A stretch of DNA of 49,453 nt from a virus (IMGVR_UViG_3300046517_002077:1-49453); one strand, 5' to 3'; shown: positions 1-49,453, numbered from the stretch's first letter. Notes: generated from the sequence alone by a model not told the origin. Translations and numbers: made by a program.

Positions 1-23
1 GCTTTTAGCTCATCAAGTTTCAT
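1..23 (-). CDS. Start of the 55-aa leftward gene (partial, continues at 49298)
   Basis: These bases encode the first seven codons (MKLDELK and following) of the gene given in full at 49154-49321; the rest lies at the other end of the circular molecule. GGAGGA ends about 7 nt before the ATG. In this copy the base at 29 creates an in-frame TAA just upstream, so translation must start at this ATG. Confidence 0.75.
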
Positions 24-49
24 CGCTTAGTCCTCCGTTATTAACAAAG

Positions 50-85
50 TTGGGCAAGGCTACCGTTGCCGAAAACCCTGCCCAA
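50..85 (-). terminator. Hairpin after the 68-aa gene
   Basis: TTGGGCA (50-56) pairs with TGCCCAA (79-85), with an inner GGC/GCC pair (58-60/68-70). It begins 5 nt after the stop of the gene at 91-297. There is no T-run, so a processing or 3'-end-protecting hairpin is as likely as a terminator. Confidence 0.5.
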
Positions 86-90
86 GTAAA

Positions 91-297
91 TCAATGCGAC
101 AGCTTCCAAGCGATGCCAATCCACATCGCTATCGAGGCATAGCCAAGCGCAGCAATAACTACAACGCTTGCCCAACCTACTTGGCCCTTGGCAACCCTTA
201 CAACAGGCTTACCCAAGGCCGCTTGCACCTGTTTCACCTCGCTTGCACGAAGTAGGCCTAGCTGTTGCAGGCTCTCAAGCTTTTGCTTCTTGCTCAT
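91..297 (-). CDS. Small single-span membrane protein, 68 aa
   Basis: Function is not recognised. The N-terminal half is charged and helical (KKQKLESLQQLGLL), and residues about 42-64 form one hydrophobic segment (WASVVVIAALGYASIAMW), so a short inner-membrane protein with a cytoplasmic N-terminus is likely. Its ATG overlaps the stop of the 47-aa gene by ATGA, showing translational coupling. A hairpin follows its stop. Small membrane proteins recur through this early unit (28, 48, 34, 48 and 27 aa). Confidence 0.75.
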   Translation of the reverse strand: MSKKQKLESLQQLGLLRASEVKQVQAALGKPVVRVAKGQVGWASVVVIAALGYASIAMWIGIAWKLSH

Positions 298-437
298 GGC
301 ATATTCTCCAGTTCATCTTTGAGCAAGACCCAAGCAGACCGATATTCTTCCGTACTCGGATGCCTATCCTGCTCCTCAATCGCTATCTCAATCGCAGCAA
401 AGATAGCGTCAAGCTCGGCTGAGGTAAATTCTCTCAT
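294..437 (-). CDS. Small acidic protein, 47 aa
   Basis: An ORF of 47 codons with GGAGGG 4 nt before its ATG at 437. The product begins MREFTSAELDAIF and ends KDELENMP. It is strongly acidic and helical, with no membrane segment. Its TGA overlaps the next start (ATGA), which supports it as a real coupled gene. Function is unknown. A hairpin (461-476) and a GTTATAAT block lie just upstream of the ribosome binding site. Confidence 0.7.
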   Translation of the reverse strand: MREFTSAELDAIFAAIEIAIEEQDRHPSTEEYRSAWVLLKDELENMP

Positions 438-460
438 GCTTCCCTCCATTATAACCTACA

Positions 461-476
461 GGGGCATTTTCGCCCC
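461..476 (-). terminator. Post-stop hairpin with loop GAAAAT
   Basis: Read leftward: GGGGC, loop GAAAAT, GCCCC. It starts 6 nt after the stop of the gene at 483-794 and lies upstream of the next ribosome binding site. It is one of four such hairpins with a GMRAAT loop. Confidence 0.6.
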
Positions 477-482
477 CTTCTA

Positions 483-794
483 TTAGTCCATTCTTGCAAC
501 TTCAAAACTCATATCTGGTTGCAAGATCATAACCCAGGCGTGGGGATAGATATAAATCAATTCATCCCTAAGCGCTGCTTCTGCCCAAGGCTTCATAGGC
601 GGATCGCCAGGATAGCTCAAGCTCATATCCTTGCCTAGCTTGAACCCTTCCATTGGCGACCAACCACCGCCATGTCGATAGTTCTGATCCAGTTGTATCT
701 TAGCCGGCTCGGGACTATCCTCGCTTAGAAACTCTGGTATCATCCCGAGCATTTCCACTCTCACGCTTCGATTTAGTATCCTAAACTCAATCAT
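483..794 (-). CDS. Hypothetical phage protein, 103 aa
   Basis: Begins MIEFRILNRSVRVEM after GGAGAGGAGAAGG. The reading frame stays open further upstream (to 866), but the strong Shine-Dalgarno favours the start at 794. It has a beta-rich N-terminus, then GGGWSPMEGFKLGKDM at about residues 43-58. That stretch resembles SSDYKPMEGMVLARTI in the 101-aa protein at 1316-1621, so the two may be diverged relatives. No catalytic motif or membrane segment is seen. Confidence 0.7.
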   Translation of the reverse strand: MIEFRILNRSVRVEMLGMIPEFLSEDSPEPAKIQLDQNYRHGGGWSPMEGFKLGKDMSLSYPGDPPMKPWAEAALRDELIYIYPHAWVMILQPDMSFEVARMD

Positions 795-874
795 AGCCTT
801 CTCCTCTCCAATGTAACAAATCAACTCCGAAAGGCAATACGGATGCCTACAAGCTTGCTTCCGCACTGCCTCCC

Positions 875-890
875 GGGAGCTTGTGCTCCC
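875..890 (-). other. Hairpin in the 795-937 intergenic stretch
   Basis: GGGAGC, loop ACAA, GCTCCC read leftward. It lies between the hairpin at 912-929 and the start at 794. Sequence just before it (CCTGTAGG...GGAGGG) resembles the leader of the 47-aa gene, as if a start region had decayed here. Confidence 0.4.
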
Positions 891-911
891 TCCTAGGCAC
901 TATGCCCTACA

Positions 912-929
912 GGCTGCATTCGCGCAGCC
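912..929 (-). terminator. Post-stop hairpin with loop GCGAAT
   Basis: Read leftward: GGCTGC, loop GCGAAT, GCAGCC. It begins 8 nt after the stop of the zinc-ribbon gene at 938-1162. It is followed by CCTGTAGG, as is the hairpin at 461-476. Confidence 0.6.
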
Positions 930-937
930 CTTCTATC

Positions 938-1162
938 TTATTCAAGCTTGGCCATAACTAAATAATTACACCCAGTCTTTTGCAAATCCGTAACATGCCC
1001 ACACAAGTCACAACTTGCGCTTGTGTAAAACACATTCGGCTTCTCGATTCCCAGTGTATCATTCCCACAAGCTTCACAGGCAAAACGCTGATGAACCGTT
1101 GCGCCTTGCGCTATCCACTCAATCGCTCCTTCTACAGCTTGCTCAAACGGTACAAGTTTCAT
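938..1162 (-). CDS. Small zinc-ribbon protein, 74 aa
   Basis: The start at 1162 (MKLVPFEQAVEGAIEW) is chosen because AGGGAG lies 9 nt upstream; a longer frame to 1255 has no such site. The C-terminal half carries two CxxC pairs, CEAC at about residues 28-31 and CDLC at about 51-54, spaced as in a zinc ribbon (FACEACGN ... SCDLCGHVTD). A nucleic-acid or protein contact role is usual for such folds, but the partner is unknown. The leader TTTGTTACATTG is shared with the 103-aa gene. Confidence 0.7.
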   Translation of the reverse strand: MKLVPFEQAVEGAIEWIAQGATVHQRFACEACGNDTLGIEKPNVFYTSASCDLCGHVTDLQKTGCNYLVMAKLE

Positions 1163-1194
1163 AGCTTCGCTCCCTTGCAATGTAACAAATAAAC

Positions 1195-1227
1195 CCCGGC
1201 AGGCAACGCCTATCCCTGCCTGCCGGG
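1195..1227 (-). terminator. 11-bp-stem hairpin after the 28-aa gene
   Basis: Arms CCCGGCAGGCA (1195-1205) and TGCCTGCCGGG (1217-1227) pair perfectly around an 11-nt loop. It starts 9 nt after the stop at 1237 and precedes the zinc-ribbon gene. There is no T-run. Confidence 0.6.
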
Positions 1228-1236
1228 AGCTTGTGA

Positions 1237-1323
1237 CTATATCCGCGTCAGCCAATACAACACAAATACAATCATAGTCAACACCATTGCATCGACTGCA
1301 TCCATCCTAGCTCGCCTATCCAT
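1237..1323 (-). CDS. Possible 28-aa membrane peptide
   Basis: A 28-codon frame starting at 1323 (MDRRARMDAVDAMVL) and ending WLTRI. A basic start followed by a hydrophobic stretch (VLTMIVFVLYW) gives one membrane span. Its start overlaps the end of the 101-aa gene by 8 nt. A stable hairpin begins shortly after its stop, as for other genes here. The upstream ribosome binding site is weak (AGAGG), so this is less certain than its neighbours. Confidence 0.45.
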   Translation of the reverse strand: MDRRARMDAVDAMVLTMIVFVLYWLTRI

Positions 1324-1621
1324 CGCTTGCCTCTGGCCCTGCCAACTTTGCACAATACCATCGATGACTCTCGCCTTCCAACGTACTGCAACATCCTCTG
1401 ACAACCTTGCCATCAATTGTCATCTTCAGCCATCCTTTGCTGTCCCAATCATAGAAACCCTCAGTGAGAATCTCTATGATTGTCCTTGCCAATACCATGC
1501 CTTCCATCGGCTTGTAATCGCTACTATCATAGTGATACTCCTTCCACCACTCACTGTCTGGCCCATACTTGGCCCTATAGCTCTGCTCATCCAACTCTAT
1601 CGTCACCGTAACCTTGGCCAT
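1316..1621 (-). CDS. Hypothetical phage protein, 101 aa
   Basis: Begins MAKVTVTIELDEQSY after GGAGTGG. A basic beta strand opens the protein. The middle holds SSDYKPMEGMVLARTI, like a segment of the 103-aa protein. The end has three Cys (VRGCCSTLEG, WYCAKL). No recognised domain. It sits after the hairpin at 1647-1664, whose following sequence TGTTGGTTATTGAGAGGAG resembles the leader of the 47-aa gene. Confidence 0.7.
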   Translation of the reverse strand: MAKVTVTIELDEQSYRAKYGPDSEWWKEYHYDSSDYKPMEGMVLARTIIEILTEGFYDWDSKGWLKMTIDGKVVRGCCSTLEGESHRWYCAKLAGPEASDG

Positions 1622-1646
1622 GTTCCACTCCTCTCAATAACCAACA

Positions 1647-1664
1647 CTAGGGCCGAAGCCCTAG
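1647..1664 (-). terminator. Post-stop hairpin with TTCG loop
   Basis: Read leftward: CTAGGGC, loop TTCG, GCCCTAG. UUCG tetraloops are exceptionally stable when closed by C-G. It begins 7 nt after the stop at 1672 and precedes the 101-aa gene. Confidence 0.6.
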
Positions 1665-1671
1665 CTTCTAT

Positions 1672-1818
1672 CTATGACCACATAATCTTAACCCCATTCA
1701 CCAGCAATGCCCAACACGCACACATCGCTGGCATTGTCCAATACGGCAATCGCCACCAGCTATACGCTGCGCCTATCGCGATCCCGCCTACAAGTGACAC
1801 GCCTATCCACTCCGTCAT
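1672..1818 (-). CDS. Small two-span membrane protein, 48 aa
   Basis: First leftward gene after the promoter at 1876-1904. GGAGGAG lies 6 nt before the ATG at 1818. The product begins MTEWIGVSLVGGIAIG and has a second hydrophobic stretch (MCACWALLVNGVKIMW), so two short membrane segments are likely. It is too short for family assignment. A role at the host membrane early in infection is only an inference from its position. Confidence 0.65.
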   Translation of the reverse strand: MTEWIGVSLVGGIAIGAAYSWWRLPYWTMPAMCACWALLVNGVKIMWS

Positions 1819-1875
1819 GCTCTGCTCCTCCAATAAAACTAATCAACGCTTGCCCTCAATTGAAATTCTATCCCT

Positions 1876-1904
1876 ACCTTACCACACTTTCACCTGAAAG
1901 TCAA
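1876..1904 (-). promoter_or_regulatory. Leftward sigma-70-type promoter P1
   Basis: TTGACT at 1899-1904 and TAAGGT at 1876-1881 are separated by 17 nt on the minus strand. The -35 is one base off consensus; the -10 is weaker. It would transcribe the cluster from 1818 leftward through the circular junction. The repeat array at 1916-1995 lies directly upstream, as an activator or operator region would. Confidence 0.55.
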
Positions 1905-1915
1905 GCACTATTTCA

Positions 1916-1995
1916 TCTCCGATCCCTGGTTATCCCCGTTTATCCCTGGTTCTCCCCTTGTATACCCCTTGTATTCCCTGATACCCTGATATCTC
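1916..1995. repeat. Tandem 10-bp degenerate repeats, left array
   Basis: Consecutive 10-11 bp units can be read from 1921: GATCCCTGGT, TATCCCCGTT, TATCCCTGGT, TCTCCCCTTG, TATACCCCTTG, TATTCCCTGA, TACCCTGATA. The period matches one DNA turn. Related units lie in inverted orientation at 2143-2174. The edge at 1916-1930 (TCTCCGATCCCTGGT) recurs at 47751-47765. The layout suggests binding sites for an initiator or regulator. Confidence 0.6.
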
Positions 1996-2060
1996 CGACC
2001 CCTTGTCACACCTCCCCCTACGTCCCGCCACACGCCCCTGCCTCTTATCCTTATCTAAAA

Positions 2061-2075
2061 TTTTTTTTTTTTTTT
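2061..2075 (+). repeat. T15 homopolymer tract
   Basis: Fifteen consecutive T residues preceded by AAAA (2057-2060). It lies midway between the two repeat arrays. No GC-rich hairpin precedes it, so it is not a standard terminator. A bent or easily melted element is more likely. Exact length may be subject to sequencing error. Confidence 0.6.
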
Positions 2076-2142
2076 GAGGTAGGTAGTAGGGTACTGATAT
2101 GACCAGGGAATTAAGGTATGACGAGCCATCATGTATATCAAG

Positions 2143-2174
2143 GTATCAGGGTATACCAGGGGAATACCAGGGGA
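2143..2174. repeat. Tandem ATACCAGGGGA repeats, right array
   Basis: ATACCAGGGGA occurs twice head to tail at 2153-2163 and 2164-2174, preceded by a partial unit GTATCAGGGT (2143-2152). ACCAGGGAA also occurs at 2102-2110. In reverse complement these match the units of the left array, so the two arrays form an inverted pair around the T15 tract. Confidence 0.65.
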
Positions 2175-2293
2175 TAACAAGGTCAACAGCTTAGATCTGC
2201 CGGTAGGCCAGGTGGCTTTGGCCGCGCCTAGCCGTCGGATTGTCCAGGTTTGAACGTCTATTCATGCCCTGGGGAATATAATCCGCAGGAAGT

Positions 2294-2313
2294 GGGGAGC
2301 ATTTGCGCTCCCC
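2294..2313 (-). terminator. Post-stop hairpin with loop GCAAAT
   Basis: Read leftward: GGGGAGC, loop GCAAAT, GCTCCCC. It begins 13 nt after the stop of the 90-aa gene at 2327. The loop equals that of the hairpin at 47068-47091. Confidence 0.6.
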
Positions 2314-2326
2314 TTCCCTACCATGC

Positions 2327-2599
2327 CTACGCCTTCTCGCTCGCATCGCGATACAACGCTTCGATCTGGCTGATAATCTCAGGGCAGAGTATCCGCTGCC
2401 ACTGGGATTTGTACAGGGTTACTGGGAATTTCCCCACGCCAGAGACCGAGATCGCTCCCTTCTCTGACAGCTTAACCCTGAGCTTGGACTGCGCCGCAGC
2501 TAACAACTTGGCGTTCTCAGCCTTCAGCCTGGCCATCTCTGCACGCATTGCCTCGACTCCACTCGCGACATCAGGCAGTATCCTGGCTTGGTCGTTCAT
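2327..2599 (-). CDS. SEKGAISV/FPVTLY-motif protein, 90 aa
   Basis: The start at 2599 (MNDQARILPDVASG) has GGAG about 9 nt upstream; the longer frame to 2761 lacks one. Residues about 14-40 are a heptad-like coiled coil (VEAMRAEMARLKAENAKLL). The C-terminal half has SEKGAISVSGVGKFPVTLY followed by KSQWQRI. From memory, a small uncharacterised domain with this KGA-SV-G-G-FPVTLY-QW pattern occurs in diverse viruses and cyanobacteria. It lies beside the repeat arrays, so a DNA-linked replication or regulatory role is possible but unproven. Confidence 0.7.
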   Translation of the reverse strand: MNDQARILPDVASGVEAMRAEMARLKAENAKLLAAAQSKLRVKLSEKGAISVSGVGKFPVTLYKSQWQRILCPEIISQIEALYRDASEKA

Positions 2600-2944
2600 C
2601 GTCAACTCCATCGATGTCAAATAGCCCATCGGCTCTAGGCGCATTGCCCGCCGACCACTGCACCCTAGCGCAGCATTGCGGCCGAATTGTGGCGCTTTGA
2701 TCACGATTTCGCGATCCAGACCCCCGGGGGCCAAAAGTCGACTTTGCCGGGCGGGCCACACCCCCTGCGCAAATTACGCATAAATTTGAAAGACCCATAT
2801 CTTGCTTTCTTCGAAGCGGGGCAAGGAATGGAAGAAGCATGCTTCGTAGCGATGGAAAAAGTTCTTGACAAAAGTGGAAAAGTATGAGAGGCTCGGGATA
2901 ATGAGGAAGTCTATGTCTTGGCCGAAGGCAAAGGAAGTGGATGG
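2600..2944. other. Divergent intergenic region
   Basis: 345 bp between the leftward 90-aa gene and the rightward small terminase. It contains a CCCCCGGGGG palindrome (about 2722-2731) and an isolated TTGACA (2865-2870) without a correctly spaced -10 element. Open frames cross it on both strands but none has a good start context. The late transcription unit should be controlled from here, yet I cannot read a standard promoter. Confidence 0.4.
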
Positions 2945-3589
2945 ATGGCGCGGCGTGGAGCGGAGCTTTCGCCAGCATCGCGATCGAAGAGTCGTGATAA
3001 CACTACCGAGAGTGTCATGCTTGGAAGAGGAAGACCCAGCGTTAAACGAAGCATCGGCGAACCGAGAGAGCTTACCGCTAGCGACGTAGCGAATCTCGAG
3101 CGGGCCAAGCTTCCGGCGTTCAAAGTCTTTCGGGACAGTTATCATGCTGTCGCCCGACTAGTCGCGGCTGGGCTTCGCGATGTCGAAGTCGCGTCGCGAA
3201 GTGGCTATGGCGTAGGCCGGATACATCAGCTGAAAGCCGATCCGACCTTTCAAGCGGTTGTGACGGCCTATCGCAATAGCGAGGATGAATCCTTCTGCGC
3301 TGCTCGCGACGAACATTACCAAGCGATGATGGAAACTGGAACCGTTGCTGTGCGAAAGCAATTGGACCAGCTTCGCGATGCAGAAGAATCCGGAGACTTC
3401 GTCCCTTACAAAGACCTCAATGCAATCATAGGCAACATGGCCGATCGTACAGGCTATGGCAAAGTCGTGACGAAGAAAATCACACTGGACCTTGCCGAGC
3501 GCCTTGGACAGGCGTTGCAGGCGTCGGCAAAGGTTATCAACGGACGGCCTATCAAGTTGATTGAAAATGAGGATCCTTCCAATGGCTGA
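2945..3589 (+). CDS. Small terminase subunit (candidate), 214 aa
   Basis: First gene of the late unit, directly upstream of the large terminase block. The ATG at 2945 (MARRGAELSPAS) has AAAGGAAG about 9 nt upstream; a TTG start at 2918 is possible. After a basic disordered N-terminus, residues about 70-105 look like a helix-turn-helix (ARLVAAGLRDVEVASRSGYG). A helical oligomerisation region with RKQLDQLRDAEESG follows. This order matches DNA-recognising small terminases, but sequence similarity alone is weak. Confidence 0.65.
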   Translation: MARRGAELSPASRSKSRDNTTESVMLGRGRPSVKRSIGEPRELTASDVANLERAKLPAFKVFRDSYHAVARLVAAGLRDVEVASRSGYGVGRIHQLKADPTFQAVVTAYRNSEDESFCAARDEHYQAMMETGTVAVRKQLDQLRDAEESGDFVPYKDLNAIIGNMADRTGYGKVVTKKITLDLAERLGQALQASAKVINGRPIKLIENEDPSNG

Positions 3590-3782
3590 TCTTTCCATAC
3601 CCAAGCCCGGCCAAAAACCTCACCCCATGCAAAAGCATCTAGATGCGATTAAGGAAAATCACGATAGGCTCAACGACTTCTTCAAAGGTCAGATGGAGCA
3701 ACAATTCAAGGCCGATGCGGATCAAGACCGCCAGGCCAAGGCCGGCAGCGGCGCTTCCCCTCTTGGAGGTCAAGCCAAGTGA
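3582..3782 (+). CDS. Small hydrophilic protein between terminase genes, 66 aa
   Basis: Starts MADLSIPKPGQKPHP at 3582, with GAGGA upstream, overlapping the end of the small terminase. It ends GASPLGGQAK and overlaps the GTG start of the large terminase. It is Lys/Gln/Asp-rich with a central helix (KHLDAIKENHDRLNDFFKG). No family is recognised. Its position suggests a packaging accessory, but this is inference only. Confidence 0.6.
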   Translation: MADLSIPKPGQKPHPMQKHLDAIKENHDRLNDFFKGQMEQQFKADADQDRQAKAGSGASPLGGQAK

Positions 3783-5287
3783 GTGACGACTCTGACGCCC
3801 CACTCTTAGCCTGGCTCGCCAGTGTCAGCAATGACCCCTTGGCGTTCGTCGCTGGGGCATTCCCTTGGGGCGTCGCTGGATCGCGATTGGAAAAAGAAGA
3901 TGGACCCGAAGACTGGCAACGAGCGTTGCTTGAACGAATCCGTCTCGGCTTGCTTACAGTCGATGAAGCGATTCAAGAAGCTACAGCTTCCGGACACGGC
4001 GTAGGCAAATCGTGCCTTGTATCTTGGCTCATTCTATGGGGAATGTCAACCTTCCCAAACACCCGTGGTGTCGTTACCGCTAACACCGAAACTCAGTTAA
4101 AAACCAAGACTTGGGTGGAGCTTGGTAAATGGTTCCACATGTTTATTGGAAAGGAACTCTTTGAGCTCACAGCCACCAGCCTCTTTGCTCGCTCTGCCGC
4201 CGAGGACTGGCGATTCGATATGGTTCCTTGGTCGGAACGCAACACAGAAGCCTTCGCAGGCCTCCATAACAAAGGGAGACGAATCCTTGTCATTTTTGAC
4301 GAAGCGTCAGCGATTCCTGATATCATCTGGGAAACCACCGAAGGAGCCCTTACGGACGAAGGCACCCAGATCATCTGGGCAGTCTTTGGCAATCCCACAC
4401 GCAATTCCGGAAGATTCCGCGATTGCTTCCCCGGCCACCGGCACGCCAAGACCTGGCATTCGACCCAAGTCGATTCGCGGGAAGTAACACTTACCAACAA
4501 AAAACAAATCGCGAAATGGATTTCCGCCTATGGCGAAGACTCCGACTTCGTTCGCATTCGCGTCAAGGGATCCTTCCCCCGCGTCGGCGAGATGGAATTC
4601 ATCTCCGGCGAAGTCGCTCGCAACGCGTCGCAATTGGAGGATTTCTATGGCGACGACTTTGCGCCGCTGGTTCTCGGGGTGGATGTGGCTCGTTATGGAA
4701 GCAACGAAAGCGTTATATTCATCCGTAAGGGCCGCGACGCTAGGTCAATTCTGCCGCGTATTTTCACAGGGCTTTCCACTACACAACTTGCCGCACAGGT
4801 CTCGGCGACTGTATTGGAACTTAATGCAGACGCTGTCTTCGTTGATGGCGGTGGCGTTGGTGGTGGTGTGGTGGATAATCTTCGCGATATGCATATTAAT
4901 TGTTTTGACATTCAGTTTGGTGCTAAGCCTGACGGCGTGGGTTTTGCCCAAGGCGTCGAAGGGGAACAGTACGCCAACAAGCGAGCCGAAATCTGGGGCC
5001 TAATGCGAGGCTGGCTCACGGACGGCGGGGCAATTCCAGCGGACGAGGAGTTGATCCAGCAGTTGATTGGGCCCACGTACACGCTAAACTTGAAAGGTGC
5101 GATCCAGCTGGAGCGCAAGGAAGACATGATGAAGCGGGGAGTTGCTTCACCGGACCGAGCGGATGCTCTTGCTCTAACCTTCGCCTATCCCGTTGCGCGG
5201 ACCGCTCACGCCGGTGGGCAGTTTCCAGCAAAGCCACAAGTGGAAAGTGAATACGATCCCTTTGCAGACAAGCGGATGGCGGCGTGA
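3779..5287 (+). CDS. terL: Terminase large subunit, 502 aa
   Basis: The DNA-packaging motor ATPase and nuclease. The N-terminal ATPase has Walker A ATASGHGVGKS (residues 68-78), Walker B ILVIFDEAS (169-177) and a coupling motif FGNPTRNSG (203-211). The C-terminal RNase H-like nuclease begins at VLGVDVARYG (about 298) and continues with AVFVDGGGVGGG and the terminal SPDRADALAL acidic motif. It starts at GTG 3779, overlapping the previous stop (GTGA). Length is typical for the family. Confidence 0.93.
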   Translation: MSDDSDAPLLAWLASVSNDPLAFVAGAFPWGVAGSRLEKEDGPEDWQRALLERIRLGLLTVDEAIQEATASGHGVGKSCLVSWLILWGMSTFPNTRGVVTANTETQLKTKTWVELGKWFHMFIGKELFELTATSLFARSAAEDWRFDMVPWSERNTEAFAGLHNKGRRILVIFDEASAIPDIIWETTEGALTDEGTQIIWAVFGNPTRNSGRFRDCFPGHRHAKTWHSTQVDSREVTLTNKKQIAKWISAYGEDSDFVRIRVKGSFPRVGEMEFISGEVARNASQLEDFYGDDFAPLVLGVDVARYGSNESVIFIRKGRDARSILPRIFTGLSTTQLAAQVSATVLELNADAVFVDGGGVGGGVVDNLRDMHINCFDIQFGAKPDGVGFAQGVEGEQYANKRAEIWGLMRGWLTDGGAIPADEELIQQLIGPTYTLNLKGAIQLERKEDMMKRGVASPDRADALALTFAYPVARTAHAGGQFPAKPQVESEYDPFADKRMAA

Positions 5288-5400
5288 AAAAACAAAGCTG
5301 GTGGTCTTGGTTACTATGTCTCTGCCATATTCATGACTGGCGTGAGATGGATGGTACATGTTGTGAATGTGGCTACGTAGATCCATTTTGGAGTGAATGA
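5284..5400 (+). CDS. Cys-rich mini-protein, 38 aa
   Basis: GTG start overlapping the terminase stop. The product (MKKQSWWSWLLCLCHIHDW...) has CLCH, then GTCCECGYVDPFW, giving a likely four-Cys/His zinc site. A second mini-protein of similar design lies at 7261-7413. Phages often carry such HDW...CxxC peptides in this position, but their function is unknown. Overlapping start and stop support expression. Confidence 0.6.
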   Translation: MKKQSWWSWLLCLCHIHDWREMDGTCCECGYVDPFWSE

Positions 5401-5567
5401 TGACCTACCGCATCGTTCCCTTCACCGACGACCAAGGCCTGGAAATCCTGGCCTATCGCATTGATCTAGGCAATGGCCTGATCCTCCTTGTCCCGAAATC
5501 CCTTGTCGACTCTGGTCAAACTACAGTCGAGGCCGAAATTGAATCCCTACGAAAGTCCATTCCATGA
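5400..5567 (+). CDS. Hypothetical protein, 55 aa
   Basis: Starts MTYRIVPFTDDQG; GGAG lies 6 nt before the ATG at 5400 (an in-frame ATG at 5397 is too close to it). It alternates beta strands (LEILAYRIDLGNGLILLVP) and ends in a short helix (AEIESLRKSIP). Its stop overlaps the next start by ATGA. No known domain. Confidence 0.6.
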   Translation: MTYRIVPFTDDQGLEILAYRIDLGNGLILLVPKSLVDSGQTTVEAEIESLRKSIP

Positions 5568-5773
5568 ATATCTACTGGGTCTTCTTCCTCGTTATCATCG
5601 TGATGATGTTCATCGGTGGCGAAACCTATGCCCTCGCCTACGGTCGCCAGACCCTATCCCGTTTCACCTGGAACCTTTCCAAAACCTGGCCACCTCTCCC
5701 TTGGGTCGTCGGTATCCTTACCGGCTTCATCGCCTCCCACTTCTGGTGGGGCGGTTCCTTGATCTGCTACTAG
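5564..5773 (+). CDS. Two-span membrane protein, holin candidate, 69 aa
   Basis: Begins MNIYWVFFLVIIVMMFIGG, a first membrane segment, with a second at about residues 46-66 (LPWVVGILTGFIASHFWW). Size and two spans fit a class II holin. The neighbouring 5968 gene is another membrane candidate. The endolysin is far away at 33 kb, so lysis assignment is by size and topology only. Confidence 0.55.
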   Translation: MNIYWVFFLVIIVMMFIGGETYALAYGRQTLSRFTWNLSKTWPPLPWVVGILTGFIASHFWWGGSLICY

Positions 5774-5785
5774 GATATCTCCGAT

Positions 5786-5965
5786 ATGATGAAAGCTCCC
5801 AAGCCTCCGGATGCCCCTCCTCCGCCTCCGCCACCGCAGTCCCCGACTGCCTTCAGCGGCAAGAAAAAACCCGGCATGGGGCAAACCCCAATCCCTACTT
5901 TTCTCGGCACCGGTGCCGTGCCTAGCCAGGGGCAAACTGGCGGCAATACCCTTCTGGGGCAATAG
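5786..5965 (+). CDS. Proline-rich small protein, 59 aa
   Basis: Two adjacent ATGs (5786, 5789) follow AGGA. The N-terminus is proline-rich (KAPKPPDAPPPPPPPQSP). The C-terminus, PTFLGTGAVPSQ...GGNTLLGQ, resembles small proteins found near terminase and portal genes of other podoviruses, from memory. Likely disordered; function unknown. Confidence 0.65.
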   Translation: MMKAPKPPDAPPPPPPPQSPTAFSGKKKPGMGQTPIPTFLGTGAVPSQGQTGGNTLLGQ

Positions 5966-5967
5966 CC

Positions 5968-6282
5968 ATGGACCCAAAACTCTCAGGCTCTCTTGAGCGC
6001 ATTGCTACAATCTACTTCACCTATCTTATCATGAAATATGGTCCACGAATCCCGGGCTTTGACCAAAGCATTGTCCCGGACATTCTTGTCGTTGGCGGTT
6101 CCGCCATCTCTGCCATTTGGGGCTGGTATAAAAATCGCCAGTCTGCCCTTATCACCATGGCCGCGACAGTTCCTGCTGTGCGCAAGATTGAGCTTTCCCC
6201 AACTTCCCCAGATTCCCCAGCCTTGAACGACGCAACACCGGACAAGGTAACGATTGGTCCAACCAAAGGAGACTCTCCATGA
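5968..6282 (+). CDS. Single-span membrane protein, possible holin, 104 aa
   Basis: Begins MDPKLSGSLERIATIYFTYL. A hydrophobic segment IVPDILVVGGSAISAIWGWY (about residues 35-54) is followed by a cationic WYKNRQSAL and a disordered C-terminal tail (ELSPTSPDSP). The layout is like alphaproteobacterial phage proteins annotated as holins. With the 69-aa neighbour it may form a holin pair. Its stop overlaps the start of the barrel gene. Confidence 0.55.
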   Translation: MDPKLSGSLERIATIYFTYLIMKYGPRIPGFDQSIVPDILVVGGSAISAIWGWYKNRQSALITMAATVPAVRKIELSPTSPDSPALNDATPDKVTIGPTKGDSP

Positions 6283-7064
6283 AAACCCTTCTAGCCTTTC
6301 TCGCTCTCACTACTCCGTCTTTCGCCGCTGATATGCCCATCAAGGCGCCCGTGGTCTCTACTGCGATATCGCCTTGGTCTGGCATTTACTTCGGTGCTAA
6401 CGGTGCAGGCGCTAAGCTCTCTTCCAGCTTCGATTCGGTTCTTGCTCAAGAACTCCTTATTCCCGGCACTGGCAATGTCCATCCTTCTGGTGCCATGGCT
6501 GGTATCACCTTTGGCCTTGGTGGCTATTCTGGCAATGTCTACCTTGGCCTTGAAGCCGATGCTGACTACGACTTCTCAAAGTCCAACAACGTCTGTCCAA
6601 TGGCGGCAGTTGTAGCAGACATCGTCATTGTTGCTGCACCTACCTGTCGAGTCAAATCCGGCTTTCTCTTTACCGAACGCGTCGTCCTCGGCGTAACTAT
6701 GGGTGGGATCACCAATGCTGCCGTCGCTCGTGGGGCTACTGCTCCCACCAATTGGCCCGTGCCAGTTTCTGGGCCTACTTCTATCTATGCTGCCCAAATC
6801 CTCCCATTTCTAACTGCCGGTGCTGCTGAACGCCGACTCGAAGCCTGCATCGACCCTATTGGATGCAATAAGCAATGGCTTGTGGGTTGGACCGTAGGCG
6901 GTGGACTCAAGTTCCCTGTGACGACTCAAATGTCTATCGGAGTGACCTATCTCTACATCGACTGGAACAAACACTTCAATCCCGCCGGGCCTGAAGTCTT
7001 CTCCAATAACTTCAAGGCCGGGTCAGAACAATTGATCAAGCTCAACCTGGACTATCATCTCTGA
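6279..7064 (+). CDS. Outer-membrane beta-barrel protein, 261 aa
   Basis: A Sec signal peptide (MKTLLAFLALTTPSFAA) is followed by ADMPIKAPV and PWSGIYFGANGAG. This start is characteristic of Rhizobiales outer-membrane barrel proteins of the Omp25/RopB type. Amphipathic strands follow, with a final LYIDWNKHF and LNLDYHL. It ends in Leu rather than the usual aromatic residue. Size fits an eight-stranded barrel. A host-type surface protein inside the packaging/virion unit is odd; receptor masking, superinfection exclusion or a virion component are possible. Confidence 0.75.
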   Translation: MKTLLAFLALTTPSFAADMPIKAPVVSTAISPWSGIYFGANGAGAKLSSSFDSVLAQELLIPGTGNVHPSGAMAGITFGLGGYSGNVYLGLEADADYDFSKSNNVCPMAAVVADIVIVAAPTCRVKSGFLFTERVVLGVTMGGITNAAVARGATAPTNWPVPVSGPTSIYAAQILPFLTAGAAERRLEACIDPIGCNKQWLVGWTVGGGLKFPVTTQMSIGVTYLYIDWNKHFNPAGPEVFSNNFKAGSEQLIKLNLDYHL

Positions 7065-7264
7065 TGCCCCGCGTTCCTGACCAAACCGGCAACATCGGCA
7101 GAGGCGAGGGTCAGTCCCCTTTGACCTCTGTCGACCCAGCCAATCTTCTCATGGCCGCCGCTACTATGCAAAGTCAAGGCCAGTTTACTATGCCTTCGGG
7201 AAACGATAAGTTCCCTTCTGTCAATCCCAAGCATCGCGTTAAGAAACTGAAAGTCGTCAAATGA
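7064..7264 (+). CDS. Small disordered protein, 66 aa
   Basis: Starts MPRVPDQTGNIGRGEG, overlapping the barrel stop. It is low-complexity (Gly, Pro, Ser, Gln), with a helical SVDPANLLMAAATMQ and a basic tail NPKHRVKKLKVVK. No recognised family. Overlaps at both ends support a real gene. Confidence 0.55.
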   Translation: MPRVPDQTGNIGRGEGQSPLTSVDPANLLMAAATMQSQGQFTMPSGNDKFPSVNPKHRVKKLKVVK

Positions 7265-7413
7265 TTAATCGGCTTTTTTGCAAACTAGGCTGGTGTTTAC
7301 AATGCATCCCTCGTGACGACGCCACAGGTTGTTGGGGTGAATGTATACACTGTCATAGACGTTACGGTTTCGTTGATCGTGCGACTCTTCGAGCTTATTG
7401 TGATCGCCTATGA
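7261..7413 (+). CDS. Cys-rich mini-protein, 50 aa
   Basis: Starts MINRLFCKLGWCLQC with ATGA overlap of the preceding stop. It ends overlapping the portal start. Cys/His cluster: CKLGWCLQC, then GCWGECIHCHRRYG, enough for one or two zinc sites. The pattern (Cys pair, R-D-x-x-x-G, Cys pair) parallels the 38-aa protein at 5284-5400, suggesting a duplicated small gene. Confidence 0.6.
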   Translation: MINRLFCKLGWCLQCIPRDDATGCWGECIHCHRRYGFVDRATLRAYCDRL

Positions 7414-9143
7414 ACGCTCGTGCACAAGGCGGAATGACTGCAACTGCCGTTGATCCCATCGGGATCAAGCTGCGCAAGCAATTCGACGGTCGCCTTGCAG
7501 GACTGAAAGTCAATCGCTACAGCTGGTGGGTCCACTGGAGGGAGCTAGCCGACTATGTTCTACCACGCCGCTACAAATGGCTTATCACTCCGAATCAGGC
7601 TGCCCGTGGTTCGCCGATCAATCAACACATTATCGACTCGACAGGTACCCTGGCTGCGCGAAACTGTGCTGCGGGAATGCTTACAGGAACTACAAACCCG
7701 ACTAAACAATGGTTTAGACTTAAAATCAACAAGATTGACTCTACCCAGACTGGACCAATTTCTCTTTGGCTGGCTGAATGCGAACGTCTACTTCGCGCCA
7801 TATTTCAGGCTTCTAACTTCTACCAAGCCATGGCGACGTTCTACTTCGACCTTGTCGTCTTCGGCACGGCCACGATTTTAATCTACGATGATTTCGAAAA
7901 CGTTATCAACTGTTACAACCCCTGCGCTGGGGAATACTTCCTCGACAACTCCGGCAACTTCCGCGCCGATGTTTTCTATCGCGAATTCGTTCTCACCGTT
8001 CAACAAACCGTCGATCGATTCGGCGTTGAAAACTGTTCCCCCAGCATCGCTCGCCTTTACAAAGAAGGCAACGCAATGCTCACCCGCGAGGTCCTTATCG
8101 GTCATGGCATTGAACCAAACGACAAACGCGATCTCGGCTACCCCGAACATTTCAAATACCGAGAACTCTATTGGGAACTCGGCTCTTCCTCGGACCTCTA
8201 CCTTCAAAAGAAAGGCTACTTCGAGAATCCTCTTGTCCCTGGCCGCTGGGACCTTGTTGGTAATGATGCGTATGGTCGATCTCCTGCTATGGATGCCCTT
8301 GGGGACATCAAACAGCTACAGCAGGAGACTAAGCGCAAAGCGCAAGCTATCGACAAGACTGTTAATCCGCCTATGGTGGCAGATATTCAGCTTAAGAATC
8401 AGCCTGCTTCGTTATTGCCAGGCGGTGTCACCTACGTCACCGGATTCTCCACCTCCGGCAAGCCTGGATTTGCCTCCGTCTATGAAATGAAATTCCCTGT
8501 CGGAGAGATCTCTGAAGACCTTAATGAAATTCGTGAGCGGATTCGCGAGATATTCTTTTCCAAAATCTTCCAAGCTATTTCCCAATTCGAAACGCGAAGC
8601 AACGTCTCCGCCACCGAAATCGACGCTCGTCGCGCCGAAGCTATGCTAATGGCCGGTCCTGTCGTCGAACGGATCATGAATGAAACCCTACCCCAGGCAA
8701 TCGATCGCAGCTTTGCCATAGGCTCGCGCAAAGGCATCTTTCCTCCGCCTCCACCTGAACTCGGCGCTGGGGGTCAAACCATCCAAATCGAATTCATCTC
8801 CATGCTTGCCCAAGCCCAAGAAGCCGCCTCTGCCTCTGGCATCGAGCGTGTATTTGGCGTAGCAGGCAATGTCGCTGGCATTGACCCAGCGATTATGGAC
8901 GTGATTGATTTCGACTATGGCGTGATGAAATACTCCTCGTTGCTCAACAACGACCCTAGACTCATTCGCTCTCCTGACGCGATTGCTGCGATTCGCCAGC
9001 AACGTGAGCAACAGCAACAGCAACAAGCCATGGCCCAGCAAGCTGACACCGCACAGAAACTCGCCGGTGGCGCTGAAACCCTTTCCAACATCAACGTCGG
9101 TGGAGGCAAGAACGCCTTACAAAACCTAACCGGAGCTTCCTAA
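7410..9143 (+). CDS. Portal (head-tail connector) protein, 577 aa
   Basis: A T7-type podoviral portal, forming the dodecameric ring through which DNA is packaged and ejected. Recognisable stretches are YSWWVHWRELADYVLPRR (about 34-51), AARNCAAGMLTG, the FGTATILIYDDFENVI region and GYPEHFKYRELYWEL. The end is Gln-rich (REQQQQQQAMAQQ), as in many portals. Length is typical. It starts at ATG 7410, overlapping the Cys-rich mini-gene by 4 nt. Confidence 0.92.
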   Translation: MNARAQGGMTATAVDPIGIKLRKQFDGRLAGLKVNRYSWWVHWRELADYVLPRRYKWLITPNQAARGSPINQHIIDSTGTLAARNCAAGMLTGTTNPTKQWFRLKINKIDSTQTGPISLWLAECERLLRAIFQASNFYQAMATFYFDLVVFGTATILIYDDFENVINCYNPCAGEYFLDNSGNFRADVFYREFVLTVQQTVDRFGVENCSPSIARLYKEGNAMLTREVLIGHGIEPNDKRDLGYPEHFKYRELYWELGSSSDLYLQKKGYFENPLVPGRWDLVGNDAYGRSPAMDALGDIKQLQQETKRKAQAIDKTVNPPMVADIQLKNQPASLLPGGVTYVTGFSTSGKPGFASVYEMKFPVGEISEDLNEIRERIREIFFSKIFQAISQFETRSNVSATEIDARRAEAMLMAGPVVERIMNETLPQAIDRSFAIGSRKGIFPPPPPELGAGGQTIQIEFISMLAQAQEAASASGIERVFGVAGNVAGIDPAIMDVIDFDYGVMKYSSLLNNDPRLIRSPDAIAAIRQQREQQQQQQAMAQQADTAQKLAGGAETLSNINVGGGKNALQNLTGAS

Positions 9144-9448
9144 TGCTCGAGCTTATGACAGCGTATTGGCTTCTAACCCACGACCATACTGTACTCAACC
9201 ACGAATGGTATGAATTCCAGCGCAATCAACGTGGCTCGCCTTGTTGCTCCAACAACGACTGGACCGAACCCTCGGATTGGCGTAGAACTCCTGAAGGCTT
9301 CCAAGTCCTCTGGCGCGATGTTTGGATGGACGTTCCCGACTACGCCGTACTCTCTGGCCGTTCCCCTACCGGCGCTTCGGTCCTCTGGTTCAACGTACAC
9401 TCTGGCAAGATCATAATCTATTGCTTCATTCCGGGAGCCGAAGGATGA
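9143..9448 (+). CDS. CCxxxDW-type small protein, 101 aa
   Basis: Starts MLELMTAYWLLTHDH, TAATG-coupled to the portal. It contains GSPCCSNNDWTEPSDW (about 31-46), VLWRDVWMDVPDYAVL and a final IIIYCFIPG. From memory, secreted Rhizobiales proteins share this order: CC-x-x-x-D, W-DVP, then CFxP. No signal peptide is obvious here. Function unknown. The Cys pair and terminal Cys could form disulfides outside the cytoplasm. Confidence 0.65.
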   Translation: MLELMTAYWLLTHDHTVLNHEWYEFQRNQRGSPCCSNNDWTEPSDWRRTPEGFQVLWRDVWMDVPDYAVLSGRSPTGASVLWFNVHSGKIIIYCFIPGAEG

Positions 9449-9627
9449 ACTATCACCCTATGACCTGGTTAACCTGGTTCGCGTGGGGATTCTTTATGTC
9501 CTGTGGGTGGTTTTTAGGCAACCTTGCTTGCCACGGGTTGGTAGGCCTATATACTCGATGGAGGCATCCGAATATTCAGGCCCAGGCTAAATCCGTTAAT
9601 CCGACTGTAATGAATCGGAGATTCTGA
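9445..9627 (+). CDS. Small membrane protein, 60 aa
   Basis: Begins MNYHPMTWLTWFAWGFFMSC, overlapping the previous stop by ATGA. The first half is one long or two short Trp/Phe-rich membrane segments with a Cys pair; the C-terminal tail (RWRHPNIQAQAK) is basic and soluble. AAGG precedes the start. Function unknown; its location between portal and scaffold genes is unusual for a membrane protein. Confidence 0.6.
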   Translation: MNYHPMTWLTWFAWGFFMSCGWFLGNLACHGLVGLYTRWRHPNIQAQAKSVNPTVMNRRF

Positions 9628-10055
9628 TGTTCGACTCCACCAACCGCCGAGCGATTCGCGAACGCGAAAAGAAGCGCAAGCAACTTGACACCGCCAACGA
9701 ACACATCTTCATTGCCCTTATGGGCGAATACAACGGCCGCGAATGGATGCATACTCGGTTCCTTCGCAACCATATCTTCTCCACGCCTTTCACAACCGAC
9801 CCAATCCAAACCGCATTCAACTGCGGTATTCAAAACGATGCTTTGCAGGAATTCCTCCTGGTCGTCCGGCTGTGCCCTGACGAATATCTTCAGATGATGA
9901 GAGAAGCCAATGAGCGAGACCTCGCCGAATCCAACCGAGCCGACACCAGCGTTGACGCCGAACGCGAACGCGGAAACGCCGCTGAAGCCGAGCGAATCGG
10001 TCTCGTTGCTCAACGAGGAAGAGCCGAAGACGCCGACGGAGACGAAGCCGACTGA
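9627..10055 (+). CDS. Bbp19-like phage protein, 142 aa
   Basis: Matches, from memory, the Bbp19 family found between portal and scaffold in BPP-1-like podoviruses. The core is ALMGEYNGREWMHTRFL, TAFNCGIQNDALQEFL and CPDEYLQMMREANERDL. Residues after about 95 are low-complexity acidic/basic. The last 146 nt overlap the scaffold gene in another frame. Starts at 9627 on a TGATG junction. Its role in assembly is not established. Confidence 0.7.
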   Translation: MFDSTNRRAIREREKKRKQLDTANEHIFIALMGEYNGREWMHTRFLRNHIFSTPFTTDPIQTAFNCGIQNDALQEFLLVVRLCPDEYLQMMREANERDLAESNRADTSVDAERERGNAAEAERIGLVAQRGRAEDADGDEAD

Positions 10056-10587
10056 GGGCGAGAAGCCTAAGGAAGGTGAAAAGCCTGCTGGCGCTCCAGA
10101 GAAGTATGAAGACTTCAAGCTCCCCGAAGGGGTAGAGCTAGCGCCAGAAGCTATCGCCGAGGTCGGGACCCTTTTCAAAGAAATGGGCTTGTCCCAAGCC
10201 AACGCTCAACGCCTTGTCGACTTTCATACCAAGACTTTGCAGTCCACTGCGGAAGCTGTAACCAAAGCTCCTATGGACGCTTGGATGGCCCAAAAGGCCA
10301 CTTGGAAAACCGAAATCAAGGCCGACCCCGAGATCGGTGGGAAGCTTGGTGAAGTCAAGGCCCGCATCGGCGCTATGTACGATGCCCTTGGCGATGCTAA
10401 ACTCGTCAGCGAATTTAAATCCGCAATGGACCTGACAGGGGCGGGTGACAACCCAGCCTTTATCAAACTCTTTAACAAACTTGCGGAGCGCCTTGGCGAG
10501 GGATCACCCATTATTGGCAACACGCCTAAGCCAAAGCCTGGCTCAGCTGCGCAAGCCATGTATCCCAATCTTCCTTCACAAGGATAA
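9910..10587 (+). CDS. Capsid scaffolding protein, 225 aa
   Basis: Directly upstream of the major capsid gene. The acidic Pro/Thr/Glu-rich N-terminus (about 1-60) is followed by YEDFKLPEGVELAPEAI, a typical scaffold start, and GLSQANAQRLVDFH. Helices then lead to a basic tail (NTPKPKPGSAAQAMYP). These features fit assembly chaperones that are removed before packaging. It begins inside the Bbp19-like gene, a 146-nt overlap. Confidence 0.85.
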   Translation: MSETSPNPTEPTPALTPNANAETPLKPSESVSLLNEEEPKTPTETKPTEGEKPKEGEKPAGAPEKYEDFKLPEGVELAPEAIAEVGTLFKEMGLSQANAQRLVDFHTKTLQSTAEAVTKAPMDAWMAQKATWKTEIKADPEIGGKLGEVKARIGAMYDALGDAKLVSEFKSAMDLTGAGDNPAFIKLFNKLAERLGEGSPIIGNTPKPKPGSAAQAMYPNLPSQG

Positions 10588-10593
10588 TCCCCA

Positions 10594-11637
10594 ATGGCAA
10601 CCCTGGGCGCAGTAGCCCTTACCTACGCCGACTGGGCCAAGCGGATGGACGATAATTACAAAATCGCCCATATCATCGAGCTTCTTTCCCAGACCAACGA
10701 AATCCTCGAAGACATGATGGTGGTTGAAGGCAACCTCCCTACCGGTCACAAAACCACCGTCCGGACTGGCTTGCCCCAAGCCACCTGGCGATTCCTCAAC
10801 GCCGGTGTCCCGAACGCCAAGTCCACCACTGCACAGATCGTGGACACCTGTGGCAACCTAGAAACCTACGCAGTAATCGACAAAGACATCGCGGATCTCA
10901 ACGGAAACACGGCCGAATTCCGTTTCTCCGAAGTCAAGGCCTTCCTCGAAGGGATGTCGCAGCAGGTCGCGGCAACGCTTATCTATGGAAACCAAAGTGT
11001 CAACCCCGAGCGGTTCACTGGCTTTGCTCCTCGCTATTCAACGGTTACCGCGGCCAATGCGGCGACTGCTGCAAATGTGTTGGATGCAGGAGGTACTGGA
11101 TCTACTAATACGTCCCTTTGGATCACTGTCTGGGGTTCCGACACTACCCATGCTACCTTCCCCAAAGGCAAAATCACGGGTCTCCAACACCGCGATATGG
11201 GCGAGTGGCCAGTTCAAGATGCCTCCGGCAACACCTACCAGGCCTACCGTGATCACTTCAAGTGGGAAATCGGCCTTGTCCTCCGCGACTGGCGCTATAC
11301 CGTTCGGGTCTGCAACATCGACGTGACCCAGCTTACCGGCGTCAACGCAGCGAACCTGATCAACTTCATCGTCCGCGGACTCTACCGCCTCCCGACCGCG
11401 CCTGCTTCTGCAACCGCAATCCAGTCCTCGGACACTCCACAAGTCCGAGCCAACATGGGCCGGACCACGATCTACTGCAACCGCATCGTCCGCACCTACC
11501 TCGACCTCCAGGCGATGAACAAAACCAACGTCCTCCTTCGCTTGGAACAATTCGATGGCAAGGTCGTGACTACCTTCCGTGGCGTCCCGGTCCGTACCTG
11601 CGACGCGATCCTTAACAACGAAGCACGGGTGACCTGA
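10594..11637 (+). CDS. Major capsid protein, 347 aa
   Basis: HK97-fold coat protein of the BPP-1 Bbp17 kind. Starts MATLGAVALTYADWAKRM after AAGGA. Recognisable parts are ILEDMMVVEGNLPTGHKTTV (N-arm/E-loop region), the P-domain stretch FRFSEVKAFLEGMSQQVAATL, and GRTTIYCNRIVRTYLD with a final GVPVRTCDAIL. The order scaffold, capsid, cement protein agrees. Confidence 0.92.
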   Translation: MATLGAVALTYADWAKRMDDNYKIAHIIELLSQTNEILEDMMVVEGNLPTGHKTTVRTGLPQATWRFLNAGVPNAKSTTAQIVDTCGNLETYAVIDKDIADLNGNTAEFRFSEVKAFLEGMSQQVAATLIYGNQSVNPERFTGFAPRYSTVTAANAATAANVLDAGGTGSTNTSLWITVWGSDTTHATFPKGKITGLQHRDMGEWPVQDASGNTYQAYRDHFKWEIGLVLRDWRYTVRVCNIDVTQLTGVNAANLINFIVRGLYRLPTAPASATAIQSSDTPQVRANMGRTTIYCNRIVRTYLDLQAMNKTNVLLRLEQFDGKVVTTFRGVPVRTCDAILNNEARVT

Positions 11638-11638
11638 C

Positions 11639-12172
11639 ATGATTCTCGACTTCTTTCTCCAGTTCACTGGAACGGTCGCTGGTGGCGCGGACTCACCTAC
11701 CACTGGCACCCAGTCCTCGACTAATATCCTCGATCTCCACATGGCTGGCATTCCTGTTCTTGCCAACCTCCAGGGCGCACGCGATATGGGCATCGGCGAC
11801 GACCCTGCCCTGAAAATGGTCGCGTGGGTCACTACCACCTTCACCGGTGGAACCTCCTTACAAATCATCCTGCAAGGCGCGACTGACAACGGCTCCGGTG
11901 CGCCTAATGCCTTCAGTAACTGGTGGGCATCCCCCGCCTATGCCGAAGCAACCCTTGTCGCAGGCGCTCGTCTCTATGACATGGACATGCCTCGGCCACC
12001 TGCGGGCATTGCCATTCCGCGATTCCTTCAGCTTTCCTACGTTACCGTCGGCACTCATGGTGCTGGCCAGCTGAAGTCTTGGATCGTCCTTGACCGCTTC
12101 GACCAGCCATATCAGTCCACTGGCAACGCAGTCCCCGGCGGATACCCTGCCGGCGTCGTGGTGGCGAACTGA
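11639..12172 (+). CDS. Bbp16-like capsid cement protein, 177 aa
   Basis: Starts MILDFFLQFTGTV one base after the capsid gene. The pattern MILD-F-F, then STNILDLHMAG and ALKMVAWVTTTFTGG, matches from memory the Bbp16 family, a jellyroll cement protein on BPP-1-like capsids. A second half LQLSYVTVGTHGAGQLKSW is beta-rich. Position next to the coat gene supports this. Confidence 0.75.
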   Translation: MILDFFLQFTGTVAGGADSPTTGTQSSTNILDLHMAGIPVLANLQGARDMGIGDDPALKMVAWVTTTFTGGTSLQIILQGATDNGSGAPNAFSNWWASPAYAEATLVAGARLYDMDMPRPPAGIAIPRFLQLSYVTVGTHGAGQLKSWIVLDRFDQPYQSTGNAVPGGYPAGVVVAN

Positions 12173-12669
12173 TGAAGAACTTTCTCCGAACTCTGGCATG
12201 GGGGGCAGCGCTTGCTGTCCTCTTTGCCTCCCCAGCAATCTATACTTGGGCCCAACCAGTTGTTCAAAACAACGTCACTGGCAACGAATGCTGGAACGCT
12301 GGTCAAGGCCCGGGCGGCCCATCTACTGGCTTCATGTGTCTCTACCTCTCCCGCAATGGCGGAGGTATGATCACGCAGTCCGGCTCTGGCGCCGCTACAC
12401 GGACTATGACGCAGCAGGAGTCCACAGTCGCTTGGAAAGGCACAGCCCCTACAACCTGGAACGTGACGTTTCCGAATCCCGCCTTCCATGGCCAAATTGT
12501 ATCGTTAACAACTGACACAACGTTAACGACTATGGTCACTACCACAGCTGCATCCACACCCCAGGCCCAGACCATCAACGCAGGCCTATCCGGCTCAACT
12601 CTTACTGTCAGCACTTCCAAAGAATGGCAGTTCAACTTCCCTGATCTCACCTGGTATGCCTTGAGGTAA
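12172..12669 (+). CDS. Secreted/structural protein with signal peptide, 165 aa
   Basis: N-terminus MKNFLRTLAWGAALAVLFAS followed by an Ala-Gln site near residue 28 reads as a Sec signal peptide. The mature part is Thr/Ser-rich beta structure (TTLTTMVTTTAASTPQ), with two Cys (NECWNAG, FMCLYL). It overlaps the cement gene by one base. Family not recognised. It belongs to a run of signal-peptide-bearing genes in the structural block. Confidence 0.65.
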   Translation: MKNFLRTLAWGAALAVLFASPAIYTWAQPVVQNNVTGNECWNAGQGPGGPSTGFMCLYLSRNGGGMITQSGSGAATRTMTQQESTVAWKGTAPTTWNVTFPNPAFHGQIVSLTTDTTLTTMVTTTAASTPQAQTINAGLSGSTLTVSTSKEWQFNFPDLTWYALR

Positions 12670-12674
12670 ACCCC

Positions 12675-13121
12675 ATGTTCCGAAAACTCACCACTGCTTT
12701 CCTGGTCGGCCTATGCTTTGCCATAGGCCTTGCCAGTGCACAAGTTATCACCCGATCGGTCCAACTTTCTCAAGATCCCTCCGGACCCTTTGGCGTCGAT
12801 GCCTCCAACAACCTCTACCTCCAGGGCAATCGCCACTTCAACGCTTCTGGTGGCAACAACCCTCCGACCCTCGGTACCTGCACCGCCGGAGTCATAACCG
12901 CTGGTTCTACCGACTTCTCCGGCCAGGTCACCGGCGCCACTGCCGCTACCTGCGCCGTAGTCTTTGGCCAGGCCTACGCTACCGCTCCGCGATGCCTCGT
13001 CACGCCTAACAACGCCACCGCCGCTACCACCTTCGTCACAGCTGCGGCTACTACCGGCTTCACCTTCAACCAGACCGCAACCACCACGACCTTTAACTGG
13101 ATCTGCGTCTCCGTCTCTTAA
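12675..13121 (+). CDS. Signal-peptide protein sharing the tailspike C-terminal domain, 148 aa
   Basis: MFRKLTTAFLVGLCFAIG then LASAQ is a clear Sec signal. Residues about 65-148 align with the last 75 residues of the tailspike at 16183-18432: C-AG, then TAGSTDFSGQVT, TAATCAVVFGQAYATAP and a C-V-TP motif. Both end in an aromatic-Cys strand. The shared domain may bind carbohydrate or act in trimer assembly; that is inference. Confidence 0.7.
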   Translation: MFRKLTTAFLVGLCFAIGLASAQVITRSVQLSQDPSGPFGVDASNNLYLQGNRHFNASGGNNPPTLGTCTAGVITAGSTDFSGQVTGATAATCAVVFGQAYATAPRCLVTPNNATAATTFVTAAATTGFTFNQTATTTTFNWICVSVS

Positions 13122-13137
13122 CCCCATGAGGCCTGCT

Positions 13138-13545
13138 ATGAAAAGGATACTCGCTCTCCTAGTCCCCTTCCTGCTTGTGGCAGGCCTCGCCAATGCGCAG
13201 CAGAGCGTATTTGTTCCTGCTACGACTGCGCAAATCTCAGTTACTGGCACTGTCGCTACGGCTACCAAAATCGTCTCGGGCATCGCCGGAAAGTCCATCT
13301 ATGTCACCCAGGTCAACCTGATTCCAATCGCGACCTCAGTCGTAACCTTTACCACTGGCACTGGCACCAACTGTGGCACCAATACCGCCAGCGTTACCGG
13401 CGTGATGACTTTTACCACAGGCAACCAGGCTCTTAACCTTGGCAACGGCTACGGCGCGGTCTTTGTTCTTCCTCAAGGCTTCGACCTCTGTATTACAATC
13501 GCTACCGCAGTTGCCCCTGGCAGTCTTGCCTTTTCAATCTTCTAG
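13138..13545 (+). CDS. Signal-peptide beta-rich protein, 135 aa
   Basis: The start at 13138 (GAGG 7 nt upstream) gives MKRILALLVPFLLVAG-LANAQ, a strong signal peptide; the longer frame from 12964 is not needed. The mature protein is Thr/Val-rich beta structure with a Cys pair (GTNCGTNTA, FDLCITIA). No domain recognised. It could be exported to the periplasm or be a decoration protein. Confidence 0.7.
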   Translation: MKRILALLVPFLLVAGLANAQQSVFVPATTAQISVTGTVATATKIVSGIAGKSIYVTQVNLIPIATSVVTFTTGTGTNCGTNTASVTGVMTFTTGNQALNLGNGYGAVFVLPQGFDLCITIATAVAPGSLAFSIF

Positions 13546-13555
13546 GAGACCTCCA

Positions 13556-13801
13556 ATGGCTCGCGTACGCCTAACTAAGACCCATTCCATCAATGGCAAA
13601 CAAGTCAAGGCCGGTTCCTTTGTCTGCGACGGCACCTCCTGCCAAGCTGGCGATTTCATCTGGACCGGCCTAAACGCTGCGGCCTTCTCCAACGCCATGG
13701 TCGCTATCGACGCAGGCGCAATCACAATCCAAGCCGCATCGCGGTTCACCGTCAACTCCTCGCCAGGCTTCATTTCTGGCGCGGACTCAATCGAAGGATA
13801 A
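13556..13801 (+). CDS. Small structural protein, MAR-RLT type, 81 aa
   Basis: AGGAGA precedes the ATG at 13556. Starts MARVRLTKTHSINGKQVKAG, like the start of the next gene (MARFRLTDKHYINIEG). Contains two Cys (FVCDGTSCQAGDFIW), then FSNAMVAIDAGAITIQ. Probably a small beta-rich head or tail decoration protein. Function by position only. Confidence 0.6.
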   Translation: MARVRLTKTHSINGKQVKAGSFVCDGTSCQAGDFIWTGLNAAAFSNAMVAIDAGAITIQAASRFTVNSSPGFISGADSIEG

Positions 13802-13806
13802 CGCCT

Positions 13807-14364
13807 ATGGCTCGCTTTCGCCTTACTGACAAACACTACATCAACATCGAAGGATGCGATTGGGAGGAGAAGCAAGAACTCCAATCCAAGGTCCGTGGCC
13901 GAGCCAGGCTCCACAAAAAGACCTTCGTCGTCCCTATGTATCTCGATCCAAAGGATCAATCCGACCATAACTATCCCGGTGAAATCATCATCGCTACCGC
14001 AGAAGATCGGCGCTATCCTGACGACTACATCACCGGCCCAGGCTTTATGTGCACCGCCGATATGACTCCCTTGGACGACGAAGCCGAAGAAATGATGGAA
14101 GAATGGAAGGCCAATTACAAAGGCGAACACGCAATCGAATCCCTAACTGGCACTATGTCCGACGACATCCTTACCAAGCTCTCTCGCCAACTCGACGCGA
14201 TGAATCGCTTACAGCCACCAGTTTCGCCTATCACCGCTAGCGAACTCGACGCCTTGAAGTCCGAAAACGCAGAACTCAAGTCCCAAATCAACGCGATTCT
14301 CGAACGCCTTGGAATGCCTACGCCTACGGCCAAATCCAACGAAGTCCCTGCGCGGAGAATCTAG
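13807..14364 (+). CDS. Conserved phage structural protein, 185 aa
   Basis: MARFRLTDKHYINIEGCDWE followed by RKTFVVPMYLDP-like and NYPGEIIIAT stretches. This pattern is familiar from podoviral structural blocks downstream of capsid genes. After residue 100 it becomes helical, with a coiled coil at about 145-170 (ALKSENAELKSQINAILERL). A beta head domain plus coiled coil suggests a fibrous or connector part. AACGCC spacing of 5 nt separates it from the previous gene. Confidence 0.6.
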   Translation: MARFRLTDKHYINIEGCDWEEKQELQSKVRGRARLHKKTFVVPMYLDPKDQSDHNYPGEIIIATAEDRRYPDDYITGPGFMCTADMTPLDDEAEEMMEEWKANYKGEHAIESLTGTMSDDILTKLSRQLDAMNRLQPPVSPITASELDALKSENAELKSQINAILERLGMPTPTAKSNEVPARRI

Positions 14365-14741
14365 TGGACTTAAAAATCTCTCAACTTCCTATCGCATCCT
14401 TACCTCTTGCTGGTACGGAAGTAGTACCTATTGTACAAAGCAGCCAAACTAAACAAATTCAAGTTGCGAATCTTCTATCCGATCCTGATCTAATCGCCAT
14501 TGCTGCTTTGGCTACTACTGGAATCCTTGTACGAACTGCTAGTAACACCTGGGCACTTGAGTCAATCCAAGGCACTGCAAATCAGATCGATATTGTTAAT
14601 GGTGACGGCGTTGCAGGTAATCCAGTAGTTTCTCTTAATGCCACAGTTCTAGCCCAGTTGGCTGGAACAATTGCCGTCGCTAATGCTGCCTATATCTACG
14701 CCAGTGGATTCAACCACGCTAACGCCGGAGGGCTAGTCTAA
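14364..14741 (+). CDS. Tail fibre-like protein, 125 aa
   Basis: GTG start overlapping the previous stop. MDLKISQLPIASLPLAGTE and VVPIVQSSQTKQIQV form the repeating N-terminal motif common to many phage fibre proteins. ESIQGTANQIDIVNGDGVAG with VVSLNATV is a frequent fibre shaft repeat. Short for a fibre, so perhaps one subunit of a stack that the downstream genes complete. Confidence 0.65.
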   Translation: MDLKISQLPIASLPLAGTEVVPIVQSSQTKQIQVANLLSDPDLIAIAALATTGILVRTASNTWALESIQGTANQIDIVNGDGVAGNPVVSLNATVLAQLAGTIAVANAAYIYASGFNHANAGGLV

Positions 14742-15166
14742 TGACTGTTACTGCAACGCCGGTGTTTCCGCAGGCACCAAAGAGCTACAAAATACAAATT
14801 CTTCCTGCCGATGCCTCGGGGCTAAAAACCATTGCTACTGGCGGGACCAATGGAACTAAAATCAACGCTATAGTTGTGACCTCTTCTGACACCGTTGCAC
14901 GTAACGTCACCTGGGGTATCACTACTGGCGGTGTATTCTTTCCTCTTGGCACAATCTCTATCCCTATCACCGCTGGACAAGTCGATCTAACCAATGTTGC
15001 AGTTAATCTCCTTGATATCTCCAAAACACCAGGCCTACCCATTGACGCTGATAGCAATCCCTACATCTTTCTCTCCAGTGCTAGCGACACTTTACAAATC
15101 AAATCCCTGACTACCGTCACAGCCGCTAAAGAAATCGACATAACAGCCTTCGGGGCAGATTTCTAA
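14741..15166 (+). CDS. Structural protein, 141 aa
   Basis: TAATG-coupled to the previous gene. Beta-rich: YKIQILPADASGLKTI, KINAIVVTSSDTVARNVTWG, then ITAGQVDLTNVAVNLL and DTLQIKSLTTVTAAKEID. The pattern resembles phage decoration or baseplate jellyrolls that carry an N-TWG strand. No certain family. Confidence 0.55.
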   Translation: MTVTATPVFPQAPKSYKIQILPADASGLKTIATGGTNGTKINAIVVTSSDTVARNVTWGITTGGVFFPLGTISIPITAGQVDLTNVAVNLLDISKTPGLPIDADSNPYIFLSSASDTLQIKSLTTVTAAKEIDITAFGADF

Positions 15167-15672
15167 TGTTTATCAATCCAGGATCGCGAATTCGTCTAAA
15201 TCCCAACCCCGGTCGGTTCCAGATTGATCCCTGGAGCGTGATGGGGCAAACTACTATTAACCACGGCGTAAGCATTGATAATCCCACGCCCAATGCCCAA
15301 GGCATGGTTGGAGAAATCGCTACACTTCCCTACACTGTCCCTGTTGGCAAAGTTCTTCTTATTAACTCTATGTACATGGAAGGCAACTGGACTTCTGCTG
15401 GCCCAAGCAACTCTGGAACCGATGTGCATAATTCTGGCGTTCAGGCCGTGTGGCTTGGAGCGTCGGTTGTAACAAACTCTCAGTTCATTGTATCCAATGC
15501 CGCTGTAAACGCCTCCAACCAACTCGATGGAATCCGTTGTTATATCCCGGCAGGTAAAATCGTCAATGTTCGAATCACAAGTTCCTTGTTAACTGTCGAT
15601 GGCTGGGTCACCGGTTGGGGAGTCTTTGGCTATCTTCTATCGCCTAACGCAGTTCCGCTCTTTGGAATCTAA
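15166..15672 (+). CDS. Structural protein, 168 aa
   Basis: Starts MFINPGSRIRLNPNPGRFQI. A beta sandwich seems likely from LPYTVPVGKVLLINSMYMEG, VVTNSQFIVSNAAVN and IPAGKIVNVRITSSL. Such 'vGK..li..i' strands occur in phage fibre-associated and head decoration proteins. It overlaps the previous stop. Function inferred only from position. Confidence 0.55.
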   Translation: MFINPGSRIRLNPNPGRFQIDPWSVMGQTTINHGVSIDNPTPNAQGMVGEIATLPYTVPVGKVLLINSMYMEGNWTSAGPSNSGTDVHNSGVQAVWLGASVVTNSQFIVSNAAVNASNQLDGIRCYIPAGKIVNVRITSSLLTVDGWVTGWGVFGYLLSPNAVPLFGI

Positions 15673-15676
15673 ATGA

Positions 15677-16186
15677 ATGTCCGGTTTTCTTCTTACTGTC
15701 GAAGGCTCAAGGCTCTTACAAGAAGACGGCTCAAGTATCCTATTGGATCTAAACGAGAGTGCTCTAATGGACGATCTTGATCAAGGCGGAAATGTACTTC
15801 AACGGACCAAAATCTATCTAGGCCCTAGCCTAGGCTGGGTTGAAGGATATATTAACCCTGCGCGATTTATTACCGCAGGAGGGCCTACGGATTTAGTCAA
15901 TGGGGATTGTGTTATATTCGTCAATATCGCAGCTACAGTTACTCTAAACCTTCCTGACATTAATCAAGTTTTGAAACAATTTCCTCAACGATCTCAAATC
16001 GGAACCTTTGGCGAATATTATTTTATCAAAGACTTTGGGGGCAATGCAGCTGCGTTCAATATCACTATTCATCCCTTTGCCGGGCAAAAAATCGACGGAC
16101 TTGCAACAGACTTTATTATAGGTCAAAATCGCCAACTTCTTCGACTCTATCCTCTGGCAGATGCAACAGGATGGGCTTCGCTATGA
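15677..16186 (+). CDS. Structural protein, 169 aa
   Basis: Starts MSGFLLTVEGSRLLQEDGSS. A beta-rich C-terminal half has ATVTLNLPDINQV, YYFIKDFGGNAAAFNITIHP and IDGLATDFIIGQNRQLLRLYP, a pattern common in phage fibre and stalk proteins that end in a small beta domain. It overlaps the tailspike start by ATGA, so the two are coupled and possibly assemble together. Confidence 0.55.
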   Translation: MSGFLLTVEGSRLLQEDGSSILLDLNESALMDDLDQGGNVLQRTKIYLGPSLGWVEGYINPARFITAGGPTDLVNGDCVIFVNIAATVTLNLPDINQVLKQFPQRSQIGTFGEYYFIKDFGGNAAAFNITIHPFAGQKIDGLATDFIIGQNRQLLRLYPLADATGWASL

Positions 16187-18432
16187 AAAAACTCCTCGCA
16201 CTTCTTGCCCTTCTTGCGTCCTTCCCTGCTCTTGGCCAAGATATAACCAACCACTCCGTTGCTGTAGGCGGAGGTCCAGGCTTTAGCGGCTTCCGCTCCG
16301 TAGGACCTTGTGCTAGCGGCCAAACTACTGTCTGGGGAAGTTCATCCGCTGATCCTACCTGCGGCTCGCCTACTGGCGTTGGTATCGCGCTAAAATCCTT
16401 TGGCGCAGTTGCAGATGCTTTACAAGTCGTCAAGACCGCTAGCATTGCCTCAGGTACAGGAGCCCTAACTGTAACCACTGCTACTTTCGCCTCAACCGAT
16501 TGCCAAGGCGGAACCGGCTGTACCGGTACTGGCGGCAACAAAGCTATTCAAATCTATGGCGCTGGTGCTGCCGGAGCCCCTTATGTAGGGACTATCACAG
16601 CCTTCTCTTCCTCCACCGCTATAACCGTTTCTCCTAACGCAGGTACAACTCTATCTTCCGTTTCTACCACCATCACTTATGGCACTGATAACGCGACTAC
16701 AATGCAGAGTTGGATGAATTCCTGCTCCGTAGCCGATCGCGTTTGTTTTATCGACGGAGGCAACTACGCCTTTGCGTCAACGATAACTATGACTAGCGCA
16801 ACTGGAGACTTTCATGTCGAAGGTGAAGGTCGCCAGCAAAGTGTGCTCTACCCGTTGCATATGGGTAATGCTTTTACTGTTACAACTAACCTCCCATTCA
16901 AATTACATCACTTTGGAGTCTTCGCTTCGCAAGCCGCAGGCACTACTGGCACGCTCTTTAGCATGGATGGCAATGCCGGCCAAAACTATGGAAGCGTTAT
17001 TGATGATGTTTATTTTAGTGGAGGTAATACTACCCTAACTTGTGGTACATGTTCGCTATTAACAATCGCTAACAGTAATCTAATCAATTCGATTAATAAT
17101 GGAATTGTTCTCGGTAACTCCTTCTCCCCACTTTCTGGCATTTATAACATCTCCAATACTAACTTCGGTCTAACTCAAACCGCTTCGGTTCGACAGGTTT
17201 GTATTACGATCCAAAGCGGGGGAAATGTTCAGCTTGTTAACAATAACATCCATTTTTGTAACACAGGATTAAACATTCAACCAAATCAATCTGGTGTCTT
17301 TGGAAATATCTATATTACTAACAATGTTTTTGAGCAAAATGACAATAATGGAATCACCTTTAACAAAGGTAGTGCTAGTGTAATTCAAACCATCGGCATC
17401 TCTAATAACGAATTTGGTGGCGGAACTCCCAATGGAATTATCATTGGTCAAGATGCCAACACGGCCTATATTGAAGATTTAACAATCACTGGCAACGTAT
17501 TTTATCCTAACGGAAGCGTTGGCCTAACTATCTCCAACGCAGCCAATCTTGGCGGTGTGAGTGTTACTGGTAACGTCTTCGCTACGGGTGGAGGTACAAC
17601 TACTGGTATTAATATCACCGGCAATGCTGTCATTGGCACTGCATCTAATAACTCCTTTCGTGGAATCACTACTCCAGTTTCCAACGCTTCTGCGACTTTC
17701 GTACTAGAACCCACAAGCGTCCCTGCGCCGCTGTCCCTGAGCAATACTACCGGCGCAGTCACTTGGTCTGGTATGACTTCCAATGGAATCCTTGTAGCCT
17801 CTTCTACCACTGCCGTTGTTACTAATCGCTGTACAATGGATAGCGGGCAGAACTTCGCCTGTGCCTCCGCCTCTTCCTTCAATCCATTTTTCACCCTTAC
17901 CAATTCCACCGCCGACACTGGCGCGGCCCAATATGTTTTTCAAAAAAATCGTACTGGGGGCAACACAAACTCCGGTGATCTTCTCGGCGCATTCTTTTTC
18001 AAAGGCTTTGCTAACGCTGCACAGCAAAACTCTGCGCAGTTCTCGGCATCTCAAACTGCCGCTTCGAGCGGCAGTAATATCCCGACCAAGATTGAGCTCG
18101 CAACTAGCAACACTGCCGGTCAAGCTAACCAAATTATGCGGCTTGACCAAGCCGGCCATGTTAACTTTACAACCAGTGCTGTGCCTACTGCGAGTGCCTG
18201 TGCTGGCTTTGCTCTTACCTCCGGTTCCAGTGATGTCGCAGGTAGAGTCACCTACACCAGCGCTACGACTTGTAATATCAGCTTCGGGACTGCTTATACC
18301 ACTGCACCTTTCTGCCAAGTAACTCCTGGCAGTGCTGCCTCGACTACCTTCATAACCACCAGTACGACAGTGCTGTCGATAACCTTCGGCACTGCTCAAA
18401 CTGCATTCTTCTACCAATGCTTTGGAGCATAA
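16183..18432 (+). CDS. Tailspike with right-handed beta-helix, 749 aa
   Basis: The ATG at 16183 gives MKKLLALLALLASFPALGQ, a signal-peptide-like start; an ATG at 16171 is in frame but poorly placed. KSFGAVADA (about 71-79) is the usual entry to a pectate-lyase-like beta-helix. Asn-rich coils follow up to about 510 (NIYITNNVFEQNDNNGITF). The last 75 residues repeat the domain seen in the 148-aa protein. Likely receptor-binding or polysaccharide-degrading spike. A signal peptide on a spike is unusual. Confidence 0.78.
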   Translation: MKKLLALLALLASFPALGQDITNHSVAVGGGPGFSGFRSVGPCASGQTTVWGSSSADPTCGSPTGVGIALKSFGAVADALQVVKTASIASGTGALTVTTATFASTDCQGGTGCTGTGGNKAIQIYGAGAAGAPYVGTITAFSSSTAITVSPNAGTTLSSVSTTITYGTDNATTMQSWMNSCSVADRVCFIDGGNYAFASTITMTSATGDFHVEGEGRQQSVLYPLHMGNAFTVTTNLPFKLHHFGVFASQAAGTTGTLFSMDGNAGQNYGSVIDDVYFSGGNTTLTCGTCSLLTIANSNLINSINNGIVLGNSFSPLSGIYNISNTNFGLTQTASVRQVCITIQSGGNVQLVNNNIHFCNTGLNIQPNQSGVFGNIYITNNVFEQNDNNGITFNKGSASVIQTIGISNNEFGGGTPNGIIIGQDANTAYIEDLTITGNVFYPNGSVGLTISNAANLGGVSVTGNVFATGGGTTTGINITGNAVIGTASNNSFRGITTPVSNASATFVLEPTSVPAPLSLSNTTGAVTWSGMTSNGILVASSTTAVVTNRCTMDSGQNFACASASSFNPFFTLTNSTADTGAAQYVFQKNRTGGNTNSGDLLGAFFFKGFANAAQQNSAQFSASQTAASSGSNIPTKIELATSNTAGQANQIMRLDQAGHVNFTTSAVPTASACAGFALTSGSSDVAGRVTYTSATTCNISFGTAYTTAPFCQVTPGSAASTTFITTSTTVLSITFGTAQTAFFYQCFGA

Positions 18433-18435
18433 ACC

Positions 18436-18588
18436 ATGCCTTCAAAATCCGCAAAGCACGCCCGCACAATGGCCGCCGCAGCCCATGATCCGAAGTTCGC
18501 GAAGAAAATCGGTATCCCACCGAAGGTTGCGAAAGAATTCAACAAAGCCGATACCGGCACTGGTATTCGTAAAAAGAAATCTAAGTGA
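18436..18588 (+). CDS. Small basic protein, 50 aa
   Basis: MPSKSAKHARTMAAAAHDPK continuing FAKKIGIPPKVAKEFNKAD. Short 'KS..H.R.MAA.AHDP.FAKK.GIP..V..EF..AD' proteins are common in podovirus structural regions, from memory. Strongly basic; probably DNA- or head-associated. Its end overlaps the next start by GTGA. Confidence 0.7.
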   Translation: MPSKSAKHARTMAAAAHDPKFAKKIGIPPKVAKEFNKADTGTGIRKKKSK

Positions 18589-18782
18589 CTGTCACTGAAG
18601 AGGCCGCTGCTAAATTATGGTGTCCACTACAGCGTTCAGAAAGTACCCAGGATACCGGTAATAGACCTTCGCAGGAGCCAAATAAAAGCTTCTGCCTTGG
18701 TTCCAAGTGTATGTTATGGCAATGGAAAAAGAATTCCACGACTCTAGGCCACTGTGGAATATCTAATGAAGAGGTACAATAG
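18585..18782 (+). CDS. Cys-rich small protein, 65 aa
   Basis: GTG start overlapping the previous stop. Four Cys in the pattern WCPLQR, then CLGSKCMLWQW, then GHCGI, suggesting a zinc-binding mini-domain. Similar 'C-x-x-x-x-CM-W-W...GxCG' peptides occur in many phages, function unknown. Likely translationally coupled. Confidence 0.6.
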   Translation: MTVTEEAAAKLWCPLQRSESTQDTGNRPSQEPNKSFCLGSKCMLWQWKKNSTTLGHCGISNEEVQ

Positions 18783-18953
18783 ATGACCAAAGTCGAACTC
18801 GCAGACTACCTCGCCAATCTTTCCACCCTAATCGACTTCCATGAAGACTTCGGCGGGCCACGAAACAAATGGGTTCTCGCCGAATACAATGTCCGCAATG
18901 AGGAATTCATCCAAATGCTAAAGGACGAACACGATGAAACAAGGAAGAGCTAG
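18783..18953 (+). CDS. Hypothetical protein, 56 aa
   Basis: Starts MTKVELADYLANLSTLIDFH at the base after the previous stop. It is helical and acidic and ends KDEHDETRKS. Its 3' end overlaps the next gene by 20 nt. No family recognised. Confidence 0.55.
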   Translation: MTKVELADYLANLSTLIDFHEDFGGPRNKWVLAEYNVRNEEFIQMLKDEHDETRKS

Positions 18954-19176
18954 CGTTAGCAACCAAACCGGCGCCAAGGTCGAACCCAAGCCTCGCATCG
19001 TCAGCCCTTGCGCCGCTGACCAACTTGGCAACCACCTTGGCAATCCCCAAGCCGTCGAGAAGCTCTATGGTGGCATGGGCTACAAGCAAGTAGGCTCCGC
19101 GACCCTTGGCAAAGGCAACCAAGGTCCTGGTGCACATCGCACTGTTCACAAATCCGGCTCACAGAAGAGGAACTAA
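18934..19176 (+). CDS. Gly-rich small protein, first of three related, 80 aa
   Basis: Starts MKQGRASVSNQTGAK. The middle has NPQAVEKLYGGMGYKQVG and the end NQGPGAHRTVHKSGSQ. The segment P-G-A-H-x-T-V resembles SPGALNTSVFGDG and APGLHGTVYRRGG in the two genes that follow at 19332 and 19558, suggesting tandem duplication. Probably disordered; may be a minor virion protein. Confidence 0.6.
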   Translation: MKQGRASVSNQTGAKVEPKPRIVSPCAADQLGNHLGNPQAVEKLYGGMGYKQVGSATLGKGNQGPGAHRTVHKSGSQKRN

Positions 19177-19177
19177 A

Positions 19178-19339
19178 ATGGATTGGGAAACTATCAAGCA
19201 CCTGCTCGAAATTGCTGAACTCTCGCGCGGCCATCCGCAGTTGAAAGCTATCCATGACGCAGCTTTGCTGGAACTTGCCCAACATGCAGCGCCAGCTGAA
19301 GGTACCGAAATCGATGATGAGGAACCTACTGATGAGTAA
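19178..19339 (+). CDS. Small acidic helical protein, 53 aa
   Basis: Starts MDWETIKHLLEIAELSRG, with AGAGG 7 nt upstream of 19178. Helix-rich, with an acidic tail EIDDEEPTDE. Its end overlaps the next gene by 8 nt. Function unknown. Confidence 0.6.
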   Translation: MDWETIKHLLEIAELSRGHPQLKAIHDAALLELAQHAAPAEGTEIDDEEPTDE

Positions 19340-19568
19340 AGATGGTGGCGAAGTCCCTACCAGGACTGACTTCCATTACGCCACGCCTCGGGGCCCAAAG
19401 AATATGGGCTCTGGGGTAGGCTCAATGGCGGATGTCTACAAAGTCGGTAGCCAAGGCCCAGTGCCTTGCGATAACTCCGAATCCGGTTCCCCTGGCGCTC
19501 TTAACACCAGCGTCTTCGGCGATGGTTTTGACCAAGACGATGTGGGAGGAAAAGACAGTGAAGGGTAA
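19332..19568 (+). CDS. Gly-rich small protein, second of three related, 78 aa
   Basis: Starts MSKDGGEVPTRTDFHYATP at 19332. Contains GSMADVYKVGSQGP and SPGALNTSVFGDGFDQDD. Related in layout to 18934-19176 and 19558-19782. Low-complexity and acidic at its end. Overlaps both neighbours, so translation is likely coupled. Confidence 0.55.
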   Translation: MSKDGGEVPTRTDFHYATPRGPKNMGSGVGSMADVYKVGSQGPVPCDNSESGSPGALNTSVFGDGFDQDDVGGKDSEG

Positions 19569-19782
19569 AGCCTCCGGCGGAGGAGTAAAATCCGCTCGTG
19601 ATGTTCACAACTACTGTCCTCCTCAGGGGCCTACCACTATCGACAATCCCAAGGCCCCTGGGCTTCATGGAACCGTATATCGCCGTGGAGGGCAAGGCCA
19701 AGTAGGCTTTAAAGGCCGCGAAGGTGGCTCTGCCGGTCTCCATGGAATGAATCATGGCAAAGGTGTAAACCGTCGTGGTTGA
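19558..19782 (+). CDS. Gly-rich small protein, third of three related, 74 aa
   Basis: GTG start at 19558 with GGGAGG about 9 nt upstream. Contains ARDVHNYCPPQGP and NPKAPGLHGTVYRRGGQ, then GREGGSAGLHGMNHG. Basic and Gly-rich, unlike its acidic neighbour. The stop overlaps the GTG start of the tail adaptor gene. Confidence 0.55.
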   Translation: MKGKASGGGVKSARDVHNYCPPQGPTTIDNPKAPGLHGTVYRRGGQGQVGFKGREGGSAGLHGMNHGKGVNRRG

Positions 19783-20854
19783 TCTTGTCTCTATCACTAA
19801 TCGCGCACTCCAAGCCGTTGGAACTCGCACCAACGTGACCCAGGCGGAGTTAACCAACAACTCCTCCAACGAGGCCATTCAAACGAATCTTGTTATCACA
19901 AAGATTCGCGATGAAATGCTTCGCAAAGCTCCTTGGAACTGCGCTAAAAACTTCGTCAACCTAACCTTTATCACCTCTGCTCCGGGCACACCAGAGAATC
20001 CCACTGCCAGTGGTTTAACCTGGCAGAAAGGGATTCCTGCCCCGCCTTGGGCCTACGAATATCAATTCCCTACCGATTGCATCCGCCCTTGCTGGGTCGT
20101 CCCGCAATTCGCTACTGGTTTTGGTGGAGGTGTCCCTATTACAACTGCGGTCACTGGCGGTGTTCCTTCCTTCTGGAACGGCCCTCCGGTTAAGTTTATA
20201 GTCGAAGTCGATCAATTCTTCTCTGCAACCGCTGTTGCAGTCGCAGTCGGAGGCACAGGCCATGCAGCTGGAGATGTTCTCACGTTGGCCGCTCCAGCCT
20301 CGGGACTTGGCGCACCTGCACAAATACTGGTCAATACCGTCGCAGCTGGTGTCATCACAGCAGCGTCGCTTGTCACAAGTATCTTTGACGAAGTCACAGC
20401 AGGAAGTTACTTCTCTATTCCTTCCAATCCCATTGCACAGGCCAGTTCAACTGGAATTGGAATTGGGGCCACCTTTAATCTAACCTTCGCCTCGCCTCCG
20501 GCTCAAGTTGACCAACGGGTTATTTTAACCAACCAACAATCGCCAATTCTTGCCTATGTAAAACGAGTCACTAACCCCAACGTAATGGACGAAGACTTTA
20601 TCGAAGCTTGGGTTCAAGCCTTAGGCGCTACGCTTTGCCCAAACATTAATGGCGACAAGGGTTTAATGCAGCTTGCGATTAACAAAGCCAATGCCAAAAT
20701 TATGGAGGCTCGCAAGAACGATGGTAACGAAGGTCTTACTGTCAACGACGTTACACCAGATTGGCTTAGGGCTCGCGGTATCGCCTATCCTACTTGGGAA
20801 TACTCGCCGAACGTCCAATTCGATTGGGGTCCCCTATTTACTCCTTATGGTTGA
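19775..20854 (+). CDS. Tail-tube adaptor (T7 gp11-like), 359 aa
   Basis: GTG start at 19775. N-terminus SITNRALQAVGTRTNVTQ, then ITKIRDEMLRKAPWNCAKN, is the classic tail tubular A pattern. The C-terminus YVKRVTNPNVMDEDFIEAWV with LGATLCPNINGDKG is also family-typical. Residues about 130-235 form a Gly/Ala-rich beta insertion (AVAVGGTGHAAGDVLTLA), perhaps a decoration domain. It connects the portal to the nozzle. Confidence 0.85.
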   Translation: MVDLVSITNRALQAVGTRTNVTQAELTNNSSNEAIQTNLVITKIRDEMLRKAPWNCAKNFVNLTFITSAPGTPENPTASGLTWQKGIPAPPWAYEYQFPTDCIRPCWVVPQFATGFGGGVPITTAVTGGVPSFWNGPPVKFIVEVDQFFSATAVAVAVGGTGHAAGDVLTLAAPASGLGAPAQILVNTVAAGVITAASLVTSIFDEVTAGSYFSIPSNPIAQASSTGIGIGATFNLTFASPPAQVDQRVILTNQQSPILAYVKRVTNPNVMDEDFIEAWVQALGATLCPNINGDKGLMQLAINKANAKIMEARKNDGNEGLTVNDVTPDWLRARGIAYPTWEYSPNVQFDWGPLFTPYG

Positions 20855-20860
20855 TCTCCT

Positions 20861-23689
20861 ATGGCCCAGCCAGTAATGCAGCATAGCTTCCACGCCGGGG
20901 AATGGGCCCCAGCGTTGAATGCTCGTGTCGATCTTGCTAAATATAAATCCGGTGCAGCGCTGCTTCAAAATTACTTCGTCGACTATCGTGGTGGTGCGTC
21001 CACACGAATGGGGACGAAATATGTCCTCCAGGCTTTTAAATCCGCGACCGCTATCCGCGTTATTCCTTTCTCCGCATCCTTTACCGTAAACTACGTTCTT
21101 GAATTCGGCGATGGATATATTCGCTTTCATTTCAACGGAGCGCCAATTCTAGAAACCTCTAAGCCTATCCTTGGCATCACCCAAGCCTCCCCTGGCGTTC
21201 TCAACGTCACCGCCCACGGATATTCCACTGGCGAATGGATTTTCATAACTGGCATCGTTGGGATGACCCAGTTGAATGGTCGCTACGCCAGAGTAGTTGT
21301 CGTTGATGCTGATCATTTCTCGTTACAACGAGTTTTAGACAGCAGTGCAATTAACACCGGAGCCTACTCTGCTTATACTTCTGGAGGCACCGTAGCCCGT
21401 GTCTACACTCTCCCTTCTCCTTTTGCCGCTGCCGATCTTGCCTTGGTAAAATACGCCCAGAACGTCAACACGATGGTACTTTGCCATCCGAATTATCAAC
21501 CACAAATTCTTGTTTTAAATTCTGCCGATAATTGGACCATTACCACTATATCCTTCGGGGCTACTGTTTCCACACCTACGGGCCAAGCCGTTGCTACAAC
21601 TTTAGCCGCTGGTACAGTCAACTATTCCTACAAAGTCACCGCTGTTGATTTCAACGGACAAGAAAGCGCTCCGTCTGGGGCAGCTATTATAGGCCCTATC
21701 ACTGATATCACAACCGTTCCTGGTACTAACACTGTCTCCTGGACCGCGGTCTCCGGAGCCCAGTACTACAACGTCTACAAAGCCACCCGTGCCTATGGTG
21801 CCGCTGTAGCCGTCGGCGCCATGCATGGATTTATCGGTTTCACCTTCGGAACCTCTTTCCAAGATACCAACATCGTCGCAGACTTCTCCTTAACTCCACC
21901 AATTGCCCAGAATCCATTCCTCGGCGGCCCGGTTACTGGTTACACTGTCACTGCTTCAGGCACCTATACCACCGATCCAACTGTTACCGTAGCTGCCCCG
22001 CCTTCTGGCCAAACCGCCACTGCGCAAGCTGTTCTACAAGTTCAAGGGACTCCTACTGTAAGTGCTCCCGGCGGAGCTTTCAACAATCCCGGCGAAACCT
22101 TAATAAGCAACGTAGTTCCAGGCGGCCCGATTCAAGTAATAATTGCAACTGTTGACGGGCTGGGAAAAGTCCTAACCGTGCAACCAATTACATTTCCTGG
22201 AAGTGTGCCGGGAAACGTATCTTCAGGGCCTACTCCAGGCAATCCAGTATCGTTCACAAACACACTTCATCACGGCGGTATTACAACGCTGAATCTTACT
22301 TGGGGCGTGGGTTACCTTCTTCCAATAACTGCTGGCACAGGCTACCTCGCTGCCCCAGCTGTAACCTTCTCCGCAGGAGCAGCAGCTGCGACTGCTGTCA
22401 TCGGCGGTAATACTGGTAATCCCTCAGTTCCTGCTTATTTCCAACAACGCCTTGTCCTTGCTGCGCCTCCGCTTTCGCCAGGGCAGATGAATTTCTCTAA
22501 ACCCGCTTCGTTTTTCAACTATGATATCTCTAATCCAATTCAACCTGACGATGCTATTTCCGAAACCCTTTCTGCGCTTACACTTCAGACGATTAAATCC
22601 ATGATCCCGATGCCTTCGGGATTGGTAACTTTGACTGATAAACAAGCCTGGCTTGTCAATGGCGGAGGCAATGCGCCTATAACGCCTATCGACGCGACAG
22701 CGAATCCACAGGCCTACAACGGCGCAGGGGATCTCCCACCGATTGTAGGCAACTTCGATGTTCTCTATATTCAATCCAAAGGCTCCATTGTTCGCGATCT
22801 TGCATTCAACTTCTACACCCAGGTCTATACCGGCACCGATATCTCTGTTCTCTCCTCCCATCTCTTCTACGGTTTCACCATCGCTAGCTGGGCCTTCGCC
22901 GAAGAACCTTTCAAAATCATCTGGGCCGTGCGTAGCGATGGACGCTGTTTATCCCTAACTTTTCTCAAAGAACAAGACCTTATTGGCTGGGCTCATCATG
23001 ATACCGCAGGAGGGTTTAAATCTGTCGCGGTAGTGACTGAAACAGTTTCCTTTGGTGCGGTTGATGCGGTTTATTTTGTAGTTTCCAGGTCTATTGGAAA
23101 TCAAGTGGTGCAATATATTGAGCGCATGGCAGAGCGTATCTTTCCTAATGGTGTTGTGGATGCTTGGTGTGTAGATTCTGGGCTTCAATACAGGGGAGCT
23201 CCCGCTACCGTATTTTCTGGTGTAGAACATTTGGCGGGTCGAACTCTAACTGGGCTTGCCGATGGACAAGTAATATCCGTTACGCCCGATGTTGACGGAT
23301 TTTTTACCTTGGCTACCCCAGCGTCGGTAGTCACTGTAGGTCTTGATTATACTCCAATACTAACCACCCTACCATTAGACCTAGGTGAACCGACTGTTCA
23401 AGGCAAGCGCAAGTCCGTTCGGGCTGTTTCTGCCCGTGTGCAGGATACTCTTGGCCTTTCGGCAGGGCGAACTACTACTACCAGTGTGCCTATGAAAGAC
23501 CTTGTTAGAGGAAATATTGGTACAATGTCTAATACACTTGTCACCGATCTTGTAACGACAGATGCAAGGACAATAGTTGATCCTCAGTATGATGTTTTTG
23601 GCCAGTATACGTTTATACAACTGGATCCTTTTCCTGCAACGATCCTTGGAGTCATCCCTGAAATCGTCGTCGGAGATACGCCAAAATGA
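20861..23689 (+). CDS. Tail nozzle (T7 gp12-like), 942 aa
   Basis: Starts MAQPVMQHSFHAGEWAPALN, the usual nozzle start ('F..GE..P.L..R.D...Y..G...L.N'), followed by RVDLAKYKSGAALLQNY. Later motifs IQSKGSIVRDLAFNFY, TGTDISVLSSHLFYGF and IIWAVRSDGRCLSLTFLKEQ are highly characteristic. Residues about 250-520 include Ig-like repeats (NTVSWTAVSGAQYYNVYKAT), possible carbohydrate-contacting insertions. The closing part is a beta-rich nozzle tip. Confidence 0.9.
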   Translation: MAQPVMQHSFHAGEWAPALNARVDLAKYKSGAALLQNYFVDYRGGASTRMGTKYVLQAFKSATAIRVIPFSASFTVNYVLEFGDGYIRFHFNGAPILETSKPILGITQASPGVLNVTAHGYSTGEWIFITGIVGMTQLNGRYARVVVVDADHFSLQRVLDSSAINTGAYSAYTSGGTVARVYTLPSPFAAADLALVKYAQNVNTMVLCHPNYQPQILVLNSADNWTITTISFGATVSTPTGQAVATTLAAGTVNYSYKVTAVDFNGQESAPSGAAIIGPITDITTVPGTNTVSWTAVSGAQYYNVYKATRAYGAAVAVGAMHGFIGFTFGTSFQDTNIVADFSLTPPIAQNPFLGGPVTGYTVTASGTYTTDPTVTVAAPPSGQTATAQAVLQVQGTPTVSAPGGAFNNPGETLISNVVPGGPIQVIIATVDGLGKVLTVQPITFPGSVPGNVSSGPTPGNPVSFTNTLHHGGITTLNLTWGVGYLLPITAGTGYLAAPAVTFSAGAAAATAVIGGNTGNPSVPAYFQQRLVLAAPPLSPGQMNFSKPASFFNYDISNPIQPDDAISETLSALTLQTIKSMIPMPSGLVTLTDKQAWLVNGGGNAPITPIDATANPQAYNGAGDLPPIVGNFDVLYIQSKGSIVRDLAFNFYTQVYTGTDISVLSSHLFYGFTIASWAFAEEPFKIIWAVRSDGRCLSLTFLKEQDLIGWAHHDTAGGFKSVAVVTETVSFGAVDAVYFVVSRSIGNQVVQYIERMAERIFPNGVVDAWCVDSGLQYRGAPATVFSGVEHLAGRTLTGLADGQVISVTPDVDGFFTLATPASVVTVGLDYTPILTTLPLDLGEPTVQGKRKSVRAVSARVQDTLGLSAGRTTTTSVPMKDLVRGNIGTMSNTLVTDLVTTDARTIVDPQYDVFGQYTFIQLDPFPATILGVIPEIVVGDTPK

Positions 23690-24108
23690 AAGTAAGCATC
23701 GTCGATGTTAGTCAGTATGATTTCTCCGTCTTTCCAAAGACTGGGGGGCTCACGCAGGAACAATGGATAATCGTTGGCGATTGCTTTTGCCGAAGTGAAG
23801 AGCGATTCATCGGCACCGTCGACGACATCCTTGCTTGCATGTGGGGATTGATTCCGCCTACGCTTATGTCCGATCGCGCCTACCTTTGGCTTTACCACAA
23901 CGACCTTGTCGAACAGCATAAATTTGCTTTCATCCGACATAGCCAAGTTCAATTAAAACGCATGCTGAAAGTCTATCCCTTGATTGTCGGCGACTGCATG
24001 ATCTCCAACACCACCGGCCGACGCTGGCTCGAATGGCTTGGAGCTAAATTCGACTATCCCAACGGCGACCTTGCTCCGTTTGAAATAAAGGCCAAGGCCT
24101 ATGGCTGA
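23686..24108 (+). CDS. GNAT-like internal virion protein, gp13-type, 140 aa
   Basis: Starts MKVSIVDVSQYDFSVFP, overlapping the nozzle stop by ATGA. The pattern (WIIVGDCFCR, ACMWGLIPPTLMSDRAYLWL, then NTTGRRWLEWLGAKFD near the end) fits the acetyltransferase-like fold used as an early core protein in T7-like phages. Catalysis is not shown. It is the first of four genes in ejection-protein order. Confidence 0.7.
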   Translation: MKVSIVDVSQYDFSVFPKTGGLTQEQWIIVGDCFCRSEERFIGTVDDILACMWGLIPPTLMSDRAYLWLYHNDLVEQHKFAFIRHSQVQLKRMLKVYPLIVGDCMISNTTGRRWLEWLGAKFDYPNGDLAPFEIKAKAYG

Positions 24109-24631
24109 CCCGATCACCTTAGCTACTGTCGCCATTGTAGGCTCCGCTATAGGCGGGGCAACTAAGGCTGGAGGAGAGCTTTATACCGGCTTCGCCAATT
24201 CAGCGGCATATAAATACCAAGCTGGCGTAGCTGCGGTTAACCAGAAGATCGCTATACAAAACGCAGAATACTCCCGAGCCGTTGGCGAATCCCAAGCCGA
24301 GCGTTCCGGAATTAAAACCGCTCAGGGAGTTGGTCAAACCAAGGCTGTCCAAGGCGCTTCCGGCTTCCGCGCTGGTGAAGGCTCCGGAGGCGAAGTTGTT
24401 AAATCCGAGCAAATGATAGGCGCTGCGGAGCAAGATACCATCCGCTCCAATGCCGCCCGCGCAGCCTATGGCCATGAAGTCGAGGCTATCAACTTTGGTG
24501 CCCAAAGTAAACTCTACTCCATGGCCTCGACAACTTCTAAAGTCTCCGGCGTAATCAACGCTACTTCTTCTCTTCTTGGCGGAGCTTCCTCTACCTCCGA
24601 TAAGTGGCTCCAATACGGATCAATGTTCTGA
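24101..24631 (+). CDS. Internal virion protein, gp14-like, 176 aa
   Basis: MADPITLATVAIVGSAIGG is a Gly/Ala-rich hydrophobic start, then a long Ala/Gln helix (KYQAGVAAVNQKIAIQNAEY). Gly-rich GASGFRAGEGSGGEV in the middle matches gp14-type ejection proteins, which form an outer-membrane pore at DNA entry. Position 2 in the ejection block supports the call. Confidence 0.75.
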   Translation: MADPITLATVAIVGSAIGGATKAGGELYTGFANSAAYKYQAGVAAVNQKIAIQNAEYSRAVGESQAERSGIKTAQGVGQTKAVQGASGFRAGEGSGGEVVKSEQMIGAAEQDTIRSNAARAAYGHEVEAINFGAQSKLYSMASTTSKVSGVINATSSLLGGASSTSDKWLQYGSMF

Positions 24632-26487
24632 TGGCCCAAGTACCTTACAAGCCGGTCCCTGATGTCGCCTACGCCGATAATCCGGCTCCATACTTTCATC
24701 TCAATGCCATAGGCGATGCCTTTGGGGCCAACGTTGGTCAAGCCCTTTCACATCTTGGATCGCAGATTGAGCATAGCTCTGACCAACTCTTTGGCCGAGC
24801 AGTCGCGCTCCAGCAGCTTAAAAATCAAAGCCGGGCCGATGAATTAACCACTCAATATACAATCGAGTCCTCCGACCTCAGGGCCAAATTCCAATCGCTA
24901 GAAGGCAAAGCTGCGCCAGATCAACTTATGCAGCATGAAAAGGATCTAGAAGATCTTCGATTGAAAATCGGAGGCCAAGCTGATAACGACTTCACCCGAA
25001 AGCTCTACGATAGCCACACGCGAGGCTACCTTGGCCGCGAAATCTATTCCGCAGCAGGCCACGCAGCTACTGAAAACAAGAAATACAATAAGAAAGTCGT
25101 TAACGATCGAGAAATCGATGTTCACAACGAAGTCGCGCACCGCCCAGGTGATCCAGAAACGATCCAAGCTGGCGTAAAAACCCTTCGCGATGTCTATCGC
25201 GATCGTGGTGCCCTTGAACATTGGGACCTTGATGTTGAACAATCCGAATACGGTAAAGGCCTAAGCAAGCTCCTTTATACTCAAATCACCCAGATGGCCA
25301 AGAATAATCCTATGGCCGCTGATAAAATGCTAAAAGAGCACGAAATCAATCTCTATGGCGATGATTTTACCAAGGCCCAAGCGATTGTCGACGACCATAT
25401 GCGAATTCAAGGTTCGGCAATTCTTGCAGAGCAAATTGTTAAGCCTCCACAGGATGGCAAGTTTGATAAATCTGAACAAGAATACATCGCCGAAGCTGAC
25501 AAGGCCGCTGATTCCCAACGTCCTGATGATGCCTTGTTTCGCAAGCAAACCCAAGACAATGTCATCTCCCGCTATCGCAAACTATATGGCGCCAAGCAGG
25601 AGTTCGAACGAACACAAAGAATGATTGTTGATAAAGCCATTGTCGGCGGCTACGGCACTCGGCCTACGTCGATTCAAGAATTGTTGAAAACCGATCCTGA
25701 AGTCGAACATGCTTGGCAGAATATGAACGACTCGCAGAAGAAACCATTCTACTCTGCTGTTCTCAACAACGCCAAGATTCCCGATCTCGAACGTAGAAAC
25801 TACGAAAACTCTCGCGAAGGTCTTGACCGATACCAAGAACTTCTCGGTATGCGGAATTCAAATCCGAAGGAGTTCATGGAACAAACCCTTGGTAACGAAA
25901 GGTTCACCCCTGGCACCCTTCAACGGTTTGCTAAAATGCAAGCAGATGTGGCCAAAAACGCCGATAGCGATCCTCGCGTGACTAGCGCCCTTGGCGTTAT
26001 TCGCAATGGCCGTGGGCCTGTTATGGAAGAACTCGGAATCTATCGGCGGACCGAAGCGACTAAGGAAAACTTCGATCGATTTCAAGGCGCTTTGCAGATG
26101 TGGTTGGAGGATTTCCAACAACGCGAGAAGCGTGCACCTAAGGCGAATGAAATCCTCGAAGGGGCCGATCAGCTTATGTTCCAGAAAGCCGTGCCTCGCT
26201 TTCTTGGAATCTTTGGCAGCGGTAAAGAAGAACCTATTTATAACATCGATATTCCAGATGAGGTCAAAGATAAGGTTAGAGAATTCGTCAAAAAAGAAGC
26301 GGGTGCCGAACCAACTGATGAACAAATGCGCCGTGCCTACGTCCGCATGCAGTTGAAGAAACTTGGCACCACTGGGTCCCCAACCGTGACTACCAAAAAG
26401 AGCCAGTCTAAAGTAAAAGACCCGTTCGAAAAGAAGCCCGAAGAACTGCGTAATAAGCGGCCAGAGCCGGAGCCAGTTAACCAATGA
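24631..26487 (+). CDS. Internal virion protein, gp15-like, 618 aa
   Basis: The ATG at 24631 overlaps the preceding stop (TGATG); starts MAQVPYKPVPDVAY. Mostly long helices rich in Glu, Lys and Gln (YTQITQMAKNNPMAADKML), as in gp15 which forms the periplasmic tunnel. The tail is charged and disordered (KDPFEKKPEELRNKRPE). Size and order fit the family; sequence identity is probably low. Confidence 0.72.
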   Translation: MAQVPYKPVPDVAYADNPAPYFHLNAIGDAFGANVGQALSHLGSQIEHSSDQLFGRAVALQQLKNQSRADELTTQYTIESSDLRAKFQSLEGKAAPDQLMQHEKDLEDLRLKIGGQADNDFTRKLYDSHTRGYLGREIYSAAGHAATENKKYNKKVVNDREIDVHNEVAHRPGDPETIQAGVKTLRDVYRDRGALEHWDLDVEQSEYGKGLSKLLYTQITQMAKNNPMAADKMLKEHEINLYGDDFTKAQAIVDDHMRIQGSAILAEQIVKPPQDGKFDKSEQEYIAEADKAADSQRPDDALFRKQTQDNVISRYRKLYGAKQEFERTQRMIVDKAIVGGYGTRPTSIQELLKTDPEVEHAWQNMNDSQKKPFYSAVLNNAKIPDLERRNYENSREGLDRYQELLGMRNSNPKEFMEQTLGNERFTPGTLQRFAKMQADVAKNADSDPRVTSALGVIRNGRGPVMEELGIYRRTEATKENFDRFQGALQMWLEDFQQREKRAPKANEILEGADQLMFQKAVPRFLGIFGSGKEEPIYNIDIPDEVKDKVREFVKKEAGAEPTDEQMRRAYVRMQLKKLGTTGSPTVTTKKSQSKVKDPFEKKPEELRNKRPEPEPVNQ

Positions 26488-29400
26488 GTGACGTAGAAGA
26501 ACTCGGACAGTCCATTATCGATGATCAAAACTCTGCTAGAAGCAGAGCAATGCAGGATATTGACGCTGATCCAGAACCAGCGGCGCGATCGATTGAACTT
26601 GGTGAAGATACTGGTGCGCCAAGTGGCGCCATCCACGCAAATTTAGAACAATTTGAAAAGAACTATAAATCCCAGCTGACCTCCCAGCTTTTGAAAAACA
26701 ATCCCTACCTTGTCGAATATGCCAACTCCCATCCCTTGGCGACTAAAGTCTCGGCCAACGACTGGCACAATCTCGACGAAGCTTCGGAGAAGATGCAGCA
26801 GTTGCCGAATCCGAAGCGGCAGCTTGGAAAGGATATTGGTCAGGGCATAATGCACTTGCCTGGCGACTTTGCTGATATCCTAACAGAGTCCGGTAAGTCC
26901 CTTGGGGCAATTCCAAAAGATATCACGCAGTGGACCATTCCAGCGAATGAAGTCCGCAATGCGATGGACGCAGTTCGAAAAGAAGGGCCTACCTACCATA
27001 ACATTGCCCAGCTTATTGGCTCTATCAGCAACGCTGCAATGGGTCCAGCGATGGCTCCTGGCTTGCAGCAGTTTGGACAATATGTTCCTGTAACCGTAGG
27101 CGCTCAGGACCTTGTCGGAGGCCTATTCGGCATTGCCTCTTCACCTTTCATGGCTCCTATCCGTTCCTTCCTCTCGCGTCCGATCGAAGAGAAATCCGGC
27201 ATTCCCCAGGAGTTCACCGAACAAATCGCGATGCTTGGTATGATGTTCATGGGTCTCCGTGAAGGCAAGGCCCATGTCCATGGTGGCGAAATTCCACCGC
27301 CAGGGGTGTCCAAGGAAACCGATGCGATTCGCGAATTTCGATCGAAGGAGAATCTCAAGGCTCTCGATGAAGCGACAAAGTCCACCCAAGGAACCCAAAC
27401 TAACCAACTCTCTCCCGACCTCGGTAAACAATTCGCTGGTCAGCATGTTGAAGATCGAAGTGTCTATGTCAGCGCTGACGCCATTCGTAAGCTCTACGGC
27501 GACAAACCTCCAACCTCTGATGATGGCCTACTTGGTTTCATCCCTGGCCTTGCCGATCAAATCTCGGCCCACGCCGATGTCGGTGGCGATGTCGCGATTC
27601 CGCTAAAGGATTGGTTGACGAAGGTCGATCCGGAGATCGCGAAAGCGTTGCATGATGACATTCGTGTAACCAAGGACGATGTCACAACTAACGAAGCCAA
27701 GCGATATAAAGAACTCCAGCCCGAAGAAAAACCTGGCGTACAAAACATCGACCTCTCTCGTCGAGGCTTTCTCAAAGGCGTAGGCGCTACGGTTGCAACG
27801 GCAGCTACGGCGAAGGTGCCGAAGTTAGGCGAGGTGACACAAGCAGTTACTGAAGGATTAAAGTCTGACTCCGTATGGGGTCCTGGCGAACTCATGCGGA
27901 TGCATACAGAAGCTGCTCTACGCACGGCTTCTGAAGACCTAGATCTTCCAATTAAAAGTCCTGAGGTACGTAAGCTAGCAATTGAAAAGCTTCAACGCCA
28001 AGTTGATTATTGGAAAGATTACGAAGGAGTTAATCAATACAAAGACTATGCAAATATGTATCGCGAAGGGATTGATTTAGCTAAATCTGGATTTGCAGAA
28101 GGGCTAAAGGAATATCCCTCTGAAGTTGAAGCAGGCGAGGCAAAGCCTATTCTTCCTGATGTTTCTACTTTGCCGGAGCCAGAAGAATATATGAAAGGAC
28201 CTTATCCTACTGGGCTTATTGAACCTAGTCCCAGAAGCGCCGTACGCCGGCATCAAGAAGCCATCGACGAAGTTCGCGATGCCGCTAAGCTCAATCCTTC
28301 TTTCGCCAAATCCCGTGAGGTCAACCTCAAAATCACCGATACCTTCGATCAACCTGAATTCGAAGACCAGTCTGGAAACAAACACCCTGCCGGGAAACTC
28401 ATTGATATCGATCTAACAGGCCCTGACGAAGAGCCCCTTGGCTCCATCTCCGTCGCTACGGGCGGAGACTTCCTCCACGTCGACTATGCCCATAACGCCG
28501 AATTCCAGCCATGGCAGCATGGCATGAACCAGATGGAAGTTCTACTTCGCACTGCTAAAGAACTTTATCTAATGTTCCCGGAAACCAAAGGCCTCGGCGG
28601 GCATCTTATTAGTCGAGACAAATATGTCAAATACACCTGGGACCAACTCTTTAGTCCCGGGACTTCGGATATCGGTATCTCCGATTTGAAGGAAAAATAC
28701 CTCAATCCTCCCTTCGAACTCGGCCCATCCCGGCCTACCGGCGTTATTCAATCTGCAAAAGGCAAGCGATTCACAACCGATAGCCTCGGTTCTACTACTA
28801 TCCGTAGTGCCTTTGAGCAAATGGATCTTAGTAAATCCGTAGGTGGGCCAATCGCGGGAGCTTTAGACCCTATCGCAAAGAAGATTGTAGAAAAAGTTGG
28901 CAATGTACAGGTCCATGTTATTAAACAACCTGAATGGTATGCTATGCAGGAAGGAGTAAACTCTGCTGCATTTTATGATCCAATCAGTAATGTTATTGCA
29001 ATATCGGAGAATGAATTCAACGGTGGGTTTCAAGCTAGTCGCGTCTTTTTTCATGAAGCTATTCATGCCGCGACGGTTCGCGAAATCATTCGCAATCCAG
29101 CACTCGATAATAATATCCAATTTATAATGAATGATATTACAGACAAAATAACCGGCAAACACTATGGTATGACAGATACCCGAGAGTTTATTGCAGAAGC
29201 ACTTAGTAATCCAGTTTTTCAGCGAGAACTTGCTGGAATTCAAATATCTCCAAAGATCGCTGAAATGCTCCGTGTTCGGCCACAAAGTATTGTTAAGACT
29301 ATGTGGGATGCAATTATTCATACCATTGCTAAAGGCCTTGGCCTTGCAGATACTCCTGATGTCGTGACGGCATTTGAAGCCGCTATTCGCGTTTCTCAAG

Positions 29401-32400
29401 AAGCCTTTGATAAACAACTAACCATTTATGATCGTGTTAAGATGCTAGAATGGAAGATGCATTTGGCTGCGTCGGAGGAAGCGCCAAAGCCTTCGCCAAT
29501 GGAATCTGAACTCCCTTCTTCTGCCGAGCCAACTGCTTTCCGAGGCAAAGCCCCCGGTATTGCTCCTATGGCGAAGCAACCAGAACTCCCTGGCATGACC
29601 CGGATGGAGGATCGCAAGGCGTTCGCTACGCCTACGGCCTTAGGCATTAATAAAGAATGGTACCAGAAATACCAAGACCTAATCGCGAAACAGCAGGGTG
29701 AAGATGCAAAGCGCCGAATGGAAGTCGCGCTACGCCGAGCAGAGCAAATCCAGACCAAAGAATGGAAGGATAACTCCGATCGAATTTCGAAAGAAGTGGA
29801 AGATTCCATTCGTCAGCGGCCCGACATCGCGGTTGATGAAGCCTTACGAAAGGGTAGCCTTGGCGAGGGAACGGCTCAGAAGGGAGGAAGGCGACTTCGA
29901 TTGAAGGCGGATGAACTTACAGAGGAGCAGAAAGGTGTATTGGACAGATCTGAATACTCCACGGATGGCGTTGACCCTGATGATCTCGCGGGCTACTTCG
30001 GGTATCCTTCTGGTGACGCAATGCTTGAAAGACTTGGGCAGTTGCGACAGCATGTCGCGGCCACTTACGCTTCAACTGAAGCCTTCATCAAAGCTATCAC
30101 GCGTGAAGAAACCGCACGACGGATGGAACAGGAATTCGGCGACCTCGGGGCGAACATCCTCGAAGAAGCCCGTGATCACATTACCTCCGATACTCAGCTT
30201 GACCTCATGCACGAGGAACTTGTAGGCGCTGCGATGCAGGCCGGGATTGAGTTCTCGATTACCAAAGACCAAATGAAAGCGATTGCCAAGGCGTCTTTTG
30301 ATAAACATACCATGGGGGATATGTCCGCTGCTACCTATCTCAAGCTTGCTGGCAAACATGGAATGGAGATGGAAAAGGCTGCGCTTGATGAAGATTGGAA
30401 AACTGTTTTCAAGGCCAAACAAATGCAAACCTTGGCAACAATGATGGCACAAGAAGCTACGAAGGTTGAAAAGGCGAAGAAGGGTTGGGACCGCAACGCT
30501 AAGACCTATGCCAAGCGCAAGGTGTCCGGAATCGACCCACAATACATGGCACCGATTCATGACATCATGTTTCGAACCGGCGCTACGCCTAAGCCACGTC
30601 GAAGTCTAGAAGACCTGGCGAATCAATATCGTCTGGATGGTAGAGACCGCAATGCACCTTTGGCGGACTTTGTCAAAGACCGACAGGAAAACTTTCGCAC
30701 TGTCGAAGTCCCTGACTGGCTTCAGGACCCGAGATTTCAGAAGGAATTTGATTCGCTGACATCGAAGGAATTTATGGAAGCCCATAGGGCTATTCGATCG
30801 TTGATCAAAGAAGGTCGGAATGAACAGAAGGTATTTTCTGGCGGCGAAGGGGCAGACCTAGTCAATGTTCTCGATACTTTCCGGGAAAATATCTCTGACC
30901 TTCCAATTCAAGAAACCCAGGTTGATCGGCCAAGGTCTGTGTCAACCCTGGCCAAGACCTTATTTTGGATGCATGTTAATGTCGAATCTATGTTAAATCG
31001 TCTCGACAAAGGCATCCCCGACGGACCTTTCAAAAAATACATCATGTTTCCAATCGCGTCGGCGATGAATACCAAGGCTGCGATGCTAAAGGAATTCCAA
31101 CATAAACTCGCCGACCTTGGCAAAATCAAGGATATGGACAAACTTGTTGAAAATAATCTCTGGCTCGACCCAAGAACTGGCGAGCCTTTGGTTCTCCGTA
31201 AGCGGAATGTTCTTGGAATCCTTCAGCAAGTAGGCAACAAAAGCAGCTTCGAGAAGCTTACCAAAGGTCATAACATCGAGCCAGACCAGGCCATGGATTG
31301 GCTTCGTCGTAACACCACAAAGGAAGACTGGGACCGTGCACAGAAAATAGGAGACCTGTTCAAAGAACTCTTTACTCGCGCAGAACGTATGCAACATAAC
31401 CTCACTGGCATAGCTCCGGTAAAGGTCAAGCTCGAGCCCTTCACTGATCCCTTCGGCGTTAAGCGCGACGGCTGGTACAACCCAGTCGCCTACGACCGCA
31501 GGATGCCTCAGAATAGTCCTAAGCTTATTGGCAAAGGCGTCGAAGAAGATGGATACTTCCGAGCTACAACACCGCAAGGGTTTCTTGAAGAACGCACTGG
31601 ATATATCGGTCCGACGGAGCTAAGCCTAGATATTGTCCCAGTCCGTATGAAGCAGATGATTCATGATATAACAATGCGTCCTGCGGTTATCCAGGCTTCG
31701 AAGTTCTTTTATAACAAAGAATTCAATGCCATGATTCGTAAGCATTTCGGCGATGTGGCGGTAGAAGAATTTGTTCCGTTCCTTCGCGATGTCGCTAATT
31801 CTGCCAACTACCGTAGCTTCGCTGAATACGTCGGTAATCAAGGCCTGGAATTCGTTCGCCAGAATATGATTGGGACCTTGATTGGATGGAATCCGGGAAC
31901 TGTGTTAAAGCATGGCACCACCGCCTTGTTCAACTCCTTGCAACAAATGGGCTATCGCGATTTTGGACTTGAGTTCGTTCGGCTTTTGAAAAAAGACGAT
32001 ACAACTGGCGAACGAAATTGGACCATGGCTCGAACCAAAAGCGAGGAAATCCAACGCCGGTTGCAGAACTTTCGCGATGCGGTTGCGGGTGGAGAAGCTG
32101 AGCTTCATCTCAAGGGAGGTCCTAAGGGCGGAGTTTTTATGTCTGCGAGGGAAGTTATGTCTTACGTTCACGCCTTTCCTGTGGCAGCCTTTGATCTTCT
32201 ATCCACAATCCCTACTTGGCTAGTCGCATATAAACGTGGTATAACCTCTCACGGCATTGAAGGTAAGGCCATCGAAGAGGCTGATCTCGCGGTGCGCCAG
32301 ACCCATGGCTCCTTCGCCCTTTCGAATAAGCCAAGTATTATGCGCAGCAAGAATGCCTTTGTTAATAGTGCTGCTTCGCTCTATGGATTCTTCAGCCACA

Positions 32401-32996
32401 TCTTTCAGAAGCAATATGAAATGGCATGGCGGGCCAAGGATGCAGTTAGCGATTTCAAACAAGGAGAGATCAAGCAAGGGTTCAAGGGAATGAAAACCGC
32501 AAGTAGCTTATTCTTCAGCTATGTAATTCTTCCCGCAGTAATCGAGGAAATGGTTACCCCATACACAAATGAAGAAAAGGATTCCTGGGGCGCGAAGGCA
32601 ATCAAGACTATTGGCTACGGGCTTTCGTCTTCGACTATTGGTCTTCGTGACTTTGTCCATGCCTTGATTAACGTTCGCGATCCGCAAGCTGGGCTCGTCG
32701 GCACGATGATGAAAACTATCGCCGATGTAGGCCATGATTTTGGCCGCGGATCAAAGATGTTTGAAGGTGATAAAGCTGGCCGGGCGGTATCACATTTTCT
32801 GTCCCTGATAGGCATGACAACCGGCTTGACCAATCAGACCGAAGGACATATTGCAGAATATCTAACACGCCTTGGACAAAAGCGTGAACGCGCTCCACAA
32901 GGTCCGTGGGAAGCCGCAGTAGGCGCTCGATATGGCCGGACCAAAGGGCATAGTAAGACTGCTGCGGAATATATGAAACACTTACAAGGACGCTAA
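26484..32996 (+). CDS. Giant polyvalent ejection protein, gp16-like, 2170 aa
   Basis: Largest gene. The N-terminal region is helical. Residues about 325-395 (VYVSADAIRKLYG, DVAIPLKDWLTKV) match large polyvalent-protein modules. A Tat-like SRRGFLKG motif with an Ala-rich hydrophobic stretch is at 425-445. A zincin-like HEAIHA (857-862) is followed by Glu 901/905. A long helical C-terminus has FVNSAASLYGFFSHIFQKQY and KTIGYGLSSSTIGLRDF. It probably enters the host with DNA and acts on the envelope. No lysozyme motif was seen. Confidence 0.82.
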   Translation: MSDVEELGQSIIDDQNSARSRAMQDIDADPEPAARSIELGEDTGAPSGAIHANLEQFEKNYKSQLTSQLLKNNPYLVEYANSHPLATKVSANDWHNLDEASEKMQQLPNPKRQLGKDIGQGIMHLPGDFADILTESGKSLGAIPKDITQWTIPANEVRNAMDAVRKEGPTYHNIAQLIGSISNAAMGPAMAPGLQQFGQYVPVTVGAQDLVGGLFGIASSPFMAPIRSFLSRPIEEKSGIPQEFTEQIAMLGMMFMGLREGKAHVHGGEIPPPGVSKETDAIREFRSKENLKALDEATKSTQGTQTNQLSPDLGKQFAGQHVEDRSVYVSADAIRKLYGDKPPTSDDGLLGFIPGLADQISAHADVGGDVAIPLKDWLTKVDPEIAKALHDDIRVTKDDVTTNEAKRYKELQPEEKPGVQNIDLSRRGFLKGVGATVATAATAKVPKLGEVTQAVTEGLKSDSVWGPGELMRMHTEAALRTASEDLDLPIKSPEVRKLAIEKLQRQVDYWKDYEGVNQYKDYANMYREGIDLAKSGFAEGLKEYPSEVEAGEAKPILPDVSTLPEPEEYMKGPYPTGLIEPSPRSAVRRHQEAIDEVRDAAKLNPSFAKSREVNLKITDTFDQPEFEDQSGNKHPAGKLIDIDLTGPDEEPLGSISVATGGDFLHVDYAHNAEFQPWQHGMNQMEVLLRTAKELYLMFPETKGLGGHLISRDKYVKYTWDQLFSPGTSDIGISDLKEKYLNPPFELGPSRPTGVIQSAKGKRFTTDSLGSTTIRSAFEQMDLSKSVGGPIAGALDPIAKKIVEKVGNVQVHVIKQPEWYAMQEGVNSAAFYDPISNVIAISENEFNGGFQASRVFFHEAIHAATVREIIRNPALDNNIQFIMNDITDKITGKHYGMTDTREFIAEALSNPVFQRELAGIQISPKIAEMLRVRPQSIVKTMWDAIIHTIAKGLGLADTPDVVTAFEAAIRVSQEAFDKQLTIYDRVKMLEWKMHLAASEEAPKPSPMESELPSSAEPTAFRGKAPGIAPMAKQPELPGMTRMEDRKAFATPTALGINKEWYQKYQDLIAKQQGEDAKRRMEVALRRAEQIQTKEWKDNSDRISKEVEDSIRQRPDIAVDEALRKGSLGEGTAQKGGRRLRLKADELTEEQKGVLDRSEYSTDGVDPDDLAGYFGYPSGDAMLERLGQLRQHVAATYASTEAFIKAITREETARRMEQEFGDLGANILEEARDHITSDTQLDLMHEELVGAAMQAGIEFSITKDQMKAIAKASFDKHTMGDMSAATYLKLAGKHGMEMEKAALDEDWKTVFKAKQMQTLATMMAQEATKVEKAKKGWDRNAKTYAKRKVSGIDPQYMAPIHDIMFRTGATPKPRRSLEDLANQYRLDGRDRNAPLADFVKDRQENFRTVEVPDWLQDPRFQKEFDSLTSKEFMEAHRAIRSLIKEGRNEQKVFSGGEGADLVNVLDTFRENISDLPIQETQVDRPRSVSTLAKTLFWMHVNVESMLNRLDKGIPDGPFKKYIMFPIASAMNTKAAMLKEFQHKLADLGKIKDMDKLVENNLWLDPRTGEPLVLRKRNVLGILQQVGNKSSFEKLTKGHNIEPDQAMDWLRRNTTKEDWDRAQKIGDLFKELFTRAERMQHNLTGIAPVKVKLEPFTDPFGVKRDGWYNPVAYDRRMPQNSPKLIGKGVEEDGYFRATTPQGFLEERTGYIGPTELSLDIVPVRMKQMIHDITMRPAVIQASKFFYNKEFNAMIRKHFGDVAVEEFVPFLRDVANSANYRSFAEYVGNQGLEFVRQNMIGTLIGWNPGTVLKHGTTALFNSLQQMGYRDFGLEFVRLLKKDDTTGERNWTMARTKSEEIQRRLQNFRDAVAGGEAELHLKGGPKGGVFMSAREVMSYVHAFPVAAFDLLSTIPTWLVAYKRGITSHGIEGKAIEEADLAVRQTHGSFALSNKPSIMRSKNAFVNSAASLYGFFSHIFQKQYEMAWRAKDAVSDFKQGEIKQGFKGMKTASSLFFSYVILPAVIEEMVTPYTNEEKDSWGAKAIKTIGYGLSSSTIGLRDFVHALINVRDPQAGLVGTMMKTIADVGHDFGRGSKMFEGDKAGRAVSHFLSLIGMTTGLTNQTEGHIAEYLTRLGQKRERAPQGPWEAAVGARYGRTKGHSKTAAEYMKHLQGR

Positions 32997-32997
32997 T

Positions 32998-33564
32998 ATG
33001 CAAGCAAACTGGAACTACTGCCTCAAGGCAACCCTTCTCGAAGAAGGTGGCAACGACGATGATCCCCATGACCATGGAGGGCGCACCTCACGAGGGATTA
33101 TTCAACGGGAATACGACGCCTACCGCAAGCGGAAGAATCTCGTTATGAAAGATGTCTGGACGGCGTCTAATGACGAAATCCGGGATATCTATAACATCAG
33201 CTTCTGGCAACCTTGGTGTCCGACCATGCCTACTGGCGTTGACATGGAATTCTTCGACATGTCTGTAAATGCAGGACGACATGAAGCGATTCTACTTCTC
33301 CAACGGTCTCTAGGTGTTAGGGATGATGGCAATATCGGCATCATAACCTTGCATGCAATCGAGACAGCGAATCCAACGGATATCGTGAGAAAATTTGCAG
33401 CCTATCGCGAACATTTCTACCGAGGTCTTGCCCAATTTCCCCGCTATGGACATGACTGGATAGGCCGTACTCACCGAATCCGCGATGCTGCCCTTCATCT
33501 CCTTACGCTTGATCCGGCCCATACACTACCGTCCCGTACTTTGGATGATTCCCAATCGGTTTGA
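32998..33564 (+). CDS. GH108-type endolysin (N-acetylmuramidase), 188 aa
   Basis: Residues 14-34 carry LEEGGNDDDPHDHGGRTSRG, the family's EGG..D...D.GG.T..G motif, with Glu15/16 as the catalytic acid. DMEFFDMSVNAGRHEAILLL and LQRSLGVRDDGNIG mark the C-terminal peptidoglycan-binding part. It cuts murein glycan at lysis. No signal peptide, so a holin is needed. Its last 62 nt overlap the convergent ATPase gene. Confidence 0.9.
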   Translation: MQANWNYCLKATLLEEGGNDDDPHDHGGRTSRGIIQREYDAYRKRKNLVMKDVWTASNDEIRDIYNISFWQPWCPTMPTGVDMEFFDMSVNAGRHEAILLLQRSLGVRDDGNIGIITLHAIETANPTDIVRKFAAYREHFYRGLAQFPRYGHDWIGRTHRIRDAALHLLTLDPAHTLPSRTLDDSQSV

Positions 33565-34765
33565 TCATGTGAGACGAGGCCATGGTTTGAAGAATTCGTT
33601 GAAGGGACATCACAGGAACAAATTCCTGGGCAAAGCGGACGATTTCTCCTTCTTCGGCCTGGCCTCGTTCTTTGATAAAGTGAAGAATTTCTTCCATTGC
33701 TTTAGCATCGACATTACCTGCTCCAGCTTTGAACAAATGAGGCATGAAATATTCGGCCTCTATGAGCCAGCCTAGCGCTCTTTCGTAATCTTCCACAGAG
33801 ATAATAAGCTCTTTTCCTCGATCAACACAAGCGACGATGCACAGCTTGAGCAGGTGCACAAACCGTCTGGAGTTATAGTGAATGAGCTTGGGATGGTTTG
33901 GCACTGGAGGCATACCAGCCTTACGCCAGGCGTCGACTTTTTCGATAAATTCTTGTGAATTTCCAAGCTGACCCCAAAGCGAACTAATAACGCGCAAATC
34001 GTGGGTAAGGTTCGTTGAGTCTTTTTCGACTTTGCCAAACGCTGTGTCATTGATATGCCTTTCGTCCGAGAAGATGAACATGGCCCTGCTGGTAAACCCT
34101 TGTTCCCAAGAACCTTCGGGCATAGTGGACAACAGTTGCGAAGGGGTAGAACCAGCAAGGATATTAAGCTGCGGTGCCTTGATCTTGATATCAAGCTCTT
34201 TTGTCCGCTTCATTTCATGATAACTTGAGATAACATCGTAGAAGGTTGTCAAGCCGCCGATTAGTTCTTTGTTCCATTCTGACATTGTTACCTGCCATTC
34301 ATCGGCAAAAAGGGTCAGCGAATTGTATTCTTCGGAAATTTGAAGCGCCACATTCGTCACACTACGCCTTGACTTCTTAAGCGCATCCACAAGCGAAGCC
34401 TTACTGACCGATTGTGGGCCGATTGGATAGCCTTCGATCGTTTCACATAGCTTTCTAGCTTCCGCAATCGTGCGGCTTTTACCGACTCCTGGGTGGCCTA
34501 CAATAAACGTATACATGTTTGGATATATCTTAGCTGTTGTATGAGCCCAGACTTTCTGCTCAAGTGTCGCTCCTATGGTTGCGATCGCTGCCCAACGACG
34601 GAAGATTTCTGGCGATTCGAGATCGCTTGTGTATTCTACAAACGCATCAATCCACGAACTCAGCCTCCTCGATCCGTCTCCGTTTGTCCCCGCCCTTGTA
34701 ACTTTTGAGCCCGTTGGGATTGGCTTCGCTCCACTCGCCCCAGTTCCACCCAGTCTTACAGCCAT
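33503..34765 (-). CDS. P-loop replication ATPase/helicase candidate, 420 aa
   Basis: Walker A FIVGHPGVGKS (about 87-97) and Walker B LTLFADEW (about 150-157), then a sensor-like NILAGSTPSQLL. WIDAFVEYT and SPEIFRRWAAIATIG near the start match helicase/primase-associated (DUF3987-like) phage ATPases. An ATG at 34765 has GGAG 8 nt before it; the frame is open to 34843. Either start lies inside the polymerase gene. A start near 34660 would avoid overlap but uses a rare codon. Confidence 0.72.
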   Translation of the reverse strand: MAVRLGGTGASGAKPIPTGSKVTRAGTNGDGSRRLSSWIDAFVEYTSDLESPEIFRRWAAIATIGATLEQKVWAHTTAKIYPNMYTFIVGHPGVGKSRTIAEARKLCETIEGYPIGPQSVSKASLVDALKKSRRSVTNVALQISEEYNSLTLFADEWQVTMSEWNKELIGGLTTFYDVISSYHEMKRTKELDIKIKAPQLNILAGSTPSQLLSTMPEGSWEQGFTSRAMFIFSDERHINDTAFGKVEKDSTNLTHDLRVISSLWGQLGNSQEFIEKVDAWRKAGMPPVPNHPKLIHYNSRRFVHLLKLCIVACVDRGKELIISVEDYERALGWLIEAEYFMPHLFKAGAGNVDAKAMEEILHFIKERGQAEEGEIVRFAQEFVPVMSLQRILQTMASSHMIKPIGNHPKYGTVVYGPDQA

Positions 34766-36119
34766 AGGGAATCTCCAAGCGCCTATTATGCCTAAGCTCA
34801 ACGGGGTAGCGAAGCTGAGCAATAATCTTCGGGATAACTTCATCTTCGATTTCCTCCGGATATTGGACTATCACAGCGTCATGGATTTGCATAAGAAGTA
34901 TGCATTTTCTTTCTCTCCATACTTGAAGCATCCCTTGGTTGACGATGTCTGCAAGAGAACCCTGAGGGTCGTAGGCAATCGCTGCACGAAGCGTATCTGC
35001 ATCGTTTCGGCGGCCAAAAAAATGGCGTCGGCGGCCTGTCAAGGACGTAAGAATCCCTTCGCGCCGCAGGGTCTTATCGGTCCAATCGTGCCATTGCAAA
35101 TGAGCCGGGAAGGCCGCGAAGTAAACTGGTTGAAACTCTGTTATCATTCCAATGGGCACTTTAGCCTGGGTGGAAATCGTTTCAGGTTGTCCTCCATAGT
35201 TAGTACCGTGACCAATTTTCTTGCACATGAACCGACGGGAATAATGACGATAATATGGCGCCTCAGCAATTTCTTTATCAGCCAAGATATCACCCGTCCA
35301 AGGAAGGTCCCGCCAGCAGAGTTTGGCAACACTAGTGTGTAAATCTCCCGATTCACATGCATCGAGGTATCTCCCGTCATTGAACAAGTTCCACTCTATT
35401 GCTCCGACACATCTACTCTCCCCTTGTTCCGCATCAAAATATCCTAGCTTCATTCCTTTATCTGCGATAAAGACACTTCTGAGGCTTTCCTCAATATTTT
35501 GCAAGTTCGTACCAGTGCCAAACTCGGAAAATGATGAAGAAAGTCGTCCAGTCGTTGTTCCTCCGATATTGTAGGAAGTTCTAATTCTACCGTCAGAATC
35601 AATCTCAGTCTTAAGCATGGAAATCTTTTTACCAAGCTCTCGCATTGCTTTAATATGCGCGACCAGCGGTCTTGCGATAAGGTACGCCTCCATGCGCTCG
35701 AGGGCATTTCGATCGACGGTTGGTTTCCCTTTCTTTCGTATAACTGGTATTCCAATGTTCTCATAGAATAACTCCATTAGGTCTGGATTGCTGCGCCAGT
35801 TGAAGTCCCATAGGCCGAAGGATTCGCCGACTATTCTTTGGAGGTTAGCCTCGAGGTGATCAATTTTAGCCGTAAATTCTTCGACAACCTCGTCGCGTCG
35901 AGCAAGATCAATACGAATTCCCCGCAATCGCATTTCAAGCACCGGGCCCTGCAACGCACGCGAAAAGGCATAGGTGGAATTCGTCTGATTATCGAGTTCC
36001 GGCTGTAGCACTTCGAGGACTTCAGCTGTGACGCAACAATCCAGACCATTGTATACCTGATCTTTCTCCCAAGGGGACAGGTCTTCGGGTTGGATGATGG
36101 AGGTGTCGATGATTTTCAT
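34647..36119 (-). CDS. Family-A DNA polymerase, polymerase part, 490 aa
   Basis: It holds the thumb, palm and fingers, but only the last exonuclease motif (QVYNGLDCCVT, Tyr23 and Asp27). TTTGRLSS (188-195); motif A GYFDAEQGESR with Asp229; O-helix RRFMCKKIGHGTNYGG with Arg296, Lys300, His304 and Tyr308; motif C QIHDAVI with His413-Asp414. His304 is where Phe, Tyr or Leu usually sits, and Ala415 replaces the usual Glu. GCKTGWNWGE closes the domain. Its start overlaps the 115-aa gene by ATGA. Confidence 0.92.
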   Translation of the reverse strand: MKIIDTSIIQPEDLSPWEKDQVYNGLDCCVTAEVLEVLQPELDNQTNSTYAFSRALQGPVLEMRLRGIRIDLARRDEVVEEFTAKIDHLEANLQRIVGESFGLWDFNWRSNPDLMELFYENIGIPVIRKKGKPTVDRNALERMEAYLIARPLVAHIKAMRELGKKISMLKTEIDSDGRIRTSYNIGGTTTGRLSSSFSEFGTGTNLQNIEESLRSVFIADKGMKLGYFDAEQGESRCVGAIEWNLFNDGRYLDACESGDLHTSVAKLCWRDLPWTGDILADKEIAEAPYYRHYSRRFMCKKIGHGTNYGGQPETISTQAKVPIGMITEFQPVYFAAFPAHLQWHDWTDKTLRREGILTSLTGRRRHFFGRRNDADTLRAAIAYDPQGSLADIVNQGMLQVWRERKCILLMQIHDAVIVQYPEEIEDEVIPKIIAQLRYPVELRHNRRLEIPYGCKTGWNWGEWSEANPNGLKSYKGGDKRRRIEEAEFVD

Positions 36120-36463
36120 TGAAGGGTAAACTCTCCCAATCGAAGAATTCGACGTAGATATTCTGAAGTTGGCTCCATTGGAAGGTCTTCTGGCCAGGCT
36201 TTAGGAGCTTGAATATCTTGCAATGCCGGGACCAATTTTAATAGAAGCCCTAGGCCTCGAAGGGCTGGCGCTTCTATACATGACGGAAGCCAATAATCAC
36301 CACGCCAGGAAGAAACTTGTACATATACATTATCCAAACCAAGTTGAGTGGTATGCCGAGCAGTATACCTGCATCCTTGTGATTTTTCATAGGTTACAAC
36401 ATGAGTATTTCCATCCCAATCTAAAACACGGTTGCCTTCGTGTCTCGTAGATTTCCATTTCAT
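36116..36463 (-). CDS. Unknown gene between polymerase halves, 115 aa
   Basis: GGAGG lies 6 nt before the ATG at 36463, inside the last codons of the exonuclease gene. Starts MKWKSTRHEGNRVLDWDGNT. The first half is beta-rich (HVVTYEKSQGCRYTARH), the second Leu/Pro-rich (LLLKLVPALQDIQAPKAWP, SEYLRRILRLGEF). No HNH, GIY-YIG or LAGLIDADG motif is visible, so it is not an obvious homing endonuclease. It separates exonuclease motif II from III. Confidence 0.65.
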   Translation of the reverse strand: MKWKSTRHEGNRVLDWDGNTHVVTYEKSQGCRYTARHTTQLGLDNVYVQVSSWRGDYWLPSCIEAPALRGLGLLLKLVPALQDIQAPKAWPEDLPMEPTSEYLRRILRLGEFTLQ

Positions 36464-36464
36464 C

Positions 36465-37559
36465 CTAGTCCTCCTTTATCGTGTCAGTCTTCCTCATCCG
36501 CTTCCACGAGCCTTCATCGGTGTAAATACTCCCCAAATACCCCAAACTCTTCTCCGACTCGGGATACAACGCATGATGCAACAACATCGTATCCTCATCT
36601 GCATTCATAACCTTCACTCCGTAGGCCCGCCAGAGGAAGGCAATGTCGTACATTCCGTTTTGGAAGGTTTTCCTAGTCTTTGGATCGAGTAGAATGTCTG
36701 TGATAAGTCTCCAAGCCTCTCTCTCACTCGCTGGATTTGTGAAGTAATTTCGTCCTGTTCGCGAGGGTCTAACGAATGGAATAACGATTGCAATGTCTGG
36801 TTTCGGCGCGAAGCCAATGCACGTAATTGCTCGTCCAGCTGTTTCAATGTCGACAGAAAGTCTTTGGCACCCATCAATGTACTCCTGTTTGAATCTTCGG
36901 ATATCGTCAAGACTTGGTCCGATCCAGATTTCACGTTTCGGTCTCCTTATTTCAGGGAACTTTGCTTCGCGAGCGGCTTTGATAAAATCTGCGACTGTAG
37001 TCGGCCGGTATTCCCAATTCCGCATAACTGCCGCCGGGTGATACACCGGTAAAACCTTATACCCCTTCACTGTATGAGTAGACAGGTGGGTAGTTCCTCT
37101 AATGGTTGATATTCTAGTTGTTCCAAGAAGAGCCCAGCATGGAGTATTTCCACAAGCAATAATAAGGTTTGGGTCCTGGTCAATGAGTTCTGTGGCAAGA
37201 CGATCGATTTCTGACTCAAATTCCCTTCTAAAATACTTAGACTTTCCGAAGGAAGGAAGACCACGAATTCCGGCGTCCCGTGGGCCGCATAAATCTTCGA
37301 TCTTGTTTCCGCGTGGCCGTATGTTAAATACATTAGTTCGATAAATCTCCGGGTGCATTCGCCAGACCATATCGATAAGCCTAGGGTCTCGATCCGCCCA
37401 GAATTTGTATATATAATTCTGATCTTCCGAGGTAAGTTCAAGGACACCACCTTCGTGTAACATTCGGAGGAGTTCTATGCCTGAGGAGCCAACGAAGGCC
37501 TGTTTGATTCGCGCTTCGTTTTCTCCCCAGGCTTCGCCGAGGATTACGATTTCAGTCAT
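36465..37559 (-). CDS. Uracil-DNA glycosylase fused to PolA 3'-5' exonuclease, 364 aa
   Basis: Residues 1-195 look like a uracil-DNA glycosylase: VILGEAWGENEA (5-16), AFVGSSGIELLRML, LIIACGNTPCWALLG and PVYHPAAVMRN (171-181). Residues about 230-364 are a DnaQ-type exonuclease: LSVDIET (Asp237, Glu239) and KTFQNGMYDIAFLW (Asn301, Asp305), with HHALYPESEKSLGYLGSIY. The third exonuclease motif is missing here and found in the next-but-one gene. Likely removes uracil and proofreads with the polymerase. Confidence 0.85.
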   Translation of the reverse strand: MTEIVILGEAWGENEARIKQAFVGSSGIELLRMLHEGGVLELTSEDQNYIYKFWADRDPRLIDMVWRMHPEIYRTNVFNIRPRGNKIEDLCGPRDAGIRGLPSFGKSKYFRREFESEIDRLATELIDQDPNLIIACGNTPCWALLGTTRISTIRGTTHLSTHTVKGYKVLPVYHPAAVMRNWEYRPTTVADFIKAAREAKFPEIRRPKREIWIGPSLDDIRRFKQEYIDGCQRLSVDIETAGRAITCIGFAPKPDIAIVIPFVRPSRTGRNYFTNPASEREAWRLITDILLDPKTRKTFQNGMYDIAFLWRAYGVKVMNADEDTMLLHHALYPESEKSLGYLGSIYTDEGSWKRMRKTDTIKED

Positions 37560-37639
37560 CGTGCGGTACGACGGTAGGCTTCGTAAAGGCCTATAGCTAG
37601 CATTATCATGACTGAGATTATAACATCATCTGGGGTCAT
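37556..37639 (-). CDS. Membrane mini-protein, 27 aa
   Basis: GGAG lies 7 nt before the ATG at 37639. MTPDDVIISVMIMLAIGLYE ends AYRRTAR: one membrane segment and a basic tail. Its TGA overlaps the start of the glycosylase-exonuclease gene (ATGA), which supports real translation. Function unknown. Confidence 0.55.
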   Translation of the reverse strand: MTPDDVIISVMIMLAIGLYEAYRRTAR

Positions 37640-37786
37640 GGTGATTCTCCTTTATGCCAACCACCCCCAGGGCGCGAGTGGTCTGAAGACTCTCCCTGAG
37701 GGTGGCCTGGGCGTTAAGCTGAGTCGAGTACTCCAGTAAGCCGGTGACCGACCGGTGGCGGACAAAGGGGAGGGTCCCCTCTATTT
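37640..37786 (-). other. Structured 147-nt intergenic region
   Basis: The longest gap inside the replication cluster. Hairpin AGGGGA/TCCCCT (37766-37780) starts 6 nt after the stop at 37787. A second, CCGGT/ACCGG, lies at 37741-37755. Further upstream of the mini-gene, CCACCC/GGGTGG and GCCCAGG/CCTGGG segments can also pair. It could hold a small RNA or only a processing site. No tRNA pattern fits. Confidence 0.45.
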
Positions 37787-38242
37787 CTACGACTCCAAAG
37801 GCCCGGTAAGGTCGATTTCCCAGTATACTCCCTTCCCATCCTTCGACGGAACATGTTTCACATGGCCGATGAATTGCTGATTCGGGCTTTGGTCAAGAAG
37901 AACCCTAGTTGGGACTTTCCCATCCTCGTTATCGAGCTTGAGATCATCAACCAGGAACTCGGTAAGCCGGTAGGCGGACTTCTCCGTTAGATAGAACGTA
38001 ATCGTAGTCTGCTTGCCGGCAAGGCCACCGATTTCGGCTAAGGATTCCTGATCGACATCATCCAAAGCCGCCACAGGCGAGACTGTAAACTCTGCAAACT
38101 CCGTCTGCTTCTGCGAGGACTTATCCAGTCGCGGAAGGCCTTTGGTAACCCACACATACGATCCAGTAGGCATCGGCGGGGGACGCTTGATGTCTCCTGA
38201 CGGCCGGTCGAGAATCGAAGAAAACTTTCCTGCTTCAGCCAT
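37787..38242 (-). CDS. Phage SSB-like DNA-binding protein candidate, 151 aa
   Basis: Start at 38242 (MAEAGKFSSILDRPSGDIK) with GGAG upstream. The body reads MPTGSYVWVTKGLPRLDKSS, QTEFAEFTVSPVAALDDVDQ, TTITFYLTEKSAYRLTEFL, and HVKHVPSKDGKGVYWEID. This matches, from memory, phage proteins placed beside Sak4-like and polymerase genes and thought to act like DUF669/SSB proteins. An OB-like beta fold is plausible. No ssDNA binding is proven. Confidence 0.65.
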   Translation of the reverse strand: MAEAGKFSSILDRPSGDIKRPPPMPTGSYVWVTKGLPRLDKSSQKQTEFAEFTVSPVAALDDVDQESLAEIGGLAGKQTTITFYLTEKSAYRLTEFLVDDLKLDNEDGKVPTRVLLDQSPNQQFIGHVKHVPSKDGKGVYWEIDLTGPLES

Positions 38243-38283
38243 AGGCTCTTTTCTCCATGTTGAAAGGCCAGAATGGAAACGGC

Positions 38284-38574
38284 TCATGCAGTAGCGGCCT
38301 TGACTGCCCACATGGCTGCGTCTTCATAGTAAGTCTGGGCAATAGAGCAGAGGCGCCCAATTTCACTAGCTTCCGAAGTGCTGATGTTTGGATTATGCTT
38401 TGCTCGCTCAGTGATTTTAGCGCACATATCAATAAGCTCTGCCGACTTCGCCTTGATTTCATCGACGAGTGAGTTTGCCGATGGGTTGAAAGCGGCTCGC
38501 ACTCGGCGCTGGCCGAAGGTCTGCCGCGGTTCCGGGGTCGGGCTGTCCGGGGGGAACAGGCGATTGTCCGTCAT
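38284..38574 (-). CDS. Acb2-like (anti-CBASS sponge) candidate, 96 aa
   Basis: After a Pro-rich start (MTDNRLFPPDSPTPEP) and AFNPSANSLVDEIKAKSAEL, two helices pair: IDMCAKITERAK and IGRLCSIAQTYYEDAAMWAV. The second helix, A-x-T-x-x-E-x-A-M-W-A-V-K-A, resembles the helical-hairpin family of Acb2/Tad1-type proteins, which bind cyclic nucleotide signals and blunt CBASS and Thoeris. Similarity is judged by eye. GAGGA precedes the ATG, which lies 116 nt inside the Sak4-like gene. Confidence 0.5.
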   Translation of the reverse strand: MTDNRLFPPDSPTPEPRQTFGQRRVRAAFNPSANSLVDEIKAKSAELIDMCAKITERAKHNPNISTSEASEIGRLCSIAQTYYEDAAMWAVKAATA

Positions 38575-39406
38575 CTTTCATTTCCTCTTCTGTTAATGGC
38601 CCGCGAAGTAGTTCAAAGTACGTCGCGAGGCCGGTTTCCACTGGAAGTGAGTCTGGCACTCCAGATGGGATTCCGTTGGCAAGGTCGATCATCGCATCGG
38701 ATTTAAGCTGGATCGTGCGCTTACCTGCAAGGTTCTTGAAGCGAATGTAGTTCGGGAAGTATTGAGGGATTTTCGGCGATAGGGCCTTGCCTACGCCCTG
38801 GGGAAAGATTTTAGAAGTCTTGTCCGGAAGTTCCATATACTGCCCATGGCAAATCACAATGACGTTCGTTCCAAAGGAATCCGAAGTCATCATTGCTAAA
38901 GTATTCTCTACGGCGTCTTGGGCGTCGCCATAGGTAGCTCTAGGGTCCGAATCTCCTGACTTACCGACAGGAGTAAGTGGTTCTCGGAAGTCATACGCAG
39001 CGTCACAGAACCGGCTAAGCGAATCGAGGACAAGTATGCAATTCGTTCCCCATTTGGATGGAGCTCCAAGGTCAATTTCAACCCCTTCGGCAGTCTTATA
39101 TTTCCACCGGTCAAGCATTTTAAGGCCGTCAGCAAAAGCTCGCGGAGTTCCGTCAATGACTGGTCCAAGCGCAGTGTGCTTTCGTCTATCTCGTAGAGGT
39201 CTAAATTCGACATTGTCGATTTTCTCCGGACATTGTTCCATAATGAGTTTGTATAGGATATCAAGGAGGTTGTCATAGTCGAGAATGCGGAGTTTGTATC
39301 CGGCATTGACAAGACTTACGAGACTTCCGGTTTTGCCGCTTTTGGCGTCGCCGAGAAGGAGGAGTTTTGTGAATCGCTGGGATTTGTGCTGGGAGAGGGA
39401 GGGCAT
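38459..39406 (-). CDS. Sak4/RecA-like P-loop ATPase, 315 aa
   Basis: Start at 39406 (MPSLSQHKSQRFTKLLLLG), AGGA about 10 nt before. Walker A LLGDAKSGKTG (17-27), Walker B CILVLDSLSR (123-132) and a later NVIVICHGQYMEL fit Sak4-type single-strand annealing recombinases of the RecA superfamily. The last 38 codons (Pro-rich, ending QPIGKLTRR) overlap the Acb2-like gene in another frame. Neighbours (nuclease, SSB-like) complete a recombination set. Confidence 0.75.
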   Translation of the reverse strand: MPSLSQHKSQRFTKLLLLGDAKSGKTGSLVSLVNAGYKLRILDYDNLLDILYKLIMEQCPEKIDNVEFRPLRDRRKHTALGPVIDGTPRAFADGLKMLDRWKYKTAEGVEIDLGAPSKWGTNCILVLDSLSRFCDAAYDFREPLTPVGKSGDSDPRATYGDAQDAVENTLAMMTSDSFGTNVIVICHGQYMELPDKTSKIFPQGVGKALSPKIPQYFPNYIRFKNLAGKRTIQLKSDAMIDLANGIPSGVPDSLPVETGLATYFELLRGPLTEEEMKDDGQSPVPPGQPDPGTAADLRPAPSASRFQPIGKLTRR

Positions 39407-39522
39407 AAGTCGCAGTCCTTGTGTTGAACATCGCCGTACCTGAGTTCGTACTTCTGTTCGGCTAAGACAGGCTTGCCACATTTTGGACAAGTTGGGCCTA
39501 GCGAACCGCCAACGGATTCCAT
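39316..39522 (-). CDS. Small zinc-finger protein, 68 aa
   Basis: AAGGTGG lies 6 nt before the ATG at 39522. MESVGGSLGPTCPKCGKPVL carries a CxxC; KDCDLC gives a second, preceded by His (VQHKDC). So a treble-clef or ribbon zinc site is likely. The end is Ser/Pro-rich. It overlaps the nuclease gene by 25 nt and the Sak4-like gene by 91 nt. Confidence 0.6.
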   Translation of the reverse strand: MESVGGSLGPTCPKCGKPVLAEQKYELRYGDVQHKDCDLCPPSPSTNPSDSQNSSFSATPKAAKPEVS

Positions 39523-40514
39523 GGTTCCACCTTTTCAAAATCGCCAGCGAGGAATTTCTCGCGGACCTGTGGGCTCTTTGAGCATATCTTCCTGAACTTA
39601 CATCCTCCATACATACCGCAGGCGGTATCGTTCATAGGCCAGTAGTTGTTTTTCGCGAATTCCTCCGCAAGGGCAAACCAGTAATGGAGGTCATTGACCC
39701 ATTCGTCAATTTGATCCGGATTACGATAGGTGAATCCCCTCTCAAATCTAGAAAATCCAATCGCAACTTGAGCTGCATCGATAATGACACCCCGTATTCC
39801 GGTATTAAACAATACCTGACCCGCCAATGTATATAACGACATCTGGTTTTCTGGATCGAAGTTGTCAAAGTAGTATCCCTCCGGGGTTGTTTTGGTGGTT
39901 TTTCTATCCATGACAAATAGTTCGTCGTTGAAGGTGACCACGCGGTCAAGGTGGCCGCAGAGGAGATAGGATTGAGCTTCGTTATTTTTGACTATATATT
40001 TCTGTTCGCCAGCGCCTACTAGTTTGGTTGCATCGGCTTTCGGCCCCCAGTCTAGACTAAATCTGAAACTCAACTCACACCCGATCTTTCCGTTCTCAAG
40101 AACCACGGTTTTGGTAACATCGCGTTGGAATTTTTCAAGGTACCAGATAACAGTTCGCGTTAGGGTTTTACGGTTCTTGTAAGGGTTATCCGAGTCCCAA
40201 TCCCTAGTGCGAAGAAGAAGTTGCCTAACTACATCATGTAAAGCATGCTCATGTGAAGATTCTTCACTCATCAAAATTTCGTAATCGTGTAAAGCCTGGT
40301 GATACTCGATCCCGAACCTCAGATGAACATTATCCTCCTTCGGCTGCCAACCTTCAATCATCTGATAGTAATACAGCCTTGGGCATCGTTTCAGATATCC
40401 CAGACTAGTGCTGTCCCACGCATACTGTACTCGAGTGCCTGGGATGAACGGACTGTCGACACCAATTTCTGACACAGCTTCTGCCGAATCCGGTAAGCTT
40501 GACGATGCGTCCAT
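39498..40514 (-). CDS. PD-(D/E)XK nuclease, Cas4/RecB-like, 338 aa
   Basis: LKRCPRLYYYQMIEGW (about 41-56) supplies a Cys; GIEYHQALH follows; GHLDRVVTFNDELFVMDRKT holds the catalytic Asp and D-x-K motif; the C-terminus ACGMYGGCKFRKICSK has three Cys. Four Cys suggest a 4Fe-4S cluster as in Cas4 and AddB. It probably resects DNA ends for recombination or processes replication intermediates, with the ATPase and SSB-like proteins. Confidence 0.85.
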   Translation of the reverse strand: MDASSSLPDSAEAVSEIGVDSPFIPGTRVQYAWDSTSLGYLKRCPRLYYYQMIEGWQPKEDNVHLRFGIEYHQALHDYEILMSEESSHEHALHDVVRQLLLRTRDWDSDNPYKNRKTLTRTVIWYLEKFQRDVTKTVVLENGKIGCELSFRFSLDWGPKADATKLVGAGEQKYIVKNNEAQSYLLCGHLDRVVTFNDELFVMDRKTTKTTPEGYYFDNFDPENQMSLYTLAGQVLFNTGIRGVIIDAAQVAIGFSRFERGFTYRNPDQIDEWVNDLHYWFALAEEFAKNNYWPMNDTACGMYGGCKFRKICSKSPQVREKFLAGDFEKVEPWNPLAVR

Positions 40515-40516
40515 AG

Positions 40517-40777
40517 CTAAATCCCGCTTTTCTGGCCCTGCGAATTATCCATATCATCCGGCTTCGCTGCTTTGCGGAGAGTTTCAATCTCCCTTGTGAG
40601 ATACCAGCGAGCCTTCTCAAGGTCTTGGATATGATTATTCTTCTTTCCGCATCTGGATATATATTTAACGCAGCAGCCGAGGTTATATCCAAGTTCCCAA
40701 GCCTCGATGACTCGGATGGTTTCATATATGTCTCCGGCGCGGTAGTGGGAAGGATGGTTGACTGGATCGTGATCCAC
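40517..40777 (-). CDS. DUF3310 protein, 86 aa
   Basis: GTG start at 40777 with GGAGGA about 6 nt before; the frame is open farther upstream but this site decides the start. MDHDPVNHPSHYRAGDIYET, then GCCVKYISRCGKKNNHIQDL and KARWYLTREI, are the classic DUF3310 pattern of phage proteins linked to nucleotide metabolism. Activity is unproven here. It ends 2 nt before the nuclease start. Confidence 0.88.
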   Translation of the reverse strand: MDHDPVNHPSHYRAGDIYETIRVIEAWELGYNLGCCVKYISRCGKKNNHIQDLEKARWYLTREIETLRKAAKPDDMDNSQGQKSGI

Positions 40778-40880
40778 GTTTCTTCCTCCAGTTATACGAC
40801 GGGTCTTGGTTGACGCTGGAATCGCAATTACGACAACGGAGTTCATTGAAAGCAACTACTACATGTTCTGGAAATGTCAT
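40722..40880 (-). CDS. Small protein with CxxC, overlapping DUF3310, 52 aa
   Basis: GGAGG 5 nt before the ATG at 40880, formed by the last codons of the previous gene. MTFPEHVVVAFNELRCRNCD has one CxxC. The second half (RKKRGSRSSQPSFPLPRRR) is basic and shares 56 nt with the DUF3310 gene in another frame. The strong start signal supports translation. Function unknown. Confidence 0.55.
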   Translation of the reverse strand: MTFPEHVVVAFNELRCRNCDSSVNQDPSYNWRKKRGSRSSQPSFPLPRRRHI

Positions 40881-41083
40881 TAGAACCTCCGTTTCATCGG
40901 TTCAGGCTTTGCTATCAGCCCTAAGCCGATTAAATCCACCTTCTTGCCTTCGGCCTTAGTTGATTTCTTCCCGTCATCATACTCCCCTCGCGCTTTGCGT
41001 TGGTACGCGATGATATCGTCGATGTCTTGGTCAGAGAGTTTCAAGGGGTCTTCGTTCATCAGGTCGTCGAGTTCACGGGTCAT
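40880..41083 (-). CDS. Small acidic protein, 67 aa
   Basis: Starts MTRELDDLMNEDPLKLSDQD; GGAG 7 nt before. It ends KPEPMKRRF, and those last codons (AAACGGAGG) supply the ribosome binding site of the next gene (TAATG junction). Two other early proteins end in the same EP-KRR peptide. Helical and acidic N-terminus; function unknown. Confidence 0.65.
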   Translation of the reverse strand: MTRELDDLMNEDPLKLSDQDIDDIIAYQRKARGEYDDGKKSTKAEGKKVDLIGLGLIAKPEPMKRRF

Positions 41084-41274
41084 GAATAATCTCCTCTATG
41101 AGCGCGACTTAGGCCCATTTCATCGAGTTCATCTCGTTGTTGGTAGTTTGTGATTTCCCTTCGCATGATCCTGCGCAGTTCCACGCTCCACCCGTGTCCG
41201 AACCTCTTTTCAAAGAACTTAATATCATCTTCATAAAGATTCAGGGTCACCTTGCGTAGCGTCTCTGATGACAT
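41080..41274 (-). CDS. Small DNA-binding-like protein, 64 aa
   Basis: Start at 41274 (MSSETLRKVTLNLYEDDIKF). KVTLNLYEDDIKFFEKRFG followed by WSVELRRIMRREI has the beta strand and two helices of a ribbon-helix-helix repressor, though this is by eye only. It overlaps the 67-aa gene by ATGA and the 82-aa gene by 44 nt. Could regulate early genes. Confidence 0.6.
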   Translation of the reverse strand: MSSETLRKVTLNLYEDDIKFFEKRFGHGWSVELRRIMRREITNYQQRDELDEMGLSRAHRGDYS

Positions 41275-41479
41275 CTTTCGCCCTTTCTCTGTCCATGATA
41301 CATATCCCAACTTTCGTCTTGACAAGGCTCAAGCGATCCAAATCCTTGTCCCCAGATGAAACCCGTGCGGTATACAATGTTTGCATCAAGTAGTTATGGT
41401 CGTTGGTAGGGATTTCAAGGCCGATTTTGGCCTGCGCAGCGCGATACCAGAGATTCATGGCATCTTCGTGGGAGATCAT
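41231..41479 (-). CDS. Hypothetical protein, 82 aa
   Basis: MISHEDAMNLWYRAAQAKIG, then TNDHNYLMQTLYTARVSSG and DRERAKDVIRDATQGD. Helical. ATGA overlap with the previous gene supports expression. No domain recognised. Confidence 0.6.
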   Translation of the reverse strand: MISHEDAMNLWYRAAQAKIGLEIPTNDHNYLMQTLYTARVSSGDKDLDRLSLVKTKVGICIMDRERAKDVIRDATQGDPESL

Positions 41480-41787
41480 TCAATGGCTTCCACATGACTG
41501 GGCGCCAGGGACTTTTCAAGATACACCCACCATTCTTCATTTTCATCGATTCTTACCGTGAAAACAAATTCGTCATAGATGCTTGCACCATGCATTTTTA
41601 CCCCTTCTGGAAATGCCTTGGCGTTGAAGTTTCGATCAAGCTGGCGAGCCCTGTTTAGACGAAGTCGGTAGGTCATCGCAGCGGAACGGCTACCGATATG
41701 GATTCGCGATCCCTTGGCTTCTTTCAGCGCCGAATCCATTACGTCGTATTCTTTTTGGTACGAAAGGCGACTGGTAGACATTGTCAT
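41476..41787 (-). CDS. Hypothetical protein, 103 aa
   Basis: Starts MTMSTSRLSYQKEYDVMDSA. The middle SRSAAMTYRLRLNRARQLDR is basic and helical; the end VFTVRIDENEEWWVYLEKS is beta. Overlaps both neighbours by ATGA. Function unknown. Confidence 0.6.
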   Translation of the reverse strand: MTMSTSRLSYQKEYDVMDSALKEAKGSRIHIGSRSAAMTYRLRLNRARQLDRNFNAKAFPEGVKMHGASIYDEFVFTVRIDENEEWWVYLEKSLAPSHVEAIE

Positions 41788-41969
41788 TTCAACTGGTCCT
41801 CTCTGGATGGAGCCTCACGAATGGATTTCAATCTTGACGGTCCGAAAGAGATCGCGATACAGGAATTCTTAACCCGTAGTGTTTTGCCTACCAATAGTTG
41901 AAACATATCCCAAGCTGAAAGCTCGACAACAGTATCGCCAAAAGCACCAAAGGTATACCAATGCTTCAT
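41784..41969 (-). CDS. Hypothetical protein, 61 aa
   Basis: MKHWYTFGAFGDTVVELSAW, then MFQLLVGKTLRVKNSCIAIS. Small beta-rich protein, ATGA-coupled to the helicase stop. No family recognised. Confidence 0.6.
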   Translation of the reverse strand: MKHWYTFGAFGDTVVELSAWDMFQLLVGKTLRVKNSCIAISFGPSRLKSIREAPSREDQLK

Positions 41970-43414
41970 TTAATTCTCACACTGTCGATTTCGTAAAGCT
42001 CACGCCTTGCGCGGGTGGTGATAACATACTTCAGATTCAAATCCTGGTCATCGTCGCGACAAAGCCAGGGATCGAGGTGATAAACAACGTCAAATTCCAG
42101 TCCCTTGGCCTTATGCCCGGTGGTAAGAGTGATTGTTCCACGCTGCGCAAATAGATGCTCCGCGTGATCAATGGCGAGGCCGAGGGTCTTTCCAAACCCT
42201 GCAAAAACCTTCATACACTCCGCGATGTCGTTGGCGGTTTTGTTTTCGCGATCGAGTTTTTGGTTTCTCCAGTTCTCAATAGCCGACACGACTCCCGCAA
42301 GGGGCATGTCTTCCGAGCCCAGTCTGCGCATGATAGCAATAATCTTTGGACCGATTTCTGAACCGGAGACGGTAACCGAGCGTCCCGCTTGCAAAAGACG
42401 CATTGCAAGGTTAAATAGCGGGGCGTTATTGCGACAAATAATAGCCGCCCCGTCAGGGATCGTGGAGATATTGAGGTCCTTGAGGATTTCATACTTCCCC
42501 TCCTCTTTCGTCCATCGTAACGCTGGTGCTCTCCACCGTGCGGCTTCGACTATTGGCTTAGGACAACGAAAGCAGAGCGAGAGCGTAAACGTCTCGGCCT
42601 TGAAGCGATCCGTAAGCTCTTGCATCGATTTCGTTTTGGCGCCGCGAAAGGCGTAAATCGATTGCCACGGATCGCCAACCGCAATAAGCCTGCCTCTAGC
42701 GAGTTTGTCCAGCATGGAATGATTAAGTGGCGAAAAATCCTGGGCCTCATCGCCCATGACAAGGGGATATCTCGGGAATGTCCCTCCGAACAAAGTGGGC
42801 ATATATAGTTGATCGTTAAAGTCGATATAACCATCGAAGGCGGTCTGGATGGATAGGGCAAGAACTGCATCGATAAGGTCAGATGTAAGTTCGTCGGGTT
42901 TTTCTTCGAGAGCGGCATGCAATTGTTCCTTAGTGGACAAAGGCTTTACGTTCCGATACTTCCCTTCGGGAATATACCCCAGGGCCTTCGCCATGCCTAC
43001 GCCATTAACGACTTCCCAAAAGCAATCCCAGACCTCGCTAGCGGCAGCCTTTGGCATTTCTTTGATCATCTCGCGGAGGAGATCGGGCGTCTTTTTAGCA
43101 TTGAGATTGATCGACCTGCCAGAAGCCCATACGCGGTGGCCAAGGGAGTTAAGAGTCCTGATCGTCGTCGTTGAGGCAAACTTTTCCTCTGCCTCTTTGG
43201 CCACTTTCGTATTGAAGGCAAGGTAAAGAACCGGTTGCTGTTTAGAAACGGATTGGACCATTTCGAGTGTAGTAGTCTTACCTGTTCCGGCCAATGCGTT
43301 AATAACAAGATTCGTGTTGCATGTCTTGACCTTGGTGAGAATAGCATCTTGCTCCTCCGTGGGCGGAAGTCGCTTTGGCCCGGCCTTGATCAATGCTGAA
43401 AGCGGTTTATTCAT
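41966..43414 (-). CDS. UvrD/Rep-like superfamily 1 helicase, 482 aa
   Basis: The start at 43414 (MNKPLSALIKAG) has AGG upstream. Motif I NALAGTGKTTTL, Ia YLAFNTKVAKEAEEKF, II VMGDEAQDFSP, III AVGDPWQSIYAFRGA, IV LSLCFRCPKPIVEAA, V-VI TLTTGHKAKGLEFDVVYH and KYVITTRARRELYEID. All key residues are present, so it should be active. Smaller than bacterial UvrD (no 2B arms of full size). It probably unwinds DNA in replication or repair. Confidence 0.93.
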   Translation of the reverse strand: MNKPLSALIKAGPKRLPPTEEQDAILTKVKTCNTNLVINALAGTGKTTTLEMVQSVSKQQPVLYLAFNTKVAKEAEEKFASTTTIRTLNSLGHRVWASGRSINLNAKKTPDLLREMIKEMPKAAASEVWDCFWEVVNGVGMAKALGYIPEGKYRNVKPLSTKEQLHAALEEKPDELTSDLIDAVLALSIQTAFDGYIDFNDQLYMPTLFGGTFPRYPLVMGDEAQDFSPLNHSMLDKLARGRLIAVGDPWQSIYAFRGAKTKSMQELTDRFKAETFTLSLCFRCPKPIVEAARWRAPALRWTKEEGKYEILKDLNISTIPDGAAIICRNNAPLFNLAMRLLQAGRSVTVSGSEIGPKIIAIMRRLGSEDMPLAGVVSAIENWRNQKLDRENKTANDIAECMKVFAGFGKTLGLAIDHAEHLFAQRGTITLTTGHKAKGLEFDVVYHLDPWLCRDDDQDLNLKYVITTRARRELYEIDSVRIK

Positions 43415-43928
43415 TCCGTGCATCCTTAATCTTCTTCATCATCGCTTCGTCGTCTTCGTAGGGATACGTTGCGAGATTGTAAGGGACATTCCTAAGGTCT
43501 TCCCCTTCAATCTTCCTGACCTGGGGGTCGATATGTTCATCATACAAATCCCAGGCCTCACTCGGCTCCATTTCAGGAAATAACGATGAAACCATTTCGT
43601 ATTCGGCCCGGTTAGCGAGCCTATGCCCACGCGGGTCCGTCGCATAATCCTCTCCTATGTTCGCATACTTTCGTAAAGCCCATTCAACTTGCTCATGAGT
43701 TGATAATGCAAGCTCAACGTCAACACCTGCAACATTAGTATCCAGACGAGAATCAATATAGATAACTTGTCCATCATCTGATATTCCAGCACCAAAAGGT
43801 ATACCAGCCCTAAGCACTGGACGACTAGCCACATGCTGCAAGTAAGTGTCAAGCTGCACAAATCGTAGACGGAGTTGCGCCAGTTCGTCCTTTGGGCCCA
43901 GTCTGTCATCTATGTCTCCTGCGGTCAT
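43407..43928 (-). CDS. Conserved phage protein with HExxE, 173 aa
   Basis: ATGA-coupled start at 43928 (MTAGDIDDRLGPKDELAQLR). The middle has VIYIDSRLDTNVAGVDVELA followed by STHEQVEWALRKY, then DYATDPRGHRLANRAEYEMV. From memory, phage proteins with VHE..E.AL...Y..AH..A..AE are common but uncharacterised. HExxE is a degenerate metal-like motif, not a proven active site. Confidence 0.65.
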   Translation of the reverse strand: MTAGDIDDRLGPKDELAQLRLRFVQLDTYLQHVASRPVLRAGIPFGAGISDDGQVIYIDSRLDTNVAGVDVELALSTHEQVEWALRKYANIGEDYATDPRGHRLANRAEYEMVSSLFPEMEPSEAWDLYDEHIDPQVRKIEGEDLRNVPYNLATYPYEDDEAMMKKIKDARNE

Positions 43929-44275
43929 TTGCAAATAAATCCCTTCGGGTGAGGTTGATCGCAAGCTTCGCACCAATAGGCTCCGCTTGGCGCAGTCATT
44001 TCCCGTGCAAGGAATTCGCCTTTCATGCGTGTAAGCAAGGTCTTCCCAAGCTTATCGCTTGCCTCTTTTCGCGCAGGTGAGAATTCGTCGTTGAAGGTGG
44101 AAACCAGAGTTGACCTAAGCTCTGCGACGTGGATATCAATTTCAATCAACTTCTGCATCAAGGCGTCGAGTTTGGCATCAATAGACATCGGCGAAGTAGG
44201 CCTAGATATATCAACTACCTGCCCTGGTTTAACAAGTGCTCCATGGAGCAAGTTGATCTTCTCTTCTGAGTTCAT
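43925..44275 (-). CDS. Hypothetical protein with C-terminal Cys/His motif, 116 aa
   Basis: TGATG start at 44275 (MNSEEKINLLHGALVKPGQV). A helical middle (LDALMQKLIEIDIHVAELR) and a tail AYWCEACDQPHPKGFICK with CxxC, His and final Cys, a possible zinc knuckle. Function unknown. Confidence 0.6.
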   Translation of the reverse strand: MNSEEKINLLHGALVKPGQVVDISRPTSPMSIDAKLDALMQKLIEIDIHVAELRSTLVSTFNDEFSPARKEASDKLGKTLLTRMKGEFLAREMTAPSGAYWCEACDQPHPKGFICK

Positions 44276-44487
44276 CAGTGATACCATTTGGTTGAAGTCG
44301 CGAGTCTAGTCACTCGCTTGACCATTTCTTCGAGAAGTTGGCATACTGCGAGCCAGCCTTTGGCCTGCACTCGCGAAGGCCCGTCGGTGTCGTTGGTAAG
44401 ATGCCCTATCATTGCTGCTGCTTCTGCGGCTTTGCGTAGGTATTCAACGAGTTCAGCGAATTTTTCTCCTCGGGAAGGTAAACTCAT
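44275..44487 (-). CDS. Small helical protein, 70 aa
   Basis: TAATG start at 44487: MSLPSRGEKFAELVEYLRKA, then AAMIGHLTNDTDGP and VCQLLEEMVKRVTRLATS. Almost wholly helical. Function unknown. Both ends overlap neighbours. Confidence 0.55.
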   Translation of the reverse strand: MSLPSRGEKFAELVEYLRKAAEAAAMIGHLTNDTDGPSRVQAKGWLAVCQLLEEMVKRVTRLATSTKWYH

Positions 44488-44681
44488 TAGGAACCTACAT
44501 TCTGTATCGACATGGTATAACCCCAAGGCGCCATACCGCCATTAAGAAAGGAGCAATATATCATGGCTGAGTCGAAATCAGGCTTGGTCATAATGACTGT
44601 TCTAGTACCATCGTCAGGAAAGACAAATATGACTTCCCACGTCTCGACACCATCTAGGTCATTCTTACGGATCGTATGCAT
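44487..44681 (-). CDS. Small protein, 64 aa
   Basis: MHTIRKNDLDGVETWEVIFV, then DDGTRTVIMTKPDFDSAMIY and APWGYTMSIQ. AGGAGG inside the previous gene's last codons is its ribosome binding site. A small alpha/beta fold is likely. No family. Confidence 0.6.
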   Translation of the reverse strand: MHTIRKNDLDGVETWEVIFVFPDDGTRTVIMTKPDFDSAMIYCSFLNGGMAPWGYTMSIQNVGS

Positions 44682-44945
44682 CTATATCCTCCTTTTCATA
44701 GGCTCTACAGGTTTATCAAAGCCCATAATGGAACTAAGGGATTTCTTGTCGTCGCCCTTGGCAATGGTAAGATCATGGTAGCCTTCGGATTCGCAATAAT
44801 CTGCGTCATGTTCAAATACTAGGCCTACGCCTGAAGCAAGCATCTCCCACTCCGCCTCGGTGAGCGAATACTCACACCCACCGAGACGGATTTGATATGG
44901 AAATGCTGCGCCTTTATCGTTTCGACGAACGTACCAGTCGGGCAT
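44682..44945 (-). CDS. Small protein ending EPMKRRI, 87 aa
   Basis: Start at 44945 (MPDWYVRRNDKGAAFPYQIR) with GGAG upstream. GGCEYSLTEAEWEMLASGVG follows, then an acidic stretch with GYHDLTIAKGDDKK. It ends DKPVEPMKRRI, whose codons supply the next Shine-Dalgarno. Function unknown. Confidence 0.65.
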   Translation of the reverse strand: MPDWYVRRNDKGAAFPYQIRLGGCEYSLTEAEWEMLASGVGLVFEHDADYCESEGYHDLTIAKGDDKKSLSSIMGFDKPVEPMKRRI

Positions 44946-44947
44946 GG

Positions 44948-45052
44948 TTAACTCCAGATAAGCGAAACAAGTGCGACGATGAAGATAAACAAGGTAACTC
45001 CGCCTATAACTCCCCAGATGATATCCCAATATTCACGGTCCATGTCGGCCAT
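44948..45052 (-). CDS. Membrane mini-protein, 34 aa
   Basis: GGGGAG 6-7 nt before the ATG at 45052. MADMDREYWDIIWGVIGG continues as LFIFIVALVSLIWS: an acidic head and one membrane segment. It starts 20 nt inside the end of the secreted-protein gene. It resembles small phage inhibitors of host membrane processes in size only. Confidence 0.55.
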   Translation of the reverse strand: MADMDREYWDIIWGVIGGVTLFIFIVALVSLIWS

Positions 45053-45437
45053 CGCAGACTCCCCAGGTAACTTCTCCGCATAGCGCATCTATCGCGTAGT
45101 CGGTAGCGGATTGTTCCAACGCAGAGATTAGGACCAACTGCGTTGACAGTGGAGTTGAAGCTAGAACGTATACTGGCGCCGGCTCCCCTTGGGGACTTGC
45201 GGAAGGGAGGTTGCGCACGCTATCACTAGATCGTACCTTCCCCTCACCGGCATAAACTGGTGTAGATTTGTTCCAACTCAAGCTTGCCTTCGCCACGCCA
45301 TGACCGGCATACCAGCATTTCTTACCGTCGATTAGGCGGTAGTGGGATAGGCCGCTTGTCGGGCTGGATTGGCACTGTTTGCCCAGGGCTGGGCTCGCCA
45401 TTATCAGCAGCACTAGAATCGCTAGAAGTTTTTTCAT
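45033..45437 (-). CDS. Secreted protein, signal peptide, 134 aa
   Basis: GGAGGG lies 5-6 nt before the ATG at 45437. MKKLLAILVLLIMASPALG is a clear Sec signal. The mature part has SHYRLIDGKKCWYAGHG, a short motif also seen (from memory) in secreted Rhizobiales proteins. Further Cys at DALCGEVTWGVCDG. It may act in the periplasm. The signal-coding part overlaps the previous gene by 116 nt. Confidence 0.7.
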   Translation of the reverse strand: MKKLLAILVLLIMASPALGKQCQSSPTSGLSHYRLIDGKKCWYAGHGVAKASLSWNKSTPVYAGEGKVRSSDSVRNLPSASPQGEPAPVYVLASTPLSTQLVLISALEQSATDYAIDALCGEVTWGVCDGRHGP

Positions 45438-45786
45438 CTTTCCCTCCAAAGGTTGGCATACTGGCTTCAAGCTTGTCAATATGCTGAAGCCCCTCGTGAA
45501 GCTTAGCCTTTTCGGCTGCAAGTTCTTCAAGCATGGCAGTATGTTCGGTCACATAGTCTGCTGCGGCCTGCCGAGCATCGCTTGCATAGCGAGCAAAATC
45601 ACCCATGAGGTGGTCAAGGCGTTCGCGACGTTCGTTGATTGTGATCTTGCGCGGAGCCTTGGTAAATTGTTCCCGAACCGTTTCGCCAATATCCTCCTCG
45701 ACCGGCGGTAGCTTGGGCCTTGGCCGTTCGCGAAAGCCGGGAAGATCATCGTCGTCAAGGGATTTGTTTCGGTTGAATATGTTCAT
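45322..45786 (-). CDS. Coiled-coil protein, 154 aa
   Basis: AGGAGG 7 nt before the ATG at 45786: MNIFNRNKSLDDDDLPGF. The middle RERLDHLMGDFARYASDARQ and VTEHTAMLEELAAEKAKLHE form a coiled coil. The disordered C-terminus (SPGQTVPIQPDKRPIPLPP) is read through the signal peptide of the next gene in another frame. Function unknown. Confidence 0.6.
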   Translation of the reverse strand: MNIFNRNKSLDDDDLPGFRERPRPKLPPVEEDIGETVREQFTKAPRKITINERRERLDHLMGDFARYASDARQAAADYVTEHTAMLEELAAEKAKLHEGLQHIDKLEASMPTFGGKDEKTSSDSSAADNGEPSPGQTVPIQPDKRPIPLPPNRR

Positions 45787-45787
45787 T

Positions 45788-46114
45788 TCATCCTCCTATC
45801 ATGCCAAGTTTCTTCAAAATCTGCCTCGCGATGCTCCGGCTTTGTGGAGTCGCGACTGGCGCAGGTTTGCCATGCTTCTCGCGTTTGATAACCGGATGAT
45901 CGGTGGACCATCCATTCTTCTGGCGATGCGGGCCTGCTGCGTCGTAAACCGCCTTCATAGTCTTTCGACATTTATCTAGTCCACCGTCGCTGAAATCAAA
46001 CTTCATAATAATAGGCGGTGCGCCCTTAACAGGCATTTCCATATAAATAGCCTCGCTATCGTACCAGGTATACCGCGCCCATGGAGGGTGACCTGTTTTA
46101 GCGATTGTAGTCAT
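45788..46114 (-). CDS. Hypothetical protein, 108 aa
   Basis: AAGGAGATGAGAG upstream of the ATG. MTTIAKTGHPPWARYTWYDS, then APPIIMKFDFSDGGLDKCRK, and a basic end RSIARQILKKLGMIGG. AGGAGG at its own end is the site for the coiled-coil gene. Small alpha/beta fold; no family recognised. Confidence 0.65.
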   Translation of the reverse strand: MTTIAKTGHPPWARYTWYDSEAIYMEMPVKGAPPIIMKFDFSDGGLDKCRKTMKAVYDAAGPHRQKNGWSTDHPVIKREKHGKPAPVATPQSRSIARQILKKLGMIGG

Positions 46115-46244
46115 CTCTCATCTCCTTATAAATTCGCTTAGCTTTTCGATCGTAGTAAATACTAATGCAAATAGCAGAGATAAATAATATTATGGATATC
46201 CCATATAAGGTTACCTGAATTATTACTACCGTTTCTGGTTTCAT
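46098..46244 (-). CDS. Membrane mini-protein, 48 aa
   Basis: MKPETVVIIQVTLYGISIIL continues FISAICISIYYDRKAKRIY: one long membrane segment and a basic tail ending DDYNR. Adjacent ATGs at 46247 and 46244; the GAGGAG site favours the second. It overlaps the previous and next genes. Function unknown. Confidence 0.6.
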   Translation of the reverse strand: MKPETVVIIQVTLYGISIILFISAICISIYYDRKAKRIYKEMRDDYNR

Positions 46245-46675
46245 CATATTCTCCTCTTCAACGGTTCATCAAAAATCATCACGCCAGAGGGAGGTGGTGA
46301 CGTTACCTCAACCTCTGGCGTGACTGCAAGCGAGGACGGAGTTGGCGGACTTTCCTCGCTTGCTCCCCCGGAAGTTGGAGGGGCCATACCCTCCGGGGTT
46401 TCTAACGGTGGAAACCAATCGCCGGTCTGGTGACAGTAGAACCAGCCTTTGTCAATGCGCTCGGGGTATAACGTATAACTATCAACGATGTCTAGATGCT
46501 TACATGGCCCACGGTTGCTTTGCGGACAGTTGCAGGTATAGAAATCGCCAGAGGGTTTCAGATGGTAAAACCCAACGGCGTTCAAGTCTTTGGTAAACTT
46601 CGTCACGCGAAGCCCATCACCTTCGGTGCGCAAGGTGTAGATGTCATCGCGGAGCAAGTTGAAATCTTCTCTCAT
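46244..46675 (-). CDS. SWIM zinc-finger protein, 143 aa
   Basis: FYTCNCPQSNRGPCKHLDI carries C48-x-C50...C58-x-H60, the SWIM pattern CxCx(n)CxH known from DNA- and protein-binding factors linked with recombination. The rest is Pro/Ser-rich (APPTSGGASEESPPTPSS) and ends DEPLKRRI, whose codons form the next ribosome binding site. GAGGAC precedes its own ATG. Role unproven. Confidence 0.7.
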   Translation of the reverse strand: MREDFNLLRDDIYTLRTEGDGLRVTKFTKDLNAVGFYHLKPSGDFYTCNCPQSNRGPCKHLDIVDSYTLYPERIDKGWFYCHQTGDWFPPLETPEGMAPPTSGGASEESPPTPSSLAVTPEVEVTSPPPSGVMIFDEPLKRRI

Positions 46676-46854
46676 GATATGTCCTCGACCCTAAGAGAGA
46701 TAATCCAACAGTGACCATAGGTCGCGATTGGCTTGCCTTCAGTATCTTTTATCAGGATAAACTCATGCTGCCATCGCTCCCAGCTGAAGCTGATATCGTA
46801 GTAATCAACGCTGACCTTGGTCCCATCGGTCCATCTAACTTCGAGCATTTTCAT
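46672..46854 (-). CDS. Hypothetical protein, 60 aa
   Basis: MKMLEVRWTDGTKVSVDYYD, then WQHEFILIKDTEGKPIATYG. Small beta-rich protein, ATGA overlap at both ends. A second ATG at 46848 fits AGGA better and would remove two residues. No family. Confidence 0.6.
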   Translation of the reverse strand: MKMLEVRWTDGTKVSVDYYDISFSWERWQHEFILIKDTEGKPIATYGHCWIISLRVEDIS

Positions 46855-47048
46855 ATCCTAACCCTCGCTAGCTCAAGCGGAATCTCTGCGAACAACTTCA
46901 CCTTATCCCCAACCTTGAGCTTGTGCTCGAAGGGACATAGCATATTCAAGTACGCACCTTTGCCGAGTTCCACAACGATCAAGTGTGCCTTCTGCAAAGG
47001 TTCGAACTTGGTCTCCACAACAGTGCATTCTGCGATTTCGGCTTTCAT
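46851..47048 (-). CDS. Small beta-rich protein, 65 aa
   Basis: Start at 47048 with AAAGGATC upstream, directly after the hairpin at 47068-47091. MKAEIAECTVVETKFEPLQK, then VELGKGAYLNMLCPFEH and KVGDKVKLFAEIPLELARV. A small SH3/OB-like barrel is plausible. Function unknown. Confidence 0.6.
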   Translation of the reverse strand: MKAEIAECTVVETKFEPLQKAHLIVVELGKGAYLNMLCPFEHKLKVGDKVKLFAEIPLELARVRI

Positions 47049-47067
47049 CTTTGATCCTTTAAAAAAT

Positions 47068-47091
47068 CCTAGGGGCATTTGCGCCCCTAGG
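47068..47091 (-). terminator. Hairpin with GCAAAT loop and T-run
   Basis: Read leftward: CCTAGGGGC, loop GCAAAT, GCCCCTAGG, then ATTTTTT. It begins 3 nt after the stop at 47095. This has the shape of a rho-independent terminator, yet genes continue leftward, so it may attenuate rather than stop transcription. Confidence 0.7.
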
Positions 47092-47094
47092 CAG

Positions 47095-47364
47095 TCACAC
47101 AGGCATCGCGGGGAGGACACTGGGGGTTACCAGCGGCTTTGCCTGTGAAATCATGTGCCACACAGGGCGAGGCTTTGCCATGTATGTTGGATTGCGAATG
47201 CGGAATACCATTTGGCGAATGTTACCGATGTTTGTGCCGGGAAGAAATACCATCATTTCGCTTGGCCTCAACCCATGGCAAAGCATTGTGTAAACCTCGC
47301 GAAACTTCGTGCCTACCTTCGGCACAAGCCATCCACGTTCGTCGAGCGGTCGAATGTACATCAT
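47095..47364 (-). CDS. Helix-turn-helix-like protein, 89 aa
   Basis: MMYIRPLDERGWLVPKVGTK with GAGGTG upstream. REVYTMLCHGLRPSEMMVFL and GTNIGNIRQMVFRIRNP (about 22-58) look like a helix-turn-helix of the LuxR/sigma-4 kind by eye. It would be a candidate regulator of early or late promoters. Starts 2 nt after the previous stop. Confidence 0.65.
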   Translation of the reverse strand: MMYIRPLDERGWLVPKVGTKFREVYTMLCHGLRPSEMMVFLPGTNIGNIRQMVFRIRNPTYMAKPRPVWHMISQAKPLVTPSVLPAMPV

Positions 47365-47365
47365 G

Positions 47366-47692
47366 TTACACCTCTAACTTATAAATACCAATAAGCGAGT
47401 CATCGGTTTCTTCGTCTACAAGTTGTCCATCAAGAAAATGCTTGCCTTCGTCGCAGAGGAAGAAAAGTCTGCCTTCATCTTCCATAAGCACAACCTTACC
47501 CTCGCGACGGCACTCAAACCCTCCATCGATCTCTACAATCTCGCCGTCTTTGAGATCGTTAAGCTTGGCATATTCGCGATCCTGTAAGTCTTTCATGCTT
47601 TGGTCCCTCCATTTGAATTCTGCAAGGCTCCGACTCAATGCAGGGGATTTAATCGGACTTTTACCGAACCTTGCTGCGCCCTTTGTCCGCAT
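47366..47692 (-). CDS. First gene behind promoter P2, 108 aa
   Basis: The ATG at 47692 (MRTKGAARFGKSPIKSPALS) has GGAGAGG directly before. A second ATG at 47596 (MKDLQDREYAKLNDL) also has GGAGGG and would give 76 aa. The C-terminal part is beta-rich and acidic (GEIVEIDGGFECRREG, RLFFLCDEGKHFLDGQ), with Cys pairs. Perhaps translated from both starts. Function unknown. Confidence 0.65.
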   Translation of the reverse strand: MRTKGAARFGKSPIKSPALSRSLAEFKWRDQSMKDLQDREYAKLNDLKDGEIVEIDGGFECRREGKVVLMEDEGRLFFLCDEGKHFLDGQLVDEETDDSLIGIYKLEV

Positions 47693-47715
47693 AACCTCTC
47701 CTCTGATTATAACGC

Positions 47716-47744
47716 AGTATAACATATTTAAAAGGAAATGTCAA
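47716..47744 (-). promoter_or_regulatory. Leftward sigma-70 promoter P2
   Basis: TTGACA (47739-47744), 17 nt, TATACT (47716-47721) on the minus strand: near-consensus. Transcription should begin near 47709, about 17 nt before the first start codon. Upstream, 47751-47765 carries the element shared with promoter P1. It would drive the whole replication cluster. Confidence 0.85.
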
Positions 47745-47750
47745 CAACTT

Positions 47751-47765
47751 TCTCCAATCCCTGGT
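47751..47765. promoter_or_regulatory. 15-bp element upstream of P2, shared with P1
   Basis: TCTCCAATCCCTGGT here and TCTCCGATCCCTGGT at 1916-1930 differ by one base. Each lies just upstream of a leftward -35 element (6 bp and 11 bp away). Followed by two partial copies, GACCCTAGA and GACCCTAGG. Candidate binding site for a common regulator. Confidence 0.55.
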
Positions 47766-47782
47766 AGACCCTAGAGACCCTA

Positions 47783-47810
47783 GGGGCAGAGCCTAGATGG
47801 ACCCTGCCCC
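47783..47810 (-). terminator. Hairpin after the 23-aa frame
   Basis: GGGGCAG (47783-47789) pairs with CTGCCCC (47804-47810) around a 14-nt loop. It begins 6 nt after the stop at 47817. It lies upstream of P2 and may isolate it from upstream transcription. Confidence 0.5.
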
Positions 47811-47816
47811 GAGGTA

Positions 47817-47888
47817 TTAGTCAAGCAGTGTGAAGACTGCCAAAATCACGACTAGTAGACAGAACGCAGCGGCACCGAAGGGGTCCAT
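47817..47888 (-). CDS. Possible 23-aa membrane peptide
   Basis: MDPFGAAAFCLLVVILAVFT ends LLD: a very short frame that would form one membrane span. It overlaps the end of the 131-aa gene by 37 nt. No clear ribosome binding site, so coupled translation would be needed. A hairpin after its stop matches the pattern of other genes here. Confidence 0.3.
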   Translation of the reverse strand: MDPFGAAAFCLLVVILAVFTLLD

Positions 47889-48247
47889 GGTGTAGGGTCC
47901 GTCTTGGGTTCATCCCTTGCTTCAGCCATGGCCGCAGCCACGATCCCTTGGATAGTGTCGAACTTATGTTGCAAGGAGGCAAGGCGACTATCGAGCTTCA
48001 ATGCCCTGTCCTGCGCCTCGTTGCGAGCACGCTTTGCAGCTTCTTTATCCTCTCGCTCAAGACCAACTTCGATCTTGAGTTCCTCGTTAGCCCGCTTCAA
48101 GCTCTCACACTCAGTCCTCAAGGACTCTAGCTCTTTCCGAAGCGTTGGGAGCTTAGTAGCATCGGTTAAAAACTGAACCATCGTCGCTACCATGCTCGCC
48201 ATTTGTTCCTCCTGAGTGCTGACCTGGACAGCAGTTTCGTTAGACAT
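47852..48247 (-). CDS. Coiled-coil protein, 131 aa
   Basis: GGAGA 8 nt before the ATG: MSNETAVQVSTQEEQMASMV. Residues about 32-110 are a long coiled coil (KELESLRTECESLKRANEEL; LKLDSRLASLQHKFDTIQG). The tail is Pro-rich. Oligomeric, function unknown. Lies in its own cassette between P2 and the 218-aa gene. Confidence 0.7.
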   Translation of the reverse strand: MSNETAVQVSTQEEQMASMVATMVQFLTDATKLPTLRKELESLRTECESLKRANEELKIEVGLEREDKEAAKRARNEAQDRALKLDSRLASLQHKFDTIQGIVAAAMAEARDEPKTDPTPWTPSVPLRSVY

Positions 48248-48291
48248 AGCTAGTCTCCGTGTTAGCCTAGGATGGCCCTAGGCAGCCTTAA

Positions 48292-48316
48292 GCCCCAGGG
48301 CCGGAGCCCCAGGGCC
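48292..48316 (-). repeat. Two GCCCCAGGGCC direct repeats
   Basis: GCCCCAGGGCC occurs at 48292-48302 and 48306-48316, 3 nt apart. Each is itself nearly palindromic, and GGCCCT (48274-48279) can pair with AGGGCC. Located 18 nt after the stop of the 218-aa gene, so probably the 3' hairpin region of that transcript. Confidence 0.5.
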
Positions 48317-48333
48317 TAACCTTTCAATCGACT

Positions 48334-48990
48334 TTAGGCGTGTTGGACAGGAGCCTTGGCCTTGCCCTTACCAGGCACTGCACGAGGCGCAGACTTTCCA
48401 GCCTGGGTCGCGGACAGCGGCTTGCCCTTGTTCTTCTCAGCAGTCTTGGCTCGCGCCTCTGCCTTCTTCTCCTCAGCGTCTGCGACTCGCTTGGCGCTGA
48501 TAGCGATCTTCTTGATATCAATCGCGACCTTGGGCTTGAGCTCCTTGCGAGCTTCAATGTTGGCCTTGGCCTGTTCCAGGATCGAAGGATCAGCCGCGAT
48601 GTAGTCCTTCGCAGCCTTAGTGATTTCCTTCTTGTCGTAATGGGAAACCTTCCCACCGTCGGCCTTGATAGTGTCTTTGACGATGATAGAGGCAAGCCGT
48701 ACCGCTTCCGTCTGAACTTCGCCAGAGGCCGCCTTGGCTTTGACTCCGCCAGTCATCCTGACCTTGCCGGCGTAGACAGCCTCAAGCTGCTTTGCGGCAA
48801 TCGCCATCGCCTCTTCCTTACGCTTCGCCTCATCCGGCATCTTGGCCTTGGTAACATCAGTCATGCCGCGATTGAGCAAAGTCTTCATTCCAAGCAGGAA
48901 TGCGTATTCGTAGACTGCCTGTGGCAGGCTATCGGTGTCCACTTCGAGCGTAGCGTCGCCCTTCGTGATCGGGATATTAACCTTTGACAT
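48334..48990 (-). CDS. Conserved phage protein, Lys/Ala-rich, 218 aa
   Basis: GGAG 8 nt before the ATG, behind promoter P3. MSKVNIPITKGDATLEVDTD, then LGMKTLLNRGMTDVTKAKMP; similar 'GLKTLLNRG...K' proteins occur in other alphaproteobacterial phages, from memory, without known function. From about 150 it is Lys/Ala-rich and basic (AEARAKTAEKNKGKPLSATQ), suggesting nucleic-acid contact. The earliest gene of its own transcript. Confidence 0.75.
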   Translation of the reverse strand: MSKVNIPITKGDATLEVDTDSLPQAVYEYAFLLGMKTLLNRGMTDVTKAKMPDEAKRKEEAMAIAAKQLEAVYAGKVRMTGGVKAKAASGEVQTEAVRLASIIVKDTIKADGGKVSHYDKKEITKAAKDYIAADPSILEQAKANIEARKELKPKVAIDIKKIAISAKRVADAEEKKAEARAKTAEKNKGKPLSATQAGKSAPRAVPGKGKAKAPVQHA

Positions 48991-49015
48991 AGTCGACTCC
49001 TTTGGGTTTGCAAAC

Positions 49016-49034
49016 GTCAGCTTTACAAACTGAC
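49016..49034 (-). promoter_or_regulatory. Dyad in the leader of P3
   Basis: GTCAG (49016-49020) and CTGAC (49030-49034) form an inverted repeat around 9 nt, within the untranslated leader between P3 and the 218-aa gene. Possible operator or leader hairpin. Weak on its own. Confidence 0.3.
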
Positions 49035-49041
49035 AAACGGG

Positions 49042-49070
49042 AGATTACTCCCAATGCGGCGCTCTGTCAA
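49042..49070 (-). promoter_or_regulatory. Leftward sigma-70 promoter P3 with overlapping dyad
   Basis: TTGACA (49065-49070), 17 nt, TAATCT (49042-49047) on the minus strand. A palindrome GGGAG-ATTA-CTCCC (49039-49052) covers the -10 element, where a repressor could block polymerase. Expected start near 49035, about 45 nt before the gene at 48990. Confidence 0.78.
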
Positions 49071-49099
49071 TATGTTTTTTTCGCATACCAGCTATGCAA

Positions 49100-49150
49100 A
49101 TTTGCCGTGTGTCATTTTTGCAACAGTGATATAAATGACACACGGCAAAT
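49100..49150 (-). repeat. 18-bp perfect inverted repeat
   Basis: ATTTGCCGTGTGTCATTT (49100-49117) and its exact complement (49133-49150) flank a 15-nt loop. It starts 3 nt after the stop at 49154 and ends about 30 bp upstream of the P3 -35. In RNA it is a long hairpin without a T-run. It could protect or process the transcript, or be a protein-binding dyad. Confidence 0.75.
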
Positions 49151-49153
49151 AGG

Positions 49154-49321
49154 CTAATGCTCCTTTCCCTTCCCTTGCTCCACGATCCAGAGGGCAAAGG
49201 CCTCATAGTCCTCTGGCGATGCAGTATCAAGGAATGCCATGATGGCACTCTGGAATTCCTCTGCACTTGCAAGTCCATCTAGATATGCATTCGCTTGCGC
49301 TTTTAGCTCATCAAGTTTCAT
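49154..49321 (-). CDS. Small acidic protein, 55 aa
   Basis: GGAGGA about 7 nt before the ATG at 49321: MKLDELKAQANAYLDGLASA, then EEFQSAIMAFLDTASPEDYE, ending EQGKGKEH. Helical. An upstream in-frame ATG (49345) is ruled out by the stop codon present in the other copy of the terminal repeat. Function unknown. Confidence 0.75.
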   Translation of the reverse strand: MKLDELKAQANAYLDGLASAEEFQSAIMAFLDTASPEDYEAFALWIVEQGKGKEH

Positions 49322-49453
49322 CGCTTGGTCCTCCGTTATTAACAAAGTTGGGCAAGGCTACCGTTGCCGAAAACCCTGCCCAAGTAAATCAATGCGACAG
49401 CTTCCAAGCGATGCCAATCCACATCGCTATCGAGGCATAGCCAAGCGCAGCAA
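49299..49453. repeat. Right copy of the 155-bp terminal direct repeat
   Basis: Identical to 1-155 except G at 49327 for A at 29. It includes the start of the 55-aa gene and about a third of the coding region of the 68-aa gene that is complete near the left end. Confidence 0.9.

Follow-up and report, generated by a model that had tools for sequence, protein, structure and literature searches.

The window, a stretch of viral DNA of 49,453 nucleotides (IMGVR_UViG_3300046517_002077), carries on its minus strand three neighbouring genes, which we call A, B and C. Gene A (36465..37559, 364 aa) joins a UDG-like domain to exonuclease motifs I and II, and gene C (34647..36119, 490 aa) holds exonuclease motif III and a family-A polymerase; both are uninterrupted ORFs with Pfam and PHROG matches. 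Between them, in the break, lies gene B (36116..36463), likewise an uninterrupted ORF, of 115 aa. The UDG-like domain takes up residues 2–189 of A (36993..37556; Pfam UDG, E 9e-15; weak NCBIfam match to family-4 UDG), N-terminal to the exonuclease part, where motif I is DIET at residues 237–240 (D237-I-E239, 36843..36851) and motif II is NGMYD at residues 301–305 (N301-GMY-D305, 36645..36659). In C, an N-terminal MKII segment (residues 2–5, 36105..36116) precedes motif III, YNGLD at residues 23–27 (Y23-NGL-D27, 36039..36053), and the polymerase domain (residues 77–462, 34734..35891; Pfam DNA_pol_A, E 2e-36). The DEDDy set, namely four acidic ligands and a Tyr in motifs I–III, is present in full but shared out over two chains.

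What A carries behind the UDG-like domain is the initial portion of a DnaQ-like exonuclease, whose match to Pfam DNA_pol_A_exo1 falls below the family cut-off (E 2e-4). In the profile of phage DNA polymerases, PHROG_17, positions 548–798 correspond to A and positions 802–1242 to C. As the two are exact complements in this profile, together they make up a single polymerase of the normal kind, with a cut that falls after exonuclease motif II and before motif III. The polymerase domain itself is complete, and its catalytic Asp residues (D229 and D414 of C) are invariant across the aligned loci. PADLOC gave a polymerase-type match for C alone and none for A or B. The ORFs, Pfam and PHROG_17 thus bear out the layout proposed in a first-pass annotation of this DNA, which had placed a glycosylase-like domain and motifs I and II in A and motif III and the polymerase in C; the motif positions were also correct, and in the related locus L039 motifs II and III could be aligned to Klenow by phmmer. 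The same annotation described start/stop overlaps on both sides of B, which holds for one side only: B and C overlap in an ATGA (36116..36119), whereas A ends at 36465 and B starts at 36463, leaving one base between them. A Shine-Dalgarno-like AAGGAGG (36470..36476) lies within the last codons of A, ahead of the B start.

How widely is the split conserved? We obtained 80 loci by scanning IMG/VR with C. A scan with an alignment brought up more than 570 candidates, and the best 80 of these stretches were kept; the loci examined are thus the top-scoring ones of each scan. For 131 of 141 distinct C proteins, A lies on the same contig, and the break is at the identical place in all 131. A further scan that started from a locus in a Phycisphaerae MAG (L190) added 77 loci that have A as well as C (63 distinct), and the split was found in all. 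About 194 distinct loci (131 + 63) therefore carry A and C with one common split point, and none is fused; with this recurrence the break is no chance event. Assembly error, which the first-pass annotation had named as one finding that would undo its claim, is ruled out because independent contigs from many samples carry the same split. We conclude that the split is real and conserved in a large group of mostly uncultured phages; Caulobacter phage Kuura (OQ067476) is the sole cultured phage in which we found it.

Single-chain homologues that span the break, a check suggested earlier, do exist in Microcystis phage Mel-JY34 and in IMG/VR loci L087–L102. By sequence these are direct relatives, and they share the domain order, a UDG-like domain and a family-A polymerase, but UDG, exonuclease and polymerase do not share one polypeptide in any locus of the split clade, where there are two ORFs. 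On two trees, which were drawn from loci outside the L194–L273 set and in which long branches meet at the division between the two forms, the split group fell on one side of a branch and 15–16 single-chain relatives on the other (support 99 and 100). This arrangement fits a single origin of the split.

Could A and C nevertheless be joined into a single protein in the cell, by an intron, an intein or a programmed frameshift? Group I introns are frequent in phage polymerase genes (PMC10580990 and references there), and 43 of the 54 loci in which A and C abut (gap of −4 to 35 nt, commonly with ATGA or TAATG) have the offset of a −1 shift (gap modulo 3 of 2). The remaining 11 have other offsets (0 in 8, 1 in 3), the open frame shared by A and C has a median of 3 nt, ahead of its start the C frame stays open for a median of 3 nt, and a slippery heptamer occurs in one of the 54. 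Programmed frameshifting was rejected on these grounds. A self-splicing intron was rejected as well, since Rfam introns had no match either in the window or among 16 other loci that bear inserts or are split elsewhere, and since the abutting forms are still split. With 54 abutting loci, varying frames and almost no shared open frame, neither frameshifting nor introns nor assembly error accounts for the split, and we regard a single joined protein as barely credible. A Shine-Dalgarno-like match of at least 4 nt lies within the last 20 nt of A in 88 of the 131 loci, and the presence of such sequences in the last codons of A suggests that translation of the downstream gene may be coupled to that of A.

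A cut inside the exonuclease raises the question of whether proofreading is retained. The first-pass annotation had left two outcomes, a site completed between the two polypeptides or a site lost, and our data favour the former. All 177 aligned loci (114 + 63) have D237, E239, N301 and D305 in A and D27 in C, and Y23 of C is kept in 174 (114 + 60). Three deep-clade loci (L221, L223 and L235) have Arg in place of the motif III Tyr (VRNGID). Judged by dN/dS over 13 independent pairs, both exonuclease parts are under purifying selection like the polymerase part (0.17 for the exonuclease part of A, 0.13–0.16 for the N-terminus of C and 0.14 for the polymerase part).

Structure prediction points in the same direction. 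In locus L039 the ATG of C is in frame after the stop of A, and by reading this TAA as Gln we obtained a continuous A-Gln-C chain for AlphaFold2. The resulting model had a pLDDT of 92.1 and a pTM of 0.88, values that apply to a covalent chain with single-chain homologues in its alignment, and the junction (residues 327–334) was the sole internal stretch with pLDDT below 50. Foldseek placed the Klenow fragment first (TM-score 0.74–0.77 by target length, about 650 columns), with phage G20c Pol I also among the matches. When the same readthrough chain was compared with Klenow by phmmer, motif II corresponded to QNLKYD and motif III to the segment with the Klenow Tyr and Asp (Y..D), which we take to be Y497 and D501. 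C of the window modelled alone looked different: pLDDT was 65, 73 and 51 over the first 30 residues, with residues 24–28 below 50, the N-terminal strand was absent and the motif III helix was broken. In the joined L039 model, the same segment is predicted as a strand, which includes the MKII residues, and one continuous helix, with block means of 87–97 past the first three residues. This comparison is between different loci with different alignments, and the joined model is a readthrough chain and not a two-chain prediction. The first residues of C (MKIIxT...) have no counterpart in the single-chain homologues, and in this respect they resemble an addition for docking.

Assembly of the proofreading site in trans from A and C is therefore well supported by conservation and modelling, from which we infer that A and C associate and that the exonuclease is active. 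Alternatively, proofreading could have been lost, leaving C as an exonuclease-less polymerase and A as a uracil-recognition accessory. The cut in the exonuclease fold and the three loci that lack the motif III Tyr would be in keeping with such a loss; however, the four acidic ligands, which are spread over both chains, never vary, the exonuclease and polymerase parts have equal dN/dS, and the joined model takes the Klenow fold. We consider the loss of proofreading quite improbable.

What, then, is gene B? It had no match in Pfam, PHROG, NCBIfam or PADLOC, and neither a scan of IMG/VR with B peptides nor a permissive tblastn against phages returned a homologue. The family libraries contained no HNH, GIY-YIG, LAGLIDADG or endonuclease VII domain for B, in agreement with the earlier statement that it has no homing-nuclease motif, and a blastx comparison with the nucleases found in the break gave no match that would mark it as a decayed one. 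B had also been put forward as a possible third subunit, which would bridge A and C in a heterotrimer. Its position between the two genes on the same strand, its Shine-Dalgarno-like start and its stop/start overlap with C are what such a subunit might show. Yet in no close relative, and in none of the other loci examined, is B found at this place, which is empty or otherwise filled. Among relatives that have A as well as C, L007 is the nearest; it has no insert and is one of 54 loci among 131 without any; in other kin of the window the break holds an HNH gene (L008 and L009) or a GIY-YIG gene (L012); and in L006, where C is 99.6% identical to C of the window, unrelated sequence runs up to the C start codon over the 86 bases visible before the contig ends. 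Even the commonest insert of all reaches 25 loci only. Since the nearest kin all differ in the break, B cannot be an obligatory subunit, and we rejected this role, which given its missing homologues we hold to be extremely improbable. The presence of four classes of homing-type nucleases in the same slot of relatives makes a transient occupant of a homing-nuclease landing site the best reading of B.

The occupants of the break are indeed diverse. In the first set, 77 of the 131 loci have 58–1224 nt between A and C, and at least 75% of the insert is coding on the same strand in 71 of 75 inserts examined. The 93 insert ORFs fall into 73 similarity clusters, with Pfam matches to HNH_3 (8), endonuclease VII (3), LAGLIDADG_3 (1) and GIY-YIG (1, slightly below cut-off), and further to dNMP kinase, RNase H and DUF6378. 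Homing-type nucleases occupy the break, for example, in L008, L012, L024, L050, L052, L136, L147, L157, L158, L178, L184 and L185 and in 13 deep-clade loci, and decayed ones in L078, L083/L084, L154, L068 and L183. In the deeper set, 76 of 77 loci have inserts, among them a small membrane-type protein (25 loci), DUF1937 (19), DUF7768 (16) and HNH (13), and none is common to all. About 37 changes between the abutting and the insert-bearing state were counted on the tree. These observations are best read as a landing site at the A/C junction, with repeated gain, decay, loss and swap of small, often selfish genes.

Some inserts stood out individually. A relative of Kuura carries an RNase H-like gene within the break (L086:4157–4678), and an insert family of about 70 aa (MATTLL.PKV...EWC.W) recurs in L022, L023, L044 and L047. 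A second family, of 188 aa and with no match in Pfam, is present in two distantly related loci (L026:3328–3894 and L049:5263–5829) and may represent another type of mobile gene.

The gene has also been cut at other places. In the sister single-chain lineage, two loci carry an HNH gene that separates the UDG part from the exonuclease part (L104:1343–1684 and L110:5626–5967), and this cut is an independent split. In L008, an HNH-AP2 gene (7352–8005) overlaps the 3′ end of C and is followed by a second, orphan copy of the tail of the polymerase, as if it had displaced the end of C. With HNH genes at these other points, the polymerase gene appears as a repeated target. Two further single-chain relatives are cut inside the polymerase domain, where the break holds a small ORF (L106:5248–5520) or a methyltransferase-like ORF (L112:6728–7594). 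We also considered whether the break is the only variable junction. This was rejected, as the spacing between A and its upstream gene (37560–37786 in the window, and the same place in 101 loci) varies just as much, from 2 to 1198 nt.

How did the first cut arise? A homing-nuclease origin is plausible but not proven; most inserts have no recognisable nuclease, and the case is built on a minority of inserts and on scars. Alternatively, a point mutation could have created a stop and a downstream start, with nucleases invading later, a scenario that concerns the origin only and leaves the enzyme mechanism unchanged. The common, compact stop/start overlaps would suit it, and so would the T4-like phage 44RR, in which the two parts of gene 43 are separated by an untranslated spacer alone (PMC2988022). 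Against it, all sampled deep branches but one have an insert, and homing-type nucleases have also cut the gene elsewhere, between UDG and exonuclease in L104 and L110 and at the end of C in L008. We regard the point mutation as possible, at somewhat less than even chances.

We thus think it very likely that the locus encodes a two-polypeptide family-A polymerase with the following mechanism and history. A and C would be translated separately and then associate, the N-terminal strand and helix of C docking into A and bringing the Tyr and Asp of motif III. Because C would supply these residues to A, the DEDDy proofreading site would be completed in trans. The split probably has a single origin in the ancestor of a large phage clade, where it fell in the loop that precedes motif III, and the insertion of a homing-type endonuclease gene is the likely cause of the first cut. 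Since then the junction would have gained, degraded, lost and swapped HNH, endonuclease VII, GIY-YIG, LAGLIDADG and other small genes, the 115-aa ORF of the window being one such occupant and no subunit. It is also conceivable, if unlikely, that the split is retained for a benefit of its own, with A as an exchangeable proofreading and uracil-sensing subunit that joins or leaves C and, jointly with this, replication fidelity tuned by the A:C ratio, as set by the stop/start junction and the gene that occupies it.

A proofreading site made of two proteins and kept throughout a clade would show, as an experiment of nature, how much division an essential enzyme tolerates. In addition, the break captures stages in the life cycle of homing nucleases at a single site, from intact nuclease through pseudogene and scar to clean junction and new cargo. 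Gene A, annotated as a hypothetical protein in Kuura, deserves to be annotated as a component of the replicative polymerase, and A and C may yield a separable proofreading subunit.

Several known systems can be compared. Among them are 'genes-in-pieces' such as the ribonucleotide reductase NrdA of phage Aeh1, which is divided by a mobE insertion and whose pieces assemble into an active enzyme (PMC2988022, PMC3267527). As in Aeh1, an essential phage enzyme is made as two separately translated polypeptides that have single-chain homologues, and the break holds a homing nuclease gene, here in relatives and not in the window; assembly of the parts into an active enzyme is supported here by models. 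Unlike Aeh1 NrdA, which is another enzyme in one phage, the polymerase described here is kept cut by a whole clade, in which the insert was lost, decayed or replaced many times. In Aeromonas phages 25 and 44RR the T4-like polymerase is likewise encoded by two genes, gp43A and gp43B, which are separated by a seg homing nuclease or by an untranslated spacer, and the halves from phage 25 co-purify and polymerise DNA (PMC2988022); gp43, however, belongs to family B. The OM43 phages MEP401 and MEP402 encode a family-A PolA as two ORFs that flank a small unknown ORF, an arrangement that recurs in related genomes (PMC10580990). In those phages the cut runs through the polymerase domain and spares the exonuclease, and no UDG domain is reported; here it is the exonuclease that is divided and the polymerase that is intact.

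Glycosylase-PolA fusions were correctly described in the first-pass annotation as known in some phages: Pseudomonas phage PaBG has a single-chain PolA with a UDG domain (PMC7412058), and Mel-JY34 is another example. The single-chain UDG-PolA proteins are without the extra junction residues of the split form, namely the tail of A and the N-terminal strand of C. Kuura has the same split as the window but lies on a deep branch (36–38% identical) and carries other inserts, two small genes between A and the gene annotated as DNA polymerase, C; where the Kuura paper mentions the polymerase, the split goes unremarked (PMC9959647). Split enzymes of such a kind are known from Aeh1 NrdA, gp43A/B and MEP401 PolA, and what appears to be new here is the position of the cut, its conservation and the turnover of genes within it.
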